From assembly GCF_012221945.1 (NCBI RefSeq), contig NZ_CP032549.1:1116001-1180000 (forward strand): 64,000 nucleotides of DNA, in the 5' to 3' direction. Positions 1-64,000 of the stretch are shown here, piece by piece (position 1 is the stretch's first letter; the number at the start of each line of letters is the position of its first letter). Under the pieces are notes generated by a model that was not told the origin of the DNA, did no database searches, and worked only from the letters and a program-made list of their open reading frames with translations. The DNA is from Glutamicibacter mishrai (GTDB taxonomy: Bacteria; Actinomycetota; Actinomycetes; Actinomycetales; Micrococcaceae). Made by a program: the position numbers and the translations under genes.

Positions 1-866
1 CGGTGGCAGAAGAATTGCATTTCGGTCGCGCGGCCGAACGGCTGAACATGACGCAGCCGCCGTTGAGCCGGCAAATCCAGAAGCTTGAGCGCACGGTGGG
101 CGTCGAATTATTGGAACGTGATAACCGCCGCGTCTCGCTTACCGCAGCAGGCCAGGCATTCTTGCAAGATGCCCGGCGCCTGGTCATTGCCGCCGAACGC
201 GCTCCGGATAATGCGCGACGGATCGCCGCCGGACAGCTGGGAGAACTGCGCATCGGGTTCACCGCCGCTTCCGGCTTCAGCCTGCTGGGCCCGTTGCTAG
301 GAGAGATCTCGGCCCAGATGCCGCAGGTTCATGTGGAACTCGCCGAAATGGTGACCAGTGAACAAGTCGATGCGCTGCTCGATGGCGACCTGGATTTGGG
401 GCTGGCCCGCCCGCCGTTTGATGAATCGCTCTTCGAATCGGCGTTGCTGTTTTCCGAGGGCCTTGTGGCAGCAGTTCCGGCCAACCATCCACTGGCCCAG
501 TCCAAGCACGAAATCACTTTTGAGGACTTGCGCGATGAACCGCTGATCATGCATTCCCCGACAAAAGCACGCTACTTTTATGATCTCGTGGTGCGCTTGA
601 TCGATGTCGAGCACAAGAACGTGCGCCATACCGTGAGCCAGATCCTGACTATGATCGCTCTGGTGTCAGCCGGGCGAGGCATTGCTTTTGTTCCGGAGAG
701 CGCCAAGCTCCTTGGCGTTCCCGGCGTGAGCTACCTTCGCCTGCCTGAGGTCCGCGAAGATCCTGTGCAGCTGCATGCGATCTGGAGCCGGACGTCCAAA
801 AACCCTGCGCTGGAACGCCTGGTCAATATCGTCAGAGGCAGTCTTCACGGCAATGATGCCGACTAG
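1..866 (+). CDS. LysR-family transcriptional regulator, 5' end outside window
   Basis: The reading frame is open from the first base and ends at 866. The visible protein begins inside the LysR winged helix-turn-helix (AAERLNMTQPPLSRQIQKLE), so about ten N-terminal residues lie upstream of the window. The rest is a LysR effector-binding domain of normal length. It stands just upstream of and codirectional with the glucarate pathway genes, so it is probably their activator responding to glucarate, galactarate or an intermediate (inference). It is clearly related to the LysR at 6957-7907, with the same RLNMTQPPLSRQIQ segment and a shared MHSPTKARYFYDL / MYSTNEARYFYDL motif. The family is certain; the ligand is not. 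Confidence 0.93.
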   Translation, partial: VAEELHFGRAAERLNMTQPPLSRQIQKLERTVGVELLERDNRRVSLTAAGQAFLQDARRLVIAAERAPDNARRIAAGQLGELRIGFTAASGFSLLGPLLGEISAQMPQVHVELAEMVTSEQVDALLDGDLDLGLARPPFDESLFESALLFSEGLVAAVPANHPLAQSKHEITFEDLRDEPLIMHSPTKARYFYDLVVRLIDVEHKNVRHTVSQILTMIALVSAGRGIAFVPESAKLLGVPGVSYLRLPEVREDPVQLHAIWSRTSKNPALERLVNIVRGSLHGNDAD

Positions 867-888
867 GTATCAAACAATACAAATATGG

Positions 889-921
889 GCTTGGACAGGC
901 ATCATCGGGTGTTCCTACGCT
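889..921 (+). promoter_or_regulatory. Putative promoter with LysR box for the glucarate operon
   Basis: GCTTGGACAGGCATC at 889-903 recurs almost unchanged (GCTTGGACAGGTATC, 7943-7957) in front of the second glucarate-dehydratase-like gene. TTGGAC at 891-896 could be a -35 and TACGCT at 916-921 a -10; the spacing of 19 is the same in both copies. A LysR activator site overlapping the -35 fits both the long spacer and the neighbouring LysR genes. Inferred only from comparing the two sites. Confidence 0.5.
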
Positions 922-997
922 GAGAGTAATAGCTGATCAACTCTCACTTCTTTTCCGCGGTCTCCAGACGCGGGATACGAAACAAAGGACACCTTTC

Positions 998-1936
998 ATG
1001 GCCCAGTACACCCCTGCCGAACTTGCCAATAAGCTCAAGGACGGACTGCTCTCGTTCCCAGTCACCGCTTTCGACGCCAACCTCGAAATCGATGAGGCCG
1101 CCTACCGCAAGCACCTGGCATGGCAGTCGAGCTTCGATGTCGCGGGACTGTTTGCCGCCGGCGGCACCGGAGAAGGCTTCACCCTTACCCCGCAGGAAGC
1201 GTCCAAGGTTGTGCGCATGGCCGTTGAGGAAGCAGGCTCCAGCGTTCCAGTGCTGGCGTCGGCCGGCGGCTCCACCAAGCAGGCCATCCAGAACGCCCAA
1301 GATGCTGAGGCTGCAGGCGCCGAAGGACTCTTGCTGTTGCCTCCATACCTGACCGAATGCGATCAGGAAGGCCTGTACCAGCACGTCTCGGCCATCTGCT
1401 CTTCGACCAAGACCGGCGTCATCGTCTACAACCGCGCCAACGCCGTCTACTCTGCAGACACCGTGGCACGACTGGCTGACAACCACGAAAACTTCATCGG
1501 CTTCAAGGACGCGCTGGGCGACATCGAGCAGATCACCAAGGTCTACGCCAAGAACGGCGACCGCCTGTTCTACCTCGGCGGCCTGCCCACCGCAGAGACC
1601 TTCGCTTTGCCGCTGCTGCAGCTGGGCATGAGCACCTACTCCTCTGCCATGTACAACTTCGTCCCAGAATTCGCTCTGGACTTCTACAAGGATGTTCGTG
1701 CCCAGGACCGCGTGGCCATCAACGAGAAGCTGAACCGCTTCGTCTTGCCTTACCTGGAAATCCGCGACCGCGTGAAGGGCTACGGCGTATCCATCGTCAA
1801 GGGCGGATTGAAGGCCATCGGCCGTGACGCCGGATCGGTGCGCCCACCGCTGCAGGATCTGACCGAGGCAGACCTCGCGGATCTCTCGGCACTGATCCAG
1901 AAGGCAGGCATCGTTCCTGCTGGCGCCACACTCTAG
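998..1936 (+). CDS. kdgD: 5-dehydro-4-deoxyglucarate dehydratase
   Basis: A 312-residue member of the dihydrodipicolinate synthase/N-acetylneuraminate lyase family. It converts 5-dehydro-4-deoxy-D-glucarate to 2,5-dioxopentanoate (2-ketoglutaric semialdehyde) with loss of water and CO2. The pyruvate-carboxylate loop AAGGTGEG (about 53-60), Tyr144 in VIVYNRAN and the Schiff-base Lys170 in FIGFKDALGD are present. AAAGGA precedes the ATG. It sits between its substrate-forming enzyme (glucarate dehydratase, 3579) and the semialdehyde dehydrogenase (1974), and the three together make the route from glucarate to 2-oxoglutarate. The neighbours make KdgD more likely than another DHDPS-like lyase. Confidence 0.94.
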   Translation: MAQYTPAELANKLKDGLLSFPVTAFDANLEIDEAAYRKHLAWQSSFDVAGLFAAGGTGEGFTLTPQEASKVVRMAVEEAGSSVPVLASAGGSTKQAIQNAQDAEAAGAEGLLLLPPYLTECDQEGLYQHVSAICSSTKTGVIVYNRANAVYSADTVARLADNHENFIGFKDALGDIEQITKVYAKNGDRLFYLGGLPTAETFALPLLQLGMSTYSSAMYNFVPEFALDFYKDVRAQDRVAINEKLNRFVLPYLEIRDRVKGYGVSIVKGGLKAIGRDAGSVRPPLQDLTEADLADLSALIQKAGIVPAGATL

Positions 1937-1973
1937 AACTGAACGGGCAAATTTTCGAATCGCAAGGAGCACC

Positions 1974-3575
1974 ATGACTACCAACACCGAGCAACTTACC
2001 GGGCAGTCGATTCTCGCTGGTGAAAGAATTACTGGCACCGGACGAACCGTCAACGGTTTCAACCCTGCCACCAACCAGCCGCTGGAACCGGGCTACAGCC
2101 TGATCGATACCGAACAGCTGAAGATCGCCACCTCCGCAGCGGCCGAAGCATTCGATTCCTTCCGCGCACTTGATCCAGAAAAGCATGCGGCCTTCCTCGA
2201 AGCCATCGCCGATAACATCGAGGCCGTCGGCGAGGAATTGGTAGAGCGCGCCATGGCCGAAACCGGCCTGCCAGCAGCCCGATTGAACGGCGAGCGCGGA
2301 CGCACCACCGGTCAGCTGCGCTTGTTCGCAAAGGTAGTTCGCCAGGGCGATTTCCGTGGCGTGCGCATCGACCCGGCACTGCCTGAACGCACCCCATTGC
2401 CACGCGTGGACATCCGACAGCGCAAGATTCCTCTGGGACCGGTCGCCGTTTTCGGCGCCTCCAACTTCCCGCTGGCCTTCTCCACCGCCGGTGGCGATAC
2501 CGCTTCGGCATTGGCTGCCGGCTGCCCGGTGGTCTTCAAGGCCCACAATGCGCATCCAGGCACCAGCGAAATCGTTGGCCAAGCCATCACTCAAGCTGTC
2601 GCCGACGCTGGATTGCACCCAGGCGTGTTCTCCCTGGTCTACGGACCCGGTGCTTCGATCGGCCAGGCATTGGTCGCTGACCCGGTGATCAAGGCAGTTG
2701 GATTCACCGGTTCGCGTTCCGGTGGTACTGCGCTCATGGCTACCGCCGCCGCACGTCCAGAACCGATTCCGGTCTATGCCGAAATGAGCGCCATCAACCC
2801 GGTGATCTTCTTCGAAGGTGCGCTCTCCGAGGATCCTGAAGCCCATGCCAAGGCCTACCTCGGCTCGGTCACCGGTTCTTCGGGCCAGCTGTGCACGGCT
2901 CCCGGCCTGGTCTTCGTCCCTGCCGGCGCCGCCGGTGACGCATTTGTAAAGGCCATTGCCCCGGCGACTGCGTCCAGCGCTGGCCAGACCATGCTGACCG
3001 AAGGAATCTACAACGCGTGGACCGAAGGGATTTCGGCACTGGAAAAGCAGGATGGTGTTGAACTGCTCGGACGCGGTACCGAAGGTTCCAGCGAAAATGC
3101 TCCGGCGCCGGTGATCTTTGCCTCCGGTGTTGAGCAGCTGCTGACCAATCCTGTCCTGCAGGAAGAGATCTTCGGCGCGGCTTCTCTCGTGATCCGCTAC
3201 AACAGTTCTGAAGAGCTGGTCAGCACCTTGTCCAAGCTGGAAGGGCAGCTCACCGCCACCTTGCAGCTCAACGACTCGGATCACCAGCTCGCGACCGAGG
3301 TGCTGCCGGTTCTGGAAACCAAGGCTGGACGCATTCTGGTCAATGGCTGGCCTACCGGTGTTGAAGTGGGTGACGCAATGGTGCACGGCGGTCCATTCCC
3401 AGCCACCTCGGCGCCTCACACGACGTCGGTTGGCACCTTGGCCATTGAGCGCTTCCTGCGTCCGGTGGCTTACCAGAACTTCCCGGAAGGTCTGTTACCT
3501 GCGCCGCTGGCTACCGACAACCCATGGAATTTGAATCGTCGCGTGGATGGCACGCTAAAGCTTGCAGGAGAATAA
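1974..3575 (+). CDS. 2,5-dioxovalerate (alpha-ketoglutaric semialdehyde) dehydrogenase
   Basis: A 533-residue NAD(P)-dependent aldehyde dehydrogenase of the long subgroup used in hexarate and pentose oxidation. It oxidises 2,5-dioxopentanoate to 2-oxoglutarate, feeding the citric acid cycle. The oxyanion Asn164 lies in GASNFPLAF, the cofactor Lys189 in VVFKAHNAHPG, the general base Glu270 in YAEMSAINP and the catalytic Cys307 in GQLCTAPG. AAGGAG precedes the ATG, 37 bp after kdgD, so they are probably cotranscribed. Its length and active-site context match the KGSADH type found beside KdgD in other bacteria. Confidence 0.92.
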   Translation: MTTNTEQLTGQSILAGERITGTGRTVNGFNPATNQPLEPGYSLIDTEQLKIATSAAAEAFDSFRALDPEKHAAFLEAIADNIEAVGEELVERAMAETGLPAARLNGERGRTTGQLRLFAKVVRQGDFRGVRIDPALPERTPLPRVDIRQRKIPLGPVAVFGASNFPLAFSTAGGDTASALAAGCPVVFKAHNAHPGTSEIVGQAITQAVADAGLHPGVFSLVYGPGASIGQALVADPVIKAVGFTGSRSGGTALMATAAARPEPIPVYAEMSAINPVIFFEGALSEDPEAHAKAYLGSVTGSSGQLCTAPGLVFVPAGAAGDAFVKAIAPATASSAGQTMLTEGIYNAWTEGISALEKQDGVELLGRGTEGSSENAPAPVIFASGVEQLLTNPVLQEEIFGAASLVIRYNSSEELVSTLSKLEGQLTATLQLNDSDHQLATEVLPVLETKAGRILVNGWPTGVEVGDAMVHGGPFPATSAPHTTSVGTLAIERFLRPVAYQNFPEGLLPAPLATDNPWNLNRRVDGTLKLAGE

Positions 3576-3578
3576 CGC

Positions 3579-4907
3579 ATGAGCGCACAACCAACTATTG
3601 TCTCCGTAGAAGTCATCCCCGTCGCCGGACACGATTCCATGCTGTTGAATCTCTCGGGAGCCCACGGACCTTTCTTCACAAGAAATATCGTGATCGTCAC
3701 CGACTCCGAGGGACGCACCGGTTTGGGCGAAGTGCCTGGCGGTGAAGCAATCCGATCAACTATTGAAGAAGCCGGAACGCTGATCAATGGTGCACCGGTA
3801 GCGAAATACCGTTCATTGCTTCGACAGATTTCCAGCCGTTTCGCGGACCGCGACAAGGGCGGACGAGGAGCGCAAACATTCGATTTGCGCACCACCGTTC
3901 ACGCCGTCACCGCGGTTGAGTCGGCGTTGCTGGATCTGCACGGCCAGCATTTGGGTGTGCCGGTTGCGGAGTTGCTGGGAGATGGCCAACAGCGCGATGC
4001 GGTGCCGATGCTTGGATACCTCTTCTACGTGGGCAACCCGGATGCGACCGATCTCCCCTACCTTCGTGAGCCACAAGGCGCTGACGATTGGGAAAAGATC
4101 CGTCGTGAAGAAGCCATGACCCCAGAAGCAGTAGTGCGATTGGCTGAAGCGGCGCAGAAGCGTTACGGGTTCAAGGACTTCAAGCTCAAGGGCGGTGTGC
4201 AGCAGGGCGATGCTGAGGTAGATGCGGTGGTCGCGCTCAAGGAACGCTTCCCCGACGCACGCATCACTCTGGACCCTAATGGCGGTTGGCTGTTGGAAGA
4301 CGCCATCCGCTTGGGCAAGCGCATGCGTGGTGTAGTGGCTTACGCCGAGGACCCTTGCGGTTCAGAGGGCCGCTTCTCAGGACGTGAAGTGATGAGCGAG
4401 TTCCGTCGCGCCACCGGCCTGCAGACCGCAACGAACATGATTGCCACCGATTGGCGCGAAATGTCCCACGCAGTTCGCACCAACGCGGTAGATATTCCAT
4501 TGGCTGATCCGCATTTCTGGACCATGTCCGGTTCGGTGCGAGTAGCCCAGCTATGCAATGAGTTCGGGCTGACGTGGGGTTCGCATTCGAATAACCACTT
4601 CGATATCTCGCTGGCCATGTTCACCCAGGTTGGTGCCGCGGCACCGGGGGAAATCACCGCCTTGGATACCCACTGGATTTGGCAGGACGGCCAGGGGCTC
4701 ACCGAGGAACCGCTGCAAATCCGAGATGGGCAGATCGAGGTGCCGCAGCGTCCTGGTCTGGGTGTTGAGCTGAACCGCGAGCGGGTCAACGAGGCATACG
4801 AGCTGTACTTGGAGCACGGCCTCGGTTCGCGGGACGACGCGGTATCAATGCAGTACCTCATTCCAGGCTGGACTTTTGATTCCAAGAGCCCGGCGTTGGT
4901 TCGTTAA
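3579..4907 (+). CDS. gudD: Glucarate dehydratase
   Basis: A 442-residue enolase-superfamily enzyme that dehydrates D-glucarate (and usually L-idarate) to 5-dehydro-4-deoxyglucarate. The expected active-site pieces are in order: KxK in FKLKGG (202/204), metal ligands Asp232 (LDPNGG), Glu257 (AEDPCG) and Asn286 (TATNM), and His336 in GSHSNNHFD. The MLGYLFYVG segment is typical of the GlucD subgroup. It starts three bases after the aldehyde dehydrogenase, with GGAG in front of the ATG. A hairpin follows at 4936-4975, so it ends the dehydratase-dehydrogenase unit, though the permease genes may be reached by read-through. Confidence 0.95.
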
Positions 4908-4935
4908 GCGTTGATATTGAATAAGTGAAAGCCAA

Positions 4936-4975
4936 GGGACGGCTGGGACAGCATTCATTGTTGTCCGGCCGTCCC
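4936..4975 (+). terminator. Hairpin after gudD
   Basis: GGGACGGC and GGCCGTCCC form the outer arms, with an inner GGGACA/TTGTCC pairing. No clear T-run follows, so it may be only a partial terminator or an RNA-stability element between gudD and the permease gene at 5034. Confidence 0.5.
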
Positions 4976-5033
4976 TGCTGTGCTGCCTGCAAGGAATCCT
5001 TGGGATGCAGCGCAAGTGCAAGCGGGAGAATAA

Positions 5034-5975
5034 ATGCAAGGCGTGATGCAAGGTTTCGCGATAGTCCTGATTCTTATCGGGGTTGGTCTGGCGACGGCAA
5101 AATTTCTCCCGGGCAAACGCCAGGCAATCTCCACCGGCCTGACTCCGCTGATCTTCTACATCACCAATCCGGCCTTGATGTTCATCTTGTTGGCCGATGC
5201 GGATCTGGGTTTGGTCCTTGGCGTTTTCACGCCTATCGCACTGCTGACCGCAGCGTTCACCGGTGCGCTATTTGCTGTGGTTTCCAGGGTCTTCCTCAAG
5301 ACGCCGGCCCGCCACCTGCCAGCGGCCGCCATGGCGACAAGCTACGTCAATGCCGGGAACATCGGCATCCCCTTGGCTCTGTATGCAGTTGGAAGCACCA
5401 CTCCCGCCGTCTCCGTTTTAATTGCCCAGTTGCTGGTGATCGCACCGGCGTACCTGTGCATGTTCGCGCTGATCTCTCGAAAGCTCAACCCGGAGACACA
5501 AGATCTTCCACTGGGCCCAACCATCCTTAAATCCATTGCCAACCCGGTCACGGTGGCAACGGCCATAGGCGCCTGTTTTTCCTTCTTCCAGTTCAAGCTC
5601 CCTGAAGTGCTGCATGCTCCCCTGGAGATGCTGGGCAACGCATCCATCCCACTGCTATTGATGGCTTTTGGCATGTCCTTGTACGGTCAAAAACCGTTGG
5701 CCGACAAGGAGGGACGGCCAGAGGTGTTCCTGGGTGTCGCGTTCAAAGTCCTGATCATGCCGTGTGTTGCATGGGTTTTGGGAAGGTTTGTTTTCGGCCT
5801 CGAATCAATGGAACTCATGGGTGTTGTGGTGATGGCCGCGCTGCCTACTGCGCAGAATGTTCTCTTGTTCAGCCAGCAGTTTTCCCTCAAGCCAACAGTG
5901 CCTCGTGAAGTCATCCTGGCCAGTACTTTCTTGTCCATCCCGGTAGCATTACTAGCAACGTTCCTGTTGAGCTAG
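5034..5975 (+). CDS. AEC-family permease (auxin efflux carrier type) 1
   Basis: A 313-residue, very hydrophobic protein of the auxin efflux carrier/malonate transporter family, with about ten membrane segments in two halves. The conserved helix breaks are YVNAGNIGIPLALYA and AALPTAQNVLLF. Bacterial AEC members move organic acids such as malonate or malate. Placement directly after the glucarate genes suggests export or import of a dicarboxylate related to glucarate (inference). GGGAG stands before the ATG; an in-frame ATG four codons later is an alternative start. It is followed 18 bp later by a paralogue. Confidence 0.86.
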   Translation: MQGVMQGFAIVLILIGVGLATAKFLPGKRQAISTGLTPLIFYITNPALMFILLADADLGLVLGVFTPIALLTAAFTGALFAVVSRVFLKTPARHLPAAAMATSYVNAGNIGIPLALYAVGSTTPAVSVLIAQLLVIAPAYLCMFALISRKLNPETQDLPLGPTILKSIANPVTVATAIGACFSFFQFKLPEVLHAPLEMLGNASIPLLLMAFGMSLYGQKPLADKEGRPEVFLGVAFKVLIMPCVAWVLGRFVFGLESMELMGVVVMAALPTAQNVLLFSQQFSLKPTVPREVILASTFLSIPVALLATFLLS

Positions 5976-5992
5976 GAGTTCAAGCCCGTCTC

Positions 5993-6922
5993 ATGTTTGG
6001 TGTCTTTGAAGGATTTTTCGGTATCTGGGCCATCATTGGCATTGGCTACTGGGCTGCAAAGAAGAACATCTTCGGCTCTGAGGGGCGGATGGTCCTCAAC
6101 CGGCTTACGTTCTTCATTGCTTCCCCGGCCTTGTTGTTTACGACCATCGCCGGTGCCAATCCCCAGGAAGCATTAGGCCCACAGCTATTCATCGCCGGCA
6201 TCTCAGCCCTTGTCGTGTTCGTGCTGTTCCATGTGCTCTCCCGCTGGTTCTTCAAGCGCTCCGCGGCCGAACGAACCATTGGCGCGATGGCGGCTTCCAC
6301 GGTGAATGCCGGCAACTTAGGGCTTCCCATTGCGCTGTATGCGCTAGGTGATATTTCCATTGCGGCCCCGGTCGCGCTATTCCAGATGGCCATCATGACA
6401 CCGGTCTCGCTGTCGATGATGGAAAAAGCGACAAGCACCCGGGAAGCGGGCAAGCGCAGCGTATTAATCCGGACCCTGTCCAATCCGATGATTATCGCCT
6501 CGGCCGCCGGTTTGGCCTGTTCAATTTTCCACTGGATGCCGCCGCAGCTGATATTGACTCCTATCGAGTTGCTGGCCGGCGCATCCATTCCCGCCATGCT
6601 TCTGGGCTTCGGCATTTCACTGGTCGGTTCCAAGCCATTGCAGAAGGCAACACAGCGTCGAACCGAGGTATGGACTGCGGCAGTGCTGAAGCTGGTGATT
6701 CACCCGCTGTTGGCATGGGCGCTGGCGGCCTGGGTTTTCCGGCTGGACTCCACGGGGCAATACATTGCCATCATCATGGCGGCCCTGCCCACCGCACAGA
6801 ATATTTTTGTCAACGCCGACCGCTACGACGCCGGCATCACCGTTGCCAAGGACACCGTTCTGGTAACCACGATTCTTGGCATCCCGGTGATGCTGGCATT
6901 TGCGGGGTTGCTTCATCACTAG
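5993..6922 (+). CDS. AEC-family permease 2
   Basis: A 309-residue paralogue of the preceding protein, with the same landmarks (STVNAGNLGLPIALYAL and AALPTAQNIFVN) and about ten membrane segments. AGGAG precedes the ATG, and the gap of 17 bp indicates cotranscription. Tandem AEC genes could form a two-component carrier or serve two related acids; the sequence does not decide. It converges on the LysR gene at 6957. Confidence 0.86.
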   Translation: MFGVFEGFFGIWAIIGIGYWAAKKNIFGSEGRMVLNRLTFFIASPALLFTTIAGANPQEALGPQLFIAGISALVVFVLFHVLSRWFFKRSAAERTIGAMAASTVNAGNLGLPIALYALGDISIAAPVALFQMAIMTPVSLSMMEKATSTREAGKRSVLIRTLSNPMIIASAAGLACSIFHWMPPQLILTPIELLAGASIPAMLLGFGISLVGSKPLQKATQRRTEVWTAAVLKLVIHPLLAWALAAWVFRLDSTGQYIAIIMAALPTAQNIFVNADRYDAGITVAKDTVLVTTILGIPVMLAFAGLLHH

Positions 6923-6956
6923 CCGCTCGAAGACCGCGGTGCGCGCAGAGTCCGAT

Positions 6957-7907
6957 TCAGGAATTCTCAGGTGGAGCTGACTTCTCGGGAATGGGTGTTC
7001 CTTCGACGTTCTCCAACGAGTCAATGAAGATCTCCCGCAGACGTTGCGCCGCAGGATTCACCGATCCTTCTTCCCAGGCAATAAAAATATCGGAGTGGTT
7101 CAAGTCCTGGAGCCCGTCGGGGCCTGTGAGTTCCTCGAATACTACTCCCGGTGGAGCAAAGTCCATCGCGCTGGCCGGTACCAGGGACACGCCGAGTCCG
7201 GCGGCTACCAAAGCCAGAAGCGCTGGTATCTGGCTGGCAATCTGCGTGATCGTCGGTTTGGTTCCAACGGAGTCAAAGAGCCTGATCACCAGGTCGTAGA
7301 AGTATCGGGCTTCATTCGTTGAATACATCATCAGAGGCAGGCCCACCAGCTCCTTGATGAGTACGCCTTTGCCCGTAACCAAGTGATGTCCTGAAGGAAG
7401 AGCTGCCACCAGGCGGTCCTTCTTCACCAAGCACGATTGAACCCCTGCCCGGCTCACCACGGGACGCAATAAGCCAACATCGATATTTCCGCTGCTCAAG
7501 GCATCGAGTTGGTCAATAGAAACGGCCTCGCGCAATACCAGAGTCACCTCTGGCAGGTGACGTGCCGCAGTCGAGAGCAATGCCGGAAGCACCGACTGGC
7601 CCGCCACCGACGTGTACCCGACAACCACGGTTCCGGAATCCCCAGTCGAGACTCGTGAGACTTCAACGCTGGTGCGCCTGCTCAGCTCCAAGAGCCTGCG
7701 CGCATTGGGCAGCAAGACTTCTCCGGCGGCTGTCAGTTGCACATTGCGGGAGGTCCGGGTGAAGAGCTTGGCTGAGAGTTCGCGTTCCAGCAACTGGATC
7801 TGCCGGCTCAACGGCGGCTGAGTCATGTTCAGCCGTTCGGCAGCAGCGCCGAAGTGGAGTTCTTCAGCGACGGCTACGAACGACTCCAGTTGAATGAGCG
7901 AAAACAT
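6957..7907 (-). CDS. LysR-family transcriptional regulator
   Basis: A 316-residue LysR protein: N-terminal winged helix (AAERLNMTQPPLSRQIQLLE, about 18-37), linker helix, then a two-lobed effector domain. The ATG at 7907 lies seven bases after AAGGAG, better than the TTG three bases upstream. It is a close relative of the regulator at the window start and is divergent from the glucarate-dehydratase-related gene at 8009. It probably autoregulates and activates that promoter through the box at 7943-7957. A hexarate or its dehydration product is the likely effector (inference). Confidence 0.93.
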   Translation of the reverse strand: MFSLIQLESFVAVAEELHFGAAAERLNMTQPPLSRQIQLLERELSAKLFTRTSRNVQLTAAGEVLLPNARRLLELSRRTSVEVSRVSTGDSGTVVVGYTSVAGQSVLPALLSTAARHLPEVTLVLREAVSIDQLDALSSGNIDVGLLRPVVSRAGVQSCLVKKDRLVAALPSGHHLVTGKGVLIKELVGLPLMMYSTNEARYFYDLVIRLFDSVGTKPTITQIASQIPALLALVAAGLGVSLVPASAMDFAPPGVVFEELTGPDGLQDLNHSDIFIAWEEGSVNPAAQRLREIFIDSLENVEGTPIPEKSAPPENS

Positions 7908-7942
7908 CAATGCTCTCCTTGAATCGTTGATTGCATAAGTTA

Positions 7943-7975
7943 GCTTGGACAGGTATCGATAGGGGCTTCTAAAGT
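7943..7975 (+). promoter_or_regulatory. Putative LysR-controlled promoter of the second dehydratase gene
   Basis: GCTTGGACAGGTATC (7943-7957) matches the element before kdgD at 14 of 15 positions. TTGGAC (7945-7950) and TAAAGT (7970-7975) are spaced by 19 bp, exactly as in the other copy. It lies in the divergent gap between a LysR gene and its presumed target. Confidence 0.5.
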
Positions 7976-8008
7976 GATTCTAGACCTAGAGAACCAGGGG
8001 AGCCCTCC

Positions 8009-9331
8009 ATGCTGGATGCAACGACGCACCATGTCTCCACCGATGAGCAGCACCGCCGCACGGCGTCTTGCCGCATTCGAGAAATCACTGTCACGCCGGT
8101 AGCTTTTGCCGATCCGCCATTGCTGAATTCGGTGGGCGTTCATGAACCATTCGCACTTCGAGCCATCATTGTCGTTCACACCGAGAATGGACATTACGGG
8201 CTAGGCGAAACCTACGGGGATGAAGCGCACGTGGCACGACTTCGCCGAGCCGCGGAGGAACTTATCGGCGCTGATCCTTTTAATCTGAACCTCATCGCCC
8301 GGTTGGTATCCCAGTCGCTAGCTCAGGACGACGGCCAGGGCGGGCACGGCACCGGCGGCATGGTCACCACGACATCGCTTGATGACAGGGTGCTCTCCGC
8401 ATTCAACGTTGCCTGCCTCGACATCCAAGGAAAGATCCTCGGCCTGCCCGTGAGCACTCTGCTGGGAGGATGCGTGCGGGAGCACGTGGATTTCAGCGGA
8501 TACCTTTTCTACAAGTGGGCCAATCACCCAGGCCAGGAACCCGACCGTTGGGGCGCCGCTGTGGATCCGGCAGGCATAGTCTCCCAAGCTCGAATTATGG
8601 TCAACGACTACGGCTTCCGTGCCCTGAAGCTCAAAGGCGGGGTCTTCCCGCCAGATCTGGAAGCTGAAGCCGTCGAGGCGTTGCATCAAGAATTCCCGGA
8701 TATTCCGCTGCGGCTGGATCCTAATGGGGTGTGGAGCGTGCCGACAGCTATCAAGGTCGGACATCGCTTGGAATCCTCTCTTGAATATCTCGAGGACCCT
8801 TGTTTAAGCATTGCAGATAATGCTGCGGTGCGTGCTGAGGTCGCGTTGCCGCTTGCCACTAACATGTGCGTGGTTGCCTTCGACGACCTGCCGCCGGCCA
8901 TAGAAGCCAAAGCCGTGGACATCGTGCTGTCTGACCATCATTTCTGGGGTGGGCTTAGCCGTTCGAAGCTGCTCTCCGGGATGGCAGAAACCTTCGGGCT
9001 GCGGCTTTCCATGCACTCTAATTCCCATCTGGGAATCAGTTTCGCCGCGATGATCCATTTGGCCGCTGCCACCGAGAATATCGACTACGCGTGCGACACC
9101 CACTGGCCTTGGAAGCGCGAAGAGGACGACGTAATTGTCCCCGGCGTACTGAGCATTCACGAAGGCCGGGTCAAAGTCCCCACCGCGCCAGGCCTTGGCA
9201 TCGAATTGGATGTCCAAGCATTAGCGCGCATGCACCAGCAATATCTGGATTGCGGCCTGCGCCAGCGCAACGACACCGGTTACATGCAATCCATCGACCC
9301 CAGCTACGAGCTCAAGAGCCCGCGATGGTAG
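8009..9331 (+). CDS. Glucarate dehydratase-related protein (enolase superfamily)
   Basis: A 440-residue mandelate racemase/enolase-fold protein, paralogous to GudD at 3579. It keeps LKLKGG, LDPNGVWS, LEDPCLS, ATNMCV and an active-site His in MHSNSHLGIS. It differs from GudD around the lid (FSGYLFYKW) and has HSNSHLG instead of HSNNHFD, as in the GudX/glucarate-dehydratase-related subgroup, whose members may be weak or specialised dehydratases. AGGGGAG lies before the ATG. The next gene, a D-2-hydroxyacid dehydrogenase, starts inside its last codons, so the two act together, perhaps on another aldaric or uronic acid. Confidence 0.88.
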   Translation: MLDATTHHVSTDEQHRRTASCRIREITVTPVAFADPPLLNSVGVHEPFALRAIIVVHTENGHYGLGETYGDEAHVARLRRAAEELIGADPFNLNLIARLVSQSLAQDDGQGGHGTGGMVTTTSLDDRVLSAFNVACLDIQGKILGLPVSTLLGGCVREHVDFSGYLFYKWANHPGQEPDRWGAAVDPAGIVSQARIMVNDYGFRALKLKGGVFPPDLEAEAVEALHQEFPDIPLRLDPNGVWSVPTAIKVGHRLESSLEYLEDPCLSIADNAAVRAEVALPLATNMCVVAFDDLPPAIEAKAVDIVLSDHHFWGGLSRSKLLSGMAETFGLRLSMHSNSHLGISFAAMIHLAAATENIDYACDTHWPWKREEDDVIVPGVLSIHEGRVKVPTAPGLGIELDVQALARMHQQYLDCGLRQRNDTGYMQSIDPSYELKSPRW

Positions 9332-10317
9332 ACGCACTCAAGATCGTGGTCACCGATCCAATCGTGAGCCGCTTCGAATCCCGCTTTCGCGAATTGGCGG
9401 CAGGCTTCGAATGGCATTTTGTGGCCGATTTGCAGGCAAAAGAGCAGTCATCGCGCATTGCGGAAGCCGACGTGCTCGTCTGCTCCAAGCTCGCGCCCGA
9501 AGATGCGCAACAATGCCAGGCGCGGTTGGTGCATGTTACCGGCTCGGGAACGGATCGTGTTGCTTTGCAGCAGCTCCCGGCAACCACCGGCATTGCCACC
9601 ACCTCGCATCACGAACGCTCCATCGCCGAGTACGTGCTGATGGCCATCCTTGCCCACGAACGTCGCCTGTTTGAAGTTACCGCCGAATTGCGCGAAGGCA
9701 CTTGGAAGACGGTGGCCACCGACCAGTCAGTGCCAATGTTCCGCACGTTCAAGGACCTGACTGTCGGTTTCATCGGGCTGGGCGGAATTGGCGCAAAGAC
9801 ATCAGCGGCTGTCTCGGCGTTAGGCGCGAAAGCTATTGCCGTTCGCCGCAATCCATCAACGCCTTCAGAAGCCGACCAGAAGCTGGCGTGGGTCAAGTCC
9901 ATGGAGCATCTGCCTGAGCTTCTGGAAACCAGTGACGTTGTGGTTCTCTGCCTGCCCCTGACAGATGAGACGCGCGGTCTCATTGGCGCGGAGCAACTCG
10001 AACTAATGCGCAAAGATGCGCTCCTGGTGAATGTATCGCGTGGACCGATCATTGATGCCCAGGCTCTGATCGCTGCCTTGGAGCAGCGAATCATCGGCGG
10101 AGCTGCCTTGGATGTCTGGTGGGATGCGCCCAACGGCACCAAAGCTCCCGAGCTGACACGGCAGCTCGCCGCCCATCCACGGGTGATCGCTACCCCGCAT
10201 TATTCAGGACATGCCCGGAACACTTTTGAATCCAGGGTGGACGAGATCTGTGAAAACATCCTCGCCTTCACGGCCTTGCCCGGATCCCTATCCGCAGCGC
10301 CTGCCACCGATAGCTGA
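9325..10317 (+). CDS. D-2-hydroxyacid dehydrogenase (NAD(P)-dependent)
   Basis: The start chosen is the ATG at 9325, which overlaps the upstream stop by 7 bp and gives 330 residues; a longer open frame to 9091 lies inside the upstream gene. It is a D-isomer-specific 2-hydroxyacid dehydrogenase with the Rossmann motif GLGGIGAKT, the catalytic Arg in NVSRGPIIDAQAL, and the His of ATPHYSGHARNTFE. Family members reduce 2-oxoacids such as glyoxylate, hydroxypyruvate or tartronate semialdehyde. Translational coupling to a dehydratase suggests that it reduces or oxidises the 2-oxoacid made by that enzyme (inference). Confidence 0.9.
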   Translation: MVDALKIVVTDPIVSRFESRFRELAAGFEWHFVADLQAKEQSSRIAEADVLVCSKLAPEDAQQCQARLVHVTGSGTDRVALQQLPATTGIATTSHHERSIAEYVLMAILAHERRLFEVTAELREGTWKTVATDQSVPMFRTFKDLTVGFIGLGGIGAKTSAAVSALGAKAIAVRRNPSTPSEADQKLAWVKSMEHLPELLETSDVVVLCLPLTDETRGLIGAEQLELMRKDALLVNVSRGPIIDAQALIAALEQRIIGGAALDVWWDAPNGTKAPELTRQLAAHPRVIATPHYSGHARNTFESRVDEICENILAFTALPGSLSAAPATDS

Positions 10318-10402
10318 GCCAAAGGAATCGCTAGGGCTGGGAATTCACAAATGCCGATTCGTGCCGGATGAAATTCTGTCATGGGACAGTCCACTCCATA
10401 GA

Positions 10403-10855
10403 ATGGTTCCCATGCAAGATGAAAAGCTGCTGCACATGGTTGAAGAAGAATTCACCGCCATACTTTTGCACGCCCGGGATATGCTCCTGCGCCGCGCCAA
10501 AGCTGTGCACCCCGACCTGCAAGCACCTGGTTACCGGGTACTGGCCCTCGTCATCCGCGACGATGCCCAGCAGCAAGGCGAGCTGGCTGAAGCGCTGAGC
10601 CTAGACAAGGCCACCATCTCCCGACTGGTCAAACATCTTGAAACTCTTGGACTGGTCAACCGCACCCAAGATCCTTCCGATGGCCGGGCGCAGCTGGTCT
10701 CTGCCACACCTATGGCACACGAGAAGTGGAAGGCCAGCGGCAACACCCTGCGCCAGGAGCTTCGTCGTCAACTCACCGAATGGGAACCAGGCGAACTGCA
10801 GAACTTCGGCGAGCTCTTACACCGTCTGAACATCAGTTTCGACGAACTCGATTAA
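10403..10855 (+). CDS. MarR-family transcriptional regulator
   Basis: A winged-helix MarR protein of about 150 residues, with the recognition region LSLDKATISRLVKHLETLGLV followed by the DPSDGRAQLVSAT wing. The ATG at 10403 is preferred because it gives the usual MarR length; ATG 10412 is equally possible, and no convincing ribosome site is seen, so translation may be leaderless. It stands alone after the hydroxyacid dehydrogenase and converges on the helicase gene. Its target is not evident nearby; the GTTGA-N4-TCAAC sites before yceI (30655-30714) are MarR-like, but no link can be shown. Confidence 0.85.
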   Translation: MVPMQDEKLLHMVEEEFTAILLHARDMLLRRAKAVHPDLQAPGYRVLALVIRDDAQQQGELAEALSLDKATISRLVKHLETLGLVNRTQDPSDGRAQLVSATPMAHEKWKASGNTLRQELRRQLTEWEPGELQNFGELLHRLNISFDELD

Positions 10856-10863
10856 CCGGGAAA

Positions 10864-13800
10864 CTACTCCATCAGGGCCAAGAAATCATCTGCGCTGAGC
10901 GCTGCTGGCTGGCCCGCTTGGGCTTCGTCTCCGAGGACATCATTGAACAGCTGAGTCTTCTTCGCTTGAAGCGCCAGCACCTTGGACTCAATAGTGTCCT
11001 TGGCAACCAGACGATAAACATAGACAGGTTTCTCTTGGCCGATGCGGTGTGCTCGGTCAATGGCTTGGGCCTCAGCCGCCGGATTCCACCATGGGTCCAA
11101 CAAGATGCAGTAGTCCGCCGCGGTGAGGTTGATGCCAAAGCCGCCAGACTTCAGCGAGATGAAGAAGACCGGGAAGTCGCCGTCGGTGAATCCTTCGATC
11201 AGATCCTTGCGCTTGGCACCACTGGTCGAGCCATCCAGATAGCCGTGATCAATGCCTAGTTCTACGGCGATGTCCTTCGCTTTGGTCAGGAAGCTAGTGA
11301 ACTGGCTGAAGACCAGGATCTTGTGGCCCTCGGCGACGGCATCGCCCATCATTTCACGCAGCAATTCGAGCTTCGCGCTGGCACCGTCCCCTTCGCCTAC
11401 CAGTGAGGGGTCCAAAGCCAGCTGGCGAAGCAGCGTCAAGGACTGCAAGATCTTGAATCTGTTCGAATCAACATCATCCACCAAACCGAGCACTTCCTGA
11501 CGCACACGCTGGAAACGACGATCATAGGCTTTACGGTGGCTTGGCTCCAGTTCCACTTCCAGGATCTGTTCGGTCTTGGCAGGTAATTCTGGCACAACTT
11601 GTTCTTTGGTACGGCGAAGGACGAAAGGACGCAGACGGCTCTTGAGCCGATCCAGCCGTTCCTTGTCCCCATCAGCGATCTGCTTTTGGTAATTGTCTTT
11701 GAAGGCGTTTTGACCGCCCAGCAATCCGGGAGCAGCCATCGAAACCAGAGCCCACAGTTCCATCAGGTTATTTTCCATCGGAGTGCCGGTGACCACGAAT
11801 TTGCATGGAACTGGCAGCTGCCGAGCTTGCTTGTAGCCCTTGGATGTGTGGTTCTTTAGCTGTTGCGCCTCATCCATGATCATGACGGAAAAGCCGGCGG
11901 CTTCGAATTCCTCATAGGACAGCCGGAAGATCGTATAGCTGGTTACGATCAGCTGGGCATCGCCCAACTGATCGGCTACGGTTTGGCCGGCCTTCTTGGC
12001 TGTCGAGGTAATGCCCCACGTTTTGAGGTTCGGGGTGAATCGGTGGGCTTCATTGATCCAGTTGCCTACGACGGATGTCGGAGCCAGGACGAGGAACTTT
12101 TGATCTGGATTCTCAAGGCGGGCCTGTTCGAGACAAGCCAGCAATTGGACGGTCTTGCCCAGCCCCATGTCATCTGCGAGTACCCCGCCCAACGAGTGGG
12201 TGCGCAGGAAATTCAACCATGAAAGCCCCTGTTCCTGGTAGGGGCGAAGGTTCGCTTTGAAGCTTTCGGGAAGCTGCACCTTTTGAAGTTCTTCACCGCG
12301 GCTGAGCTCATTCATGTTCTGCAACCACTGGCTATGCTGGGCTTCGATGATGCCCAGATCCAGCAGCTCGTGCCACCAGTCAATGCTTAGCTTGTGGACT
12401 CGAATCGTATTGCCTTCGACTTTGCCTAGTTCGCCAGCTTCTGCGATCAGCTGGCGCAATTGCGCGAAGTCTTCACTTGCAATGGGAATGACCGTCATGT
12501 CTTCAAGGACCAAGTAATCCAATCGCAGAGTGAGTGCTGCCAGCAACAACGCGAAGGGCACCTTGATGTCATCGATGGTGACTTCGACCGTTAGATCAAA
12601 CCAGTCGCCGGTGTTTTCACCGGCCTCGATAGAGACCGTTGCCGGCGTATCAAGGATCCGATACTTAGGTAGCTGATTCTGCGCTTCGATGAGAATATCT
12701 GGGTGTTCTTCAAGCAACGGCAGGGTATAGACCATGAAGTCGATGGACTCATCGATGCTCAACTCGCGGTCCTCGTAGATCCCGCGTGAATTCACGTTGC
12801 CTAACGCCGAGTCGTCGCCCAATTTATCCTTGATTGAAGCCAAGATCTCTTTTTCGACGCTGCGCTGCTTGGTCGCTTTGGGCGCGTACTTCCACGAATA
12901 GTGCAGATTCACCGTTTCGGCAGTGCTGGAAACTCGCAGCCTCAACACCGGGCGAGGAGGCTCGGGAATGGCGTAGGAAACGTCAGCGCTTTTCAACGGT
13001 GCCAATGCCCTCATGCGGTCCAGATGGGAATCTTCGAATCGTTGGACATCGGTTGACGGAATGAACTGCACACCAGAAGCGATAAAGGTCGCTAGCTCGC
13101 CCGAAACGGGCTCGGCAAATTCGGCCAGTCCCCAGTCCTTGGATTTCTCCAGCGGTTTCGACGAATACGCCAAAAGAGCTGGCGGGTTGCCGATAGGCAA
13201 TAAGTGAGTGTGCTCCTCTACAGGTCCTCTGAGGATGCCTTCTACCGTCAACCCGTTCTCGCCGCGACGCATATCCAGGTACGCCTGGGCCTGTACCTCG
13301 CTGAAGTTCACTTCAGATTTGCCTGAAGTGGCACCGTTGATGATCGCTACGCCAGCGTCCCGAAGCTCTCCAAATGCAGCTATCAAGTCCCTGCCGGGCA
13401 CCTCCATCAAGGAAATCCAGTCCTTGGCTTCCCAGAAATGACCATACTTCTGCTTTTCTGCGTGCTCTCGCAGACGGTTCAGTTCAATTACCGCTCGGCG
13501 CTGTTCCCGAGGGAAATGTTCGTCAAAGGCCACTGATTTCCAGCTCACCCCGGACTGCACCCAAGGACTCTTGCTTCCCCGCTTAGCTGGGCGCGCTTGA
13601 AGAGTCAGCAGGTCGTCGCCACCATACCGAGGCGTTCTAAGAATCTTCAGGATCAGCCCCAAAGGTTCTTCAATAATGTCTATTTCGTCCTCGGGCACCG
13701 GCAACAGTCGGTTAAGATTTCGCTCCCACTGAGGTACTGCATTGCGACGCCACGCGTATGGGTCCGATTCGATGTCAGAAACAATCAGCGGATCATCCTC

Positions 13801-14088
13801 GTCGCTGAGGACCTCTAGGAGTAACGCCGCCACCTCTGCGCAGCTTTTTTCGGATGGATGCCCTGAGCAAAATCCTTCAAATTCAATGCGATCCCCCACA
13901 ATGTGGAAATTCGCCACCACTTCAAGACCTGCGACCAGGCCGGTGACGCCTGAACTGCTAACCCTTTGGTATCGGTCAACGTCTTGAACGAGACCCGCTT
14001 TGTGATACATCCGTCCAGCACGAAGTTCATCGTCAGAGACCAATAAGTCCAGAGATTCAAAGTTCAGCTGGAATTCCATCATCGCCAT
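10864..14088 (-). CDS. SNF2/Swi2-family DNA-dependent ATPase (DEAD/H helicase-like)
   Basis: A 1074-residue protein. The C-terminal half is a complete SNF2 motor: Walker A ADDMGLGKT near residue 630, DEAQ box near 737, and a helicase C domain ending with the RAHRIGQ motif VI. The N-terminal half has a region resembling a SWIM zinc finger (FCSGHPSEKSC, about 75-90) but without the full CxC...CxH pattern, then a large domain of unknown role seen in bacterial SNF2 proteins. Such proteins remodel protein-DNA or RNA polymerase complexes. No methylase or restriction partner is adjacent, so a DISARM-type defence role is not supported. Confidence 0.92.
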   Translation of the reverse strand: MAMMEFQLNFESLDLLVSDDELRAGRMYHKAGLVQDVDRYQRVSSSGVTGLVAGLEVVANFHIVGDRIEFEGFCSGHPSEKSCAEVAALLLEVLSDEDDPLIVSDIESDPYAWRRNAVPQWERNLNRLLPVPEDEIDIIEEPLGLILKILRTPRYGGDDLLTLQARPAKRGSKSPWVQSGVSWKSVAFDEHFPREQRRAVIELNRLREHAEKQKYGHFWEAKDWISLMEVPGRDLIAAFGELRDAGVAIINGATSGKSEVNFSEVQAQAYLDMRRGENGLTVEGILRGPVEEHTHLLPIGNPPALLAYSSKPLEKSKDWGLAEFAEPVSGELATFIASGVQFIPSTDVQRFEDSHLDRMRALAPLKSADVSYAIPEPPRPVLRLRVSSTAETVNLHYSWKYAPKATKQRSVEKEILASIKDKLGDDSALGNVNSRGIYEDRELSIDESIDFMVYTLPLLEEHPDILIEAQNQLPKYRILDTPATVSIEAGENTGDWFDLTVEVTIDDIKVPFALLLAALTLRLDYLVLEDMTVIPIASEDFAQLRQLIAEAGELGKVEGNTIRVHKLSIDWWHELLDLGIIEAQHSQWLQNMNELSRGEELQKVQLPESFKANLRPYQEQGLSWLNFLRTHSLGGVLADDMGLGKTVQLLACLEQARLENPDQKFLVLAPTSVVGNWINEAHRFTPNLKTWGITSTAKKAGQTVADQLGDAQLIVTSYTIFRLSYEEFEAAGFSVMIMDEAQQLKNHTSKGYKQARQLPVPCKFVVTGTPMENNLMELWALVSMAAPGLLGGQNAFKDNYQKQIADGDKERLDRLKSRLRPFVLRRTKEQVVPELPAKTEQILEVELEPSHRKAYDRRFQRVRQEVLGLVDDVDSNRFKILQSLTLLRQLALDPSLVGEGDGASAKLELLREMMGDAVAEGHKILVFSQFTSFLTKAKDIAVELGIDHGYLDGSTSGAKRKDLIEGFTDGDFPVFFISLKSGGFGINLTAADYCILLDPWWNPAAEAQAIDRAHRIGQEKPVYVYRLVAKDTIESKVLALQAKKTQLFNDVLGDEAQAGQPAALSADDFLALME

Positions 14089-14215
14089 CCAAAAGTAGTG
14101 CGTTAGAGCGGATTGCTACCCTCCATCCTATCGATGCATAGCGACAAGACAGCCATGACGAAACGTTAAGTGGATACTTTACCGAGCCCAGTGTTAGCGG
14201 ATAAAAAGGAACTAC

Positions 14216-14302
14216 TGAATCACGAGTTCCACTCATCAAGGCCCTGGCTGAGCGGACGGCAACCCTTGAGCCATTGTGCGGGGTGCCCCAGGTGACGATT
14301 CG
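14216..14302 (+). ncRNA. SAM-IV-like riboswitch aptamer
   Basis: The leader of the OsmC-family gene carries the signature of the actinobacterial SAM-IV / SAM-I-IV riboswitch: CACGAGTTCC near the 5' side, CGGCAACCC at 14257-14265, GGGGTGCCCC at 14280-14289 and AGGTGA at 14290-14295. The ends close as a P1 helix, GAATC (14217-14221) with GATTC (14297-14301). The order and spacing follow the SAM-I/SAM-IV core that binds S-adenosylmethionine. This is recognised from memory of the consensus, not from a covariance search. Confidence 0.78.
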
Positions 14303-14306
14303 ACGC

Positions 14307-14367
14307 ATCTTGAAATCCAAGATCGTAAACGATGGCGCCCCCTGCGCCAGAAAGGGGATGACTCCCC
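14307..14367 (+). promoter_or_regulatory. Riboswitch expression platform hiding the osmC ribosome site
   Basis: Three hairpins follow the aptamer: ATCTTG/CAAGAT (14307-14323), TGGCGC/GCGCCA (14333-14349) and GGGGA/TCCCC (14354-14367). The last contains the ribosome-binding sequence AAAGGGGA and ends one base before the ATG. The CCCCC in the loop of the second hairpin could also pair with GGGG. Mutually exclusive pairing of this site suggests control of translation initiation by SAM (inference). Confidence 0.55.
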
Positions 14368-14368
14368 C

Positions 14369-14920
14369 ATGTCTCACGCAACAGCAAAACTCTCAGTAGC
14401 CGAGGACCGTTCACAGCGCCTTCAAGAAGCAGGTGCAGGTTGGGGCGAACGGATTTCCGCCGCACCGCATAGCGCCGCGTTGACCTTTACGGTCCAGGGC
14501 GAAGGCTTTGATTCGGTGGCCAGCAATATCCGCGCCGGCAAGCATACCTTCACCGTCGATGAACCAGCAGCGCTCGGTGGCAGCGACGTGGCCGCCAGCC
14601 CCGTTGAATACGCTTTGGCAGCTTTGGTGTCCTGCCAGGTCGTGGTCTATCGGCTCTACGCCGAGAACCTGGGAATCCAGGTTGACGATGTCCAGATCAC
14701 TGCGGACGGGCAGCTCGATGTCCGCGGGCTCTTCGGCATCGATCCTTCCATCCGCCCCGGCTTCTCTTCGGTGGACCTGAAGGTGCAGATTGCTGGTCCG
14801 GAATCCGCCGAACGCTACGAGGAATTGCGCCAGGCAGTAGATGCACACTGCCCCGTGCTTGACCTCTTCGCCAACCCGGTGCCCGTCACCACCTCGGTGC
14901 AGCTGATCGAAGCCAGCTAG
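14369..14920 (+). CDS. OsmC-family peroxiredoxin-like protein
   Basis: A 183-residue OsmC/Ohr-fold protein with both expected redox cysteines, in ALVSCQVVVYRL and VDAHCPVLDLF. OsmC proteins reduce organic hydroperoxides with thiols; a subgroup is linked to sulfur metabolism. The start at 14369 follows AAAGGGGA and gives MSHATAKLS; upstream in-frame codons fall in the riboswitch leader. SAM-dependent control ties it to methionine or sulfur status rather than to osmotic stress. A strong terminator follows at 14938-14983. Confidence 0.9.
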   Translation: MSHATAKLSVAEDRSQRLQEAGAGWGERISAAPHSAALTFTVQGEGFDSVASNIRAGKHTFTVDEPAALGGSDVAASPVEYALAALVSCQVVVYRLYAENLGIQVDDVQITADGQLDVRGLFGIDPSIRPGFSSVDLKVQIAGPESAERYEELRQAVDAHCPVLDLFANPVPVTTSVQLIEAS

Positions 14921-14937
14921 CCTAAGCTGAAAACAGC

Positions 14938-14983
14938 AGTGCACTGTGGCGGCCATTGATACTACTGGCCGCCACAGTGCACT
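14938..14983. terminator. Bidirectional terminator between osmC and idnD
   Basis: A perfect 18-bp inverted repeat (AGTGCACTGTGGCGGCCA, 14938-14955, and its complement at 14966-14983) with a 10-base loop. It lies between convergent genes; a short T-run follows on the plus side. Confidence 0.85.
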
Positions 14984-14999
14984 TTGGGACTCGCGAGAG

Positions 15000-16055
15000 C
15001 TACTGGTCCAGGAAGTTGAGCAGCACCTTGCCCGAGGTCGAGGAGTCCTTGGCGGTTTCAAAGGCTTCAATCCCATCAACCACTGGGAACTCATGGGTGA
15101 CGGCTGCACCTATCTGCAGGGAGCCGTCGGCCAGGGCTTCGAGCACCTGATCGATTTCGCCGTTGAAGCGGAAGGAACCGACTAGTTCCAGTTCCCGGGT
15201 GATGGCCAGTGAAATCAGCGCGGGCTGTTCGCCGCTTGGCAACAGGCCCACCATGACCACTCGGCCACCACGCACTGCGCCGCGGACCGCTGAGGCCAAG
15301 CCGCGATAGTTGCCGCTGGCCTCGATCACCACATCTGCGTTGATGTTGGCGATGGCTTCCTGGTCATCGGCGCGCAGGGTGGAGGTGGCGCCCAGTTCCC
15401 GGGCGATGGCCAATGGCTTCTCGTGCATATCCACTGCGATGATCTCGCTGGCGCCGCCACGCTTGAGCACTGCCACAGCGAGCGCGCCGATAGGGCCGGC
15501 CCCGATCACCAGGGCCTTTTTGCCTGAGACATCTCCGGCACGCGAAACGGCATGCCACGCCACCGCTGCCGGTTCGGCCAGCGCGGCATCGCGCAGCGAG
15601 AGTCCCCCAGGCAGTTCGCGCAGCATGCGCGTTGGCAGGTTCACTTCGCGAGCGAAGGCGCCTTCGGTGTGCGGGTAACGGGCGGCCGAGCCGAGGTAGG
15701 TGCAGCCCGGGGAAAGATTCGGACGATCTGCCGGGTACGGTTCGCCGGTGTCCCCCGGTGTTGCGGGGTGCACGGCGATCTTGGTTCCGGCTGCTGGCCC
15801 GCTGCCATCGGTGGCGGCTTCAATGACAGTTCCCACGATCTCGTGTCCGAGAATCATCGGTGCCCTGAGGATGGATTCCCCGGCGGCGCCGTGGCTCCAG
15901 TAGTGCAGGTCCGATCCGCAGATGCCGCCGTACGCGATGGCGATGCGTGCTTCGTCGGCCTTCGGTGCCGGCACGTCGATCTGTTCGATGCGCAGGTCTC
16001 CGGCGGCGTGGGCGACCACAGCCATGGTCGTGGAGGAAAGGGTGCTAGACGACAA
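15000..16055 (-). CDS. idnD: L-idonate 5-dehydrogenase (zinc-type alcohol dehydrogenase family)
   Basis: A 351-residue medium-chain dehydrogenase with GGICGSDLHYWSHG (catalytic zinc Cys), GHEIVG and the Rossmann motif GAGPIGALAV. The HYWSHGAAGESILRAPMILGHE stretch is characteristic of IdnD. The structural-zinc lobe keeps only one cysteine (SPGCTYLG), as in other idonate dehydrogenases. It oxidises L-idonate to 5-ketogluconate, which the upstream SDR reduces to gluconate. The two genes overlap by 11 bp. No gluconate kinase is in this operon. Confidence 0.87.
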   Translation of the reverse strand: MSSSTLSSTTMAVVAHAAGDLRIEQIDVPAPKADEARIAIAYGGICGSDLHYWSHGAAGESILRAPMILGHEIVGTVIEAATDGSGPAAGTKIAVHPATPGDTGEPYPADRPNLSPGCTYLGSAARYPHTEGAFAREVNLPTRMLRELPGGLSLRDAALAEPAAVAWHAVSRAGDVSGKKALVIGAGPIGALAVAVLKRGGASEIIAVDMHEKPLAIARELGATSTLRADDQEAIANINADVVIEASGNYRGLASAVRGAVRGGRVVMVGLLPSGEQPALISLAITRELELVGSFRFNGEIDQVLEALADGSLQIGAAVTHEFPVVDGIEAFETAKDSSTSGKVLLNFLDQ

Positions 16056-16815
16056 CGCTCATGCCTCCGTCGATGAAAATGGTTTGCCCGTTGACGTAGT
16101 TGGAGCCATCCGATGCCAGCCAGATGGCCGGGCCGGCCAGGTCCTCGACGGTGCCCCAGCGGGCAGCCGGGGTGCGGCCCAGGATCCACGAGTTGAACTT
16201 TTCATCGTCCACCAGGTTCTGGGTCATCTCAGTGTGGATGTAGCCCGGTGCGATGCCATTGATCTGCAGTCCAGCGCCAGCCCATTCGGCGGTCATGGCG
16301 CGGGTGAGGTTGCGCAGGCCGCCCTTGGCTGCGGTGTAGGCGGAAATGGTCGGGCGGGCCAGGTCGGTTTGCACCGAACAGATATTGATGATCTTGCCTT
16401 CGCCGCGTTCCACCATGCCGCGGGCTACTTCGCGTCCTACCAGGAAGGCGCTGGTCAGGTTGGTATCGATCACTCGCTGCCAGTCGGCGACTTCCAAATC
16501 CAGCATGGGCACGCGGTGCTGGATTCCGGCGTTGTTCACCAGGATGCGGATGGCGCCGATGTTCTTTTCGATGGCTGCGATGTTCTCGCGTACGGAGGCG
16601 TCATCGGTGACGTCGAAGCAGACGCTGTGGACCCGCTCTTCTCCGTAGCGGCTGGTGAAGTCCGCAGCGGTTTCGGCCAGGCGCTGTTCGTCCCGGCCGT
16701 GCAGGATGATGGTGGCTCCGGCGTTGGCCAGGGCGCGGGCCAGTTCGCGGCCGATGCCGCGGGAGGACCCGGTGACTAGGGCCAATCGTCCGGATAGGTC
16801 AAAGAGTTGACTCAT
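16045..16815 (-). CDS. idnO: Gluconate 5-dehydrogenase (short-chain dehydrogenase)
   Basis: A 256-residue SDR starting at ATG 16815, preceded by GAGGGA; a longer frame to 16893 has no ribosome site. The cofactor motif TGSSRGIGRELA, NNAGIQHRVP and the catalytic pair in SAYTAAKGG (YxxxK) are present. IdnO reduces 5-keto-D-gluconate to D-gluconate. It is coupled to IdnD, so the pair interconverts L-idonate and gluconate. Other polyol SDRs look similar; the partner gene makes this the best call. Confidence 0.85.
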   Translation of the reverse strand: MSQLFDLSGRLALVTGSSRGIGRELARALANAGATIILHGRDEQRLAETAADFTSRYGEERVHSVCFDVTDDASVRENIAAIEKNIGAIRILVNNAGIQHRVPMLDLEVADWQRVIDTNLTSAFLVGREVARGMVERGEGKIINICSVQTDLARPTISAYTAAKGGLRNLTRAMTAEWAGAGLQINGIAPGYIHTEMTQNLVDDEKFNSWILGRTPAARWGTVEDLAGPAIWLASDGSNYVNGQTIFIDGGMSVVV

Positions 16816-16982
16816 GAATTCCCTCGCATGGAAGTGTCGATGGTTCATCGACGGGAACCCACTGCCGGTAAAAACCAGCTGCCGTATCCGCAAAAGTAGC
16901 CCCGTCGCTTTCCCAAAACATATCAGACATAAGGGAGTCGTGGAGCTATAAAGTCCTACTTATTGAGTTGTTACGCTCCCGG

Positions 16983-17696
16983 CTACATCGACCGCGTCTG
17001 CGAGTAGAACCAGTTGATGTGCTCTTCGAGCAGCTGGGCTGCGCGCTCGCGCTGCCCTGTGGCGAAGGCGTGGTGGATGGCCTTGTGCTGGCGGCGCAGA
17101 ACGCGCACCACCGGCTGCCATGCCTCATCGCTGGGCACCGAGTCGGAGACGTAATCGCTGATTGAATTGCGCAGCGATTCCATCATGGATTCGACCACCG
17201 AGTTGCCGGCCATGGACGCGAGCAGCACATGGAATTCTGCATCAATGCGGTGGAAGGCCTCGCGCGAGAGCTGCGGATCATCCATGCGCATGATCAACAC
17301 CGCGGTGCGGTCGATCACCTGCTGGGCATAGACCGGGTCACGTGGGTTCATTTGCGCGGCCCAGGTCTCCAGCAGGATGCGCGACTCGACGATCTCGCGG
17401 ACGTTGATCCCCTTGGCCGCCAAGTGCAGGCGCAAAGCCTGCGAAATGCCGGCCGAGGGGTTGGAGATGATCACCGCTCCGGAGTTGGGTCCGGAGCCGG
17501 TGGAAGTCTTGATAATGCCCATCACGTCAAGGATGCGGATGGCATCGCGCACCGAGGCGCGGGAGATCCCATGCTGCTCCGCGAGCGCACGTTCACCGGG
17601 AAGCTGGTCCCCCACGGACAACTTCTCGGTACGCAGATCTTCCTCAATTGCTTGAAGCACGATCTGGTACGCACGCGGAGCTGGGTTAATTGGCAT
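16983..17696 (-). CDS. lldR: FadR-type GntR regulator, probable L-lactate regulator LldR
   Basis: A 237-residue protein: GntR winged helix (LPGERALAEQHGISRASVRDAIRIL, about 32-56) and an FCD effector domain with the usual metal-binding Asp/His positions. It lies 26 bp after the lactate permease on the same strand. Three TGGTCnGACCA sites lie in the permease/lutA divergent region, matching the TNGTNNNACNA operators of the FadR subfamily and of LldR in Corynebacterium. It probably represses lctP-lldR and lutABC until L-lactate binds (inference from context). Confidence 0.88.
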   Translation of the reverse strand: MPINPAPRAYQIVLQAIEEDLRTEKLSVGDQLPGERALAEQHGISRASVRDAIRILDVMGIIKTSTGSGPNSGAVIISNPSAGISQALRLHLAAKGINVREIVESRILLETWAAQMNPRDPVYAQQVIDRTAVLIMRMDDPQLSREAFHRIDAEFHVLLASMAGNSVVESMMESLRNSISDYVSDSVPSDEAWQPVVRVLRRQHKAIHHAFATGQRERAAQLLEEHINWFYSQTRSM

Positions 17697-17722
17697 CGGA
17701 TCTATTTTAGCCGGTCAGCTAA

Positions 17723-19399
17723 CTATGGAAGCATCCAGGAGAGCACCGGGGTGGACTGCAGGTAGACCAGGGCGCACAGCACCAGCAGCATGCCGACCGA
17801 CCATCCGGCGACCTTCTTCAGGATCACCGATTCCTGGCCTTCCATCTTCACGCTGGTTGCGGCGATGGCCAGGTTCTGCGGGGAGATCAGCTTGCCGACC
17901 ACGCCGCCGGAGGTGTTGGCGGCAACCAGCAGGTTCGGATCGATGCCGGCATTGATGCCAGCTGTTTGCTGCAGCTTGGCGAACAGTGCGTTGGCCGAGG
18001 TGTCCGAACCGGTCACCGCGGTGCCGATCCAGCCCAGGATTGGCGAGAGGAAGGCGAAGAATCCGCCGGCGCCAGCCAGCCAGGTGCCCACGGTGATGGT
18101 CTGGCCGGACAGGTTCATCACGTAGGCCAGACCCAGCACCGAGAGGATGGTCAGCGCGGCGAAGCGCATGTTGTAGATGGTCTTGCCGATCTCGGACAGG
18201 CCTTCGCCGAAGGTCATCGCGTACTTGCCGCCACCGGTATTGCGCGAGTAGACAAAGGCGACGATCACGCCGGTGATCAGCAGCAGGGTGCCTGGCGAGG
18301 AGAGCCAGGAGAAGGTGTATATGGTCGAGGAGACGGCCTCGCCATCGGCATTGACCACCTTGCCATGCAGGCCCGGCCAGCCGAACTTGATGTCGGTGCT
18401 CGCCAGCCAGGCCGGGATATCGATGCCCAGCTTCCACAGCTTGGCCAGTCCGAAGATCACGATCACCAGCAGGTATGGGAACAGCGCCATCCAGGTGTTG
18501 GCCTTTTCCAGCTTGTTGCCGCTCTCCACCGGCAATGCGGCGGCTTCGGCGGTCAGCACGCGGGCACGAGCCTCGTCGGCGCCCTTGGGAGTCCAGAAGC
18601 GCAGCAGGATCACCGCGGCGGCCAGGCCAACGAGCGAAGCGACGATGTCGGTCAGTTCGTAGGAGAAATAAGTGGAGCACAGCCACTGGGCGATGCCGAA
18701 GGAGATGCCGATGGTCAGCGTGGCTGGAAGTACCTGGCGCACACCGCGCCAGCCATCGAGGATCAAGACCAGGATGGTGGGAACGAACAGTGCCAGCAGC
18801 GGCGACTGGTGGCCGACGACTGCACCGATTTCATGGGCAGGGATGCCGGTCAGCGCGCCGGCCGTGGTGATCGGAATGGCCACGGCGCCAAAGGCCACCG
18901 GTGCGGTATTCGCGATCAGCACGGCGCAGGCTGCGCGCAACGGGGAGAGGCCCAGGGCCAGCAGCATGGTTGCGGTAATGGCTACCGGCGCTCCGAATCC
19001 GGCCAGCGCTTCGAGCAGTCCGCCGAAGCAGAAGGCGATCAGCACTGCCTGGATGCGGACATCTCCGCCGCCGATCACGTCGAAGACGCGGCGCAGGTCT
19101 TCAAAGCGTCCGGACTTGACGGTGACCTGGTAGAGGAAAATGGCCATGACCACGATCCAGACGATCGGGAAGGCACCGAAAACCATGCCCATGACCCCGG
19201 AGTTCAGGGCCATGGCCACCGGCATTTTCCAGCCGAGGATGGCGACGATGATGGCCACTGCCAGGGATCCCAGACCGGCCCAGTGGGCCTTGGTCTTGAT
19301 CACGGCTAGCAGTACAAAAAAGGTGACGAGAGGAATCAGTGCGATCAGCGCAGAGATCGCAACACTTCCTGCTATCGGTTCAGTGGAGGGAGTAAACAC
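17723..19399 (-). CDS. lctP: L-lactate permease
   Basis: A 558-residue LctP/LldP-family carrier with about 12-14 membrane segments. Family signatures include GLLEALAGFGAPVAIT, GWIGTAVTGSDTSANALF and TSGGVVGKLISPQNLAI. It imports L-lactate (and glycolate) with protons. Translation starts at a GTG (19399) with AAAGG about 14 bases upstream. It is divergent from lutABC and cotranscribed with the regulator. Confidence 0.95.
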   Translation of the reverse strand: MFTPSTEPIAGSVAISALIALIPLVTFFVLLAVIKTKAHWAGLGSLAVAIIVAILGWKMPVAMALNSGVMGMVFGAFPIVWIVVMAIFLYQVTVKSGRFEDLRRVFDVIGGGDVRIQAVLIAFCFGGLLEALAGFGAPVAITATMLLALGLSPLRAACAVLIANTAPVAFGAVAIPITTAGALTGIPAHEIGAVVGHQSPLLALFVPTILVLILDGWRGVRQVLPATLTIGISFGIAQWLCSTYFSYELTDIVASLVGLAAAVILLRFWTPKGADEARARVLTAEAAALPVESGNKLEKANTWMALFPYLLVIVIFGLAKLWKLGIDIPAWLASTDIKFGWPGLHGKVVNADGEAVSSTIYTFSWLSSPGTLLLITGVIVAFVYSRNTGGGKYAMTFGEGLSEIGKTIYNMRFAALTILSVLGLAYVMNLSGQTITVGTWLAGAGGFFAFLSPILGWIGTAVTGSDTSANALFAKLQQTAGINAGIDPNLLVAANTSGGVVGKLISPQNLAIAATSVKMEGQESVILKKVAGWSVGMLLVLCALVYLQSTPVLSWMLP

Positions 19400-19424
19400 G
19401 GTGTGGGCGCCTTTGCTCGAGTGG

Positions 19425-19450
19425 TGGTCTGACCATATGTGGTCCGACCA
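19425..19450. promoter_or_regulatory. Tandem LldR-type operators upstream of lctP
   Basis: TGGTCTGACCA (19425-19435) and TGGTCCGACCA (19440-19450) are palindromes with centres 15 bp apart. They lie 26-51 bp upstream of the lctP start codon, where they would cover its promoter. They match the FadR-family operator pattern TNGTNNNACNA. Confidence 0.8.
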
Positions 19451-19485
19451 ATACCGTACAGCGTGAGTGGCATCACAAACAAGTC

Positions 19486-19525
19486 TTGACTATTGCAAAA
19501 ATCTTGGCATAGTATGGTCAGACCA
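19486..19525 (+). promoter_or_regulatory. lutABC promoter with overlapping LldR-type operator
   Basis: TTGACT (19486-19491) and TAGTAT (19510-19515) are spaced by 18 bp, a good vegetative promoter. TGGTCAGACCA (19515-19525) begins at the last base of the -10 and covers the likely start point, so bound regulator would block initiation. This is the third copy of the operator found before lctP. Confidence 0.82.
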
Positions 19526-19546
19526 CACCTGAAAGAGTCATTTATT

Positions 19547-20311
19547 ATGCGAATTGCTCTCTTTGCCACGTGCATCGTGGATGCTATGTATCCGGAAACC
19601 GCCAAGTCGACCGTGAAAATCCTGGAACGCTTGGGCCATGAAGTCATTTTCCCGAAGGCTCAAGCCTGCTGTGGGCAAATGCATATGAATTCCGGCTATA
19701 TGCCTGAAGCGCTGCCCGTTGTCGAAAACCACATCAATGCCTTCGACACCGAAGACTATGACGTTGCGGTCGCCCCCTCGGGTTCCTGCGTCGCTTCGGT
19801 CAAGCACCAGCACCCCTACCTGGCCGAGCGCCTGGGCAAGCCCGAGCTGAAGGACCGCGCAGTTGCCGTCGGCAAGCGCACCTATGAACTGACCCAGCTG
19901 CTGGTGGATGTCCTGGGCATCACCAACGCGGCCGAGCAGCTGGGCAGCTACTTCCCCGAAACCATCACCTACCACCCCTCCTGCCACGGCATGCGCTCAT
20001 TGGGACTCGGCGACCGCCAGCTGGACCTGCTTAAGACCGTCGGCGGCATCACCGTCAACGAGCTGCCCGAAGCAGACCAGTGCTGCGGTTTCGGTGGAAC
20101 CTTTTCGATCAAGAACGCGGACGTCTCCTCGGCCATGCTCGATGACAAGGTGAAGAACATCTGCTCCACCGGCGCCTCTGCCTGCTCCGGCGGCGATGCC
20201 TCCTGCCTGATGCACATCGGCGGCGGCCTCTCGCGCACCGGCGCCAAGCCAAAGACCCTGCACCTGGCCGATATCCTGGCCAGCACCATGGAAGAGACGG
20301 TGTCACTGTGA
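19547..20311 (+). CDS. lutA: L-lactate utilization protein LutA (Fe-S oxidoreductase subunit)
   Basis: A 254-residue protein with two cysteine-rich CCG domains, including ACCGQMHMNSGY near residue 44 and QCCGFGGTFS near 180, as in LutA and the GlpC/heterodisulfide reductase family. With LutB and LutC it oxidises L-lactate to pyruvate. ATG 19547 follows GAAAGAG; an upstream in-frame codon at 19493 lies inside the promoter and is rejected. Its stop overlaps the lutB start (GTGA). Confidence 0.95.
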   Translation: MRIALFATCIVDAMYPETAKSTVKILERLGHEVIFPKAQACCGQMHMNSGYMPEALPVVENHINAFDTEDYDVAVAPSGSCVASVKHQHPYLAERLGKPELKDRAVAVGKRTYELTQLLVDVLGITNAAEQLGSYFPETITYHPSCHGMRSLGLGDRQLDLLKTVGGITVNELPEADQCCGFGGTFSIKNADVSSAMLDDKVKNICSTGASACSGGDASCLMHIGGGLSRTGAKPKTLHLADILASTMEETVSL

Positions 20312-21780
20312 CTCAGGTATTCCTCGGCATGCCGGCCGGCGGACAGGGCAACCTGTTCGAATCCGAGCCATTCCCCAAGGCGGCGCACCGCGAGCTGGGC
20401 AATACCCAGATGCGCAAGAACCTGCGCCATGCCACCCACACCATCCGCGACAAACGGCTGAAGGTCGTGGGCGAGCTTCCCGACTGGGAGGCCCTGCGCG
20501 ATGCTGGCAGCACCATCAAGAACAACTCGATGGCCACCCTCGAAGAACGCCTGCTGGAGTTCGAAAAGAACTTCACCGCGCGCGGCGGCGTGGTCCACTG
20601 GGCCCGCGACGCCGATGAAGCGAACAAGATCGTCACCGAACTGGTCAAAGCCACCGGCTCCCAAGAGGTGGTCAAGGTCAAGTCCATGGCCACCCAGGAA
20701 ATCGGGCTCAACGAGCATCTGGAAACCGAAGGCATCGACGCCTTCGAAACCGACCTGGCCGAACTGATCGTCCAGCTCGGGCACGATAAGCCAAGCCACA
20801 TCCTGGTCCCGGCCATCCACAAAAACCGCACCGAAGTGCGCGACATCTTCCTGAGCCAAATGCCGGTTGTGGATCCGAACCTGACCGATGAGCCGGCCAA
20901 GCTGGCCGAGGCCGCCCGCGCCCACCTGCGCAAGAAGTTCCTGGCCGCCAAGGTCGCGATCTCCGGAGCCAACTTCGCCCTGGCCGACACCGGCACCTTG
21001 GGCGTGGTGGAATCCGAAGGCAACGGCCGCATGTGCCTGACCCTGCCCGAAACCCTGATCACCGTCATGGGCATCGAGAAGGTCCTGCCTCACTGGGAGG
21101 ACATCGAAGTCTTCATGCAGCTGCTGCCTCGCTCCTCCACCGGCGAGCGCATGAACCCGTACACCTCGCTGTGGACCGGTGTCACCGAAGACGACGGCCC
21201 GCAGAACGTGCACATCGTGCTGCTGGACAACGGACGCACCCGCGCGCTGGCCGACCGCTTCGGCCGCACCGCGCTGAACTGCATCCGCTGCTCGGCCTGC
21301 ATGAACGTGTGCCCAGTCTACGAACGCACCGGCGGCCACGCCTACGGCTCCACCTACCCGGGCCCGATCGGCGCGATCCTCTCCCCGCTGCTGACCGGCA
21401 TCGAGGTCGAGGAAAACGGCTCGCTGCCCTACGCGTCTTCGCTGTGCGGCGCCTGCTATGAGGCCTGCCCGGTCAAGATCAACATCCCGGAAATCCTCGT
21501 GCACCTGCGCGGCGACGATGTGGATGCCAAGCGCGAAAAGCACAAGCTGCCAACCCAGATGGATCTGCTGATGAAGGGCGGCTCCTGGGCCTTGGGCAAG
21601 GGCAAGAACATCGGCCTGCTCGAAAAGGCGCTGCCATTGGGCCGGCTGGCCGCTGGCAAGGATAAGAAGATCAAGAAGCTGCCGGGCATCGCTGCCGGGT
21701 GGACCCAGAGCCGAGATATTCCAGCCCCGCCCAACAAGTCCTTCCGCGACTGGTGGAGCGACGAAAAGGAGTCCAAGTGA
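20308..21780 (+). CDS. lutB: L-lactate utilization protein LutB (iron-sulfur protein)
   Basis: A 490-residue protein: an N-terminal LUD domain, then a ferredoxin-like segment with CIRCSACMNVCPVY and CGACYEACPVKI, giving two [4Fe-4S] clusters, and a short C-terminal tail. It is the electron-transfer subunit of the LutABC lactate oxidase. GTG start with a 4-bp overlap to lutA and another 4-bp overlap to lutC shows tight translational coupling. Confidence 0.96.
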   Translation: MTQVFLGMPAGGQGNLFESEPFPKAAHRELGNTQMRKNLRHATHTIRDKRLKVVGELPDWEALRDAGSTIKNNSMATLEERLLEFEKNFTARGGVVHWARDADEANKIVTELVKATGSQEVVKVKSMATQEIGLNEHLETEGIDAFETDLAELIVQLGHDKPSHILVPAIHKNRTEVRDIFLSQMPVVDPNLTDEPAKLAEAARAHLRKKFLAAKVAISGANFALADTGTLGVVESEGNGRMCLTLPETLITVMGIEKVLPHWEDIEVFMQLLPRSSTGERMNPYTSLWTGVTEDDGPQNVHIVLLDNGRTRALADRFGRTALNCIRCSACMNVCPVYERTGGHAYGSTYPGPIGAILSPLLTGIEVEENGSLPYASSLCGACYEACPVKINIPEILVHLRGDDVDAKREKHKLPTQMDLLMKGGSWALGKGKNIGLLEKALPLGRLAAGKDKKIKKLPGIAAGWTQSRDIPAPPNKSFRDWWSDEKESK

Positions 21781-22409
21781 GCGCGAAAGACGAAATCCTC
21801 TCGCGGATCCGTTCGGCCCTGGCCGACACCCCGGCCACCGAAGAGGTTCCCCGCGAATACCGCACCACTTCGGAGATGAACGAAGAGCAGCTCATCGAGC
21901 TGCTGGTGGATCGCCTGGTGGACTACAAGGCGGGAGTCGAGGTCATCGAGGCCGCGCAGATTCCCGAATTCGTGGCCGCCAAGCTCAAGGACGCTTCCAG
22001 TGTCGTCTACCCGCAGGGCCTGGATACCGCATGGCTTTCAGCCTTGGGCCAGAACGTGGAACAGCGCATTGATGCACCGGGAGCCCGCTTGAGCGTGGCC
22101 GAACTGGATGCCACCAGCGCTGTGGTGACTTCTTCGGCGGTCTCCGTGGCCGAGTCGGGAACCATCATCCTAGATGGCCAGCCAGACCAAGGTCGCCGTG
22201 CCATTTCGCTGGTTCCGGATCACCACGTGTGCATTGTCCCGATCTCCACGATCGTGCAGCTGCTGCCCGAAGCCATGCCGCGCCTGTCCATCACCCGCCC
22301 GCTGACCTGGATCTCCGGCCCCTCGGCCACCAGCGATATCGAGCTGGAACGCGTTGAAGGCGTCCACGGTCCACGAACCTTGGATGTGCTCATGGTGCGC
22401 GGGCTGTAA
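21777..22409 (+). CDS. lutC: L-lactate utilization protein LutC
   Basis: A 210-residue LUD-domain protein (DUF162), with SSAVSVAESGTIILDG and a C-terminal GVHGPRTLDVLMV. The GTG at 21777 overlaps the lutB stop; earlier in-frame codons are inside lutB. It completes the LutABC complex. A strong terminator follows. Confidence 0.94.
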   Translation: MSAKDEILSRIRSALADTPATEEVPREYRTTSEMNEEQLIELLVDRLVDYKAGVEVIEAAQIPEFVAAKLKDASSVVYPQGLDTAWLSALGQNVEQRIDAPGARLSVAELDATSAVVTSSAVSVAESGTIILDGQPDQGRRAISLVPDHHVCIVPISTIVQLLPEAMPRLSITRPLTWISGPSATSDIELERVEGVHGPRTLDVLMVRGL

Positions 22410-22425
22410 ACCACGTATCAAGCAT

Positions 22426-22470
22426 TGTGGCCGATTCCCCTCGCTGGCTCAGGGAGGGGAATCGGCCACA
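22426..22470. terminator. Bidirectional terminator between lutC and the azt operon
   Basis: A perfect 17-bp stem, TGTGGCCGATTCCCCTC with its complement at 22454-22470, and an 11-base loop. It separates converging transcripts. Confidence 0.88.
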
Positions 22471-22487
22471 TTTGCGTACTGCTGGCG

Positions 22488-23654
22488 CTACTTGGTGGTC
22501 ACAGCCACTTCGTTAGGCTCCGCATCCAGTTCCACGGTCGCGGTCTTTTCGCCGGTTTCCAGATCGATCGCGTAAAGCGATTTCTTGGCTGGCTCGCTGA
22601 CATAGGCGGTGTTGCCGTCAATGCGCAAAGACGGGTGCGCCTCCTGCCATTGAGCTGGTCCCTCCCACGGGTCAATAACGTCAAGGCTTCGGGAGATCTT
22701 GCCGGTGCTCGGGTCAATCACGTGGATCTTTCCGTCAGTACCCAGCAAGTAGCCAAGGTCTTCAGGGCCACGAGCCACCCCGCGCCAGGTGTATTCCACG
22801 CCCCCAGGCAAGTCGACCACCTGGTAGCTTGGCTTGGCCGTGTCGATCAGGGTGATCTGGTGCAGCAGGTTGCCTTCCGCATCAGGATCATCCTTGTAGT
22901 CGCCGATCACCAGTTCGCTGGTCGGCGAGACATAGGCGTTGCCCATGCGCCCGTAGGCATCCGGGGCAGTGAGCTTGGTGAATTTTCCGTCAGCGAAGAC
23001 CAGTGCTCCGTCCTCGCAACCGAAGACCGCTCGACCCTGTGCCGCGGTGCCCTCGCCGTGCACCCCTGGGCAGTCGGTGTTCTCGGCGACCTTCTGGTGC
23101 TTGTCATCCAGCAACTGCACCCCGGTGCGCGTGTCAGCGTCGCCAATGGTGGTCAGCACCGAGCCATCTTCCATGGCCACGGATACCCCGTGGTGCGCAG
23201 GCGATTCAATGGTTTGCGCTTCCGGCAATTTTCCATTGGCGTCAGCGAGCTTATCGGTGTCGAAGAGTGTGGTGGTTCCGCTGCCGTCGTCAAAGAGCGC
23301 CGTCTTGCCTGCATGCGGGACCACATGCCCGGCAGCCGAAGCGGCGAACGTGGTCTGTGTGAGCTGAGGGGTCGCTGCGTCCAGGACCTGGAATCCCTTG
23401 GACGTGGTTAGCATGAAGTTCTTCCCGTCGCCGGCGGAGTTCAGGCGGGTGAATTCCTCGGTGTCGAAGCTCTTGAGCATTTCCAGGCTCTGCCCATCGA
23501 GGACGGCGACCCCGTTGGCGTAGGTCACTGCGACTCGGGTGGGTGTCGGGGCGCTGGAGTCGGCGGCGCTCTGCGCCGAGCAGCCGGTGGCCAGCAGGCC
23601 CAGGACGGCCAGGGCGGACCCGGCTTTGAGCGTGCGAGGTGATGTGATTTTCAT
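22488..23654 (-). CDS. AztD-like zinc metallochaperone lipoprotein, copy 2
   Basis: A 388-residue secreted protein: signal peptide with lipobox LLATGCSA (Cys25), followed by a beta-propeller-like region with repeated GxxxxxxD strands and several His/Asp pairs (for example HVVPHAGK and HHGVSV). In Paracoccus, AztD is a periplasmic propeller that hands zinc to the binding protein AztC. Here it is the last gene of the operon, 19 bp after aztC. A second homologue stands on the other side of aztC. Unlike that copy it lacks the HTDHFHYY histidine cluster, so its metal affinity or role may differ. Confidence 0.8.
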   Translation of the reverse strand: MKITSPRTLKAGSALAVLGLLATGCSAQSAADSSAPTPTRVAVTYANGVAVLDGQSLEMLKSFDTEEFTRLNSAGDGKNFMLTTSKGFQVLDAATPQLTQTTFAASAAGHVVPHAGKTALFDDGSGTTTLFDTDKLADANGKLPEAQTIESPAHHGVSVAMEDGSVLTTIGDADTRTGVQLLDDKHQKVAENTDCPGVHGEGTAAQGRAVFGCEDGALVFADGKFTKLTAPDAYGRMGNAYVSPTSELVIGDYKDDPDAEGNLLHQITLIDTAKPSYQVVDLPGGVEYTWRGVARGPEDLGYLLGTDGKIHVIDPSTGKISRSLDVIDPWEGPAQWQEAHPSLRIDGNTAYVSEPAKKSLYAIDLETGEKTATVELDAEPNEVAVTTK

Positions 23655-23673
23655 GGTTCCTTTCTTGCTGCGC

Positions 23674-24597
23674 TTAGTTGCGCAGGGCTTGGGTGATTCG
23701 TTCGGTATTTACTTGCATCATCTGCAGATAGCTGTCGGCGCCTTCGCCGGGCAGGGTCAGCGACTCTGAATACAGCTCTACGATCTGCACGTCGATGTTT
23801 GCTTCTTGGGCCAGTGCCCGGGCCAGCTTGTCGGGCTGGGCTGATTCGACGAAGATCGCGGGTACCTTTGAGCTTCGGATGGCCTCGGCCAGCGAAGCCA
23901 AATCCGCGGCGCTTGGCGAGGCCAACGTGGTCCCTGAAGGAATCACTGCCCCGATGGTCCGAAAACCGAAGCTGTCGGCGAGATACCCAAAGACATGGTG
24001 ATTGGTGACCAAGGCACGGGAAGCTTCCGGAATCTGCTCAAATGATTCGCTCATCTGCTGTTGCAGTCCGGACAGCTCGCTTCGATAGGCCTGGGCATCA
24101 GCCTGCAGCTGTTCCACTGAGACTCCGGGAACCTGCCCCAAATCTTCTTCCAAGGCGTCAACGACGTCGATCATGCGCGCAGGATCGGTCCAGAAGTGCG
24201 GGTCCTTGGCATCGCTGGATCCCGAAACGTTCAAGACCTCCACGTGGTCGGTTGCCACGAAGTGGTTGCCCCCGGCAGCATCTACCGCTTCCAGCTGGCG
24301 CTGCAATCCTTCCTCAAGATTCAGCCCGTTGGACACCACCAGATCTGCCTCGTTGAGCACGGCGGCTTGCTGGGCCGAGATCTCGAAGGAATGCGGATCA
24401 ACGTTGGCAGGCATGAGCGTATGGACCTGCGCTTGGTCGCCGGCCAGATTCTGCACAACGTCCGCGAGGATGTTGGTGGTGACCACGATGCTTGGCTTGT
24501 CATCCGGCTGTGCGGTGCCGATGCAGCCGGTCAGGATCAGCGGCAACACTGCTAATGCGGCCAGCGCTTTTGCGGGGTTCATGGCGAAGCGTCTCAA
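23674..24597 (-). CDS. aztC: Zinc ABC transporter substrate-binding lipoprotein AztC
   Basis: A 307-residue cluster A-I metal-binding protein with lipobox ILTGCIG. Likely zinc ligands are the His residues of VDPHSFE, KDPHFWTD and TNHHVFGYL, plus an acidic residue in FVESAQPDK. The His-rich loop of ZnuA is missing and the equivalent loop is short, as in AztC, which receives zinc from AztD. A TTG start at 24597 overlaps the upstream stop and has AGGTGG five bases before it; the ATG at 24582 would be too far from that site. Confidence 0.9.
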   Translation of the reverse strand: MRRFAMNPAKALAALAVLPLILTGCIGTAQPDDKPSIVVTTNILADVVQNLAGDQAQVHTLMPANVDPHSFEISAQQAAVLNEADLVVSNGLNLEEGLQRQLEAVDAAGGNHFVATDHVEVLNVSGSSDAKDPHFWTDPARMIDVVDALEEDLGQVPGVSVEQLQADAQAYRSELSGLQQQMSESFEQIPEASRALVTNHHVFGYLADSFGFRTIGAVIPSGTTLASPSAADLASLAEAIRSSKVPAIFVESAQPDKLARALAQEANIDVQIVELYSESLTLPGEGADSYLQMMQVNTERITQALRN

Positions 24598-25841
24598 TTG
24601 CCCACCTGCGTCATCCAGGTGGGCGCGGTGCCGGGACTGAGGGTTCGCGCGATGCGTGCCGAGTCGGCAAAGTCGATTTCATAGACGAGTTTTTCGGCTG
24701 GTGCATTAACGTACGCGCGCTGCGCGTCGAGGACCAGATTCACACTGTCCATGGCGCGTGGATCCTTCAGGCTCTTTTTCAGCAGCGGCTCGGTGGTGCC
24801 GACGACCTTTCCGGATTCGGTCGAATACACCAGCACGCGGCCCTGGGCATCGAGCGCCACCACGTGCCCCTTCGCGTCACCGACGGCACTGACCTTGAGC
24901 AGTTTCTGATCGCTCATCACCTTGGTCATCGTCAGGTTCCGTGTATTGATAACCCAAGCGCCCCGTTCCCCCGCCACGCCGGCCACGACCGGACGTGATT
25001 TGCGATGATTGAGTTCTTTGATGCGCTGGTCAGCGCTCGTTTTCTTGGGATACTGCAGCAAGGAGAATTCCAAGCCGCCTGACTGCTTTTCGGACGCTAC
25101 GACGATTCCCTGGTCACAGGCGATAGCCAGTCCGGCTGCCGTGTGGGTCGCGTCTGCGGGGTTTCCGCACTCGGTTTGAGCTCCCTCAACCCGGTTTCCC
25201 TGCGCATCGAGGTACTGCACCCGGGCCGGCTGGGACCCGGTGGCGGGCTCGCTTTGGATGGCCCCGTCGCCTAGCGGTGCTATCAGTCCTTGGTGGGCTG
25301 TAGTTTGCGTGGTGAACCGCTCGCTAATGCGCCCTTCGGCCAGTTCTGCATTATCGAGCAAGATCGCTTTGCCGGTTTCGGGAAAATACACGCCAGTACT
25401 TCCGGCAGTGGACAGGGGCCCGCCGATGATTCGCGCCGCGCCTTCGCCGGACACCTGGCCCACCTGCTGTGGTGTGCCACGGTAGTAGTGGAAGTGGTCT
25501 GTGTGATTCCAGCTCCACATTCCGCTATCCAATACTTCGACTCCGGAACCGGTGTCAGCAAAAAGGTAGCGCCCGTCGGTTTCCAGATTCTCGACTTCGG
25601 GCAGCTGTGGCAAACCGGTCTCTTCGTCACCCAGCAGATCCAGCATGCCGGTTTTGCCTGATTGATCAACCGTGACCAGATGCAGCGGGGCTTCGGGCAT
25701 TTCTTGCGCCCCTTCCACTGCCCCGTGGTCGGATGGTTCGGCAGCGGTTTGCTGACTCGTTGCCACGGGATTCGAGGCGCAGCCTGCCAGCAGGACTCCG
25801 CCCACCAGCGCTGCGGTCAATCCATAAATTTTGGCCTTCAT
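24594..25841 (-). CDS. AztD-like zinc metallochaperone lipoprotein, copy 1
   Basis: A 415-residue lipoprotein with signal peptide and lipobox LLAGCASN, then a propeller-like domain. A striking metal-site candidate is WNHTDHFHYYRG near residue 110, with further histidines in the following 150 residues. It overlaps aztB by 4 bp on the upstream side and aztC by 4 bp on the downstream side, so it is made together with both. It is the more canonical AztD of the two copies. Confidence 0.83.
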   Translation of the reverse strand: MKAKIYGLTAALVGGVLLAGCASNPVATSQQTAAEPSDHGAVEGAQEMPEAPLHLVTVDQSGKTGMLDLLGDEETGLPQLPEVENLETDGRYLFADTGSGVEVLDSGMWSWNHTDHFHYYRGTPQQVGQVSGEGAARIIGGPLSTAGSTGVYFPETGKAILLDNAELAEGRISERFTTQTTAHQGLIAPLGDGAIQSEPATGSQPARVQYLDAQGNRVEGAQTECGNPADATHTAAGLAIACDQGIVVASEKQSGGLEFSLLQYPKKTSADQRIKELNHRKSRPVVAGVAGERGAWVINTRNLTMTKVMSDQKLLKVSAVGDAKGHVVALDAQGRVLVYSTESGKVVGTTEPLLKKSLKDPRAMDSVNLVLDAQRAYVNAPAEKLVYEIDFADSARIARTLSPGTAPTWMTQVGN

Positions 25842-26707
25842 TTGGCACTTTCACGTTGTAGGGGTAATTCGTTGTCGGTTATTGCGTGGGACTTCGGGCT
25901 GCGTGTGAGCATTCGGCGCATCAGCGCTGAGATTCCAGCAAGCCCGATAGCCAGGCAAGAGATCGATGGGCCCGCTGCGGTTTGGGCGTACCAGGAAATG
26001 AGCAGTCCACCGGCCACGCTGAGTATTCCGATGCCTGAAGCGACCGCCATGATTGCGGGGATTCGGTTGACCCATGCTTTGGCCGCCACGACAGGTGCCA
26101 GCAGCATGCCGACCATGAGCAAGGTGCCCACCGAGCGGAACGATGCGGTGATGGCCACGGCGACCAGCGCCACCAGCATGATCTGCGCCAACCCAGGCTT
26201 GAGTCCCAGGGTCTGGGCGATGCGGGTGTCGAAGGCGCTGGCGACGAAGGCTCGATGGAACTTGGCTGCGATGGCGCAGCTGAGCAGCAGGGCCGCAATC
26301 AGCAGCCACAGGTCAGCGGTGGAGATTGCCAAGATATCGCCGAAGAGCATATTGGTCGCGTCGGTGGCGAAGCTGCGCGAGTGGGAGACGATGATGATCC
26401 CCAAGGACAGCATGCCGACAAAAACCAGGCCGATGCTGGTGTCATAGGAGAGCTTGCCGCGACGCTGCATCATACCGAGCAAGCCGGTCATTGCCACCGC
26501 GCTGACACCAGCGCCGAGCATCACGGGCAGTCCCAGGACCGTGGCGATGGCGACTCCGGGCAGCATGCCGTGGCCGATGGCTTCCCCGAGGAATGCCATC
26601 CCGCGGATGACAACCCAGGTTCCAGCGACAGCACAGATCACGGCGACGAGGCAGCCGCCGATGAGGGCGCGCTCCATGAAGTCAGATGCGAAAGGATTGA
26701 TGAACAC
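25838..26707 (-). CDS. aztB: Zinc ABC transporter permease AztB
   Basis: A 289-residue ABC-3 family permease with about eight membrane segments (AFLGEAIGHGMLPGVAIA, GLVFVGMLSLGII). It starts the minus-strand operon aztB-aztD-aztC-aztD and is divergent from the ATPase gene, with a Zur box in the 53-bp gap. The subunit set matches the AztABCD zinc importer. Confidence 0.92.
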   Translation of the reverse strand: MFINPFASDFMERALIGGCLVAVICAVAGTWVVIRGMAFLGEAIGHGMLPGVAIATVLGLPVMLGAGVSAVAMTGLLGMMQRRGKLSYDTSIGLVFVGMLSLGIIIVSHSRSFATDATNMLFGDILAISTADLWLLIAALLLSCAIAAKFHRAFVASAFDTRIAQTLGLKPGLAQIMLVALVAVAITASFRSVGTLLMVGMLLAPVVAAKAWVNRIPAIMAVASGIGILSVAGGLLISWYAQTAAGPSISCLAIGLAGISALMRRMLTRSPKSHAITDNELPLQRESAK

Positions 26708-26728
26708 ATCGTACAGAGTAACCTTAAA

Positions 26729-26743
26729 TGAGAATCATTATCA
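26729..26743. promoter_or_regulatory. Zur box between aztB and aztA
   Basis: TGAGAATCATTATCA is a 7-1-7 near-palindrome of the Fur/Zur class found before zinc-uptake genes of actinobacteria. It lies centrally in the divergent promoter, so zinc-bound Zur could silence both transcripts. A closely similar site is at 35744-35758. Confidence 0.85.
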
Positions 26744-26760
26744 ATTGATACACTGGAGCT

Positions 26761-27414
26761 ATGACAACTCATTCCCCTTTGGTCCGCGTTCACGAGGCGC
26801 ACTTCTCCTACGGGCACGAGCAGGTCCTTCATGGCGTTTCCCTGTCGGTGAATCCCGGCGAGATTCTTGCAATCACCGGTGCCAACGGATCCGGGAAATC
26901 AACATTGCTGGAGCTGATCGCCGGGACCAATATCCCTAGCCACGGCCACATCGAGCGCATCGCACCGGTGGCTCTTGTTGTCCAGCGCCCCAACATTCCC
27001 GCCGGGCTGCCGCTCACCGTTGCCGATGTAGTCGCAATGGGCACCTGGCGAACCCGCGCTCCTCGCGCGCAGGTCCGGGAATCAATCACCAATGCCCTCA
27101 GCCGGGTGGGACTCCCCGGATTCGAGCGCCGCGATTTCGCCCAGCTTTCCGGAGGGCAGCGGCAGCGCACACTCATTGCCCAGGGGCTGGTGCAGCAAAC
27201 CCCCGTGCTGCTGCTTGATGAACCCCTGGCTTCTTTGGACGCGGACAGCCGAGAAAAGATCCACGAAATCCTTCGCGCCGAAGCGAACCACGGCACCGCG
27301 GTGGTGCTGGTGACCCATGACCAGGATTCCCAAGGATTAGCGGACCGGACCGTCACCTTGCGTGACGGGCGCATTGCGCCTCACGTGATCTTGAGCGGCG
27401 GCATCGACCTATAG
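26761..27414 (+). CDS. aztA: Zinc ABC transporter ATP-binding protein AztA
   Basis: A 217-residue ABC ATPase: Walker A GANGSGKST, signature LSGGQRQRT, Walker B VLLLDEPLASLD and the switch His in VTHDQ. It pairs with AztB across the divergent promoter. The length is typical of metal-type ABC ATPases. The ribosome site is weak (GGAG six bases before ATG). Confidence 0.92.
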   Translation: MTTHSPLVRVHEAHFSYGHEQVLHGVSLSVNPGEILAITGANGSGKSTLLELIAGTNIPSHGHIERIAPVALVVQRPNIPAGLPLTVADVVAMGTWRTRAPRAQVRESITNALSRVGLPGFERRDFAQLSGGQRQRTLIAQGLVQQTPVLLLDEPLASLDADSREKIHEILRAEANHGTAVVLVTHDQDSQGLADRTVTLRDGRIAPHVILSGGIDL

Positions 27415-27538
27415 CCAAGAGGCAGCCTGGCCGCAATCAGTGATGGCCCCGTTGATGTTCATGCCCGCAGTGACCAAACTTTCGCGATACGTCTGCTTAC
27501 ATTGGTGGGTAAGCCGACGCATTCTTTGAAGGACGTTC

Positions 27539-28708
27539 ATGACTCAGCAGCCACCACCGGAACCGGTGTATGCCGTTCCCGACTCAGCGCTGCGCTTCAT
27601 TGGATTCTTGTCGTTTTTCGACCGGTACGGCACCCCACCGATGCTCCTGGCACTCTCTTTGGGTACCTCGTTGGATTTCTCCCAGGCAGTGCAGCTCATT
27701 GCCGCATACTCGTTGTTCTATGCCATCGGGCAGCCGCTATGGGGACTGGTCAGCGATCGTTTTGGCCGTTTGATTGTCCTGCGGACAGCGCTGGCCGGCG
27801 CCGGCATCGGCGCGCTGGCGAGCATCATGTTCAGCGATTATGTGCCATTGCTTGTCGCACGCTGTTTTACCGGGCTGATGTTCGGCGCACTGTACCCCAC
27901 CCTGCTGACTTTGCTCGGCGACACCCGCCAAGGCGTTGAACGCGCTCGCGGCCTCTCCGATCTCCAGATCTATTCGTCGCTTGGGACCACGTTGGCAACG
28001 GTTTCCGCCGGCGCGCTGGCTACCTCCCTTGATTGGCGGTTGGTGTTTGCGCTGCCTGCCGTGGGATGCGTGGCCGCACTGTATTCATTGCGACGAGTAC
28101 GCGAACCGCAGCATCCTCGCACGGGGTTCAGCCTGGTTGCGGCCTTGCGCCCGATGAATTTGGCCCTGTACACCATCGTCTTCCTAGAGGGCGCGCTGCT
28201 CATGGGGCTGCTGACCTATGTCGTTCCCGCCTTGCAGCACACTGGCGTATCCGTTGGACTTGCGGGCATCTTGGGGTGCGGGTTTGCCATTGGCGTGATC
28301 CTTGGAGCGCGGTTGATGCGGCGCTTGGTGGCTCGCTTCTCAAGAACCTGGCTGATCGGTTGCGGAGGACTGATGCTGTGCGGAGCTTTCCTGCCCTCGG
28401 CATTCTGGCCTTCGGCGTTTTCCTACACGGTCACCGCGCTGCTTTTGGGTGCCACGAACGCCATCATGCATTCGTCAATGCAGGGCTGGGCCACCGATAT
28501 TGCGCCCGATGCCCGGGCTACGACGGTGTCATTCTTCGTGTTTTCGCTATTTGCCGGCGCTTCGGTGGCCACTTATCTCAGCGCAGCCATGGCCGAACAA
28601 GGGCACTACGCACAGATCTTCGGTTACGGCCTTGTCTTGAGCTTGGTGCTGGTTTTCGTTGCTGCTGGAACCCATGAGCTGTGGCGCAAGAATACCTCGG
28701 CAAACTAG
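27539..28708 (+). CDS. Major facilitator superfamily transporter
   Basis: A 389-residue, 12-segment MFS protein of DHA-like length, with the loop 2-3 motif GLVSDRFGRLIVL and a repeated half. Substrate cannot be read from the sequence. It stands alone 125 bp after aztA and converges on a LysE gene. No regulator is adjacent, so there is no clue from context beyond a possible efflux role. Confidence 0.82.
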   Translation: MTQQPPPEPVYAVPDSALRFIGFLSFFDRYGTPPMLLALSLGTSLDFSQAVQLIAAYSLFYAIGQPLWGLVSDRFGRLIVLRTALAGAGIGALASIMFSDYVPLLVARCFTGLMFGALYPTLLTLLGDTRQGVERARGLSDLQIYSSLGTTLATVSAGALATSLDWRLVFALPAVGCVAALYSLRRVREPQHPRTGFSLVAALRPMNLALYTIVFLEGALLMGLLTYVVPALQHTGVSVGLAGILGCGFAIGVILGARLMRRLVARFSRTWLIGCGGLMLCGAFLPSAFWPSAFSYTVTALLLGATNAIMHSSMQGWATDIAPDARATTVSFFVFSLFAGASVATYLSAAMAEQGHYAQIFGYGLVLSLVLVFVAAGTHELWRKNTSAN

Positions 28709-28729
28709 GCGTTAGGTGCCTATAGCTGG

Positions 28730-29383
28730 TTATTTGAAGGCGCTGATGATCACGCCAAGCCCCATCAGGAACAGCGCAGCACAAGCCGTCCATTCCAGGC
28801 GCAACGCGATTTCTGGGCGCTTGAACCAGTGCATCGCCTTGGACGCGGCCGTGCTCAAGATCAGCATGTACAAGAATCCAACGGACGCGAAAATTGCGCC
28901 CAGGCCCATGCCCCAGAGGAAAGTATTCGAATCTTTGGGGATGAAGCTTGGCATCATGGCCAGGAACAGCAGGCCCAGCTTGGGATTCAGCGCGGCCGAA
29001 AGCATGCCGGAGATAAAGGTCTTGCCCAGCGAGTGATCGGCCTGGCGCGGCCCCTCGCGGGTTTCGGTTCGGGCGATAGCACTGTCAGCTTTCGCGACAG
29101 CCCGGGATTTCAAGAAACCCGTGACTCCGAGATAAACGAGATACAGCCCGCCGAGTATCGCAATGATGGTCTCGACGATGGGATACCGCTGAATCACCGA
29201 GGCGGCTCCTGCCCCGGCCAATGTCGCCCAGGCGAAGATGGCCACCATCATGCCGAGCGCTGCCACGATTCCGTGCAGTTGCCGTACCAGCGAATAACGC
29301 AGCACAAGGAAAGTGTCTGGTCCCGGTGAAAGTGTCACCATGACGCACACGCCAAGATACGCACAGAAAGAAGCCCAAGTCAT
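28730..29383 (-). CDS. LysE/RhtB-family exporter
   Basis: A 217-residue membrane protein with the family start MTWASFCAYLGVCVMVTLSPGPDTFLVLRYSL (shown here from residue 1) and about six membrane segments. LysE/RhtB proteins export amino acids and their analogues. The start at 29383 is chosen because it gives the family N-terminus; eight extra codons are possible. It converges on the MFS gene. Confidence 0.87.
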   Translation of the reverse strand: MTWASFCAYLGVCVMVTLSPGPDTFLVLRYSLVRQLHGIVAALGMMVAIFAWATLAGAGAASVIQRYPIVETIIAILGGLYLVYLGVTGFLKSRAVAKADSAIARTETREGPRQADHSLGKTFISGMLSAALNPKLGLLFLAMMPSFIPKDSNTFLWGMGLGAIFASVGFLYMLILSTAASKAMHWFKRPEIALRLEWTACAALFLMGLGVIISAFK

Positions 29384-29541
29384 AATGCACCAGTCTAGAA
29401 ATGCCACGGCCCGCCTGACTAAACGGTGACGAGATCATGTCCGAGTTCCAGCCGTGCTGCAACACATTTTGCCGGTTCTTAGCAGAATTGGCCTAAAGGT
29501 TGATTTAATAGGTTCACCAACGAATTTGAAAGCAGGCGGCA

Positions 29542-29964
29542 ATGTCTACTCCGAATGGCGAACCGCAGAATCCATATACAGCGGGGCAGCCAAATCAGGG
29601 CCAGAACCAGCAGTTCGGGCAGTATCGGCAATACCCGCAGTCGCAGTACCAGCAATCCCCGTATCAGCAGGGCTATCCCGGCTACCCGACGCAAGCGCAG
29701 TTCGAGGGAAGTCAACTTGCGCAGACGTCAATGGTCCTGGGCATCTTGTCGATTTTTATCTTGAATATCATTTTGGGACCTATCGCGATCGCCAAGGCCA
29801 ACCGTGCTGAGCGCGTGTTCAATACGGCTGCGACAGCAGGCAAGGTGACCGGATGGATCGGCACCATCATCGGCCTGTTCTGGGTTCTCGGATTCGTAGG
29901 CACGATTCTCATGGCGATATTGGCACCGGAAATGTCCTACGAAACCTACGACAACGGGTTCTAG
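29542..29964 (+). CDS. DUF4190-type small membrane protein
   Basis: A 140-residue protein: a Gln/Tyr/Pro/Gly-rich low-complexity N-terminus (about 1-58, QYQQSPYQQGYPGYP) and two membrane segments enclosing IAKANRAERVFNTAATAGKV, the arrangement of DUF4190 proteins of actinobacteria. Function is unknown. A terminator follows, so it is monocistronic. Confidence 0.8.
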   Translation: MSTPNGEPQNPYTAGQPNQGQNQQFGQYRQYPQSQYQQSPYQQGYPGYPTQAQFEGSQLAQTSMVLGILSIFILNIILGPIAIAKANRAERVFNTAATAGKVTGWIGTIIGLFWVLGFVGTILMAILAPEMSYETYDNGF

Positions 29965-29990
29965 AACCACTCAAGAATTCGCTTAACGAC

Positions 29991-30023
29991 AAATCCTCCG
30001 AACCACAATGGTTCGGAGGATTT
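29991..30023 (+). terminator. Terminator after the DUF4190 gene
   Basis: AAATCCTCCGAACC and its exact complement GGTTCGGAGGATTT pair over 14 bp with a 5-base loop; the arm ends in TTT. Confidence 0.85.
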
Positions 30024-30075
30024 GCCGGTATCGGCCCTCATACCGTCAACCCCATGACGGCCCTCGGGAAGCTAT

Positions 30076-30624
30076 TTAGGCTGCAGCAGGCAGTACGAAG
30101 GAAGCATCGAGCTCGATCTTGACCTTGTCGCTGACCAGAACGCCACCGGCTTCCAGTGCCGCGTTCCAGGTGATGCCGAATTCCTTGCGGGAGATGGTGG
30201 TGGATGCGAAGAAGCCTGCGCGGGTTGCGCCGAAAGCGTCAACAGCCTGGCCGCCAACCTCAACTTCGAATTCAACTTCCTTGGATACGCCGCGGATGGT
30301 CAGGTCGCCTACGAGGATGAACTCGTCTGCGCCGCCCTTGACGCCGGTCGACTTGAAGGTCATGGTTGGGAACTGCTCGGCGTCGAAGAAGTCAGCGCTC
30401 TTCAGGTGGCCGTCGCGGTTCTCGTCCTTGGTGTTGACCGAGTTGATCTGGACGGTTGCTTCAACGCTGGAGGTTTCCAGGGTCTCGCCGATGTTCAGTG
30501 TTGCGTCGAATTCGGTGAAGCTACCGCGAACCTTGGAGATGCCAGCGTGGCGGACGGAGAAGCCAACCTCGGAGTGCGATGCGTCGAGGTTCCAGGTACC
30601 AGCGGTCAATGCAGTTGCAGCCAT
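30076..30624 (-). CDS. YceI-family lipocalin-like protein
   Basis: A 182-residue YceI-domain protein (GTWNLDASHSEVGFSVRHAG at the start; TIRGVSKEVEFEVE in the middle). These beta-barrels bind polyisoprenoid or amide lipids; here no signal peptide is present, so it is cytoplasmic, as is usual for the actinobacterial form. The ribosome site AAAGGA lies before the ATG. A -35/-10 pair and two palindromes upstream suggest control by a MarR-type repressor. Confidence 0.9.
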   Translation of the reverse strand: MAATALTAGTWNLDASHSEVGFSVRHAGISKVRGSFTEFDATLNIGETLETSSVEATVQINSVNTKDENRDGHLKSADFFDAEQFPTMTFKSTGVKGGADEFILVGDLTIRGVSKEVEFEVEVGGQAVDAFGATRAGFFASTTISRKEFGITWNAALEAGGVLVSDKVKIELDASFVLPAAA

Positions 30625-30654
30625 GTCTAAATCCTTTCGTCACGCCAACAGGTA

Positions 30655-30714
30655 GTTGACGTTTCAATTTGTTTCCTTGATACCAGTATGCACCGATTAA
30701 GTTGAAGCGTCAAC
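30655..30714 (-). promoter_or_regulatory. yceI promoter with two GTTGA-N4-TCAAC operators
   Basis: On the minus strand TTGACG (30713-30708) and CATACT (30690-30685) are spaced by 17 bp. The perfect palindrome GTTGAAGCGTCAAC (30701-30714) covers the -35, and a near copy GTTGACGTTTCAAT (30655-30668) lies downstream of the start point. Two sites bracketing a promoter indicate repression. The TTGA...TCAA half-sites are typical of MarR-family regulators (inference). Confidence 0.65.
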
Positions 30715-30921
30715 AAGTTTTCTCAAGAAAATCTTGAACCTGCTGGATAGAACACGCCAATTCGGCCATTGACCTGCACTTTTATCGCGCAAAAAACTTT
30801 TCAACTTCTGCCGAAATCCCTTGCCCAAACTCAGAAAGCTCGCGCTCAAGGCTTCCGCTCTACTTCATTCTGCGCCCTACGCCGGCCCGGCGGAACCAAC
30901 CGGGAATGAATCTTCAATGAC
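30715..30921. other. Intergenic stretch between yceI and the opuC operon
   Basis: The gap from yceI (30625) to the substrate-binding gene (30990) is 366 bp. It holds the yceI promoter and operators and the terminator at 30922. The remaining 200 bp has no ORF with a ribosome site or family match, and I see no other structure in it. Confidence 0.5.
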
Positions 30922-30964
30922 AAAAGCTGAACCCCGACTCCTCCGAAGTCGGGGTTCAGCTTTT
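30922..30964. terminator. Terminator of the opuC-type operon
   Basis: AAAAGCTGAACCCCGACT pairs over 18 bp with its complement at 30947-30964, with a 7-base loop and A/T-rich ends, so it can work on either strand. It lies just after the last gene of the minus-strand operon. Confidence 0.88.
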
Positions 30965-30990
30965 CAACTCATTGGATCCTGCACGCTAGA

Positions 30991-31968
30991 TCATGGCTTG
31001 GAAACCAGGCCTTGATCAACCATCCATTCAAAGGCGACATCGGCTGGCTCGCGGCCAATAACATCCACTTGGTAGTTCAGTTCCATCAAGACCTCATCGG
31101 TCAGCAACGGAGCGATCTTGGCCATGATGTCCTTGACCTCAGGATGCTTCTTCAAGAACTCCCCATTGAACGCTGGTGCCGCGTTGTAGCTTGGGAAATA
31201 CTTCCTGTCGTCTTCCAGAACCGTCAGGTTCAACGCCTTGATACGGCCATCGGTAGTGAATACCTCACCGAAGTTGCACGCGCCATCGGCGGTAGCCTGA
31301 TAGATCGCGCCGACGTCATACAGGCCGATATTGCTCTCAGGCACTTCCGCGCCACGGTCGATTCCGTAGTGCTCCAGCATCGGGGTCAGGCCATCACGAC
31401 GCGAATTGAATTCCGGGTCGACACAGAAGGTCAGATCCTTGGGATCAACATTCTTCAGCTCCGAAAGCTTGGTCACTCCCAGGCGCTTAGCGGTCTCTTC
31501 ATTCATGGCCATCGCGTAGGTGTTATTCAACGGCGCCGGCTTGCCCCAGTCGATGCCGTTGGGAATGTCATCCTTCTTCACCGCTTCCCACTGGGCCTGT
31601 TCGCCATCGACCGGTTCTTCATGGCCAAGATAGGTCAGCCACGCGGTACCGGTGTATTCCCACAGCAAACTCGCGTCACCTGAAAGCAACAGCTGTCGCG
31701 CGGGCTGGGAGCCTGGCACGTTGGTCAGGTCCGTGACGTCGTAGCCTGCGGCTTCCAGAGCGATCACGGTGATCTTGCCCAAGAGCAGCTGCTCGGTGAA
31801 GGACTTGGACGTGACCGTCACTTCCACCTTTTCCGAATTCCCTGCTACGGGCTGGATCTTTCCTGGCCCCACCGCAGGCACTGTGCCGGTGGATGGGCTC
31901 AAGCCGCAACCGGTCAATCCAATGACAGCGGCAATGGATACCAAGGACAGTTTCATCGTATTTTTCAT
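30991..31968 (-). CDS. Osmoprotectant (glycine betaine/choline) ABC transporter substrate-binding lipoprotein
   Basis: A 325-residue OpuAC-domain protein with lipobox IGLTGCGL. It carries the family pattern VTVTSKSFTEQLLLGKI and LLWEYTGTAWLTYLG that shapes the quaternary-amine pocket in OpuCC/ProX. It is the last gene of a four-gene operon and overlaps the permease gene by 4 bp. The substrate could be betaine, choline, carnitine or ectoine-like; the sequence alone does not say. Confidence 0.9.
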   Translation of the reverse strand: MKNTMKLSLVSIAAVIGLTGCGLSPSTGTVPAVGPGKIQPVAGNSEKVEVTVTSKSFTEQLLLGKITVIALEAAGYDVTDLTNVPGSQPARQLLLSGDASLLWEYTGTAWLTYLGHEEPVDGEQAQWEAVKKDDIPNGIDWGKPAPLNNTYAMAMNEETAKRLGVTKLSELKNVDPKDLTFCVDPEFNSRRDGLTPMLEHYGIDRGAEVPESNIGLYDVGAIYQATADGACNFGEVFTTDGRIKALNLTVLEDDRKYFPSYNAAPAFNGEFLKKHPEVKDIMAKIAPLLTDEVLMELNYQVDVIGREPADVAFEWMVDQGLVSKP

Positions 31969-32693
31969 GACAGTCCCTTCGGCCGTGCAACCTGTTCGAC
32001 AACGCGCCCCAGCCAGTCAATGGTCAAGGCCAGCAACGCAACCAGCAGAGAACCGGTAATCAGCACGACGTTGAGGTTGAGGTTCACACCGGTGGTAATC
32101 AGGATTCCCAGTCCGCCGCCGTTGATGAAGGTTGCCAGGGTGGCGGTACCCACCAGCAGCACCAGTGCTGTGCGGATACCCGATAGCATCACGGGGACCG
32201 CCAACGGCAGTTCCACTTTGAAGAGCACGGCCATCAGGCTCATGCCGATGCCCCGCCCTGCTTCGACGATGCGCTGGTCAACCTGCTGCAAGCCCACGAT
32301 GGTATTGGAAAGCACCGGAAGAATGGCATAGATGACCAAGGAGACAATCGCGGTTTTCGCTCCGAAGCCGAGCCAGAAGGCCAGCAGCACCACAACGCCG
32401 ATGGCCGGTGCGGCCTGCCCGAAGTTGGCGATGGCACGCACCGCAGGGGCTGCGCGACGCAGGCTCGGACGGGTCAGCAAGATCCCCAACGGGATCGCGA
32501 TGATCAATACGATCACCGTGGAAATCACGGTGAGCTTCAGGTGTTCCAAGGTGTAGCCCCAGATCGTGGCCGGGTCCAGGGTCTGGCGCTCGGTCTCGGT
32601 CAGGTCGGCGTTCAGCAGCCACACCATGAGCACCGCGAATGCCGCTAGGATGGCAACGATTTGCCAGATGAGGGTTCGTTTTTCTGTGCTCAT
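31965..32693 (-). CDS. Osmoprotectant ABC transporter permease
   Basis: A 242-residue BPD-type permease with five or six membrane segments; the cytoplasmic coupling region reads EAGRGIGMSLMAVLFKVELPLAVPVMLSG in part. It is homologous to OpuCB/OpuCD and to the permease at 33945. It overlaps its neighbours by 4 bp on both sides. Two different permeases plus one ATPase and one binding protein is the OpuC layout. Confidence 0.9.
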   Translation of the reverse strand: MSTEKRTLIWQIVAILAAFAVLMVWLLNADLTETERQTLDPATIWGYTLEHLKLTVISTVIVLIIAIPLGILLTRPSLRRAAPAVRAIANFGQAAPAIGVVVLLAFWLGFGAKTAIVSLVIYAILPVLSNTIVGLQQVDQRIVEAGRGIGMSLMAVLFKVELPLAVPVMLSGIRTALVLLVGTATLATFINGGGLGILITTGVNLNLNVVLITGSLLVALLALTIDWLGRVVEQVARPKGLS

Positions 32694-33952
32694 ACGGGTT
32701 CACCATCCGGCTTGGCGGCCTCGCCCTCAATGTCCACGACATTGATTGCTCCCGAGTTCAAACCAACCGGCGCCGAGTGGTCCCCGTCCTGGGCGCTGTT
32801 GGCTGCGGCGATGGCTTCCATAACGGTCTGGACTGTAATGGTGCCCAGCAGCACGTCGCGCCGGCCGGTCACCAAAGCTGATTCGGAGCTGGCAACCAGC
32901 ATCGTATCCAGCGCATCGTTCAGCGTCGCCTGTTCGCCGACAACCGGCAAGTTCTGGTCGTAGGTGCCATCGATGATTTCCGCACGCGATAGCTGTCTGC
33001 GGTCCAAACGGCGCAGCGGGCGACCGCGCGAATCCAGGACCACCGCGTACTTGCGGCCCGCTCCCTGCACCTGCGAGAGCACATCGGAGGCGCGCTTTCC
33101 CGGAGTCGTGGTGATGGCTTCTTCGAGATCCACCTCGTTGACTCGGGTCAAGGTCAACTGCTTCAAGCCCGCGCCGGAGCCGATGAAGTTCTCGACGAAC
33201 TCGCTGGCCGGGTTGGCCAGAATGCGTTCGGGCGAATCGTATTGTTCCAGCTGGGCGCCTTCATTGAAGATCGCGATCCAGTCCCCCAGCTTCACCGCTT
33301 CATCGAAGTCGTGGGTCACGCAGACAATGGTCTTCTGGACCTCGGACTGGATGTTCAGCAGCTCGTCCTGCAAGCGCTGGCGGGTGATCGGGTCGACTGC
33401 GCCGAAAGGCTCATCCATCAGCAGGACCGGTGGGTCGGCCGCCAAGGCGCGGGCCACGCCCACACGCTGCTGCTGGCCGCCGGAGAGCTCCTTCGGGAAG
33501 CGATCGCGGTACAGATCCGGATCCAGCGAGACGAGTTCGAGCAGTTCGTCCACGCGGGCCGCGATCTTTTCCTTGGACCAGCCCAGCATCTTGGGGACCA
33601 TGGCGATGTTGGTCGCCACGGTCATATGAGGGAAGAGGCCGCCTGCCTGAATGACGTAGCCAATGCGTCGACGCAGTTCGTCGCCGTTCATGCCGGTGAC
33701 GTCTTCTCCGTTGATCACGATTTTTCCACTGGTCGGCTCGATCAGGCGGTTGATCATCTTCAGGGTAGTCGTCTTGCCGCAACCCGATGGGCCAACAAAC
33801 ATCACGATGGATCCAGCTGGAATCTCCAAGGTGAGGCCGCCGACGGCGGATTTCTTTTGCCCCGGGTAGGTCTTGGTGACTTCTTCGAGCATGATTGACG
33901 CACCCGTGACATCCTGGGCGGTCAAAGTTTCGGAGTTCTTATTTTCAGACAC
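32690..33952 (-). CDS. Osmoprotectant ABC transporter ATP-binding protein with CBS domains
   Basis: A 420-residue ProV/OpuCA-type ATPase: Walker A VGPSGCGKTTT, signature LSGGQQQRVG, Walker B VLLMDEPFGAVD, followed by two CBS modules (about 255-395), which in OpuA/OpuC sense ionic strength or c-di-AMP. The tail after the CBS pair is short and acidic. It energises the two permeases encoded on either side. Confidence 0.93.
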   Translation of the reverse strand: MSENKNSETLTAQDVTGASIMLEEVTKTYPGQKKSAVGGLTLEIPAGSIVMFVGPSGCGKTTTLKMINRLIEPTSGKIVINGEDVTGMNGDELRRRIGYVIQAGGLFPHMTVATNIAMVPKMLGWSKEKIAARVDELLELVSLDPDLYRDRFPKELSGGQQQRVGVARALAADPPVLLMDEPFGAVDPITRQRLQDELLNIQSEVQKTIVCVTHDFDEAVKLGDWIAIFNEGAQLEQYDSPERILANPASEFVENFIGSGAGLKQLTLTRVNEVDLEEAITTTPGKRASDVLSQVQGAGRKYAVVLDSRGRPLRRLDRRQLSRAEIIDGTYDQNLPVVGEQATLNDALDTMLVASSESALVTGRRDVLLGTITVQTVMEAIAAANSAQDGDHSAPVGLNSGAINVVDIEGEAAKPDGEPV

Positions 33953-34586
33953 GGATACCTCGCGGGGTAGTCAGTCGGCCGATGCCGAGCAGAATCAGGT
34001 CAAGAATGAGCGCCAGAATCACGACGCCGATGACGCCGGTAATGACAGATTCCAGAGAGTTAGCTCCGCCGAGGCGGGAGAGGCCTTGGAAGATGAAGCC
34101 GCCAAGGCCCGGGCCCAGCGCATAGGAGACCACAGCGGCCACGCCCATGACCATTTGGGCCGAGACGCGCACGCCGGTCAGGATGACGGGCCATGCGATG
34201 GGCAATTCGACGGAGATGAGCGTTTTCAGCCGGCTCATCCCAATGCCCTTGGCGGACTCCACAATGGACGGTTCAATGTTGTTCAAACCCACGATGGCGT
34301 TGCGCAGAATCGGCAGTGCGGCAAAGAAGGTCACCACGATCACCGCCGGTGCTACACCGAAGCCGAAGGGAACGATCAGCAAACCGATCAAGGCGAAGGA
34401 CGGGATGGTCAGGCCAATCGCGCTCACAGAGTTGGCGATGCCAGAGAGGGACTTATTGCGATACACCAAAACGGCAATAAGCACAGAGATGATTGTTGCC
34501 AGTATCAGGCACTGAGCGACAAGCGAAAAGTGCTGCCACGAGGCGAAGAAAATATGGCGATATCGCTCGCCAAAATAGTCACCCAC
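33945..34586 (-). CDS. Osmoprotectant ABC transporter permease
   Basis: A 213-residue permease with about six membrane segments and the loop ESAKGIGMSRLKTLISVELPIAWPVILTG in part, homologous to the permease at 31965. It is the first gene of the operon. The 215-bp gap upstream to 34801 presumably holds the promoter; it contains a small hairpin GGCAGT-AAA-ACTGCC near 34632, but no clear -35/-10 was found. Confidence 0.9.
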   Translation of the reverse strand: MGDYFGERYRHIFFASWQHFSLVAQCLILATIISVLIAVLVYRNKSLSGIANSVSAIGLTIPSFALIGLLIVPFGFGVAPAVIVVTFFAALPILRNAIVGLNNIEPSIVESAKGIGMSRLKTLISVELPIAWPVILTGVRVSAQMVMGVAAVVSYALGPGLGGFIFQGLSRLGGANSLESVITGVIGVVILALILDLILLGIGRLTTPRGIRV

Positions 34587-34801
34587 ATTAAAACCTACTT
34601 CACTTTAGTTTCGTATCTAGACCGGTCTCAGGGCAGTAAAACTGCCTAGTTCTTACTTCGACCTTACCGTTCGTAACGCAGGTCACCAAGATTCACGGGC
34701 CGGAATAGCGCGCTTTTCGCCTTGTTTAGTCGGTGGCAAGAATGCTTGCGGGAAGCTGACATGAGGTGTGATTTCGAGGCGAAATGTAGTGAGATGGAGT
34801 T

Positions 34802-35659
34802 ATGAAACTTGCTACGATCCGCCTCGCCAGCGAACCCGGCCACACCACGGCAGCCGTCATCGAAGATGGCAGGGTCTTCTACCTGGACAACCTCGACACC
34901 GTCCAGCGCTTTCTGCGCCTTGATCAGGAAACCCAGCAGGAAGTCATCGCCCGCGCCTTGGTTGGCGAGTCGATTGCAGAAGGCGAAGCCGACTACGCTC
35001 CGCTGATTCCGAACCCGTCGAAAATCTACTGCATCGGCTTGAACTACAAGTCCCATGCAGCTGAAGTCGGAGAAGAGCTGCCAAAGTACCCCACCGTTTT
35101 CGCCAAATTCGCCTCATCGCTGTGCGGCGCCAATGACGCGGTAGAAATCCCGGTTGAGGATCATCGTGTTGACTATGAAGCAGAACTGGCCATCATCATC
35201 GGTACGTCGGGACGTCGCATCAGCGAGGAAGTCGCCTCGGCGCATATTGCCGGATATGCCGTCTCCAGCGATGTATCCATGCGTGGATACCAGGGACGCA
35301 CCCAGGAATGGCTGCAGGGGAAAATTTGGGATCATTCCACTCCCCTGGGCCCATGGCTGGTGACCCCGGACGAGATGGATCCGGCTGCAAAAATCACCAG
35401 CGCAGTCAACGGAACGGTGGTCCAGGAGGGCCAGATCGATGATTTGATCTTCTCCCCGCCCCAGTTGGTTTCCTACCTTTCAACTTTTAATGAGTTGCAG
35501 CCTGGCGATGTGATCCTCACAGGAACTCCCGCAGGTGTCGCATTGGGCCGCCGAGACGAAAACGGACGGCATCCTTGGCTCAAGCACGGTGATGTGCTGG
35601 AGACCCGAGTCGAGGGTCTTGGCGTTGCCAGGACAACATTCCACGCGCCGCAGAATTAG
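34802..35659 (+). CDS. Fumarylacetoacetate hydrolase-family protein
   Basis: A 285-residue protein with the FAH C-terminal fold. It has the IYCIGLNYKSHAAEVG entry motif, metal ligands in VDYEAELAIIIG and DVSMRGYQGRTQEW, and GDVILTGTPAGVALGR near the end. Members are acylpyruvases, 2-hydroxyhepta-2,4-diene-1,7-dioate isomerases or oxaloacetate decarboxylases. It is monocistronic with a strong terminator, so the substrate cannot be assigned from neighbours. Confidence 0.88.
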   Translation: MKLATIRLASEPGHTTAAVIEDGRVFYLDNLDTVQRFLRLDQETQQEVIARALVGESIAEGEADYAPLIPNPSKIYCIGLNYKSHAAEVGEELPKYPTVFAKFASSLCGANDAVEIPVEDHRVDYEAELAIIIGTSGRRISEEVASAHIAGYAVSSDVSMRGYQGRTQEWLQGKIWDHSTPLGPWLVTPDEMDPAAKITSAVNGTVVQEGQIDDLIFSPPQLVSYLSTFNELQPGDVILTGTPAGVALGRRDENGRHPWLKHGDVLETRVEGLGVARTTFHAPQN

Positions 35660-35669
35660 CAGATACTTC

Positions 35670-35716
35670 GCAACAGGCTCACCAGTTCATCGGTCGCTGG
35701 TGAGCCTGTTGCTTTT
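35670..35716 (+). terminator. Terminator after the FAH-family gene
   Basis: GCAACAGGCTCACCAG pairs exactly with CTGGTGAGCCTGTTGC (35697-35712) over 16 bp, followed by TTTT. Confidence 0.9.
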
Positions 35717-35743
35717 CGCATGCCCCTTCACATCGTTTGTTAT

Positions 35744-35758
35744 TGAGAATGATTCTCA
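35744..35758. promoter_or_regulatory. Zur box before the CobW-like gene
   Basis: TGAGAATGATTCTCA is a perfect 7-1-7 palindrome, 15 bp before the start codon of the CobW-like gene. It is nearly identical to the site in the aztA/aztB gap (26729-26743), which places both loci under the same zinc-dependent repressor. Confidence 0.88.
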
Positions 35759-35773
35759 TATAAGGTAACTGGT

Positions 35774-36850
35774 GTGAAAGTTATCGTTCTCTCTTCCCTT
35801 GATAGTTCCTGCCGCGACGCCGGACTCAAGCACCTGAATAGCCACCAGCCGGATGCCGTAGTTCTTTCCTACGATTTCATTGAAAGGAATCGTTTGGTCC
35901 GTACCGTTTCGGGGAATGCTCCCGCAGAATACGGCGAGGCAGTCCTTGAACATCCATGCATCGGCTGCGCGGTGAAATACGAGATCTTCCCTGCCATCCA
36001 ACGGCTGGCCCCGCGTCGACCAGGCGCAACCTTGCTCCTCGGGCTTCCAGCCACATGGCACAGCGGATCCGTACTGGAGTCCCTCGCCGAGAAACTAGCG
36101 GCAGAGGAAATCAGCGTCAGCAGTAGCGTCCTTTCCTTTGATCCCACAGAAATGGAAGACCAGATGTGGGACCGGCATACCCTCTGGGAATCGGGTTTCA
36201 GTTCCATGGAACGGGATCAGCGAACCGCCGGAGAGTACTTCTTCACCGAGCTCATGCAGGCTGACACCCTGATTCCAGTCGAAGGGATGCAAACCCAGCT
36301 CCTTGAATCACAAGACAGCCCTCGTCGAGCCGGAGGCAAGGACTTCATGGCAGGGATAGCTTTCGCCCGGCACCTCGCCCCGCATGCCACGCTGTGCCAC
36401 CACGGCAACGAGATCGGATCCTTCAACCACGAGGACGTTCAGCAACGAACCAGAGCCGGACATATCCCGGCGGTCCCCCGGCATGCACCCTCAGATAAGG
36501 CGCCGATCCACTTGTATGCTGAACGCCCCTTGCACCCGCAACGATTCCGCGAAGCCCTCTCCGAACTTGCCGTATCGTGCACCTGCCTGCGCGGACGACT
36601 TTGGGTAGCCAGCGCCCTCAGTGAGCGGGTGGCCATCGGCGGCGCCGGCCCACGCATTTGGATGGAAAACACCGGTTCTTGGTCAACCGAAATCGCCGCC
36701 TCCGAATTACTGCTCTACGGCTCGGAACATGAAGCCGAAGAGATCTCCAAGGTGTTCAAGGACTGCCAAGTCACCGAAGACGAATTTCAAGAACTGCTCA
36801 CTGCCACGTCAACTTCAGCAAATAACTCTGATCACCGAGGAGGTGAATGA
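35774..36850 (+). CDS. CobW C-terminal-domain protein lacking a P-loop, zinc-starvation type
   Basis: A 358-residue homologue of the actinobacterial Zur-regulated CobW/COG0523-like proteins (Mycobacterium Rv0106 type). The N-terminus [19 protein letters not shown] occupies the place of the GxxGxGKT nucleotide loop but lacks Gly-Lys-Thr, so classical GTP binding is unlikely. [12 protein letters not shown] stands where COG0523 proteins have their CxCC metal motif. The C-terminal domain is intact ([25 protein letters not shown]). Zur box upstream and L36 downstream argue for a role in zinc allocation; the activity is unknown. GTG start. Confidence 0.85.
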
Positions 36851-36851
36851 A

Positions 36852-36974
36852 ATGAAGGTTCGCAATTCCCTGCGCGCCCTGAAAAACGCGCCAGGCTCCC
36901 AGGTAGTCCGGCGCCGCGGACGCGTTTATGTCATCAACAAGAAGAATCCCCGGCTCAAGGCCCGCCAGGGATAG
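36852..36974 (+). CDS. rpmJ: 50S ribosomal protein L36, cysteine-free (zinc-independent) paralogue
   Basis: A 40-residue protein, [20 protein letters not shown] followed by a basic tail ending [10 protein letters not shown]. It has no cysteine, so it lacks the zinc ribbon of the usual L36 and belongs to the YkgO-like C-minus form that replaces it under zinc limitation. It starts two bases after the CobW-like stop, with AGGAGG at 36838-36843, so both are made from the Zur-controlled transcript. Confidence 0.93.
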
Positions 36975-36980
36975 CTGGTT

Positions 36981-37017
36981 GTCCTGCCGGCACCGTCTCG
37001 TAACAAGCTGGCAGGAC
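36981..37017 (+). terminator. Hairpin after rpmJ
   Basis: GTCCTGCCGGC pairs with GCTGGCAGGAC (one mismatch) across a 15-base loop. No T-run is present, so termination strength is uncertain. Confidence 0.6.
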
Positions 37018-37151
37018 TAGCCGTCTGACGCGTGAATCACTCCGCCCACCTGCGCATTCAGTGACATGGGTCGCACGGTGTCTTAGGATGTGACCTATGA
37101 AAGCTTAGGCTTTTGTGTCATCACTCACTCGCGCAAAGGAATTTTGGACTT

Positions 37152-38627
37152 ATGGAAGCGCTGGGAACACTCTTCGGAGATATCTCCTCATTTATTTGGG
37201 GACCGTTTTGCCTCATCCCACTCTTGTTGGGCACCGGTCTGTACCTGACCATCCGGCTCGGCGGGCTGCAATTCGTCAAACTTGCCGCTTCTCTTCGTCT
37301 TGGACTGCTCAAGCGCAAGGACGACGGCGCCGAAGGCGACGTCTCCCAATTCCAGGCGCTAACCACCGCATTGGCAGCTACCGTGGGTACTGGCAACATC
37401 GTTGGTGTCGCCACTGCCATCGGCATCGGCGGCCCGGGCGCATTGTTCTGGATGTGGGTCACCGGCCTACTGGGCATGGCCTCAAAGTATTCAGAGGCCT
37501 TCCTCGGAGTCCGCTATCGCGGTACCGACTCTGCCGGTGAAAAATCCGGCGGCCCGCAGTACTACTTGCAACGAGGTATCCGCGGACCATTGGGCAAGTT
37601 TCTTGCCCTGTTCTTCGCTATCGCAGCCACCTTGGCCAGCTTCGGCATCGGCAACATGACCCAGGGCAACTCCATTGCAGCCAACTTGGATAACTCCTTC
37701 GGCGTCACTCCATGGGTTACCGGCGTCATCTTGACCGTCCTGTCACTGGCAGTGCTTGTCGGTGGCATCAAGTCCATCGGCAAGGTGACCGCCGGTTTCG
37801 TGCCAGTCATGATTGTCTTCTACGTCGCTGCATCCATCTATATCCTGATTGCCAACGTCGGCGGCATTCCGGCGGCCTTCGGCGAGATCTTCACCGATGC
37901 CTTCACCGGCACCTCTGCAGTGGGCGGCTTCACCGGCTCGGCGATCATCATCGCTGTTCAGTACGGTGTAGCTCGTGGCATCTTCTCCAACGAGTCGGGC
38001 ATGGGTTCGGCTGCTATCGCAGCTGCCGCTGCACAGACGACCCATCCTGTTCGCCAGGGCCTGGTCTCGATGACCCAGACCTTCATTGACACCATCATCG
38101 TGGTCACCTGCACCGGTCTGGTCATCATCACCACCGGTACCTGGAACAAGATTGATGAAGCTACCGGCGAGCAGGTTTCTGCCGCGCTGATGACCGGCGA
38201 GGCCTTCACCCATGGCTTGCCTGGACAGTGGGGCCACTGGGTTGTCACCCTCGGTTTGGTGATGTTCGCCTTCTCGACCATCCTGGGCTGGTGCTACTAC
38301 GGCGAGCGCAACATCGAACGCCTGATCGGCCGCAAGGCCGTTATGCCATTCCGCGTGCTGTTCTCGCTGATCGTCTACGTAGGCTGCACCACCGAGCTGA
38401 CCGCAGTGTGGAACTTCTCCGACATGATGAATGGCCTGATGGCACTACCGAACTTGATTGGCTTGCTGATCATGTCCGGATTGATCGCACGCGAGACCCG
38501 TTGGTACCTGAAGAACGACCCGAAGCTGGAAGCCGGCAAGGCCCAGATCGAGGACTTCATGAAGGACCGCGATGGCTGGAGCCAGTGGAAGTCCGGCGAC
38601 GTGATCGGCTCTTCCCACCAGCGATAA
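37152..38627 (+). CDS. Alanine/glycine:cation symporter (AGCS family)
   Basis: A 491-residue protein with about 10-11 membrane segments. It has the family signatures GGLQFVKL, TTALAATVGTGNIVGVATAI and ARGIFSNESGMGSAAIAAAA. AGCS carriers import alanine or glycine with sodium. The ATG at 37152 follows AAGGA and gives the family N-terminus (MEALGTLFGDISSFIWGP); a longer frame begins at 37113 without a ribosome site. Monocistronic. Confidence 0.92.
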   Translation: MEALGTLFGDISSFIWGPFCLIPLLLGTGLYLTIRLGGLQFVKLAASLRLGLLKRKDDGAEGDVSQFQALTTALAATVGTGNIVGVATAIGIGGPGALFWMWVTGLLGMASKYSEAFLGVRYRGTDSAGEKSGGPQYYLQRGIRGPLGKFLALFFAIAATLASFGIGNMTQGNSIAANLDNSFGVTPWVTGVILTVLSLAVLVGGIKSIGKVTAGFVPVMIVFYVAASIYILIANVGGIPAAFGEIFTDAFTGTSAVGGFTGSAIIIAVQYGVARGIFSNESGMGSAAIAAAAAQTTHPVRQGLVSMTQTFIDTIIVVTCTGLVIITTGTWNKIDEATGEQVSAALMTGEAFTHGLPGQWGHWVVTLGLVMFAFSTILGWCYYGERNIERLIGRKAVMPFRVLFSLIVYVGCTTELTAVWNFSDMMNGLMALPNLIGLLIMSGLIARETRWYLKNDPKLEAGKAQIEDFMKDRDGWSQWKSGDVIGSSHQR

Positions 38628-38646
38628 AGTAATAGCAGATCAACAA

Positions 38647-38696
38647 AAAGCTCATCTCGGCAAGGCCCTGATTCAGGGACTGCCGGGATGAGCTTT
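38647..38696. terminator. Terminator after the AGCS gene
   Basis: AAAGCTCATC and GATGAGCTTT close a long stem with inner pairs CGGCA/TGCCG and CCCTGA/CAGGG; TTTTA follows at about 38700. It separates convergent genes. Confidence 0.8.
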
Positions 38697-38730
38697 CTGT
38701 TTTACCTGCGAAGAATCTACTGCAGAACCA

Positions 38731-39576
38731 TTACTCGTTCCACAGGCCATAGGAGTCGGCCAGGTCGGCGATCTTCTGCGCACGGGCCAAACGAGGCAAG
38801 TACGAGCCGTCACCCACCGAAGCACCAGCAGCATGTGCCTCCAGAAGCTCCATGGCCCACGACAGTTCGTCTTCGCTCGGAGCCAACGCCGCGTTGATGC
38901 CGTCAACGTGATCTGGTGACAGCGACAGCTTGCCGGTCATGCCCATGGAAGCGGTCACGCGGGTCTCTTCGGTCACCTTGGCGGCATCGGCCCCAGCCGG
39001 TGGCGGACCGTCGATGGCGCCTGGCAGCTTTCCGACACGGGAAGCGATAACCAGCTTGCCGCGGGCATAGGCCAAAGCCATCGGGTCATCGGAGACACCG
39101 GTATCCTTACGGAAATCGTTGACGCCGAAGGCCAGACGGAAGGTGCCTGGAGCCGAAGCAATAGCCGTTGCGTTCTCGATGCCCAGCGCGGTTTCGATCA
39201 GCGCCAAGACCGGGGTGCCCGCGCGCAGGCGCATAGCACTGTAGGTCACCTGCTCTGGCTGTTCGGTCATGGCGAGCATGATTCCGCGAAGGCCTGGTGC
39301 CTCGGAGAGAGCTGCAAGATCGTCAGCCCAGAAGTCGGTGTCAATGCCATTGACGCGCACCCATGCGGTCATGCCGTTGGACAGTGCGCGGACTACATTG
39401 TCGCGGGCTGCAAGCTTCTTGTCATCGGGGACGGCAGCTTCCATATCGAAGATGACCGAATCGGCTTCACATGCAAGAGCCGGAGCGAAGTCCTCCTCTT
39501 TAGCTGCGTTCACCAAAAGCCAGGAACGGGACAGTTTTGCTGGGAGAGCCGCTGCTCGACGATTTCGAAATGCCAT
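38731..39576 (-). CDS. CitE-like HpcH/HpaI aldolase-family lyase (CoA ester lyase)
   Basis: A 281-residue TIM-barrel protein of the citrate lyase beta/malyl-CoA lyase type. SWLLVNAAKEEDF begins the domain, ADSVIFDMEAAVPDDKK gives the metal-binding acidic pair, and LALIETALGIENA and AFGVNDFRKD follow. Free-standing CitE-like proteins cleave or form beta-hydroxyacyl-CoA esters such as citramalyl-CoA or malyl-CoA. The start at 39576 (MAFRNRRAAALP) is chosen as the last ATG before the domain. No partner CoA-transferase is near. Confidence 0.85.
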   Translation of the reverse strand: MAFRNRRAAALPAKLSRSWLLVNAAKEEDFAPALACEADSVIFDMEAAVPDDKKLAARDNVVRALSNGMTAWVRVNGIDTDFWADDLAALSEAPGLRGIMLAMTEQPEQVTYSAMRLRAGTPVLALIETALGIENATAIASAPGTFRLAFGVNDFRKDTGVSDDPMALAYARGKLVIASRVGKLPGAIDGPPPAGADAAKVTEETRVTASMGMTGKLSLSPDHVDGINAALAPSEDELSWAMELLEAHAAGASVGDGSYLPRLARAQKIADLADSYGLWNE

Positions 39577-39783
39577 AGTTCCCAGACTACTCACTCGTGC
39601 CATGGTGCTTCTACTAGGCATGTACACTATTTGCCTCAAATCGGCCTCTGACGCGCTCGTTGTGTGAGAGCAATTACAAGCTGGAAGAGAATTTCCGGTA
39701 ATGTCACACGTTGGCGGTCTTTATATGACTTGCTGATTTCGAGTTTTACGCTTCAGTGGAAGCCGCACGACAAAGGACCCTGC

Positions 39784-41259
39784 GTGGCAAATAAAGAAAC
39801 AACCAACCCCGCAGAGACTGGACCCGAGCTTAAAAGAGCGTTGTCCAACCGACACATTCAGCTCCTCGCCATCGGCGGTGCCATTGGCACCGGCCTGTTC
39901 ATGGGCTCCGGAAAAACCATCTCTGTTGCAGGACCATCAGTCATCTTGGTCTACATGGTCATCGGGTTCATGCTCTACTTCGTAATGCGAGCTATGGGCG
40001 AATTGCTGCTCAGCCGCACCGACTACCGCAACTTCTCTGACTTCGCCGGGGACATCCTCGGCCCGTGGGCCGCCTTCTTCACCGGCTGGACCTACTGGTT
40101 CTGCTGGATTGTTACCGGCGTTGCCGACGTTATTGTTATCGCCTCGGTGTACGTCACTTACTGGCTACCGCTGATCCCCTTGTGGATCCCAGCCTTGGCA
40201 GTCATTGTTCTGCTGATCCTGTTGAATCTCCCGTCAGTACGCGGTTTTGGCGAGACCGAGTTCTGGTTCGCGCTCATCAAGATTGTCGCCATCGTGCTCT
40301 TGATAGTCATCGGCCTGATCATGATCTTCACTGGCTTTGAACACGACGGGGCCCAGGCTTCATTCCTGAACCTATTCAACATCGAGGGCGGCTTCTTCGG
40401 CGGCGGCGTCATGGGCTTTGTCATGGGCTTCCAGATTGCTGTTTTCGCTTTCGTCGGCATTGAGCTGGTCGGTACCGCCGCGGCCGAAACCAAGAACCCC
40501 GAGCACAACCTGCCGAAGGCCATCAACGCCATTCCGGTGCGTATCCTGCTGTTCTACGTCGGTTCATTGGTCATCCTGATGTCCGTCGTTCCATGGGATC
40601 GTTTCTCCGCGGATGAGTCGCCATTCGTGATGCTCTTCTCGCTGGCTGGGCTTGGAGCAGCCGCTCACTTGGTGAATGCTGTAGTACTCACCTCGGCTAC
40701 TTCGTCGGCCAACTCGGGAATCTACTCGACTTCGCGCATGGTCTTCGGTCTTGCTACCGATGGCGATGCACCTAAGCTCTTCGCCAAGCTCACCAGCCGC
40801 CAGGTTCCGCGCAACGCGCTGTTCCTCTCCGGCGTGGTGCTGTTGAGCTCCATCGTCCTGCTGATCTTCGGTCTGGATAAGTCGACCGGCTTCTCGATTG
40901 TTACGACGATTTCGTCGCTGTGCTTCATGTTCGTGTGGACGATCATCCTGATCAGCTACCTGGTCTACCGCAAGCGTCGTCCGGAAGCTCATGATCTTTC
41001 GGTCTTCAAGATGCCTGGTGGCACGTTCATGCCTTACGTCGTCATGGCCTTCTTCGTGTTCTTGCTGTGGGCTTTCACCCGCGATGCGGACACTTTGGCT
41101 GGTTTGATTGCCACGCCGATTTGGTTCGTCGTGGTGGGTATTGGGTACGTGTTGCTGCGCAATAATCCTCAGCATCACAAGCTGCGCAAGGCTCATGAAG
41201 AACGTGTAGCCGAGGAGAAACGTCAGGCTGCTGCCTACGTGGCTTCCAAGCAAAGCTAA
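39784..41259 (+). CDS. Amino acid permease, CycA-like (D-serine/D-alanine/glycine)
   Basis: A 491-residue APC-family carrier with 12 membrane segments. The family start ALSNRHIQLLAIGGAIGTGL follows the GTG at 39784, which has AAAGGA before it; a longer upstream frame has no ribosome site. The overall pattern (YRNFSDFAGDILGPWAAFFTGWTYW in part, VGIELVGTAAAETKNPE) is closest to CycA, which imports D-serine, D-alanine and glycine, but related amino acid permeases cannot be excluded. Divergent from the lyase gene; a strong terminator follows. Confidence 0.88.
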   Translation: MANKETTNPAETGPELKRALSNRHIQLLAIGGAIGTGLFMGSGKTISVAGPSVILVYMVIGFMLYFVMRAMGELLLSRTDYRNFSDFAGDILGPWAAFFTGWTYWFCWIVTGVADVIVIASVYVTYWLPLIPLWIPALAVIVLLILLNLPSVRGFGETEFWFALIKIVAIVLLIVIGLIMIFTGFEHDGAQASFLNLFNIEGGFFGGGVMGFVMGFQIAVFAFVGIELVGTAAAETKNPEHNLPKAINAIPVRILLFYVGSLVILMSVVPWDRFSADESPFVMLFSLAGLGAAAHLVNAVVLTSATSSANSGIYSTSRMVFGLATDGDAPKLFAKLTSRQVPRNALFLSGVVLLSSIVLLIFGLDKSTGFSIVTTISSLCFMFVWTIILISYLVYRKRRPEAHDLSVFKMPGGTFMPYVVMAFFVFLLWAFTRDADTLAGLIATPIWFVVVGIGYVLLRNNPQHHKLRKAHEERVAEEKRQAAAYVASKQS

Positions 41260-41280
41260 AGAGGACATTCAGTCCATCCG

Positions 41281-41324
41281 GAAAGCCGGAGCTATCGATC
41301 AACTCACCGATAGCTCCGGCTTTC
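41281..41324. terminator. Terminator after the CycA-like gene
   Basis: GAAAGCCGGAGCTATCG pairs perfectly with CGATAGCTCCGGCTTTC over 17 bp with a 10-base loop, and lies between convergent genes. Confidence 0.9.
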
Positions 41325-41340
41325 TGCTTTCCGGATTCCC

Positions 41341-41769
41341 TCAATTGATTCTTCGCGACAGGCAGCTATAGGGCAGGTCCCTGCCCAGGAACAGGACTTC
41401 CAGAAGCCCCATGCTTTCCCGATAGCGGCTGTAGGCCCATGGAGCTTCGTGGCTGATGCGCGACGAGATCTTGGAGAAGTACAAGATCGTGTTCGCATCC
41501 CATCGGCAGGTCTGGCCGTGTACATACACTTCATTATGCTCAAGCACCGCGCCTGAAAGACCGTTGAGCATTTGCAGGCTGTCTTGATAGTCCAATCCCC
41601 TGACCAGCAATTCTGGATGCCCCACGAGGGTCAGGCCAATGGTGTAGGCGTAGGGCTGACTGAATCGGTCCGGTTCGACGAACAAGACCTGCCGCCCGTA
41701 ATCACGGATGCATTGGTCCGTTCGCGCATCGGCTTCCTCGATGCTCATCCCATCACAGATGTCGCACAT
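41341..41769 (-). CDS. DUF4262-domain protein
   Basis: A 142-residue protein matching the DUF4262 pattern: PYAYTIGLTLVGHPELLVRGLDYQDSLQMLN, with an N-terminal CDICDG cysteine pair. The ATG at 41769 follows GGGGAG. DUF4262 proteins are found singly in actinobacteria and have no known function. It lies directly downstream of a second, related gene, with a gap of about 39 bp. Confidence 0.75.
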   Translation of the reverse strand: MCDICDGMSIEEADARTDQCIRDYGRQVLFVEPDRFSQPYAYTIGLTLVGHPELLVRGLDYQDSLQMLNGLSGAVLEHNEVYVHGQTCRWDANTILYFSKISSRISHEAPWAYSRYRESMGLLEVLFLGRDLPYSCLSRRIN

Positions 41770-41808
41770 AGCATTGCTCCCCTTGTAGATTTCCAATCGC
41801 CAACGCAT

Positions 41809-42315
41809 CTAGGCGGCTTTGAATTGGCATCGTTCATCCTCGGCGTGACTCGGGGCCAGTATTTTGGTCGGCAATGAGCAAACCAGCCAGCCAGGAAATG
41901 CACCTTCGTAGTCGTCATCGAAATCCTCAAACGGGTCCATGTCCTCAAATGGGTCGCTGTCCTCAAACGGGTCTAAGTCGAAATGTTCCTCACGGAAGAC
42001 GAGCTCTCGGTAAATGCTCTTCCCGTAGGATCCCTCGGTGAGCTCTTTGCCGTGTTCCAGCACCTGCTCGGCCAGGTAGTGCAATACCCCGGATGCTTCC
42101 TCTTCCTTTTCTGGCTCGGTGGCGATGAAGATCTCGGGATGATTCACGTAGCCCAGGCCCAAAGTCGCAACGGCAATTCGCGACGACCGAGGGGCTCGGT
42201 AGGTCAGCACGCAATATCCGCGCAGTTTCAGCTCCTCCACCATAAGGATCGTTTCCTTTGTTTGCGCCGACAGGGTGCTGCGCACGGAATAGCGGCCGTA
42301 TCTGAGATCTTCCAC
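41809..42315 (-). CDS. DUF4262-like protein with acidic repeat tail
   Basis: A 168-residue protein. Residues about 30-95 resemble the DUF4262 core (IAVATLGLGYVNHPEIFIAT). The C-terminal third contains three tandem copies of a DPFED(S/M/F) unit, about residues 113-130, giving a strongly acidic segment. The repeats are 18 bp units at DNA level. It is cotranscribed with the DUF4262 gene downstream. Function unknown. Confidence 0.68.
   Translation of the reverse strand: MEDLRYGRYSVRSTLSAQTKETILMVEELKLRGYCVLTYRAPRSSRIAVATLGLGYVNHPEIFIATEPEKEEEASGVLHYLAEQVLEHGKELTEGSYGKSIYRELVFREEHFDLDPFEDSDPFEDMDPFEDFDDDYEGAFPGWLVCSLPTKILAPSHAEDERCQFKAA
41924..41978 (-). repeat. Three 18-bp coding repeats (DPFED units)
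   Basis: The sequence GTCCTCAAAcGGGTCnnn occurs three times in a row on the plus strand, encoding the DPFED units of the minus-strand protein. This is an intragenic minisatellite-like expansion and may vary in copy number between strains. Confidence 0.7.
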
Positions 42316-42403
42316 GGTGTTCCTCCTCGAGTGATTTGATGTAAATCAGCATCAGCTCGAGGAGGAAACCAGGGCTCAAGAAACAAACCGGATGTGGACA
42401 ATA

Positions 42404-42448
42404 AAAGACGCTGCCTGCAATCAGTTGTGATTGTAGGCAGCGTCTTTG
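42404..42448. terminator. Terminator of the malic enzyme gene
   Basis: AAAGACGCTGCCTGCAATCA pairs with TGATTGTAGGCAGCGTCTTT (one mismatch in 20) with a 4-base loop. It follows the minus-strand malic enzyme gene and precedes the DUF4262 pair. Confidence 0.88.
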
Positions 42449-42477
42449 GCGCAGCGCCCTCTTAGGAGCTCAACACA

Positions 42478-43653
42478 CTACTTGGCCGATTCAGCCTCGG
42501 CTGCCACCGCAGCGGCGACCGCTGGCATCACGCGCTCATCAAGAGCCGAAGGAACGATGTAATCCTCGGCAAGATCATCGCCGACCAGGTCGGCGATCGC
42601 GTGAGCTGCAGCGATCTTCATGCCTTCGGTGATCTTCTTGGCGCCTGAATCCAGCGCGCCACGGAAGATGCCCGGGAAGGCCAGAACGTTATTGATCTGG
42701 TTCGGGAAATCACTGCGGCCGGTAGCAACTACCGCTGCGAACTTCTTCGCATCCTCCGGCATGATTTCAGGAGTCGGGTTGGACAAAGCGAAGATGATGG
42801 CGTCCTTGTTCATCTTTGCTACGGCAGCCTCATCAAACTTCGACGAGGACAATCCAACCACCACGTCAGCCCCGTCCAGTGCTTCTGCCAGTCCACCCAT
42901 GACATCTTCGCGGTTGGTCCGCCCGGCAAGTTCTGCCTTGATGGGATTCAAGTCATCGCGCTCGCGGTGGATGGTTCCCCGCGAGTCCAGCACGATCACA
43001 TCGGCGACGCCGGCCTTGAGCAACAGGTTCGTTACTGCAACGCCAGCGGATCCTGCACCCGAGACAACAACCTTCAGCGAGCTGATATCACGCTGGGTCT
43101 GGCGAGCAGCGCCAATCAGCGCAGCCAGAACCACCACGGCGGTGCCGTGCTGGTCATCGTGCATCACAGGGATATCCAGTGCCTCGATCAGCTTCTTTTC
43201 GATTTCGAAGCATCGCGGTGCCGAGATGTCCTCCAGGTTGACCGCGCCGAAGCTTGGGCGCAGGCGGACGATCGTCTCAACAATTTCATCTACGTCAGTC
43301 GTGTCCAGCACCAGCGGAATGGAATCCAGCCCGCCAAACTCCTTGAACAGTGCGCTTTTGCCTTCCATCACCGGCAGCGACGCTGCTGCACCGATGTTGC
43401 CCAAGCCCAGGACTGCGGTTCCGTCTGAAACGACGGCGACCAGGCGTGATGCCCAGGTGTGGGTGGAGTGCTTGGTTGGATCATCGGCGATCGCTTGGGA
43501 AACCTTGGCTACTCCGGGAGTGTACGCAATCGACAGATCGCGTTTGGTGTTCAGGGGCATCTGCGACTGGATGGTGAGCTTGCCGCCGATGTGGGCGTCA
43601 AATACTTCTGCGTCGGTGATGGTGGACAGGTCTTTGGTGGATTCAACAGACAT
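42478..43653 (-). CDS. Malic enzyme (NAD(P)-dependent, short form)
   Basis: A 391-residue malate oxidoreductase without the phosphotransacetylase tail of long MaeB proteins. SIAYTPGVAKVSQAIADDP begins the catalytic domain, DISAPRCFEIEKKL and VMHDDQHGTAVVVLAAL are metal and substrate segments, and VVSGAGSAGVAV is the cofactor loop. It converts malate to pyruvate, CO2 and NAD(P)H. Cofactor preference is not clear. Monocistronic. Confidence 0.93.
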   Translation of the reverse strand: MSVESTKDLSTITDAEVFDAHIGGKLTIQSQMPLNTKRDLSIAYTPGVAKVSQAIADDPTKHSTHTWASRLVAVVSDGTAVLGLGNIGAAASLPVMEGKSALFKEFGGLDSIPLVLDTTDVDEIVETIVRLRPSFGAVNLEDISAPRCFEIEKKLIEALDIPVMHDDQHGTAVVVLAALIGAARQTQRDISSLKVVVSGAGSAGVAVTNLLLKAGVADVIVLDSRGTIHRERDDLNPIKAELAGRTNREDVMGGLAEALDGADVVVGLSSSKFDEAAVAKMNKDAIIFALSNPTPEIMPEDAKKFAAVVATGRSDFPNQINNVLAFPGIFRGALDSGAKKITEGMKIAAAHAIADLVGDDLAEDYIVPSALDERVMPAVAAAVAAEAESAK

Positions 43654-44033
43654 TGAATTGCTCTTCTTTCAAGAAAGTTCTGAATGACGTGAACGCAGTA
43701 CCCACAAAGCTTGTGGCATAGCGTAGGAACGCGCATGACCATTCATCCGACCGCAACGGAGCTTGACCCACACGCAATTAAGGAGGGCATCAGGCTTCCA
43801 TGTACACAGTTCCCAGATGGGCTCCGCCGGGTAAGGCTGAAGGCTCCCTCATGGTGTGCCGGAAGATGGCTGGTCAGTACTTTCTTTAGACCTACAATTT
43901 CCACCATACGGGAACCGTTTGTCGCAAATCAACCCCCTTTCACCGCTTCTCGCCAATATGACGTCCGGGAGCAATATCTCCGCGGTGCCGTCATTACGTG
44001 CAGATAATCTGCAACTCAGGCAAAATAAGTCCC
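43654..44033. other. 380-bp intergenic region between malic enzyme and the HTH gene
   Basis: A divergent control region. Several short frames cross it, but none has both a ribosome site and a recognisable product. The stretch from about 43860 to 44000 is visibly more AT-rich than its surroundings and may hold the two promoters. No repeat or RNA gene was recognised. Confidence 0.5.
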
Positions 44034-44420
44034 ATGGCATCACCAACTTCAGCTTTGGGCAGGGTCCGCACCTTCGAGGCACTCGACGATAAGACCACAG
44101 CACGGTTGCGACGCGCGTTGGATGAATCGAACGACACCACCGTCTTCGTCAACGGAACGGCGTTGCAGCTGCCCAAGGAAGCCCATCAAGCGTTGATCGA
44201 GGTGCTTTCACGCTTCGCCGATGGCGAGTCGGTCAGTATCGGCACCCCTGAATTGCTGCTTAACACCTCTCAGGCTGCGCAGATGGCTGGCATTTCCAAT
44301 AGCTACCTGCGCAAGCTCGCCGATGCCGGAACCATTCCCGTGGAATACCGCGGAACGCACCGGCGCATCCGCCCCAGCGCCATTCAGGCGTGGCTCGATT
44401 CGCGAGCTGATACCAACTAA
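44034..44420 (+). CDS. Excisionase-type helix-turn-helix protein, antitoxin-like
   Basis: A 128-residue protein. Residues about 78-125 are a MerR/excisionase helix-turn-helix (LLNTSQAAQMAGISNSYLRKL, then GTHRRIRPSAIQAWLDSR). The N-terminal part (TTVFVNGTALQLPKEAHQALIEVLSRFADG) matches the actinobacterial HTH proteins that usually precede a PIN-domain toxin. Here no PIN gene follows; a membrane protein gene starts 12 bp later. It may be an orphan antitoxin or a local repressor. Confidence 0.75.
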   Translation: MASPTSALGRVRTFEALDDKTTARLRRALDESNDTTVFVNGTALQLPKEAHQALIEVLSRFADGESVSIGTPELLLNTSQAAQMAGISNSYLRKLADAGTIPVEYRGTHRRIRPSAIQAWLDSRADTN

Positions 44421-44432
44421 AGAGACAACACG

Positions 44433-45290
44433 ATGAACGAGGCTGCTGGGGCGCCGCAGGAAATCGTTTGGTGGGACCGCTTGCTCATACGGTTCCCTGG
44501 CTACTCGCTGATTGCTTGGGCAGGATGCTACGGCTTCCACCAGCACGGACTGCCGATGAAGACAGCGGTGCTGGTTTTCTTCCTGGCCTGCGTCCCGCTA
44601 CTGGGCGGCTGGCAAATCTTCCACGTCTGGCGCGCCCGCCAGCGCACGCGTGAGTGGCGCCAGCAACAGCAACTGACACAGGGCGAGCTAGGCGTGCCGA
44701 ATGTGCCGCAGATCCGGCAGAAACTCGCTCACATTGCCGAAAAGAAAACTGATCGACCCGAGCCCCAGAAGCCGCGAATCAGCGCATGGGGAATCTTCCT
44801 GATCGCCATGGCCCTTGCAGCCGTTGCCATCGGTTTGGGGATCCTCCTAGCGAATTTGGGAGCACCGCGAATTGCCACCTTCGGCGTCATTACGCTGGTC
44901 TTAGGCGGACTGGCCCCGTTGCAATTCCTGGGTGTGCAAAATCGCGCCTACCGGGCCATCAAGACCATGCCCAAGAAACTGTCCAAGGTTCGAAACCTGG
45001 TATCCAAGGAACGCTACGCTCCGAGTTCCCAGCGTTCGACACAAGCAACGGACAGCACTTTGGATGCCGCCTTGCTCATCGTGGATCAAGCCTTGGATCT
45101 CTCCAGGGGCGGGCATCACCGGGCCGCGGTGGACTGCGTTGATCTCTTGGCCGCGCTGGCCAGGGACAGCTGGCCGGCATCATGCAAGCCGCGAGTTGTG
45201 GCAGAAAAACTTCAGCAGCGGATCAATGGCGCGTTGGCTCAGCTCAGTATCGAGGAGCGTAAAACGATGGATGGGCGCAAGAGTTTCTAG
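44433..45290 (+). CDS. Membrane protein of unknown function
   Basis: A 285-residue protein not recognised as a known family. It has two hydrophobic segments near the N-terminus (about 23-60), a basic Gln/Arg-rich linker, two more segments (about 118-170), and a soluble C-terminal domain (about 200-285) with ALLIVDQALDLSRGGHHRAAVDCVDLLAAL, helical and possibly binding a ligand or partner. It is cotranscribed with the HTH gene (12-bp gap). Confidence 0.68.
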   Translation: MNEAAGAPQEIVWWDRLLIRFPGYSLIAWAGCYGFHQHGLPMKTAVLVFFLACVPLLGGWQIFHVWRARQRTREWRQQQQLTQGELGVPNVPQIRQKLAHIAEKKTDRPEPQKPRISAWGIFLIAMALAAVAIGLGILLANLGAPRIATFGVITLVLGGLAPLQFLGVQNRAYRAIKTMPKKLSKVRNLVSKERYAPSSQRSTQATDSTLDAALLIVDQALDLSRGGHHRAAVDCVDLLAALARDSWPASCKPRVVAEKLQQRINGALAQLSIEERKTMDGRKSF

Positions 45291-45333
45291 ACCTAGGAAG
45301 ACAAGTTCTTGCCAAGCCCTGATTTTCCTGTTG

Positions 45334-45349
45334 GAATACCAAAGTATTC
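45334..45349. promoter_or_regulatory. Palindrome upstream of the aminotransferase gene
   Basis: GAATAC-CAAA-GTATTC is a perfect 6-4-6 inverted repeat about 85 bp before the aminotransferase start, followed by TATTCGAAAA. It could be an operator for a nearby regulator, for example the IclR protein encoded at 46689; this is a guess from position. Confidence 0.4.
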
Positions 45350-45431
45350 TATTCGAAAACATGTCTTCGCGCGGAGCCAGCACGCGAGGAGCGCGCTTCG
45401 GCAATCCCCGGAGCCTTGGCCAAGGAGGACC

Positions 45432-46673
45432 ATGACCGCCGCACCACAATCCCTCGCTACTGCCCATGAGGCGTTGCTCTCCGACCGCGCGGCCGGCATC
45501 AAGCAGTCGGCCGTCCGCGACGTCTTCGAACTGTCCCTTGACCCTTCCTTGGTGTCCCTGGCTGGCGGCAATCCTTTCCTGCAGTTACTGCCCTTGGAAA
45601 AGATCGCGCAGCTGACTTCTCGCATCATCACCGAGCAGGGTCCCGAAGCCCTGCAGTACGGTTCGGGCCTTGGCACCGCTGAACTGCGCGAGCAGATCAT
45701 CGAGGTCATGGCCGCCGAAGGGATCACCAACGTCACTGTGGATGACGTAGTTGTCACCAATGGCTCCCAGTCCGCACAGGATATGGCATGCAAGGTGTTC
45801 TGCAACCCCGGAGACACCGTGCTTTGCGAAGACCCTACCTACGTTGGCGCACTGAACACCTTCGAGGCCTATCAGGTCGCCGCGCGCCCAGTGGGCACCG
45901 ACGACAACGGACTCATTCCCGATGCCCTGCGCGAGCGCATCCGCGAATTGCGCGCGGCCGGCGAGCACATCAAATTCCTCTACACCATCCCGAACTTCAA
46001 CAACCCCTCGGGCATCACGCTGGCAGCCGAGCGGCGCCAGGAAATCGTGGAGATCTGCCGCGAAGAAGGCATCCTCATCCTGGAGGACAATCCCTACGGA
46101 ATGCTCCGCTACGAAGGCCAGGCCGCGCCGACCCTTCGCAGCCTGGATCCGGAGAACGTCATCTATATGGGCTCCTTCTCCAAGATCTTCGCCCCGGGCC
46201 TGCGCATCGGATGGGCGGCTGTCCCCACCCATCTCTTCCGCCGTTTCTACCTGGCAGGAGAAGCGGTGGCACTATGCCCGCCAACCCTGAACCAGATGAT
46301 CATCAGCGCCTACCTCAATGAGCACGACTGGAAGGGCCAGATCACCAAATACAACGATCTCTACCGCTCCCGCCGTGACGCCATGCTCCAGGCCCTGGCC
46401 CAGTACCTGCCGGCGGAAGTCAGCTACACGCGTCCGGAAGGCGGATTCTTCATCTGGCTCACACTGCCACAGGGAATCGACACCTATGAGCTGCTGCAGC
46501 AGGGAGTGAAGGCAGGAGTCATCTTCATTCCCGGAGCTGCGTTCAGCCCGAGCGGCCAAGCGGATAACAAGCTGCGCCTGGCGTTCTGCTCGGTCGATGA
46601 GGCGACCATTGCCGAGGGTGTCCAGCGCTTGTCGGGATTGCTGTCCTCAGCCATCGAAGCCAATGGCCGGTAG
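45432..46673 (+). CDS. PLP-dependent aminotransferase, class I/II (2-aminoadipate/valine type)
   Basis: A 413-residue fold-type I aminotransferase of the MocR/LysN subgroup, without the GntR domain. The PLP Lys is in YMGSFSKIFAPGLRIGW, with GSQSAQD near residue 107 and FIPGAAFSP near the C-terminus. AAGGAGG precedes the ATG at 45432. These enzymes transaminate 2-aminoadipate, branched-chain or aromatic amino acids. It lies next to the shikimate catabolic operon but converges with it, so a link is not certain. Confidence 0.88.
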   Translation: MTAAPQSLATAHEALLSDRAAGIKQSAVRDVFELSLDPSLVSLAGGNPFLQLLPLEKIAQLTSRIITEQGPEALQYGSGLGTAELREQIIEVMAAEGITNVTVDDVVVTNGSQSAQDMACKVFCNPGDTVLCEDPTYVGALNTFEAYQVAARPVGTDDNGLIPDALRERIRELRAAGEHIKFLYTIPNFNNPSGITLAAERRQEIVEICREEGILILEDNPYGMLRYEGQAAPTLRSLDPENVIYMGSFSKIFAPGLRIGWAAVPTHLFRRFYLAGEAVALCPPTLNQMIISAYLNEHDWKGQITKYNDLYRSRRDAMLQALAQYLPAEVSYTRPEGGFFIWLTLPQGIDTYELLQQGVKAGVIFIPGAAFSPSGQADNKLRLAFCSVDEATIAEGVQRLSGLLSSAIEANGR

Positions 46674-46688
46674 TTTGCAGTCGGCTGC

Positions 46689-47459
46689 CTAGCCCAGGCG
46701 CCCGCCGAAGTCGTCAGCAATGTCGTTGGCGGCACGGCGAAGCCTGGGCAACAGCTGGTCCTGGATATATTCAGGGTTGTTCCGGCTGGTCTGCACCGAG
46801 ATATTCAACGCGCCCAGCAGCTTTCCGCCGCGGATCACCGGAACGGCCAGGCCACGCAGCCCCTCATCCAGTTCTTGATTGACCAAGGACCATTCCTGCT
46901 CGCGAACCGTTGCCAGTTCCTTTTTCAAGTCCTTGATGCTCGCGACCGTGTGCTCGGTGTACTTCTGCAGCTCCACGCGCTGCAGGAATGCTTCCTGCTC
47001 CCCCGGCTCCAGATGGGCGATGAGCACACGGCCCATCGAAGTCACCCAGGCCGGCAGGCGATTGCCAATGGACACGTTCAATGCATGGAGCCGTGGTGCT
47101 GCGACGCGTTCTACATAGAGCACGTCCTGGCCTTCAAGGACACACAGAGAAGCGGTCTCCTCCAGCTCACGGGCCAGCGCCTGCAGATGGCCGACGGCGG
47201 CCTGGGGAAGGGTCAATCCGGAAAGATAAGCAGCGCCAATATCCAGAACGCGCGGGGTCATCTTAAAGGCATTGCCTTGGGCCTGCAGGTATCCAAGGTC
47301 AACCAGGGTCAGCAGGAATCGGCGGGCCGAGGCGCGGGTCTGGTCAGTAGCCGTGGCAACCTGGGAGACCGTCAGTTCAGAGTTGCCTGCCGAAAATGCC
47401 AGCAGCACGGCCAGGGTCTTTTCCGCTGACTTAACGAAATAATCCGGCCGCTCTGCCAC
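46689..47459 (-). CDS. IclR-family regulator, PcaR/PobR type
   Basis: A 256-residue IclR protein: N-terminal winged helix (ELTVSQVATATDQTRASARRFLLTLVDLGYL in part) and IclR effector domain with SMGRVLIAHL and a C-terminal GLRGLAVPVI. The closest types are PcaR/PobR/PcaU, which respond to protocatechuate-pathway acids. It is the last gene of the shikimate dehydrogenase/3-dehydroshikimate dehydratase operon, 17 bp after quiC, so it probably controls that operon and the divergent transporter in response to shikimate, quinate or protocatechuate. Confidence 0.9.
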   Translation of the reverse strand: MAERPDYFVKSAEKTLAVLLAFSAGNSELTVSQVATATDQTRASARRFLLTLVDLGYLQAQGNAFKMTPRVLDIGAAYLSGLTLPQAAVGHLQALARELEETASLCVLEGQDVLYVERVAAPRLHALNVSIGNRLPAWVTSMGRVLIAHLEPGEQEAFLQRVELQKYTEHTVASIKDLKKELATVREQEWSLVNQELDEGLRGLAVPVIRGGKLLGALNISVQTSRNNPEYIQDQLLPRLRRAANDIADDFGGRLG

Positions 47460-47476
47460 TGTTTGGTCCCCCAGCT

Positions 47477-49330
47477 TTACAAGTTCCTGCTCCAGCGATT
47501 GCTCTCGAATTGAGAAGCAAGCCGGACCGGCGCATTTGGCGCTCCATACCCATCGTAGCTAGAACGCCGTTCAACTACCTCCAAGAACATGTTGCCAAGG
47601 GTCTTCGTGTAGAAGTGCAGGAATTCCCCGGCCTCATCGCGGTCATAGAGCAGGTGCAAATCCTTCAGGGTTTCCAGCAGTTGCGCATCCAGATCGAAGC
47701 GCGCGGCGAGGTCCTCGTAATAATTCGCTGGCACCTGCAAAAACTCCATGCCGCGGGCACGCGCGGTGCGGGCGACTTCGATGATGTCATCGGTGCGAAG
47801 GGCAACGTGTTCCGGGTATTCGTGGTTGCGTTCAATCACGCTTTCCAGGCCCTGCGGCACGATATTCAATGCCAGCCGGACGCTGGAATCGCCGGTCGCA
47901 AGAACCTGTGACCGCACCAGCCCCATGGGGCTTGGCACTTCCGTGCCCGGCCGCGCTTTCAGGTTCAGCACGCTGCTGTAGAACAGCACTGATTCGTCAA
48001 AGCATTGCCAAGGCTGGGCCAGGTTGATGTGGTCGATATTCAAGATGGGCCCAGTGGGCGCAGCGTTGGCCTCCGGTGCGGAATCCTCGAATTCCTGCAC
48101 CCAGTTTTCGGTGTTGGCCAGCGAGCTGAAGAATACTTCGGTGCGATCCGGGGCGATGAACCCCGGCAGATCCTGCTCATTATGGGTTTGGTGGCGAGGA
48201 ACCCGGGGCGCCAGCAGGGCGCCTCCGCGTTCGCCGCTGGCCACGGGGTCCGGCACCAGCACGCCGAAGCCCGAGACAGCTGCTTCCACCCCGCGGCTGC
48301 GCTGGGAATTGATGATGATCTTGGCTTCGCCCGAGCTCCAGAGCTGCACCGGCTTGCGCCGGTGCTGGCCGCGGAAGTTGAATCCGAGTTGCGAGAGCAG
48401 CCCTGCCACGCGTTCGGGGTCTTCAGTCCTGATCTCGGCGAAGTCGAATCCAGTGGCGTCTTGGATGCCGGGAAGCACCTCGAGCTCCAGCGCGTAGCTC
48501 TCCGAGTTCGAGTCCAGCAACTGGGCCGTCTTCGATCCCAACCACTGCAAGGAGCGAAGCCCATCGATGGCGGTACGCTCCACATTGGACTGGCGGAATA
48601 CGTCATTGAAGATTTCCAGCGAAATGATGCCGTCGTATCCGGAGCGGACGAGCTCTGCCAGGAACTGGTCCAGCGCGAACCCGCCCTGTCCGGGGAAGAG
48701 CCGGTAGTGGCGGGACCACGAGAGGATGTCCATTGAGAGCACCGGTGCGTCGGCCAATTGCACGAAGAAGATCTTCTCGCCCGGAATGCTGGCGATGTCC
48801 GCCGGGTCATCGCCGCGCGAAAGAATATGGAAGCTGTCGATGCACAGCCCGACGTTGGCTCGATCCACGCGCTTCACGACCTCCCATGAGTGCTGGTAGG
48901 TGTCAACGTATTTGCCCCAGGCCAATGCCTCATAGGCGATGCGCACTTTGTATTTTTCAGCGAGATCGGAAAGCTGGCGGATCTGCTCGACAAACAGGTC
49001 ATCGTCATTGATGGTGGCGGTGCCGACGTTGGAGCACAACAGCATCAGATCCATGCCCAGGCGTTGCATAAGCTGGAATTTCGCCTCGGCACGGTGCAGG
49101 TTGGCTTTGAGCGCCTCCTCGGTGACTCCTTCGAAGTCGCGGAAGGGCTGGAACAAGTCCAGGGTCAGTCCCAGACGGTGCGCCATGGCCTTAACTTCTT
49201 CTGGCGACATGGGGCTGACCAACAGATCCTGTTCAAAGATCTCGATTCCGTCGAACCCGGCTTTGGCGCAGGCCAGCAGCTTTTCTTCGAGGGTTCCTGA
49301 GAGGCATACCGTGGCGATCGAGGTGCGCAT
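47477..49330 (-). CDS. quiC: 3-dehydroshikimate dehydratase with 4-hydroxyphenylpyruvate dioxygenase-like C-terminus
   Basis: A 617-residue two-part protein. Residues 1 to about 280 are an AP-endonuclease-2 type TIM barrel (GFDGIEIFEQDLL, CIDSFHIL), the dehydratase giving protocatechuate from 3-dehydroshikimate. The rest holds two VOC domains as in HPPD, with metal-type residues in NIDHINLAQP and FLHFYTKTLGNMFLEV. QuiC1-type fusions of this kind are known in Pseudomonas. The ATG at 49330 overlaps the shikimate dehydrogenase stop (TAATG); the longer frame to 49462 lies inside that gene. Confidence 0.9.
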   Translation of the reverse strand: MRTSIATVCLSGTLEEKLLACAKAGFDGIEIFEQDLLVSPMSPEEVKAMAHRLGLTLDLFQPFRDFEGVTEEALKANLHRAEAKFQLMQRLGMDLMLLCSNVGTATINDDDLFVEQIRQLSDLAEKYKVRIAYEALAWGKYVDTYQHSWEVVKRVDRANVGLCIDSFHILSRGDDPADIASIPGEKIFFVQLADAPVLSMDILSWSRHYRLFPGQGGFALDQFLAELVRSGYDGIISLEIFNDVFRQSNVERTAIDGLRSLQWLGSKTAQLLDSNSESYALELEVLPGIQDATGFDFAEIRTEDPERVAGLLSQLGFNFRGQHRRKPVQLWSSGEAKIIINSQRSRGVEAAVSGFGVLVPDPVASGERGGALLAPRVPRHQTHNEQDLPGFIAPDRTEVFFSSLANTENWVQEFEDSAPEANAAPTGPILNIDHINLAQPWQCFDESVLFYSSVLNLKARPGTEVPSPMGLVRSQVLATGDSSVRLALNIVPQGLESVIERNHEYPEHVALRTDDIIEVARTARARGMEFLQVPANYYEDLAARFDLDAQLLETLKDLHLLYDRDEAGEFLHFYTKTLGNMFLEVVERRSSYDGYGAPNAPVRLASQFESNRWSRNL

Positions 49331-50202
49331 TACAGTCCTTTGTCCAGCAGTTCCAGCAGGTGGCTTCGGACCTGCTGCGTCTCCGGCCTGATGCCGGTGA
49401 TGATTTCGAAGGCATCGACCGCTTGGCCCACGGCCATATATCCGCCATCCAGGACCTGGCATCCCAGGTCGCGGGCGGCGACAATGAGTTCGGTGTCCAC
49501 CGGGCGGTAGATGCAGTCGGCAACCCAGTGGCGTTCTTCGAGCGCGGCGAGATCCAGGGGCAGCCCCGGGTGGTGGTGCATGCCGATCGGGGTCGCATTG
49601 AGCAATCCGTCCACCTGGCCCAGCAGCTGCGGGACCTGCTGCGGTGTTGCCGCATGGATTGCCGCGTGCGGGAAGTGCTTGCGCAGCTCGCGGACACGAT
49701 GTTCAACGCGGTCCTCATCGAGGTCGACGATGTGCAGTTCCTCGGTGCCATCCTGCAGCAGTGCGTAGGCCACGGCCGCGCCGGCTCCGCCGGCTCCCAA
49801 CTGCAGCACTTTGCGCTTTGCGACTCCGGGCAGCCCGTCGTTCAGGCCACGGATGAATCCGGAGGCATCGGTGTTATGCCCGATGAATTTGCCGTCCTGG
49901 ATCACCACGGTATTGACCGCTCCGATGGCTCTGGCCGTAGGCGAGATGTCATCTAGGTGGTCGAGAACGAGTTGTTTGCAAGGATGGGTTACGTTGAAGG
50001 CGTTAAATCCCAGCTTGGCTCCCGCTTGGAGCAGCTCCCCGATATCGCTTGCCGGAAGATTGAGTTCGGTGAGGTCAATCGGCCGATACAGGTAATGCAG
50101 CCCATGGACCTGGGCAGCACGTTCGTGCATCGGTGGCGTCAGCGAAGGCATTACGCCGTCACCGATCAGACCGACCAGATAAGACTCAGCACGTGTACTC
50201 AT
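49330..50202 (-). CDS. Shikimate/quinate dehydrogenase, catabolic AroE-type
   Basis: A 290-residue shikimate dehydrogenase-family protein with LIGDGVMPSLTPPMHERAA at the substrate end, FNVTHPCKQ and the cofactor loop GAGGAGAAVAYAL. The catalytic Lys-Asp pair (K in PCKQ, D in TDASGF) is present. The operon with QuiC shows a catabolic job, oxidising shikimate or quinate to the 3-dehydro acid, rather than aromatic biosynthesis. First gene of the minus-strand operon. Confidence 0.9.
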   Translation of the reverse strand: MSTRAESYLVGLIGDGVMPSLTPPMHERAAQVHGLHYLYRPIDLTELNLPASDIGELLQAGAKLGFNAFNVTHPCKQLVLDHLDDISPTARAIGAVNTVVIQDGKFIGHNTDASGFIRGLNDGLPGVAKRKVLQLGAGGAGAAVAYALLQDGTEELHIVDLDEDRVEHRVRELRKHFPHAAIHAATPQQVPQLLGQVDGLLNATPIGMHHHPGLPLDLAALEERHWVADCIYRPVDTELIVAARDLGCQVLDGGYMAVGQAVDAFEIITGIRPETQQVRSHLLELLDKGL

Positions 50203-50273
50203 GTTCTCCCGCAGCTCTTCTTGTTTACTTCAGGTATTGCCTGAGATGTGATTTACATCTACTGTAATCCAAT

Positions 50274-50310
50274 GAACACATTCCGAACAAGTGTACGCAT
50301 AGCGAACACT
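50274..50310. promoter_or_regulatory. GAACA repeats in the shikimate divergent promoter
   Basis: GAACA occurs at 50274-50278, 50285-50289 and 50304-50308; the first two are one helical turn apart. AGTGT (50290-50294) and ACACT (50306-50310) form an inverted repeat in the same stretch. The region lies between the catabolic operon and the transporter and is a plausible IclR-family site, since PcaU/PcaR types bind short repeated elements. Confidence 0.45.
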
Positions 50311-50357
50311 TAAAGACCATCTTCACCCTCTTTAGACACTCGACGAGGAGTCACCCG

Positions 50358-51698
50358 ATGCCATCCCCACACGGACCCAACGCATCCGCCGACACCGGCA
50401 GCCCAGGAAGAACACCGGTCAAGGCGGCCATCGCCAGCTTCATGGGAAGCGCCGTTGAATACTACGACTTCTTCATCTTCGGCTCCGCGGCAGCTCTGAT
50501 CTTCCCGCATATCTTCTTCCCTGACACCGACACCAACGCTGCGGTGATGTCGCTGGCCACCTTCGGCTTCGCCTATGTCGCACGCCCGGTGGGCGCCATC
50601 TTCGTGGGGCACTTCGGCGACCGCATCGGCCGGCAGAAAGTCCTGATGTTCACCCTGCTGCTCATGGGCGCTTCGACCTTCCTCATCGGCTGCCTGCCGA
50701 CCTTCGAGCAGGTGGGCTGGCTCGCCCCGATCCTGCTGGTCTTCGCCCGGCTCTGCCAGGGGCTCTCGGCAGCTGGGGAACAGGCCGGCGCCTCATCGAT
50801 GTCGCTGGAGCACGCGCCGGACCACCGCCGCAGCTTCTTCACCTCATGGACCCTCACCGGCACCCAGGGCGGCCAGATCCTCGCCGCGATGATCTTCATC
50901 CCGGTGGTCGCCCTTCCCGATGAGATCAAATTCGGCATCGGCTGGCGCATTCCGTTCTGGCTTTCGGCAGTCGTCGTGATCATCACCTTCTTCATCCGCC
51001 GCTCGCTGCATGAAACCCCGGAATTCGAAGAAGCCAAGAAGAACAACGACATCGCCAAGCTGCCTTTGGCCGTGCTGCTGCGCTTCCACTGGAAGGACGT
51101 GCTGCGCGTTGTGCTGTGCGCATTCATCGCCGCCGTGTCCACCGTGTATGGCACCCTGGCGATTTCCTACGGCAAGGTCATCGGCAATATGGACGAATCC
51201 ATTACCCTGTGGCTTGTGGTCGCCGGCAATATCGGCGCGCTGATTTCGCAGCCGCTGTTCGGCATGCTGGCAGACAAGATCGGCCGCAAGCCGGTGTTCA
51301 TCTACGGCGCACTGGGTTCGGCAGCCATCATGCCGTTCTACCTGCGGTCCATGGAGTCGAGCAACGCGCTGCTGCAGTTCACCCTTTCGGTGCTGGTGTT
51401 CTCCTGCGCCTATGCGGCGGCGAACGCGGTCTGGCCGAGCTTCTACGCAGAGATGTTCTCCTCGCAGGTGCGCTTCTCCGGGCTGGCTATCGGCACCCAG
51501 CTGGGCTTCCTGATGGCGGGCTTCGCGCCGTCCATCGTCGCCGCCCTGGGCGGGCTCGAAGCCAATGGCTGGGTCCAGATCAGCCTGTTCACCGCGGCGA
51601 TCGCCGTCATATCCTCGCTCTCGGCGTTGACTGCACGCGAGACCTATCGGGTTCCCACCAAGCAGCTGGGCCACACCATAGAAAAGGTTGCTTCCTAG
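50358..51698 (+). CDS. MHS-family MFS transporter, probable shikimate/dehydroshikimate permease
   Basis: A 446-residue metabolite:H+ symporter of the ShiA/KgtP type with 12 membrane segments. ASFMGSAVEYYDFFIFGSAAAL begins the protein, GHFGDRIGRQKVL is the loop 2-3 motif, and RLCQGLSAAGEQAGASSM follows. Its divergent position to the shikimate catabolic genes indicates uptake of shikimate, quinate or dehydroshikimate. Confidence 0.9.
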   Translation: MPSPHGPNASADTGSPGRTPVKAAIASFMGSAVEYYDFFIFGSAAALIFPHIFFPDTDTNAAVMSLATFGFAYVARPVGAIFVGHFGDRIGRQKVLMFTLLLMGASTFLIGCLPTFEQVGWLAPILLVFARLCQGLSAAGEQAGASSMSLEHAPDHRRSFFTSWTLTGTQGGQILAAMIFIPVVALPDEIKFGIGWRIPFWLSAVVVIITFFIRRSLHETPEFEEAKKNNDIAKLPLAVLLRFHWKDVLRVVLCAFIAAVSTVYGTLAISYGKVIGNMDESITLWLVVAGNIGALISQPLFGMLADKIGRKPVFIYGALGSAAIMPFYLRSMESSNALLQFTLSVLVFSCAYAAANAVWPSFYAEMFSSQVRFSGLAIGTQLGFLMAGFAPSIVAALGGLEANGWVQISLFTAAIAVISSLSALTARETYRVPTKQLGHTIEKVAS

Positions 51699-51713
51699 GC
51701 TCCCTCTGGTGCC

Positions 51714-51760
51714 CCGGATCGGACGTGGCTCCGCGCACCGCGGCCATGCTCGATCCGGGA
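51714..51760. terminator. Hairpin between the transporter and the LysR gene
   Basis: CCCGGATCG (51714-51722) pairs with CGATCCGGG (51752-51760), with an inner TGGC/CCA and CGCG/CGCG stem. No T-run; it sits between convergent genes. Confidence 0.6.
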
Positions 51761-51781
51761 TGATGCCGTTAAGGGCCGTGT

Positions 51782-52702
51782 TCAGCGGGCGCTGATGGCG
51801 ATCTCCAACAGGGTGCGCTCATTGGGATTCAAGACGCGTTCCTTGCGCCAAATGGCACATAATTTGCGCATCAAGGCCGGCCCGGCAAACGGAACTTCCA
51901 CCAGGGTTCCCTGCTTGATCTGGCTTTCGACTGCCAGCTGGCTCAGCACCGCAGGCCCCATCCCGCCGGCCACCAGCTGGCCGATCGTGGCATTGCTGTT
52001 GAATTCCGCAATCGGCTTGGCACGTTCGGCTGTTGCCAGGGAATCCAGGAACGCCCTGGTGCCTGAACCTTCCTCGCGTTCAATCAGTGCTGTCTCTTGC
52101 AGCTCTTCGAGAGTTACCGGATGCTTCCGGGCGGCCCAAGGGTGGGAAGGGGCCACCACGATCAGCATTTCGTCGCGGAAGACTTCACGGCTTTGAAGCG
52201 CGGAGGGCAGATGGGGTGTTTCGACAAAGCCGAAGCCCAGCTGCTCCAGTTCAACCGCTTGGATCACGTCGTGGGAATTCATGATCCTCATCCGCGGGGT
52301 GACGCTGGGCAATTGCTCATGCAGCTGGCCGATCCACGAGGGCGCCAGGTACTCGGCCACGGTCATGCTGGCTGCGAATTCCAGTTCCGTCTGGCCGTGC
52401 TCGGCCAGGGAACGCACCCCGGCGGCAAAGGCATTGAGCCCGGCGAGCGCTTCACGCGCCCATTGGACGGTGAGCACGCCTTCTGCGGTCAGGGTGGACC
52501 CGCTGGTTTTCCTGGCCACCAGCGCATATCCCAGCCGGCGTTCTAGGGTTTTCAGCGCCCTGGAGGCGTTGGACTGCGCCATGCCGACCGCCCGAGCGCC
52601 GGCGCTCAGGCTCCCATGGTCCGCAATGCCCACCAGCAACTCCAATGAGGAAAGTTGCAGCCAATGGGCCATGCTCTGCCGTACCGGCACATCGCTATCC
52701 AT
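51782..52702 (-). CDS. LysR-family transcriptional regulator, YeiE/CbbR-like
   Basis: A 306-residue LysR protein. The helix-turn-helix reads GSLSAGARAVGMAQSNASRALKTLE near residues 30-55; the effector domain has ASMTVAEYLAPSWIGQLHEQLP, as in CbbR and YeiE. ATG 52702 is chosen because upstream codons overlap the divergent gene. It is divergent from a YeiH-family membrane protein, the usual YeiE/YeiH pairing, and probably regulates it. Confidence 0.92.
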   Translation of the reverse strand: MDSDVPVRQSMAHWLQLSSLELLVGIADHGSLSAGARAVGMAQSNASRALKTLERRLGYALVARKTSGSTLTAEGVLTVQWAREALAGLNAFAAGVRSLAEHGQTELEFAASMTVAEYLAPSWIGQLHEQLPSVTPRMRIMNSHDVIQAVELEQLGFGFVETPHLPSALQSREVFRDEMLIVVAPSHPWAARKHPVTLEELQETALIEREEGSGTRAFLDSLATAERAKPIAEFNSNATIGQLVAGGMGPAVLSQLAVESQIKQGTLVEVPFAGPALMRKLCAIWRKERVLNPNERTLLEIAISAR

Positions 52703-52774
52703 ATCATGATCATATGCCTGTGATGGCCAGAAGATGAATACCGCAGGATCGGCTTCTGGCGAAGAATAGCAGGC

Positions 52775-53836
52775 ATGAACCCCGCCCCCGGCTCGACCAG
52801 CGCACACCCCGCTGCTGGTACCCGCCCCTCCGCCAGAATCACCGCAACCCGCCGGCTACTAGCAGGACCAGCCCCTGGAATCCTGCTCTGCCTGGTGGTC
52901 GGTGCGCTATGCATGCTGATCAGCCATTACCTCAGCTCGGTGAGCGCACTGTTGATCTCCATCGTGCTCGGTGCCCTGTGGCGCAACCTCGCGCCGGTGC
53001 CCCACGTGCTTGATGCCGGGGTGGGGCTTTCAGCGAAGAAGCTCTTGCGGATGGGCATCGTCCTCTTGGGATTCCAGCTGTCGCTGGGATCCATTCTCGC
53101 CCTGGGCCCCGGAGTGCTGCTGGTGGTACTCGCCTCGGTCACCATCACGTTTTTGCTCACCGCATGGATCGGCAAGCTGATGGGCCTGGATCTTGAACAA
53201 CGGCTGTTGATCGCCATCGGTCTTTCCATTTGTGGTGCGGCTGCGGTGGCTGGCGCGGAAGGAACCATCAAAGCCAAGGAGCATCAGGTAGCCACGGCGG
53301 TAGGGCTTGTGGTGTTTTTTGGAACGCTGATGATTCCTGCGATGCCGGCACTTGGCCTGCTCTTGGGCCTGGATGATCGAGGCATCGGGATGCTCGTCGG
53401 GGCGTCCACCCACGAGGTAGCCCAGGTCGTGGCCGGTGCCGGATCGGTATCCGCCGCGGCGCTGGCTGTTGCCGTCACCGTAAAACTAGCGCGAGTCCTC
53501 TTGCTCGCCCCGGTCGTTGCCGGTGTGGGACTGTATCTGCGTCGCCAGCACAGCGTCCATGGCGATAAGAATCCGCCCTTGGTGCCGCTGTTCATCCTCG
53601 GGTTCCTGGCAACGATGCTCCTGCGAACCACCCTCGACCTGCCCGGAGCATTGCTCGACAGCGCCTCGATGGTGCAGACGCTGCTCCTATCGGCTTCGAT
53701 GTTCGCACTCGGGCTCGGCGTGAACCTACGCAGCATCTTCACTACCGGGATCAAGGCGCTGCTTCTGGGCTTGATCGCAACGCTCATCATCATCATTATG
53801 GCAGCCAGCGGAACCGTGCTTTTCCCGCCGACCTAG
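52775..53836 (+). CDS. YeiH-family putative sulfate/sulfite exporter
   Basis: A 353-residue UPF0324/YeiH protein with about ten membrane segments. Motifs are LRMGIVLLGFQLSLGSILALG, SICGAAAVAGAEGTIKAKE and ASTHEVAQVVAGAG. Members of this family are predicted to export sulfate or sulfite, for example with taurine degradation, but transport has rarely been shown. It is paired with a divergent LysR gene; no sulfonate catabolic gene is adjacent. Confidence 0.9.
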   Translation: MNPAPGSTSAHPAAGTRPSARITATRRLLAGPAPGILLCLVVGALCMLISHYLSSVSALLISIVLGALWRNLAPVPHVLDAGVGLSAKKLLRMGIVLLGFQLSLGSILALGPGVLLVVLASVTITFLLTAWIGKLMGLDLEQRLLIAIGLSICGAAAVAGAEGTIKAKEHQVATAVGLVVFFGTLMIPAMPALGLLLGLDDRGIGMLVGASTHEVAQVVAGAGSVSAAALAVAVTVKLARVLLLAPVVAGVGLYLRRQHSVHGDKNPPLVPLFILGFLATMLLRTTLDLPGALLDSASMVQTLLLSASMFALGLGVNLRSIFTTGIKALLLGLIATLIIIIMAASGTVLFPPT

Positions 53837-54184
53837 TTTTGTAGCCAGCAGAGGACGTCGGCCACGCGAGACTTTCCTCGAAACGGGCCTTGGCCAAAAG
53901 CCAATATTGACGCGCTAGTTCTATTGGCAAATATTAAGCCAAGTTGTCTTTTAGGACCCTTCATCACGGATTGCGGGTCGCCTTCTGGGAGCGGCACGAC
54001 TTTGCCTCTTGAAGTCCCCAGAGAATGCGGCAAAGGAACTTGCCTGAATTCAGAACTCGATCATCCGAAGCTCTGAATCCTGGACAAGTCCCTTTGCTGC
54101 GCACTTTAAGACCAAGGATCACGATGGCGCACCAAGCCGGTCCGCTGTAAACCTTTCCCACTAACCCTCTGGCTCCGTTGTCGT
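53837..54184. other. Intergenic stretch at the edge of the AT-richer island
   Basis: About 350 bp without a supported gene. Two minus-strand frames of about 65 codons overlap each other here and match nothing I recognise; they look like decayed sequence. The main feature is the long inverted repeat at 54026-54103. Downstream the base composition shifts. Confidence 0.5.
54026..54103. repeat. Long imperfect inverted repeat
   Basis: GCAAAGGAACTTGCCTGAAT (from 54030) continuing to CAGA at 54054 mirrors TCTGAATCCTGGACAAGTCC continuing to CTTTGC at 54097, about 25 bp per arm with two or three mismatches, extended by TGCG/CGCA on the outside. There is no T-run, so it is more likely a relic of a mobile element end or a MITE than a terminator. 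Confidence 0.6.
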
Positions 54185-54409
54185 TTAGTCAGACGCTATC
54201 TCGCGATGTTGTCTCTTGAAGAACGACAAAATCCTTTCCGCAGGAGTGGCAAGGAATTCGAAATCTACATGATCTTCTCTCTCGACGACTTCTTCGTCAT
54301 TTTGCCGGCTACGCCCCGCGGCTGGTATGCCTCGCTCGCCTGCAGCATTTACGCCTTGGGGATCCAAAGCACGTAATAGAGTATTGATGACTACATCTTC
54401 GTAAGCCAT
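54185..54409 (-). CDS. Hypothetical small protein at the operon end
   Basis: A 74-residue protein (MAYEDVVINTLLRALDPQG at the start, rich in Glu/Arg, ending FKRQHREIASD). AGAGG precedes the ATG at 54409; an earlier start at 54442 is possible. It is not recognised. It lies 76 bp after the TIM-barrel gene on the same strand, so it may be the last gene of the operon. Confidence 0.45.
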   Translation of the reverse strand: MAYEDVVINTLLRALDPQGVNAAGERGIPAAGRSRQNDEEVVEREDHVDFEFLATPAERILSFFKRQHREIASD

Positions 54410-54485
54410 GGTGATGCCTCTTAACCCTTGCTCTTCAGGCACTATGAAATTACCGAACTGCCTTAAGAGACCGGAACATTAGTGA

Positions 54486-55490
54486 TCAATTCTGGGAGAG
54501 TTCAGAATCGTAGTATTCGATTCCTTCACGAATTTCACGAATCGGATCAACAGACATATCGATTTCCGCTACACCCCAGCCAGACCACTGCTGTTCTTTC
54601 AGAGTCATGGTCCATTTGCGCCAATCAACAATTCCCTTTTCACCCATAACTCGGAACGATTTGATCATCACGTCATGTCGTTCCATCGGTGTTCCGCTCA
54701 ATTTGTGCGGGGGTAAATGTGCTGCACAGTCTTTCCAATGAAGTATCGGCGCACGTAGAGCATGCTTGCGAACCACGCTCACCGCGTCGCTTCCGTCAAG
54801 AGCGATATGCCCCGCATCTATGCACAGCTTCACCAAATTCGGATCCGTAATGCTCATCAGGGTGTCTATATCCTCGACTCGTGATGCCAGTGAATAGGCG
54901 TCTGTATGAATCGCGAGATGCACTCCGCTCTCGGAAGCAATTTTCCCTGCGCCTTCCAGCACGTCAGCGATGGATCCCATAAGATCAGGATCGGCAGGCT
55001 TCGCGAATGAATCGGCCGATGCTTCGACTCCGGCCGTTTCCGAGAACTCTGCCCTGGGCACGGTGCTAGTAATCATCGTTTGGCATCCCACCTCACGAAG
55101 AAATTCGGCATGTTGCGCCGTCTCCTCATGAAGCCGGTTCAGGGCAACGGCCCTGCTCTTGGCGTCTGGGGCGTCCACGACTGCCTTGAGCGCTATCGGC
55201 AACACATAGCTCGATGAAAGTACGAGGCCGCGCCGGTCTAGCTCCTTCTTGAAAGCAGTAGCGGTCCCATAAGCACGCAACGCATTAACCCAACCACCGG
55301 GTGCTGGCGCTAATTCGATGCCGCTAAGTTGTGCTTCGGCAGCGCCGTCCAGCATTTTGTCAAAGAACCGATGAGGGTCCTCGTCAACTTTTCTTTCCCA
55401 CTCGCTGTAGGCCTGCTCAGCGGGCATATCCCAATATTCAGGGTTGAAAAAAGTGACAATGTCAGTGCTCCATCTCAAGTCCAGGCTCAT
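54486..55490 (-). CDS. Sugar phosphate isomerase/epimerase-type TIM barrel (IolE/LgdB-like)
   Basis: A 334-residue AP-endonuclease-2 type barrel. Putative metal ligands lie in SGIELAPAPG, LAIHTDAYS, CIDAGHIAL and GVAEIDMSV; HWKDCAAH gives a further His. Related proteins are inosose dehydratase IolE and the eliminating or hydrating barrel enzymes LgdB and C-deglycosidase alpha, which act on 3-keto sugars. The start ATG overlaps the upstream oxidoreductase stop (ATGA). It probably acts on the keto-product of that oxidoreductase (inference). Confidence 0.8.
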   Translation of the reverse strand: MSLDLRWSTDIVTFFNPEYWDMPAEQAYSEWERKVDEDPHRFFDKMLDGAAEAQLSGIELAPAPGGWVNALRAYGTATAFKKELDRRGLVLSSSYVLPIALKAVVDAPDAKSRAVALNRLHEETAQHAEFLREVGCQTMITSTVPRAEFSETAGVEASADSFAKPADPDLMGSIADVLEGAGKIASESGVHLAIHTDAYSLASRVEDIDTLMSITDPNLVKLCIDAGHIALDGSDAVSVVRKHALRAPILHWKDCAAHLPPHKLSGTPMERHDVMIKSFRVMGEKGIVDWRKWTMTLKEQQWSGWGVAEIDMSVDPIREIREGIEYYDSELSQN

Positions 55491-56626
55491 GCCGTCACCT
55501 CGTCTACCGCTACCCATTGGTGGTTATCAGCAGATTGCATTACAGCTTCAATGACGCGCTGAGTACGTGTCGCTTCCGCGAACCCTGGCGTACCCGGCCG
55601 TCCTTCGACGATGGCACGTACGAACTTTTGAAGCTGCAGGGATGCATCATCTGCATAACCCGTTCCCATACCGCCCAATGGGTACCAGTAATCCTGGTGA
55701 TTTTCGTTCAACGTGATAGTCCGGAAGCCTTGCTTGTCTGGGTCATCGCTGACCAAGCTGAGCTTGATTTCGTCAGTGTGGTTCCAGTCAAATTCAACGG
55801 TGCCGCCCGTGCATTCAAGTTCAAAAAATAGCCGGTTCTTGCGCCCCGAGGCGTACACCGTCGCCGCGAATGAACCAATTGCGCCGTTTTCGAATTTGGT
55901 CATCCACAAAGCCGCGTCATCGAGATGGTCTCCGGCTTTCCTTTCTTCGTCCGAAAGCCAGGCAGTGTTACTTTTCGGATTCTTTGCGCCGACAATTGCG
56001 TTAACCGATTCAATGTCTCCAACGAGATACGAAGCCAAATCGATGATGTGAGAACCGATATCGCCTGTAACGCCAGATCCACCGGCAGACTTCTTGGCGC
56101 GCCACCCGCTCAAGACACGTCCGAGCGCTCCGACATCTTGCGTGTAGTGAGCACGGAATTGCAATGGATGGCCCAGGGTCCCGTCATCAAGCATGTTCTT
56201 GATCAAGGTAATTGCAGCTGCATGGCGATAGTTGAAGCCCACTTGGCTCACCGATGAGCTCTTTTCGGCCGCTGCTTGCATGATCTCTGCGTCCTGAAGC
56301 GTATTGCTGATGGGCTTCTCGACGAACACATGCTTACCGGCCTGCAGAGCTGCCACAGCGATTTCTGCATGCGACCCTGGAGGAGTCACAATATCGACAA
56401 CATCAATGTCGTCCCTGGCGATAACAGCACGCCAGTCATCCGACCATTCTTCCCAATTTAGTCGTTGCGCTGCCGACTTTGCCCGTTCTTCATCGGCTTC
56501 AACAAGTACGGCCTTGCGAACGACTGCACCTGCATCGGCTGTGATGGGAGCCAATGCCCATCCAAGGCTGTGGGCATACCCCATGAAGCCACCACCACCG
56601 ATAATTGCAACTCTAATCTCGTTCAT
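55487..56626 (-). CDS. Gfo/Idh/MocA-family oxidoreductase 1 (inositol/levoglucosan dehydrogenase-like)
   Basis: A 379-residue NAD(P)-dependent dehydrogenase: Rossmann GGGGFMGYAHSLG, VEKPIS (catalytic Lys), then an alpha/beta domain with GDIGSHIIDLASYLVGD (catalytic Asp/His). The GFMGxAHSLxxA entry and overall length resemble levoglucosan dehydrogenase (LgdA) of Arthrobacter relatives, which oxidises C3 of an anhydrosugar. Inositol dehydrogenases are the other near group. Coupled to the TIM-barrel gene by a 4-bp overlap. Confidence 0.86.
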   Translation of the reverse strand: MNEIRVAIIGGGGFMGYAHSLGWALAPITADAGAVVRKAVLVEADEERAKSAAQRLNWEEWSDDWRAVIARDDIDVVDIVTPPGSHAEIAVAALQAGKHVFVEKPISNTLQDAEIMQAAAEKSSSVSQVGFNYRHAAAITLIKNMLDDGTLGHPLQFRAHYTQDVGALGRVLSGWRAKKSAGGSGVTGDIGSHIIDLASYLVGDIESVNAIVGAKNPKSNTAWLSDEERKAGDHLDDAALWMTKFENGAIGSFAATVYASGRKNRLFFELECTGGTVEFDWNHTDEIKLSLVSDDPDKQGFRTITLNENHQDYWYPLGGMGTGYADDASLQLQKFVRAIVEGRPGTPGFAEATRTQRVIEAVMQSADNHQWVAVDEVTA

Positions 56627-56704
56627 TGTTTTTCCTTATGCTCGTTATTTCTGTTTTATGCAGATCAGATGGGAATGCACCTGGTAATCCTGCAGAGTCG
56701 TTCA

Positions 56705-57679
56705 TCAGTTGGCTGGAATGCCGTGTGCCTGAACGGAAAACTCATGGAGCTCGTCCCAGCTCGGCATTGCCAATGAACATTGCGGTCTCGTCGCGACCAG
56801 AGCGCCTGCGGCATTAGCGAGGTCCAGTGTTTCCTGCAACGACATCCCTCTGAGCAGCGCATGGCACAATGCACCTCCGAATGCGTCACCTGCTCCCAGG
56901 CCGTTGATTACATCTACTGGAATCGGCTTGGACTCAACGCGTTGCGTACGGGTTCTTGCCATTACGCCTTCGGGGCCCATCTTGACGATCGCCAATTCCA
57001 CGCCACGATCCAACAAGGCCTCTGTTGCCCGGTCCGGGTCAGTTTCCCCTACTGCAACTCGACACTCTTCGAGATTTCCAACTGTCACCGTGACATGGTC
57101 CAGCGCCGTGGAAACGGCTTGGTGCGCTTGGTCCTCGTCTTTCCAGAACATCGGACGATAATCCAGGTCCAAGATGGTGTTGGGCTTACGCCCGCGTTTT
57201 TCCCAGGCCATGATGTGGGCAGACTGCGTCGGTTCCTTAGACAAGCCCGTGGCGGTTGCCCAGAAAATAGGGCTCTTCGCAATGAGGTCCAAAGGCAGTT
57301 CGTCACCATTAATGTACATATCCGGAGCAGTAGGCTCGCGATAGATATACAGAGGGAAATTATCCGGTGGGAAGACTTCGCAAAAAGTCAGCACCGATTT
57401 CATTCCGGCTACGGCTGTTATCCCCGTGTTGTCTACACCAAGGCGGGCAATTTCATTTTTGGCATACTCCCCGAACGGGTCGTCACCGACGCGACTGATC
57501 AGCCGTACGGAATTTCCGAGCTGTGCTGCAGCTACCGCAACGTTCGTTGCGCTGCCTCCAATCGACTTGCTGAAGCTGGTGATTTCCTCAAGCCCGACTC
57601 CGAATTGTTCCGGATACAGGTCGATGCAAACTCGACCTATCACCACGACATCGGCTTTTTGGTCCATCCTGTTGTTCAT
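56705..57679 (-). CDS. PfkB-family kinase, IolC-like (5-dehydro-2-deoxygluconokinase)
   Basis: A 324-residue carbohydrate kinase. It opens with VVVIGRVCIDLYPEQFGVGL and GGSATNVAVAAAQLG, has CEVFPPDNFPLYIYREPTAPD, and ends in the ATP/anion-hole motif NGLGAGDAFGGAL. These match IolC, which phosphorylates 5-dehydro-2-deoxygluconate in inositol catabolism. The DUF2090 tail fused in some IolC proteins is absent. The start overlaps the upstream aldolase stop by 4 bp (ATGA). IolB, IolD and IolJ are not encoded here, so the substrate may be a different keto-sugar acid. Confidence 0.87.
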   Translation of the reverse strand: MNNRMDQKADVVVIGRVCIDLYPEQFGVGLEEITSFSKSIGGSATNVAVAAAQLGNSVRLISRVGDDPFGEYAKNEIARLGVDNTGITAVAGMKSVLTFCEVFPPDNFPLYIYREPTAPDMYINGDELPLDLIAKSPIFWATATGLSKEPTQSAHIMAWEKRGRKPNTILDLDYRPMFWKDEDQAHQAVSTALDHVTVTVGNLEECRVAVGETDPDRATEALLDRGVELAIVKMGPEGVMARTRTQRVESKPIPVDVINGLGAGDAFGGALCHALLRGMSLQETLDLANAAGALVATRPQCSLAMPSWDELHEFSVQAHGIPAN

Positions 57680-58587
57680 CGTTCTTCTGTCTTTCGAATT
57701 CGCTCTGCTATTGATTGCAAGTTCTTTGGCGCATGAGAGCGCAGGTAATCGCCAGGATCTGCCGCCCTCGTTGCACGGCTCCAAACAGCCCGACCAGCCA
57801 GAAACCCGCTTGCTCCACCCGTCACTGCTGCCAAAACCGCTTCAGGAAATTCTTCGGCAGAAACGCCGGAGGAAAGAACAACCCAAGGGCAGTCAAGTTC
57901 GCGAGTGATTGATTTGGCTGTTGCTACTGCCAGTGCTCGATCTTGTTCGCCACCATAGAGGACCTCGGTCTTATATAGGTCTGGCTGCACCTTTGACAGG
58001 TCCGATGCGGCCATGATGAGCGCTTCCGAGAAGCCTTCGGCCGATTCCAGATGCCCCTCGCGTGGCCTGACAACGCCCTCGAGCACTCCCGGAATTCCAA
58101 ACTCGCGGCACCGCTCCATGAAGGCATGAGCAAGCTCGACGGCTTCGGTTCTGCGGTTGGGCTGCCAGGGCAGTAGAAACTTCAAAGCCTTCGCGCCAAA
58201 AGCTTGAACAGTTTCGAGAGTCACAGAATCATCAAGTTGAGCGATGTCCATGGGATCACCAGGCTGGCTGGAGCTCAAGATATCGGCGGCCAGGATTACC
58301 GGGCACTGTGCGTTTCTCGCTGCTTCTAGCCCGTAATCTTGGTCAAGCAATAGGCCGCTTGCCTGGTCCCCGATAGCCAGAGCCAAGTCAGTCTTGAAAC
58401 TGGACAATTCATCGTCCGCAATTGCAGCACCCTGCCGGCCTTCACTCAGCATGTGACGTAGCGAGCCTCGCTGATCTACTGCGACCATACTGAACATTCC
58501 GTACTCATCACGGAACACATCGATTGGGCCACGTGGGACAGGATCGACATTTGTCTCGTAGCTTGTTTCTTCGATATGAGCGCTCAT
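57676..58587 (-). CDS. LacD/YihT-family class I aldolase
   Basis: A 303-residue barrel with the family marks FSMVAVDQRGSLRHML, LLDQDYG, AKALKFLLPWQPN (Schiff-base Lys in this region) and VVLSSGVSAEEFPEAVLAAV-type end, then GASGFLAGRAVW. The same order is seen in tagatose-1,6-bisphosphate aldolase LacD and sulfofructosephosphate aldolase YihT. It would cleave the phosphorylated product of the IolC-like kinase into two C3 units. Overlaps both neighbours by 4 bp. The substrate is not known. Confidence 0.83.
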   Translation of the reverse strand: MSAHIEETSYETNVDPVPRGPIDVFRDEYGMFSMVAVDQRGSLRHMLSEGRQGAAIADDELSSFKTDLALAIGDQASGLLLDQDYGLEAARNAQCPVILAADILSSSQPGDPMDIAQLDDSVTLETVQAFGAKALKFLLPWQPNRRTEAVELAHAFMERCREFGIPGVLEGVVRPREGHLESAEGFSEALIMAASDLSKVQPDLYKTEVLYGGEQDRALAVATAKSITRELDCPWVVLSSGVSAEEFPEAVLAAVTGGASGFLAGRAVWSRATRAADPGDYLRSHAPKNLQSIAERIRKTEER

Positions 58588-59552
58588 CGGATCACCACCG
58601 GATTAACTGGGGCGCCGCTTGCGCCAACAATCTTGAGGGGCGCAGCAGTGTAGAGAAACTTCCACCGATTGTCTGCTGCACAGGCATCAGCCAACGAATC
58701 CAATTGGCACAGTTCAGTGAAGGCGACCCCGAGATTGCGCATCAAGGCGCAATGCAGCGGAAGCTGGAGTCCCCCGGGGTAGAAGCTCAATTCGTTCGCA
58801 ATGGTGTCAGTAACCAAGTTCGGGATTTCCATTTCCTGGAACCAATCCACTAGTTCGGGACTGTAGATCAATCCTGGTTCGTTCCAATCGTCAAAGAACT
58901 CAGAGCTCTGGGTCCGATAGTACGAGCCAATCCAGCCGGTTCTAATCAGCAATATGTCGCGATTGGAAATTTCGATATTTTGAAGCTTGGCGACATCCAA
59001 AAGATCTTGCAGAGTGATGGTTTCACCGCGTTGAAGCGCATCTTTGCCGCGGGCACGCGCCACGTCGATCAGAACACCTCGGCCAACGACACCGCGTTCA
59101 GCAATTGGCAGTACCGATGCCTTGCTCAATTCGCCCACAGTGCTTTCCGCCGGATAACCATTCCAGACCTTGCCGTCGTACCAGTAGTGAGCTAGCGCGT
59201 CGTACTGCGTCGACCCCTGCGTGAACATTTCGATCTTGTCGTCCGCCCAATGATGGCCATCGGACGGTTCTTCTTCTTCACCCCTGATGAAATAACCTTC
59301 GTCCATGACTGGGGTACGTACTGCGGGCTCACGGCCGGGCCACACCGGATCAGGAAGGTCGGGGTCACCGATGGGTACCTGAAGCGTATGAACCTCACCG
59401 GACTGGACTGATGCAATTCCTTTCAGAATTTGGGCTGCATCCAAGTAATTGAGGCTGCCGACCTCATCTTGCTCGCCCCACTTGCCCCAATTCTTCGGCG
59501 CGTTCGGGCCAAGCAGTTCGTTGATAGTAGTGGCAATGACGTTCTGAGACAT
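58584..59552 (-). CDS. Cyclase-family metal-dependent hydrolase (kynurenine formamidase fold)
   Basis: A 322-residue PF04199-type protein. The metal-site signature reads QGSTQYDALAHYWYDG instead of the standard HxGTHxDxPxH, so the first His and one Thr-His are changed to Gln/Ser/Gln, as in a longer subgroup of the family. Further conserved parts are DILLIRTGW and ELCQLDSLADACAADNR. Family members hydrolyse amides, lactones or cyclic diketones. In this operon a ring-opening or lactonase step is plausible. Start ATG 59552 follows AAAGGTGG. Confidence 0.8.
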   Translation of the reverse strand: MSQNVIATTINELLGPNAPKNWGKWGEQDEVGSLNYLDAAQILKGIASVQSGEVHTLQVPIGDPDLPDPVWPGREPAVRTPVMDEGYFIRGEEEEPSDGHHWADDKIEMFTQGSTQYDALAHYWYDGKVWNGYPAESTVGELSKASVLPIAERGVVGRGVLIDVARARGKDALQRGETITLQDLLDVAKLQNIEISNRDILLIRTGWIGSYYRTQSSEFFDDWNEPGLIYSPELVDWFQEMEIPNLVTDTIANELSFYPGGLQLPLHCALMRNLGVAFTELCQLDSLADACAADNRWKFLYTAAPLKIVGASGAPVNPVVIR

Positions 59553-59647
59553 GTGTCCACCTTTCAAATTTGAGTGGCCATCAAGGGCCCGCGTCCAATT
59601 TTGTAAATCTTCGGATACCGCCTATGGCGCCAGGCAATCCGAATTAC

Positions 59648-60523
59648 CTAGTTGGCGGTCTTTGCTTGTTCAAGCAATCGCTGGATATAGAGGGCTCGAT
59701 TCACGTCAATCTCGTGAGAATTGCCAGACCTTACGACTTCGGCGAATTCTCGGCGAATAACGTGAGGCGTCTCAGGGTCACCGTCTTTGCCCACGAATTC
59801 GCATTCGAGTTCGCCGTCTTCGGTATACACCTTGACGCCGGCTACGTCAGCGACGACGGGGCTAGTGAGCGACAATGCGGCCTGGCTCAACACCCCGTTC
59901 TCGTGAGTAACCGACAAGATGTACCAGCGCTGCGGGTCGCCTTCACCGCGAACTTGGGTAATAGGCCCAACTGCCGCGTCCAAGGTGTCCAAAACGTGCG
60001 GCCCAAGATCGAGGAGGCCGCCTTTTTCAATTCGCCAAGGAGTTGCAAAAGTGCCACCTGGAAGTGCTGCCTGGTTGATGTAGCTTCCAACAGCGCCAAT
60101 CGGCTTCTGTTTCCGCGCATCAGCCAAGAATTCACGAATGCGTGGGCTGAACCGGTTAGTGAACATGACCTGCGTAGCTACGTTGGCTTCATTCAAGGTG
60201 CGCGCTAATTGCTCAGCCTGTTCAAGATCCACACCAAGTGGTTTTTCCAACAGCATCGGTTTGCCGGCCGGTGCGGCCCTTGCCGCCAGCTCCGCCTGAA
60301 TGAATGGCGGGACGGCGAAGACAATTGCATCTACGGACTCAACCAAGTCTTCGAAGGAGCCGGCGACTACGCCTCCGAACTCATCAACGATTTCCTGGGC
60401 AGCTTCTTGTCGACGAGCCCAGACAGCCGTAAGCTCCGCTTCGGGGCCTCCGGTGATCATTGGCGCATGAAAAATCTTTGCCCACGGGCCAGCACCAACG
60501 AGTCCAATTTTTACTGCAGACAT
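59648..60523 (-). CDS. Gfo/Idh/MocA-family oxidoreductase 2
   Basis: A 291-residue, shorter member of the family: Rossmann VGAGPWAKIFHAPM, EKPLGVDLEQAEQ (catalytic Lys) and GGLLDLGPHVLDTLDAAVG. It is only distantly related to oxidoreductase 1. Two Gfo/Idh/MocA enzymes in one operon would allow an oxidation and a later reduction, as in the levoglucosan and 3-keto-sugar routes. It follows the permease gene with a 118-bp gap and precedes the cyclase with a 95-bp gap. Confidence 0.84.
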   Translation of the reverse strand: MSAVKIGLVGAGPWAKIFHAPMITGGPEAELTAVWARRQEAAQEIVDEFGGVVAGSFEDLVESVDAIVFAVPPFIQAELAARAAPAGKPMLLEKPLGVDLEQAEQLARTLNEANVATQVMFTNRFSPRIREFLADARKQKPIGAVGSYINQAALPGGTFATPWRIEKGGLLDLGPHVLDTLDAAVGPITQVRGEGDPQRWYILSVTHENGVLSQAALSLTSPVVADVAGVKVYTEDGELECEFVGKDGDPETPHVIRREFAEVVRSGNSHEIDVNRALYIQRLLEQAKTAN

Positions 60524-60641
60524 TTAGTCCTACTTTCTTTTGTTGTTTCTGTTCATTGCGGAGACAGTCGACATCTTCCGCAATGCAATGAATTCCATGA
60601 ACGTTTCAGCCCACTTCAAATTTCCGAGCTTGAAAGCTCCG

Positions 60642-62111
60642 CTAGGATCGGTCACCTTCTGCACGGCCAAGGCAGCCATACAAATTGGGATGCATACGTT
60701 TCATCCGAATCGCAACCAGACAGCCCGCGCTGATGAACAGGATCGGGATCAGCAGGAGCCAAAGCCGTTCTCCTGGCTCTCCGCCGACGAGAAGATCGAA
60801 TCGAACAAGGGCAAACACCACGACTGCACAAAGAATGAATGCGGCGATCAGAGGCGCAGTTTTCACCCGCCACACTGATTCACCAGCCGGAAGGCCAGCA
60901 ATAGCGAAGTATCGGACTACTGCAAAACTCACCAAGGCCATCAGGGACAAGACCCCTGCCGTTCCCAAGCCACTGCCAGTTCCGATAACTAGGTCCTCGT
61001 CGTGAATGATGAGCCCACCAAGAATGAGAAGTACGCCGACCAGAACAGAGTTTGTTACCGACGCTTTGTATGGCGACTTGTGAACCGGGTGTACAGCAGC
61101 CAAGAAGCTCGGAAGAGCATGATCTGCACCGAGGTTCTGAAGGTATCGTGCAACCACATTGTGTGTAGATAGCACTGATGCCAGCGCTGAAGTTGCTACC
61201 AAAACCAGCGTCACTGTGGCCAAGCTGCTGCTGACGTAAGTTGCCATCGCTGAATCAAACATCGTTGTTGGGTCATCAACCGCATGCGAGACCGCGCTTG
61301 GTCCATAGGCGGTAATCATTGAGTACGCAGAAATCGCGTAGAACCCGCCGATGAGGAAGACAGCCATATACGTTGCCCGAGGAATCGTCTTTCCTGGATT
61401 TCGAACTTCGTCTCGATACAGGGCAGTTGCTTCAAATCCGACGAAATTTCCGAAGGCAAACAACAATGCCATACCCGTACCGGCATTCAAGAACTTGGCT
61501 GGGTTCAGGGGCTCAACTGACAGCCCACTTTCACCGCCCTTGCTGAGAACGACGACGTTGAAAATTGCTACCAAGATAATCTCCAGGACCATGACGATGC
61601 CCAGTACCTTGGCGGAAAGTTCAATTTGGAAGTGGCCAAGGACGGTGATGACAATCCAACTGGCTGCAGTGCACACGTACCACGGGATAATTGGTCCACC
61701 TAGGGCTTCTACAGCGGAAGAAACCATTGTCCCGGTAAATGTGTAGATGCCAACCGTAATCAGCATGTAGGAAACTGTTGCTAGGTATGCTCCGCCAAGT
61801 CCAAGCGTCTTCCCGAGCCCCAGTGAAATGTAGGCGTAGAAAGCTCCTGGGCGTTTGATGTGCTTAGTCATGGTGGTATAGCCAACCGCAAAGATCGCTA
61901 GACCGATAGTCGCCACAACCCAGGCCAGAGGCGCCGTTTCGCCTACAAAGCCAATTGCGAAGGCGATATAGCCCGAAACGGTCACAATGGGAGCGGAAAA
62001 GGCGAGGACGCTCAGAACTAGCGACGTTGCCCCTAGGTTTCCTGACAATCGAGTATTTGATGACGGGAGTTGTGAAGACAACGCCGCTACATCCTTGGAT
62101 GTTTTAGTCAT
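60642..62111 (-). CDS. APC-superfamily amino acid/amine permease
   Basis: A 489-residue APC permease with about 12 membrane segments (LGATSLVLSVLAFSAPIVTVSG, FVGFEATALYRDEVRNPGKTIPRA in part). This longer subgroup carries amino acids or amines. The ATG at 62111 follows AAGGA; the longer frame to 62192 has no ribosome site. First gene of the minus-strand operon and its probable uptake system, which suggests that the substrate may contain an amino group (inference). Confidence 0.87.
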   Translation of the reverse strand: MTKTSKDVAALSSQLPSSNTRLSGNLGATSLVLSVLAFSAPIVTVSGYIAFAIGFVGETAPLAWVVATIGLAIFAVGYTTMTKHIKRPGAFYAYISLGLGKTLGLGGAYLATVSYMLITVGIYTFTGTMVSSAVEALGGPIIPWYVCTAASWIVITVLGHFQIELSAKVLGIVMVLEIILVAIFNVVVLSKGGESGLSVEPLNPAKFLNAGTGMALLFAFGNFVGFEATALYRDEVRNPGKTIPRATYMAVFLIGGFYAISAYSMITAYGPSAVSHAVDDPTTMFDSAMATYVSSSLATVTLVLVATSALASVLSTHNVVARYLQNLGADHALPSFLAAVHPVHKSPYKASVTNSVLVGVLLILGGLIIHDEDLVIGTGSGLGTAGVLSLMALVSFAVVRYFAIAGLPAGESVWRVKTAPLIAAFILCAVVVFALVRFDLLVGGEPGERLWLLLIPILFISAGCLVAIRMKRMHPNLYGCLGRAEGDRS

Positions 62112-62196
62112 GGTGGGTTCCTTGGAGAGAGGGAGGAAACGAACCGCACTTGCCGGTCGTGTGATGCGAAGCACCGGTGCGATGGCCACCACACTA

Positions 62197-62216
62197 CCTA
62201 ACGACCGTAAGTTAGG
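62197..62216. promoter_or_regulatory. Operator-like palindrome 1 (CCTAAC...GTTAGG)
   Basis: CCTAACGACCGTAAGTTAGG is a 6-8-6 inverted repeat about 85 bp upstream of the permease start. It shares CTACCTAACG with palindrome 2 (reverse orientation). TetR-family regulators of actinobacteria often bind CTAACG-N-CGTTAG sites. Confidence 0.65.
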
Positions 62217-62279
62217 GAAGAGGTTGTTTGTTTTTGTTTACAAGACGTTTACGAGCCCCGAAAAATTCACCCTAGACAT

Positions 62280-62295
62280 CCTAACGAACGTTAGG
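62280..62295. promoter_or_regulatory. Operator-like palindrome 2 (CCTAACGAACGTTAGG)
   Basis: A perfect 7-2-7 palindrome about 73 bp before the flavoprotein gene, just after a possible -10 (TAGACA). With palindrome 1 it suggests that one repressor, probably TetR-type and encoded outside the window, controls both divergent transcripts. Confidence 0.72.
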
Positions 62296-62367
62296 TAGCG
62301 TTGTGGTAATCAAGAATCATGTTCTACATAGATGCAAGAATTACCTGTAGTTTCATTAGGAGATATT

Positions 62368-63657
62368 ATGTCCATTTATACAAATTATTTGTCAGGCGTC
62401 AGGCCGGACGGTGGACATCATGATGAAAAAATTTCAGCCCATGTTGCGATTGTTGGATCCGGCCCAACCGGATGTTTCGCCGCACTTGCGATGCTCAAAT
62501 GTGTCCCCGAAGTACGAATTACAGTCTTCGAAGCCAGACCTACTCCATACGGACTTTTACGCTACGGAGTGGCTCCTGACCATCAAGGAATGAAAAACGT
62601 GACTCGGCAGTTTGAGCGGTTATTCGGATCGAACCAAGTCGAATTCGTAGGCAACGTTCGAATCGGGCAAGATCTCCCTTTTGAGGTCCTCCAGGAAAAC
62701 TTTGATTTTGTAGTCATAGCGACAGGGCTTCCTTCTGAACGGGCACTTCCCGTGCCGGTCCACCCCGGTGCCAAGGTTTGGGGCGCCAGCCAGCTGCTTC
62801 GCTACCTCAACGCCGATCCAGACAGTGACCTGCGCACAAGAGAAACTGTGGAATTAGGCGATTCTGTTCTCATCATCGGCTCAGGAAATGTCGCAATGGA
62901 TGTAGCGAGATTACTCGCCAAGTCCGATGAAGGTTTTGACGGATCGGATGTCGATGACGCGGCTCGAGAAGCGTTAGCACCGTCGAAAATTACTCGCATC
63001 ACGTTGCTCTCCCGAAGCCCCTACGAACAAGTTCGTTGGGATCCGTCGATGTTCAAGGAGCTGTGCTCCATCCCCGGTGTTGAGGTCTATCTGGACGGAA
63101 GACGCTCCACGGAAGAGACTGACACATCCTCGGGGCCAACGCGCCATCAACCACTTCGCGTCGAAGTTTTTTTCAACCAGAAACTGCGCGAAATCGACCT
63201 CCAGGAAGACAATGCCTATGACAATCAACTAATTGTCAGAACGCAAAATGGAACATCTGACGCTCACCTGTCCGCCGAGTCTCCCAAAACGTCCTTTCGG
63301 GCATCGGCTGTCATTGCAGCGATTGGCTTCGAAGAGCGTCGTATCGGTTTTGGCGAAGTTCCTGCCGACAATGTACTTCGCACCGGCGGGTGTGCTACCG
63401 GCCGGCTAGGAAACCTCGCCGAAAACCGAGCGCTTGCAAAACAGACTGCGCAACTGGTCGCCGCAAAGGTGGGAAAACAATCCGAACTCACGGGTTTGGC
63501 CGGGGTTGCACCATTCCTGACTCAAACTCCGGTTTCATTTTCTGATTGGAAAGCCATTGATGAAGCTGAAATAACTAGGGCACGGCCCGGTCGCATCAGG
63601 CAAAAGTTCACATCATGGTCCGAAATGAGCGACGTAGTCGCACAGACGCGCAGCTAA
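62368..63657 (+). CDS. Adrenodoxin-reductase-type ferredoxin-NADP+ reductase (FprA-like)
   Basis: A 429-residue flavoprotein with FAD motif IVGSGPTGCFAALAML, the GLLRYGVAPDH segment of the FprA/adrenodoxin reductase family, NADP-binding IIGSGNVAMDVARLL and a C-terminal ATGRLGNLAENRALAKQ part. It passes electrons from NADPH to a small ferredoxin or flavodoxin. ATG 62368 follows TAGGAGA. The flavodoxin gene 57 bp downstream is its likely acceptor, and the pair probably serves a P450 or another oxygenase beyond the window. Base composition is clearly less GC-rich than in the left part. Confidence 0.88.
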   Translation: MSIYTNYLSGVRPDGGHHDEKISAHVAIVGSGPTGCFAALAMLKCVPEVRITVFEARPTPYGLLRYGVAPDHQGMKNVTRQFERLFGSNQVEFVGNVRIGQDLPFEVLQENFDFVVIATGLPSERALPVPVHPGAKVWGASQLLRYLNADPDSDLRTRETVELGDSVLIIGSGNVAMDVARLLAKSDEGFDGSDVDDAAREALAPSKITRITLLSRSPYEQVRWDPSMFKELCSIPGVEVYLDGRRSTEETDTSSGPTRHQPLRVEVFFNQKLREIDLQEDNAYDNQLIVRTQNGTSDAHLSAESPKTSFRASAVIAAIGFEERRIGFGEVPADNVLRTGGCATGRLGNLAENRALAKQTAQLVAAKVGKQSELTGLAGVAPFLTQTPVSFSDWKAIDEAEITRARPGRIRQKFTSWSEMSDVVAQTRS

Positions 63658-63714
63658 TAACTCTTTGCTTCACCGTACAAATCAACCGACACCTAATCAC
63701 AAAAGGAAACACCG

Positions 63715-64000
63715 ATGACTCAAGTCAACGTTTGGTATGGAACAGAATCCGGAAACGCAGAAATGGTGGGAGATGAGATCGCCGCAGCACTTTCCTCCAC
63801 GAGGTTCACGAGCAATTTAAGCGAATTACCCGAGATCAGTGTTTCAGACGTTTCCAACGCAGAACTCACCATTTTCGTTACTTCCACCTACGGCGAGGGC
63901 GGGCTGCCGGCAACGACAGAACCTTTCTACGACGCGCTGTCGGCTGAACGCCCAGATCTAAGCGGGCTCAAGTTCGCCGCTTTCGGATTGGGAGATCGCA
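63715..64000 (+). CDS. Flavodoxin-like protein, cut by window end
   Basis: The first 95 codons are visible. WYGTESGNAEMVGDEIA is the FMN phosphate loop and STYGEGGLPATTEPFYDAL the next FMN loop of flavodoxins and of diflavin reductase domains. AAAGGA precedes the ATG. It could be a single-domain flavodoxin like cindoxin, which works with FprA-like reductase and a P450, or the start of a longer diflavin reductase; the window ends before this can be told. Confidence 0.85.
   Translation, partial: MTQVNVWYGTESGNAEMVGDEIAAALSSTRFTSNLSELPEISVSDVSNAELTIFVTSTYGEGGLPATTEPFYDALSAERPDLSGLKFAAFGLGDR

Follow-up and report, generated by a model that had tools for sequence, protein, structure and literature searches.

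Breakdown of myo-inositol by the canonical pathway proceeds through IolG, IolE, IolD, IolB, IolC, an aldolase and IolA. In rhizopine catabolism, part of the moc genes provide an oxygenase-type front end, and the use of rhizopines outside rhizobia reportedly includes Arthrobacter. In published accounts, the moc rhizopine genes are described (PMC10107442), rhizopine use outside rhizobia is cited (PMC12897901), and a Thermotoga route leads via diketo-inositol to 5-keto-L-gluconate (PMC5931981). Here, we describe an island of Glutamicibacter mishrai that has the look of a full route, under joint control, for uptake, P450 oxidation and ring opening of an inositol-like compound, with none of the ring-opening enzymes usual in inositol breakdown.

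The window, which is the whole stretch of 64,000 nucleotides that was analysed (G000:C1:1116001-1180000), belongs to a single-contig genome of 3.57 Mb. The features of the island are as follows:

53838..64000, no strand: island, from its left border to the window end (empty site in G763 and G759; GC drop)
L002:16391: right border of the island, 4,390 bases beyond the window end
54486..55490, minus strand: IolE-fold TIM barrel, probable dehydratase
55487..56626, minus strand: GfoA, a Gfo/Idh/MocA dehydrogenase (best model LgdA, 323.6 bits, cut-off 650)
56705..57679, minus strand: IolC-type PfkB kinase (TIGR04382, 359.8 bits, cut-off 300; alignment with canonical IolC)
57676..58587, minus strand: YihT/LacD-type class I aldolase (PF01791; closest solved relative YihT, 142.6 bits)
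58584..59552, minus strand: cyclase-family hydrolase, proposed ring opener (PF04199)
59648..60523, minus strand: GfoB, a short Gfo/Idh/MocA dehydrogenase (Pfam; 56% relative in S. meliloti MABNR56)
60642..62111, minus strand: APC-family permease (PF13520; relatives adjoin amine oxidase and Rid genes)
62194..62216, no strand: operator-like inverted repeat near the permease promoter
62280..62298, no strand: operator-like inverted repeat near the reductase promoter
62332..63657, plus strand: XplB-like FAD reductase (start possibly at 62368; 34.7% to the reductase beside the KTR9 P450)
63715..64000, plus strand: start of a flavodoxin-P450 fusion of 552 aa (whole gene L002:11716-13374)

The island was horizontally acquired and precisely inserted. 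Flank matching gave an insert of 14.55 kb and an exact empty site in two genomes of the same genus, where the match ends at L002:1837 and restarts at 16392 in G763 (14 bases between) and at 16398 in G759 (34 bases between); in both, the gene at 52775-53836 adjoins the SDR gene that forms the right flank of the island. GC content is 0.50-0.55 in the island versus 0.61-0.62 in the flanks. Furthermore, the flank genes lie about 15, 15 and 8 kb apart in G751, G760 and G758, all three of which lack the aldolase, so that the site may accept other inserts as a possible insertion hot spot. A 74-codon open frame at the island's left end (window 54185-54409, minus strand) was given no function, and the acyl-CoA dehydrogenase gene to the right of the island in Glutamicibacter JC586 (G762:C3:547334-548469) matched in two separate pieces.

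All the genes named in the preliminary description of the operon are present on the minus strand (54486-62111) with the Pfam assignments claimed, and the tight unit read from gene overlaps is borne out by three ATGA start/stop overlaps in the sequence, namely hydrolase/aldolase (58584-58587), aldolase/kinase (57676-57679) and GfoA/barrel (55487-55490). However, that description stopped mid-system, with the P450 gene only beginning in the window and the island continuing past its end, and it missed the divergent XplA/XplB-like P450 system, the island's TetR, VOC and MFS genes, and the canonical iol genes that the strain carries elsewhere. The minus-strand operon is half of a larger unit.

Among the operon products, the barrel has IolE as its closest fold relative and scored 90 bits with the NCBIfam IolE model, far below the cut-off of 290; the two Gfo/Idh proteins likewise fell far short of the NCBIfam IolG cut-off (103 and 60 bits against 355) and of that for LgdA. 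The kinase is 57.7% identical to an IolC sited within an iol cluster. As for the hydrolase, the altered metal motif noted earlier (QGSTQYDALAH) is real, but it is nearly the same in the PDB relative 5ibz (QGSTQWDALSH) and is thus a subfamily trait; no NCBIfam model matched this protein at 1e-3, in a collection that may not hold an IolN model. The GfoB relative in S. meliloti MABNR56 (locus L088) adjoins a cyclase-family gene and is paired with a LacD aldolase; together with the DUF1537-like kinase and importer genes of that locus, they suggest a parallel acid-sugar pathway. A conserved cluster of a Gfo/Idh gene (about 40% to GfoA), a TIM barrel, an importer and E1/E2-type thiamin-enzyme genes lies on pRM41A of S. 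meliloti Rm41 (L089:8526-25398), the plasmid linked with calystegine use, and at L090.

On the divergent side, the fusion gene is followed outside the window by the TetR, VOC and MFS genes. The fusion joins an N-terminal flavodoxin (PF00258) to a P450 (PF00067), and the domain test placed it in the XplA family. XplA is the best solved relative of the P450 part (386 bits), and the whole fusion is 44% identical to one on the Gordonia KTR9 plasmid pGKT2, whose gene we take to be XplA and whose record calls it cytochrome P450. A formaldehyde dehydrogenase above the cut-off was found less than 2 kb from the XplA-like P450 in three of seven non-carrier loci (S. chiapasense, Sphingobium and a second P9-64 locus); none is annotated in the other four (KTR9, Enterobacter and two Klebsiella), where plasmid annotation is incomplete, nor in the R138 island stretch. 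Enterobacter and Klebsiella plasmids (L006, L039, L041) carry a stand-alone module of reductase, separate flavodoxin, XplA-like P450, MFS, TetR and APC genes, without the sugar genes.

The two halves share a putative regulatory pattern. CCTAACN{2,8}GTTAGG has two copies in the window, where 0.01 would be expected; both lie in the divergent promoter, and each of the eight carriers of the island has inverted repeats of this kind in its divergent region. Such repeats also lie ahead of VOC in five carriers (source genome, R138, UNC23MFCrub1.1, P9-22 and AT1), and AT1 has one ahead of its displaced APC gene. On a plasmid of Arthrobacter StoSoilB3, repeats with three mismatches stand before two gene groups, an amine oxidase-Rid-APC-AcrR operon and an SDR-FAHD pair; a search of a Klebsiella stretch gave no copy of the pattern. 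We infer that the TetR protein probably binds these putative operators and controls the island.

Ten genes (barrel, GfoA, kinase, aldolase, hydrolase, GfoB, reductase, P450, TetR and VOC) stand together in every one of the eight carriers: G. mishrai, Arthrobacter S41, Glutamicibacter JC586, the R. erythropolis R138 plasmid pLRE138, Rhodococcus UNC23MFCrub1.1, Mycolicibacterium P9-64 and P9-22, and Mycobacterium AT1 (on two contigs). The neighbourhood search proposed in the preliminary description thus returned a linked unit, and a distinct pathway is supported. Other genes are less constant: APC was present in seven carriers, being missing from the 20-kb stretch of one, ALDH in three, and MFS in four at 60% coverage, with several loci ending there. 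Near the R138 island copy, L004:151-3148 holds a DegT/StrS aminotransferase gene along with another VOC and another TetR gene. At 24 loci with aldolases of 35-43% identity, some of them short, none of the other nine core genes was found at 60% coverage, and one had a weak ALDH match. The aldolase itself occurs in three of the 18 genus genomes, counting that of G. mishrai, and in one of 394 of the class, that of G. mishrai again. Among 396 genomes of the order, 15 have hydrolase relatives, G. mishrai being one of them. Near the 14 others (55-61% identity) no further core island gene was found, in stretches of which one spans only 3.5 kb, so that the hydrolase may have other substrates. A search with VOC gave 51 proteins, five of them on contigs that match those of aldolase hits in length. 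Moreover, the hydrolase-kinase-aldolase trio is kept in Amnibacterium with other dehydrogenases and a ribose-type importer, in a locus with no P450 and no permease of the island kind.

The claim that the rest of the inositol pathway is lacking holds locally, as IolD and IolB are absent from the island by Pfam and NCBIfam, but it fails for the genome, where IolD, IolB and a second IolC lie about 0.49 Mb away. There, near 1.65-1.66 Mb, IolD (832.9 bits) and IolB (272.5 bits) are above their cut-offs, the canonical IolC matches the island kinase at 52%, and IolA-, IolE- and IolG-like genes were recognised by eye. Eight genomes were searched for IolB and IolD (seven carriers, leaving out R138, plus Amnibacterium), and six held both above the cut-offs; most could therefore use the canonical route in part. 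IolD was 0.42 and 0.49 Mb from the island in two of these and on another contig in the four draft genomes. In the remaining two, Amnibacterium and JC586 (G762, 100% complete), neither IolB nor IolD was above cut-off, and in JC586 the sole IolC match is the island copy, with no canonical IolC; in the genus, canonical IolC occurs in nine of 18 genomes. Thus, IolD is not next door in any of the carriers searched, and since JC586 has the island and lacks both IolB and IolD, as a hydrolase in the place of IolD would require, the island needs neither: it is independent of IolB and IolD.

Taken together, we tentatively favour, as a possible reading of the gene content, a probably TetR-controlled catabolic island for a substituted cyclitol, likely methyl- and/or amine-bearing. 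The APC permease would import the compound, and the XplB-like reductase would feed the XplA-like flavodoxin-P450, which may strip a methyl or N substituent. GfoA would then produce a ring ketone, the IolE-like barrel would dehydrate it to a deoxy-dione, and GfoB, or a ketol shift, would lead to a 1,3-dione. The cyclase-family hydrolase, a plausible ring opener in the place of IolD, could cleave a C-C bond of this 1,3-dione to give 5-keto-2-deoxygluconate directly, so that under this proposal IolD and IolB would not be needed. Phosphorylation by the IolC-type kinase and cleavage by the YihT-type aldolase would yield DHAP and malonate semialdehyde, which ALDH, where carried, could oxidise. This reading draws on the linkage of the ten genes and the operator pattern between the operons; on a kinase that passes the IolC model and a barrel nearest IolE in fold; on JC586 and the Amnibacterium trio without IolB and IolD, the former also without canonical IolC; and on the GfoB-like, cyclase-family and LacD aldolase genes of S. 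meliloti MABNR56. For the ring-opening logic, the Thermotoga diketo-inositol route serves as precedent. Weighing against the reading are the six searched genomes that hold both IolB and IolD, the amine oxidase found beside the operon in a single carrier, the P450 loci with no annotated formaldehyde dehydrogenase, the hydrolase relatives that lie apart from other island genes, the carrier stretch that lacks the permease, and the Klebsiella stretch that lacks the operator pattern. Chemistry and substrate are inferred throughout, and it is quite unlikely that both more specific proposals are right, namely an XplA-type P450 acting as demethylase and a cyclase-family hydrolase doing the work of IolD and IolB in one step.

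Clues to the substrate come from neighbours of related genes. Relatives of the APC permease (53 and 46%) in StoSoilB3 and S. chiapasense adjoin cyclohexylamine-oxidase-like flavoenzymes and Rid-like genes, and AT1, alone among the carriers, has an extra cyclohexylamine-oxidase-like gene beside the operon. These three amine oxidases are 51-69% identical to each other; the other genomes searched gave relatives at only about 30-34%, and the R138 plasmid none. With the formaldehyde dehydrogenases, these neighbours hint at a ring that is methylated and bears an amine; rhizopine is one such compound already known. What makes us lean towards an amine-bearing substituted ring, rather than levoglucosan or plain inositol, is the P450 together with the APC permease and the amine oxidases that adjoin permease relatives, and our leading guesses are rhizopine-type aminocyclitols and iminosugars.

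An iminosugar such as 1-deoxynojirimycin or fagomine would call for different chemistry: the P450 would hydroxylate the carbon next to N to give a nojirimycin-type hemiaminal, a Gfo protein would oxidise this to a lactam, the hydrolase would open it, and the second Gfo would turn the amine into 5-keto-gluconate or its 2-deoxy form for the kinase and aldolase. PF04199 enzymes hydrolyse amides and lactams, as kynurenine formamidase and isatin hydrolase do, fagomine would directly give the usual substrate of the kinase, and the permease, of APC type with amine oxidase-linked relatives, fits as well. Such a pathway is nonetheless unlikely, given a barrel nearest a cyclitol dehydratase, the Amnibacterium trio with its ribose-type importer and without such a P450 or permease, and a literature search on deoxynojirimycin as sole carbon source that found no such pathway among the papers it listed. 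The amine connection weighs in the opposite direction on N-free cyclitols or methyl-cyclitols (pinitol, ononitol), for which the P450 would only demethylate and the remaining steps would be those of the substituted-cyclitol model. Three of the products (kinase, barrel and GfoA) look like cyclitol enzymes and formaldehyde dehydrogenases accompany some XplA-like P450s, but a permease of the amino-acid/amine APC family whose relatives adjoin amine oxidases makes this version seem rather improbable.

Two unrelated functions might also simply travel together, one a P450-permease-TetR module directed at a xenobiotic or an amine, the other an operon for cyclitols or sugar acids. Indeed, P450, flavodoxin, reductase, TetR and APC stand alone on the Klebsiella and Enterobacter plasmids, and the Amnibacterium trio has no P450; the linkage of ten genes in all eight carriers, with operator-like repeats between the operons in each, renders such a coincidence very unlikely. 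If the substituted-cyclitol reading is true, XplA-type P450s, known from explosive degradation, would gain a natural role and setting, and another opening of an inositol-type ring would be added, in which a PF04199 hydrolase replaces an isomerase and a thiamin enzyme. The island would further show how soil and plant-associated actinobacteria may feed on modified cyclitols, and JC586, with the island and without IolB or IolD, is a genome where the ring-opening claim is directly testable.

Compared with known systems, the P450 half resembles XplA/XplB of RDX degradation in domain order, length of 552 aa and a reductase gene ahead of the P450, but it is joined to a cyclitol-type operon, and an explosive is unlikely to be its substrate. 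No YihQ-type glycosidase or YihS-type isomerase domain, the sulfo-EMP partners of YihT, was detected among the scanned operon, reductase and right-side island proteins. Two Gfo/Idh/MocA proteins and an isomerase-like TIM barrel recall the levoglucosan pathway (LgdA, LgdB1, LgdB2, LgdC), although GfoA reaches only half the LgdA cut-off, the single barrel, instead of two, is nearest IolE, and the hydrolase, kinase, aldolase and P450 are extra. By description, rhizobial rhizopine catabolism (mocDEF, mocR, mocBA, mocC) shares a Gfo/Idh/MocA dehydrogenase and the proposed oxygenase-type front end, whereas the island has a P450 rather than mocDEF, an APC permease, and TetR rather than MocR. The Thermotoga route, likened here by its described chemistry, would have in common a dione formed first and then opened by a hydrolase to a keto acid, but the island adds an IolC-type kinase and an aldolase. 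In brief, the island shares with the canonical myo-inositol pathway an IolC-type kinase above the cut-off, an IolE-fold barrel, Gfo/Idh dehydrogenases and a DHAP-type aldolase, and it differs in a hydrolase of another family, a YihT-type aldolase, and an added P450, reductase, APC permease and TetR.
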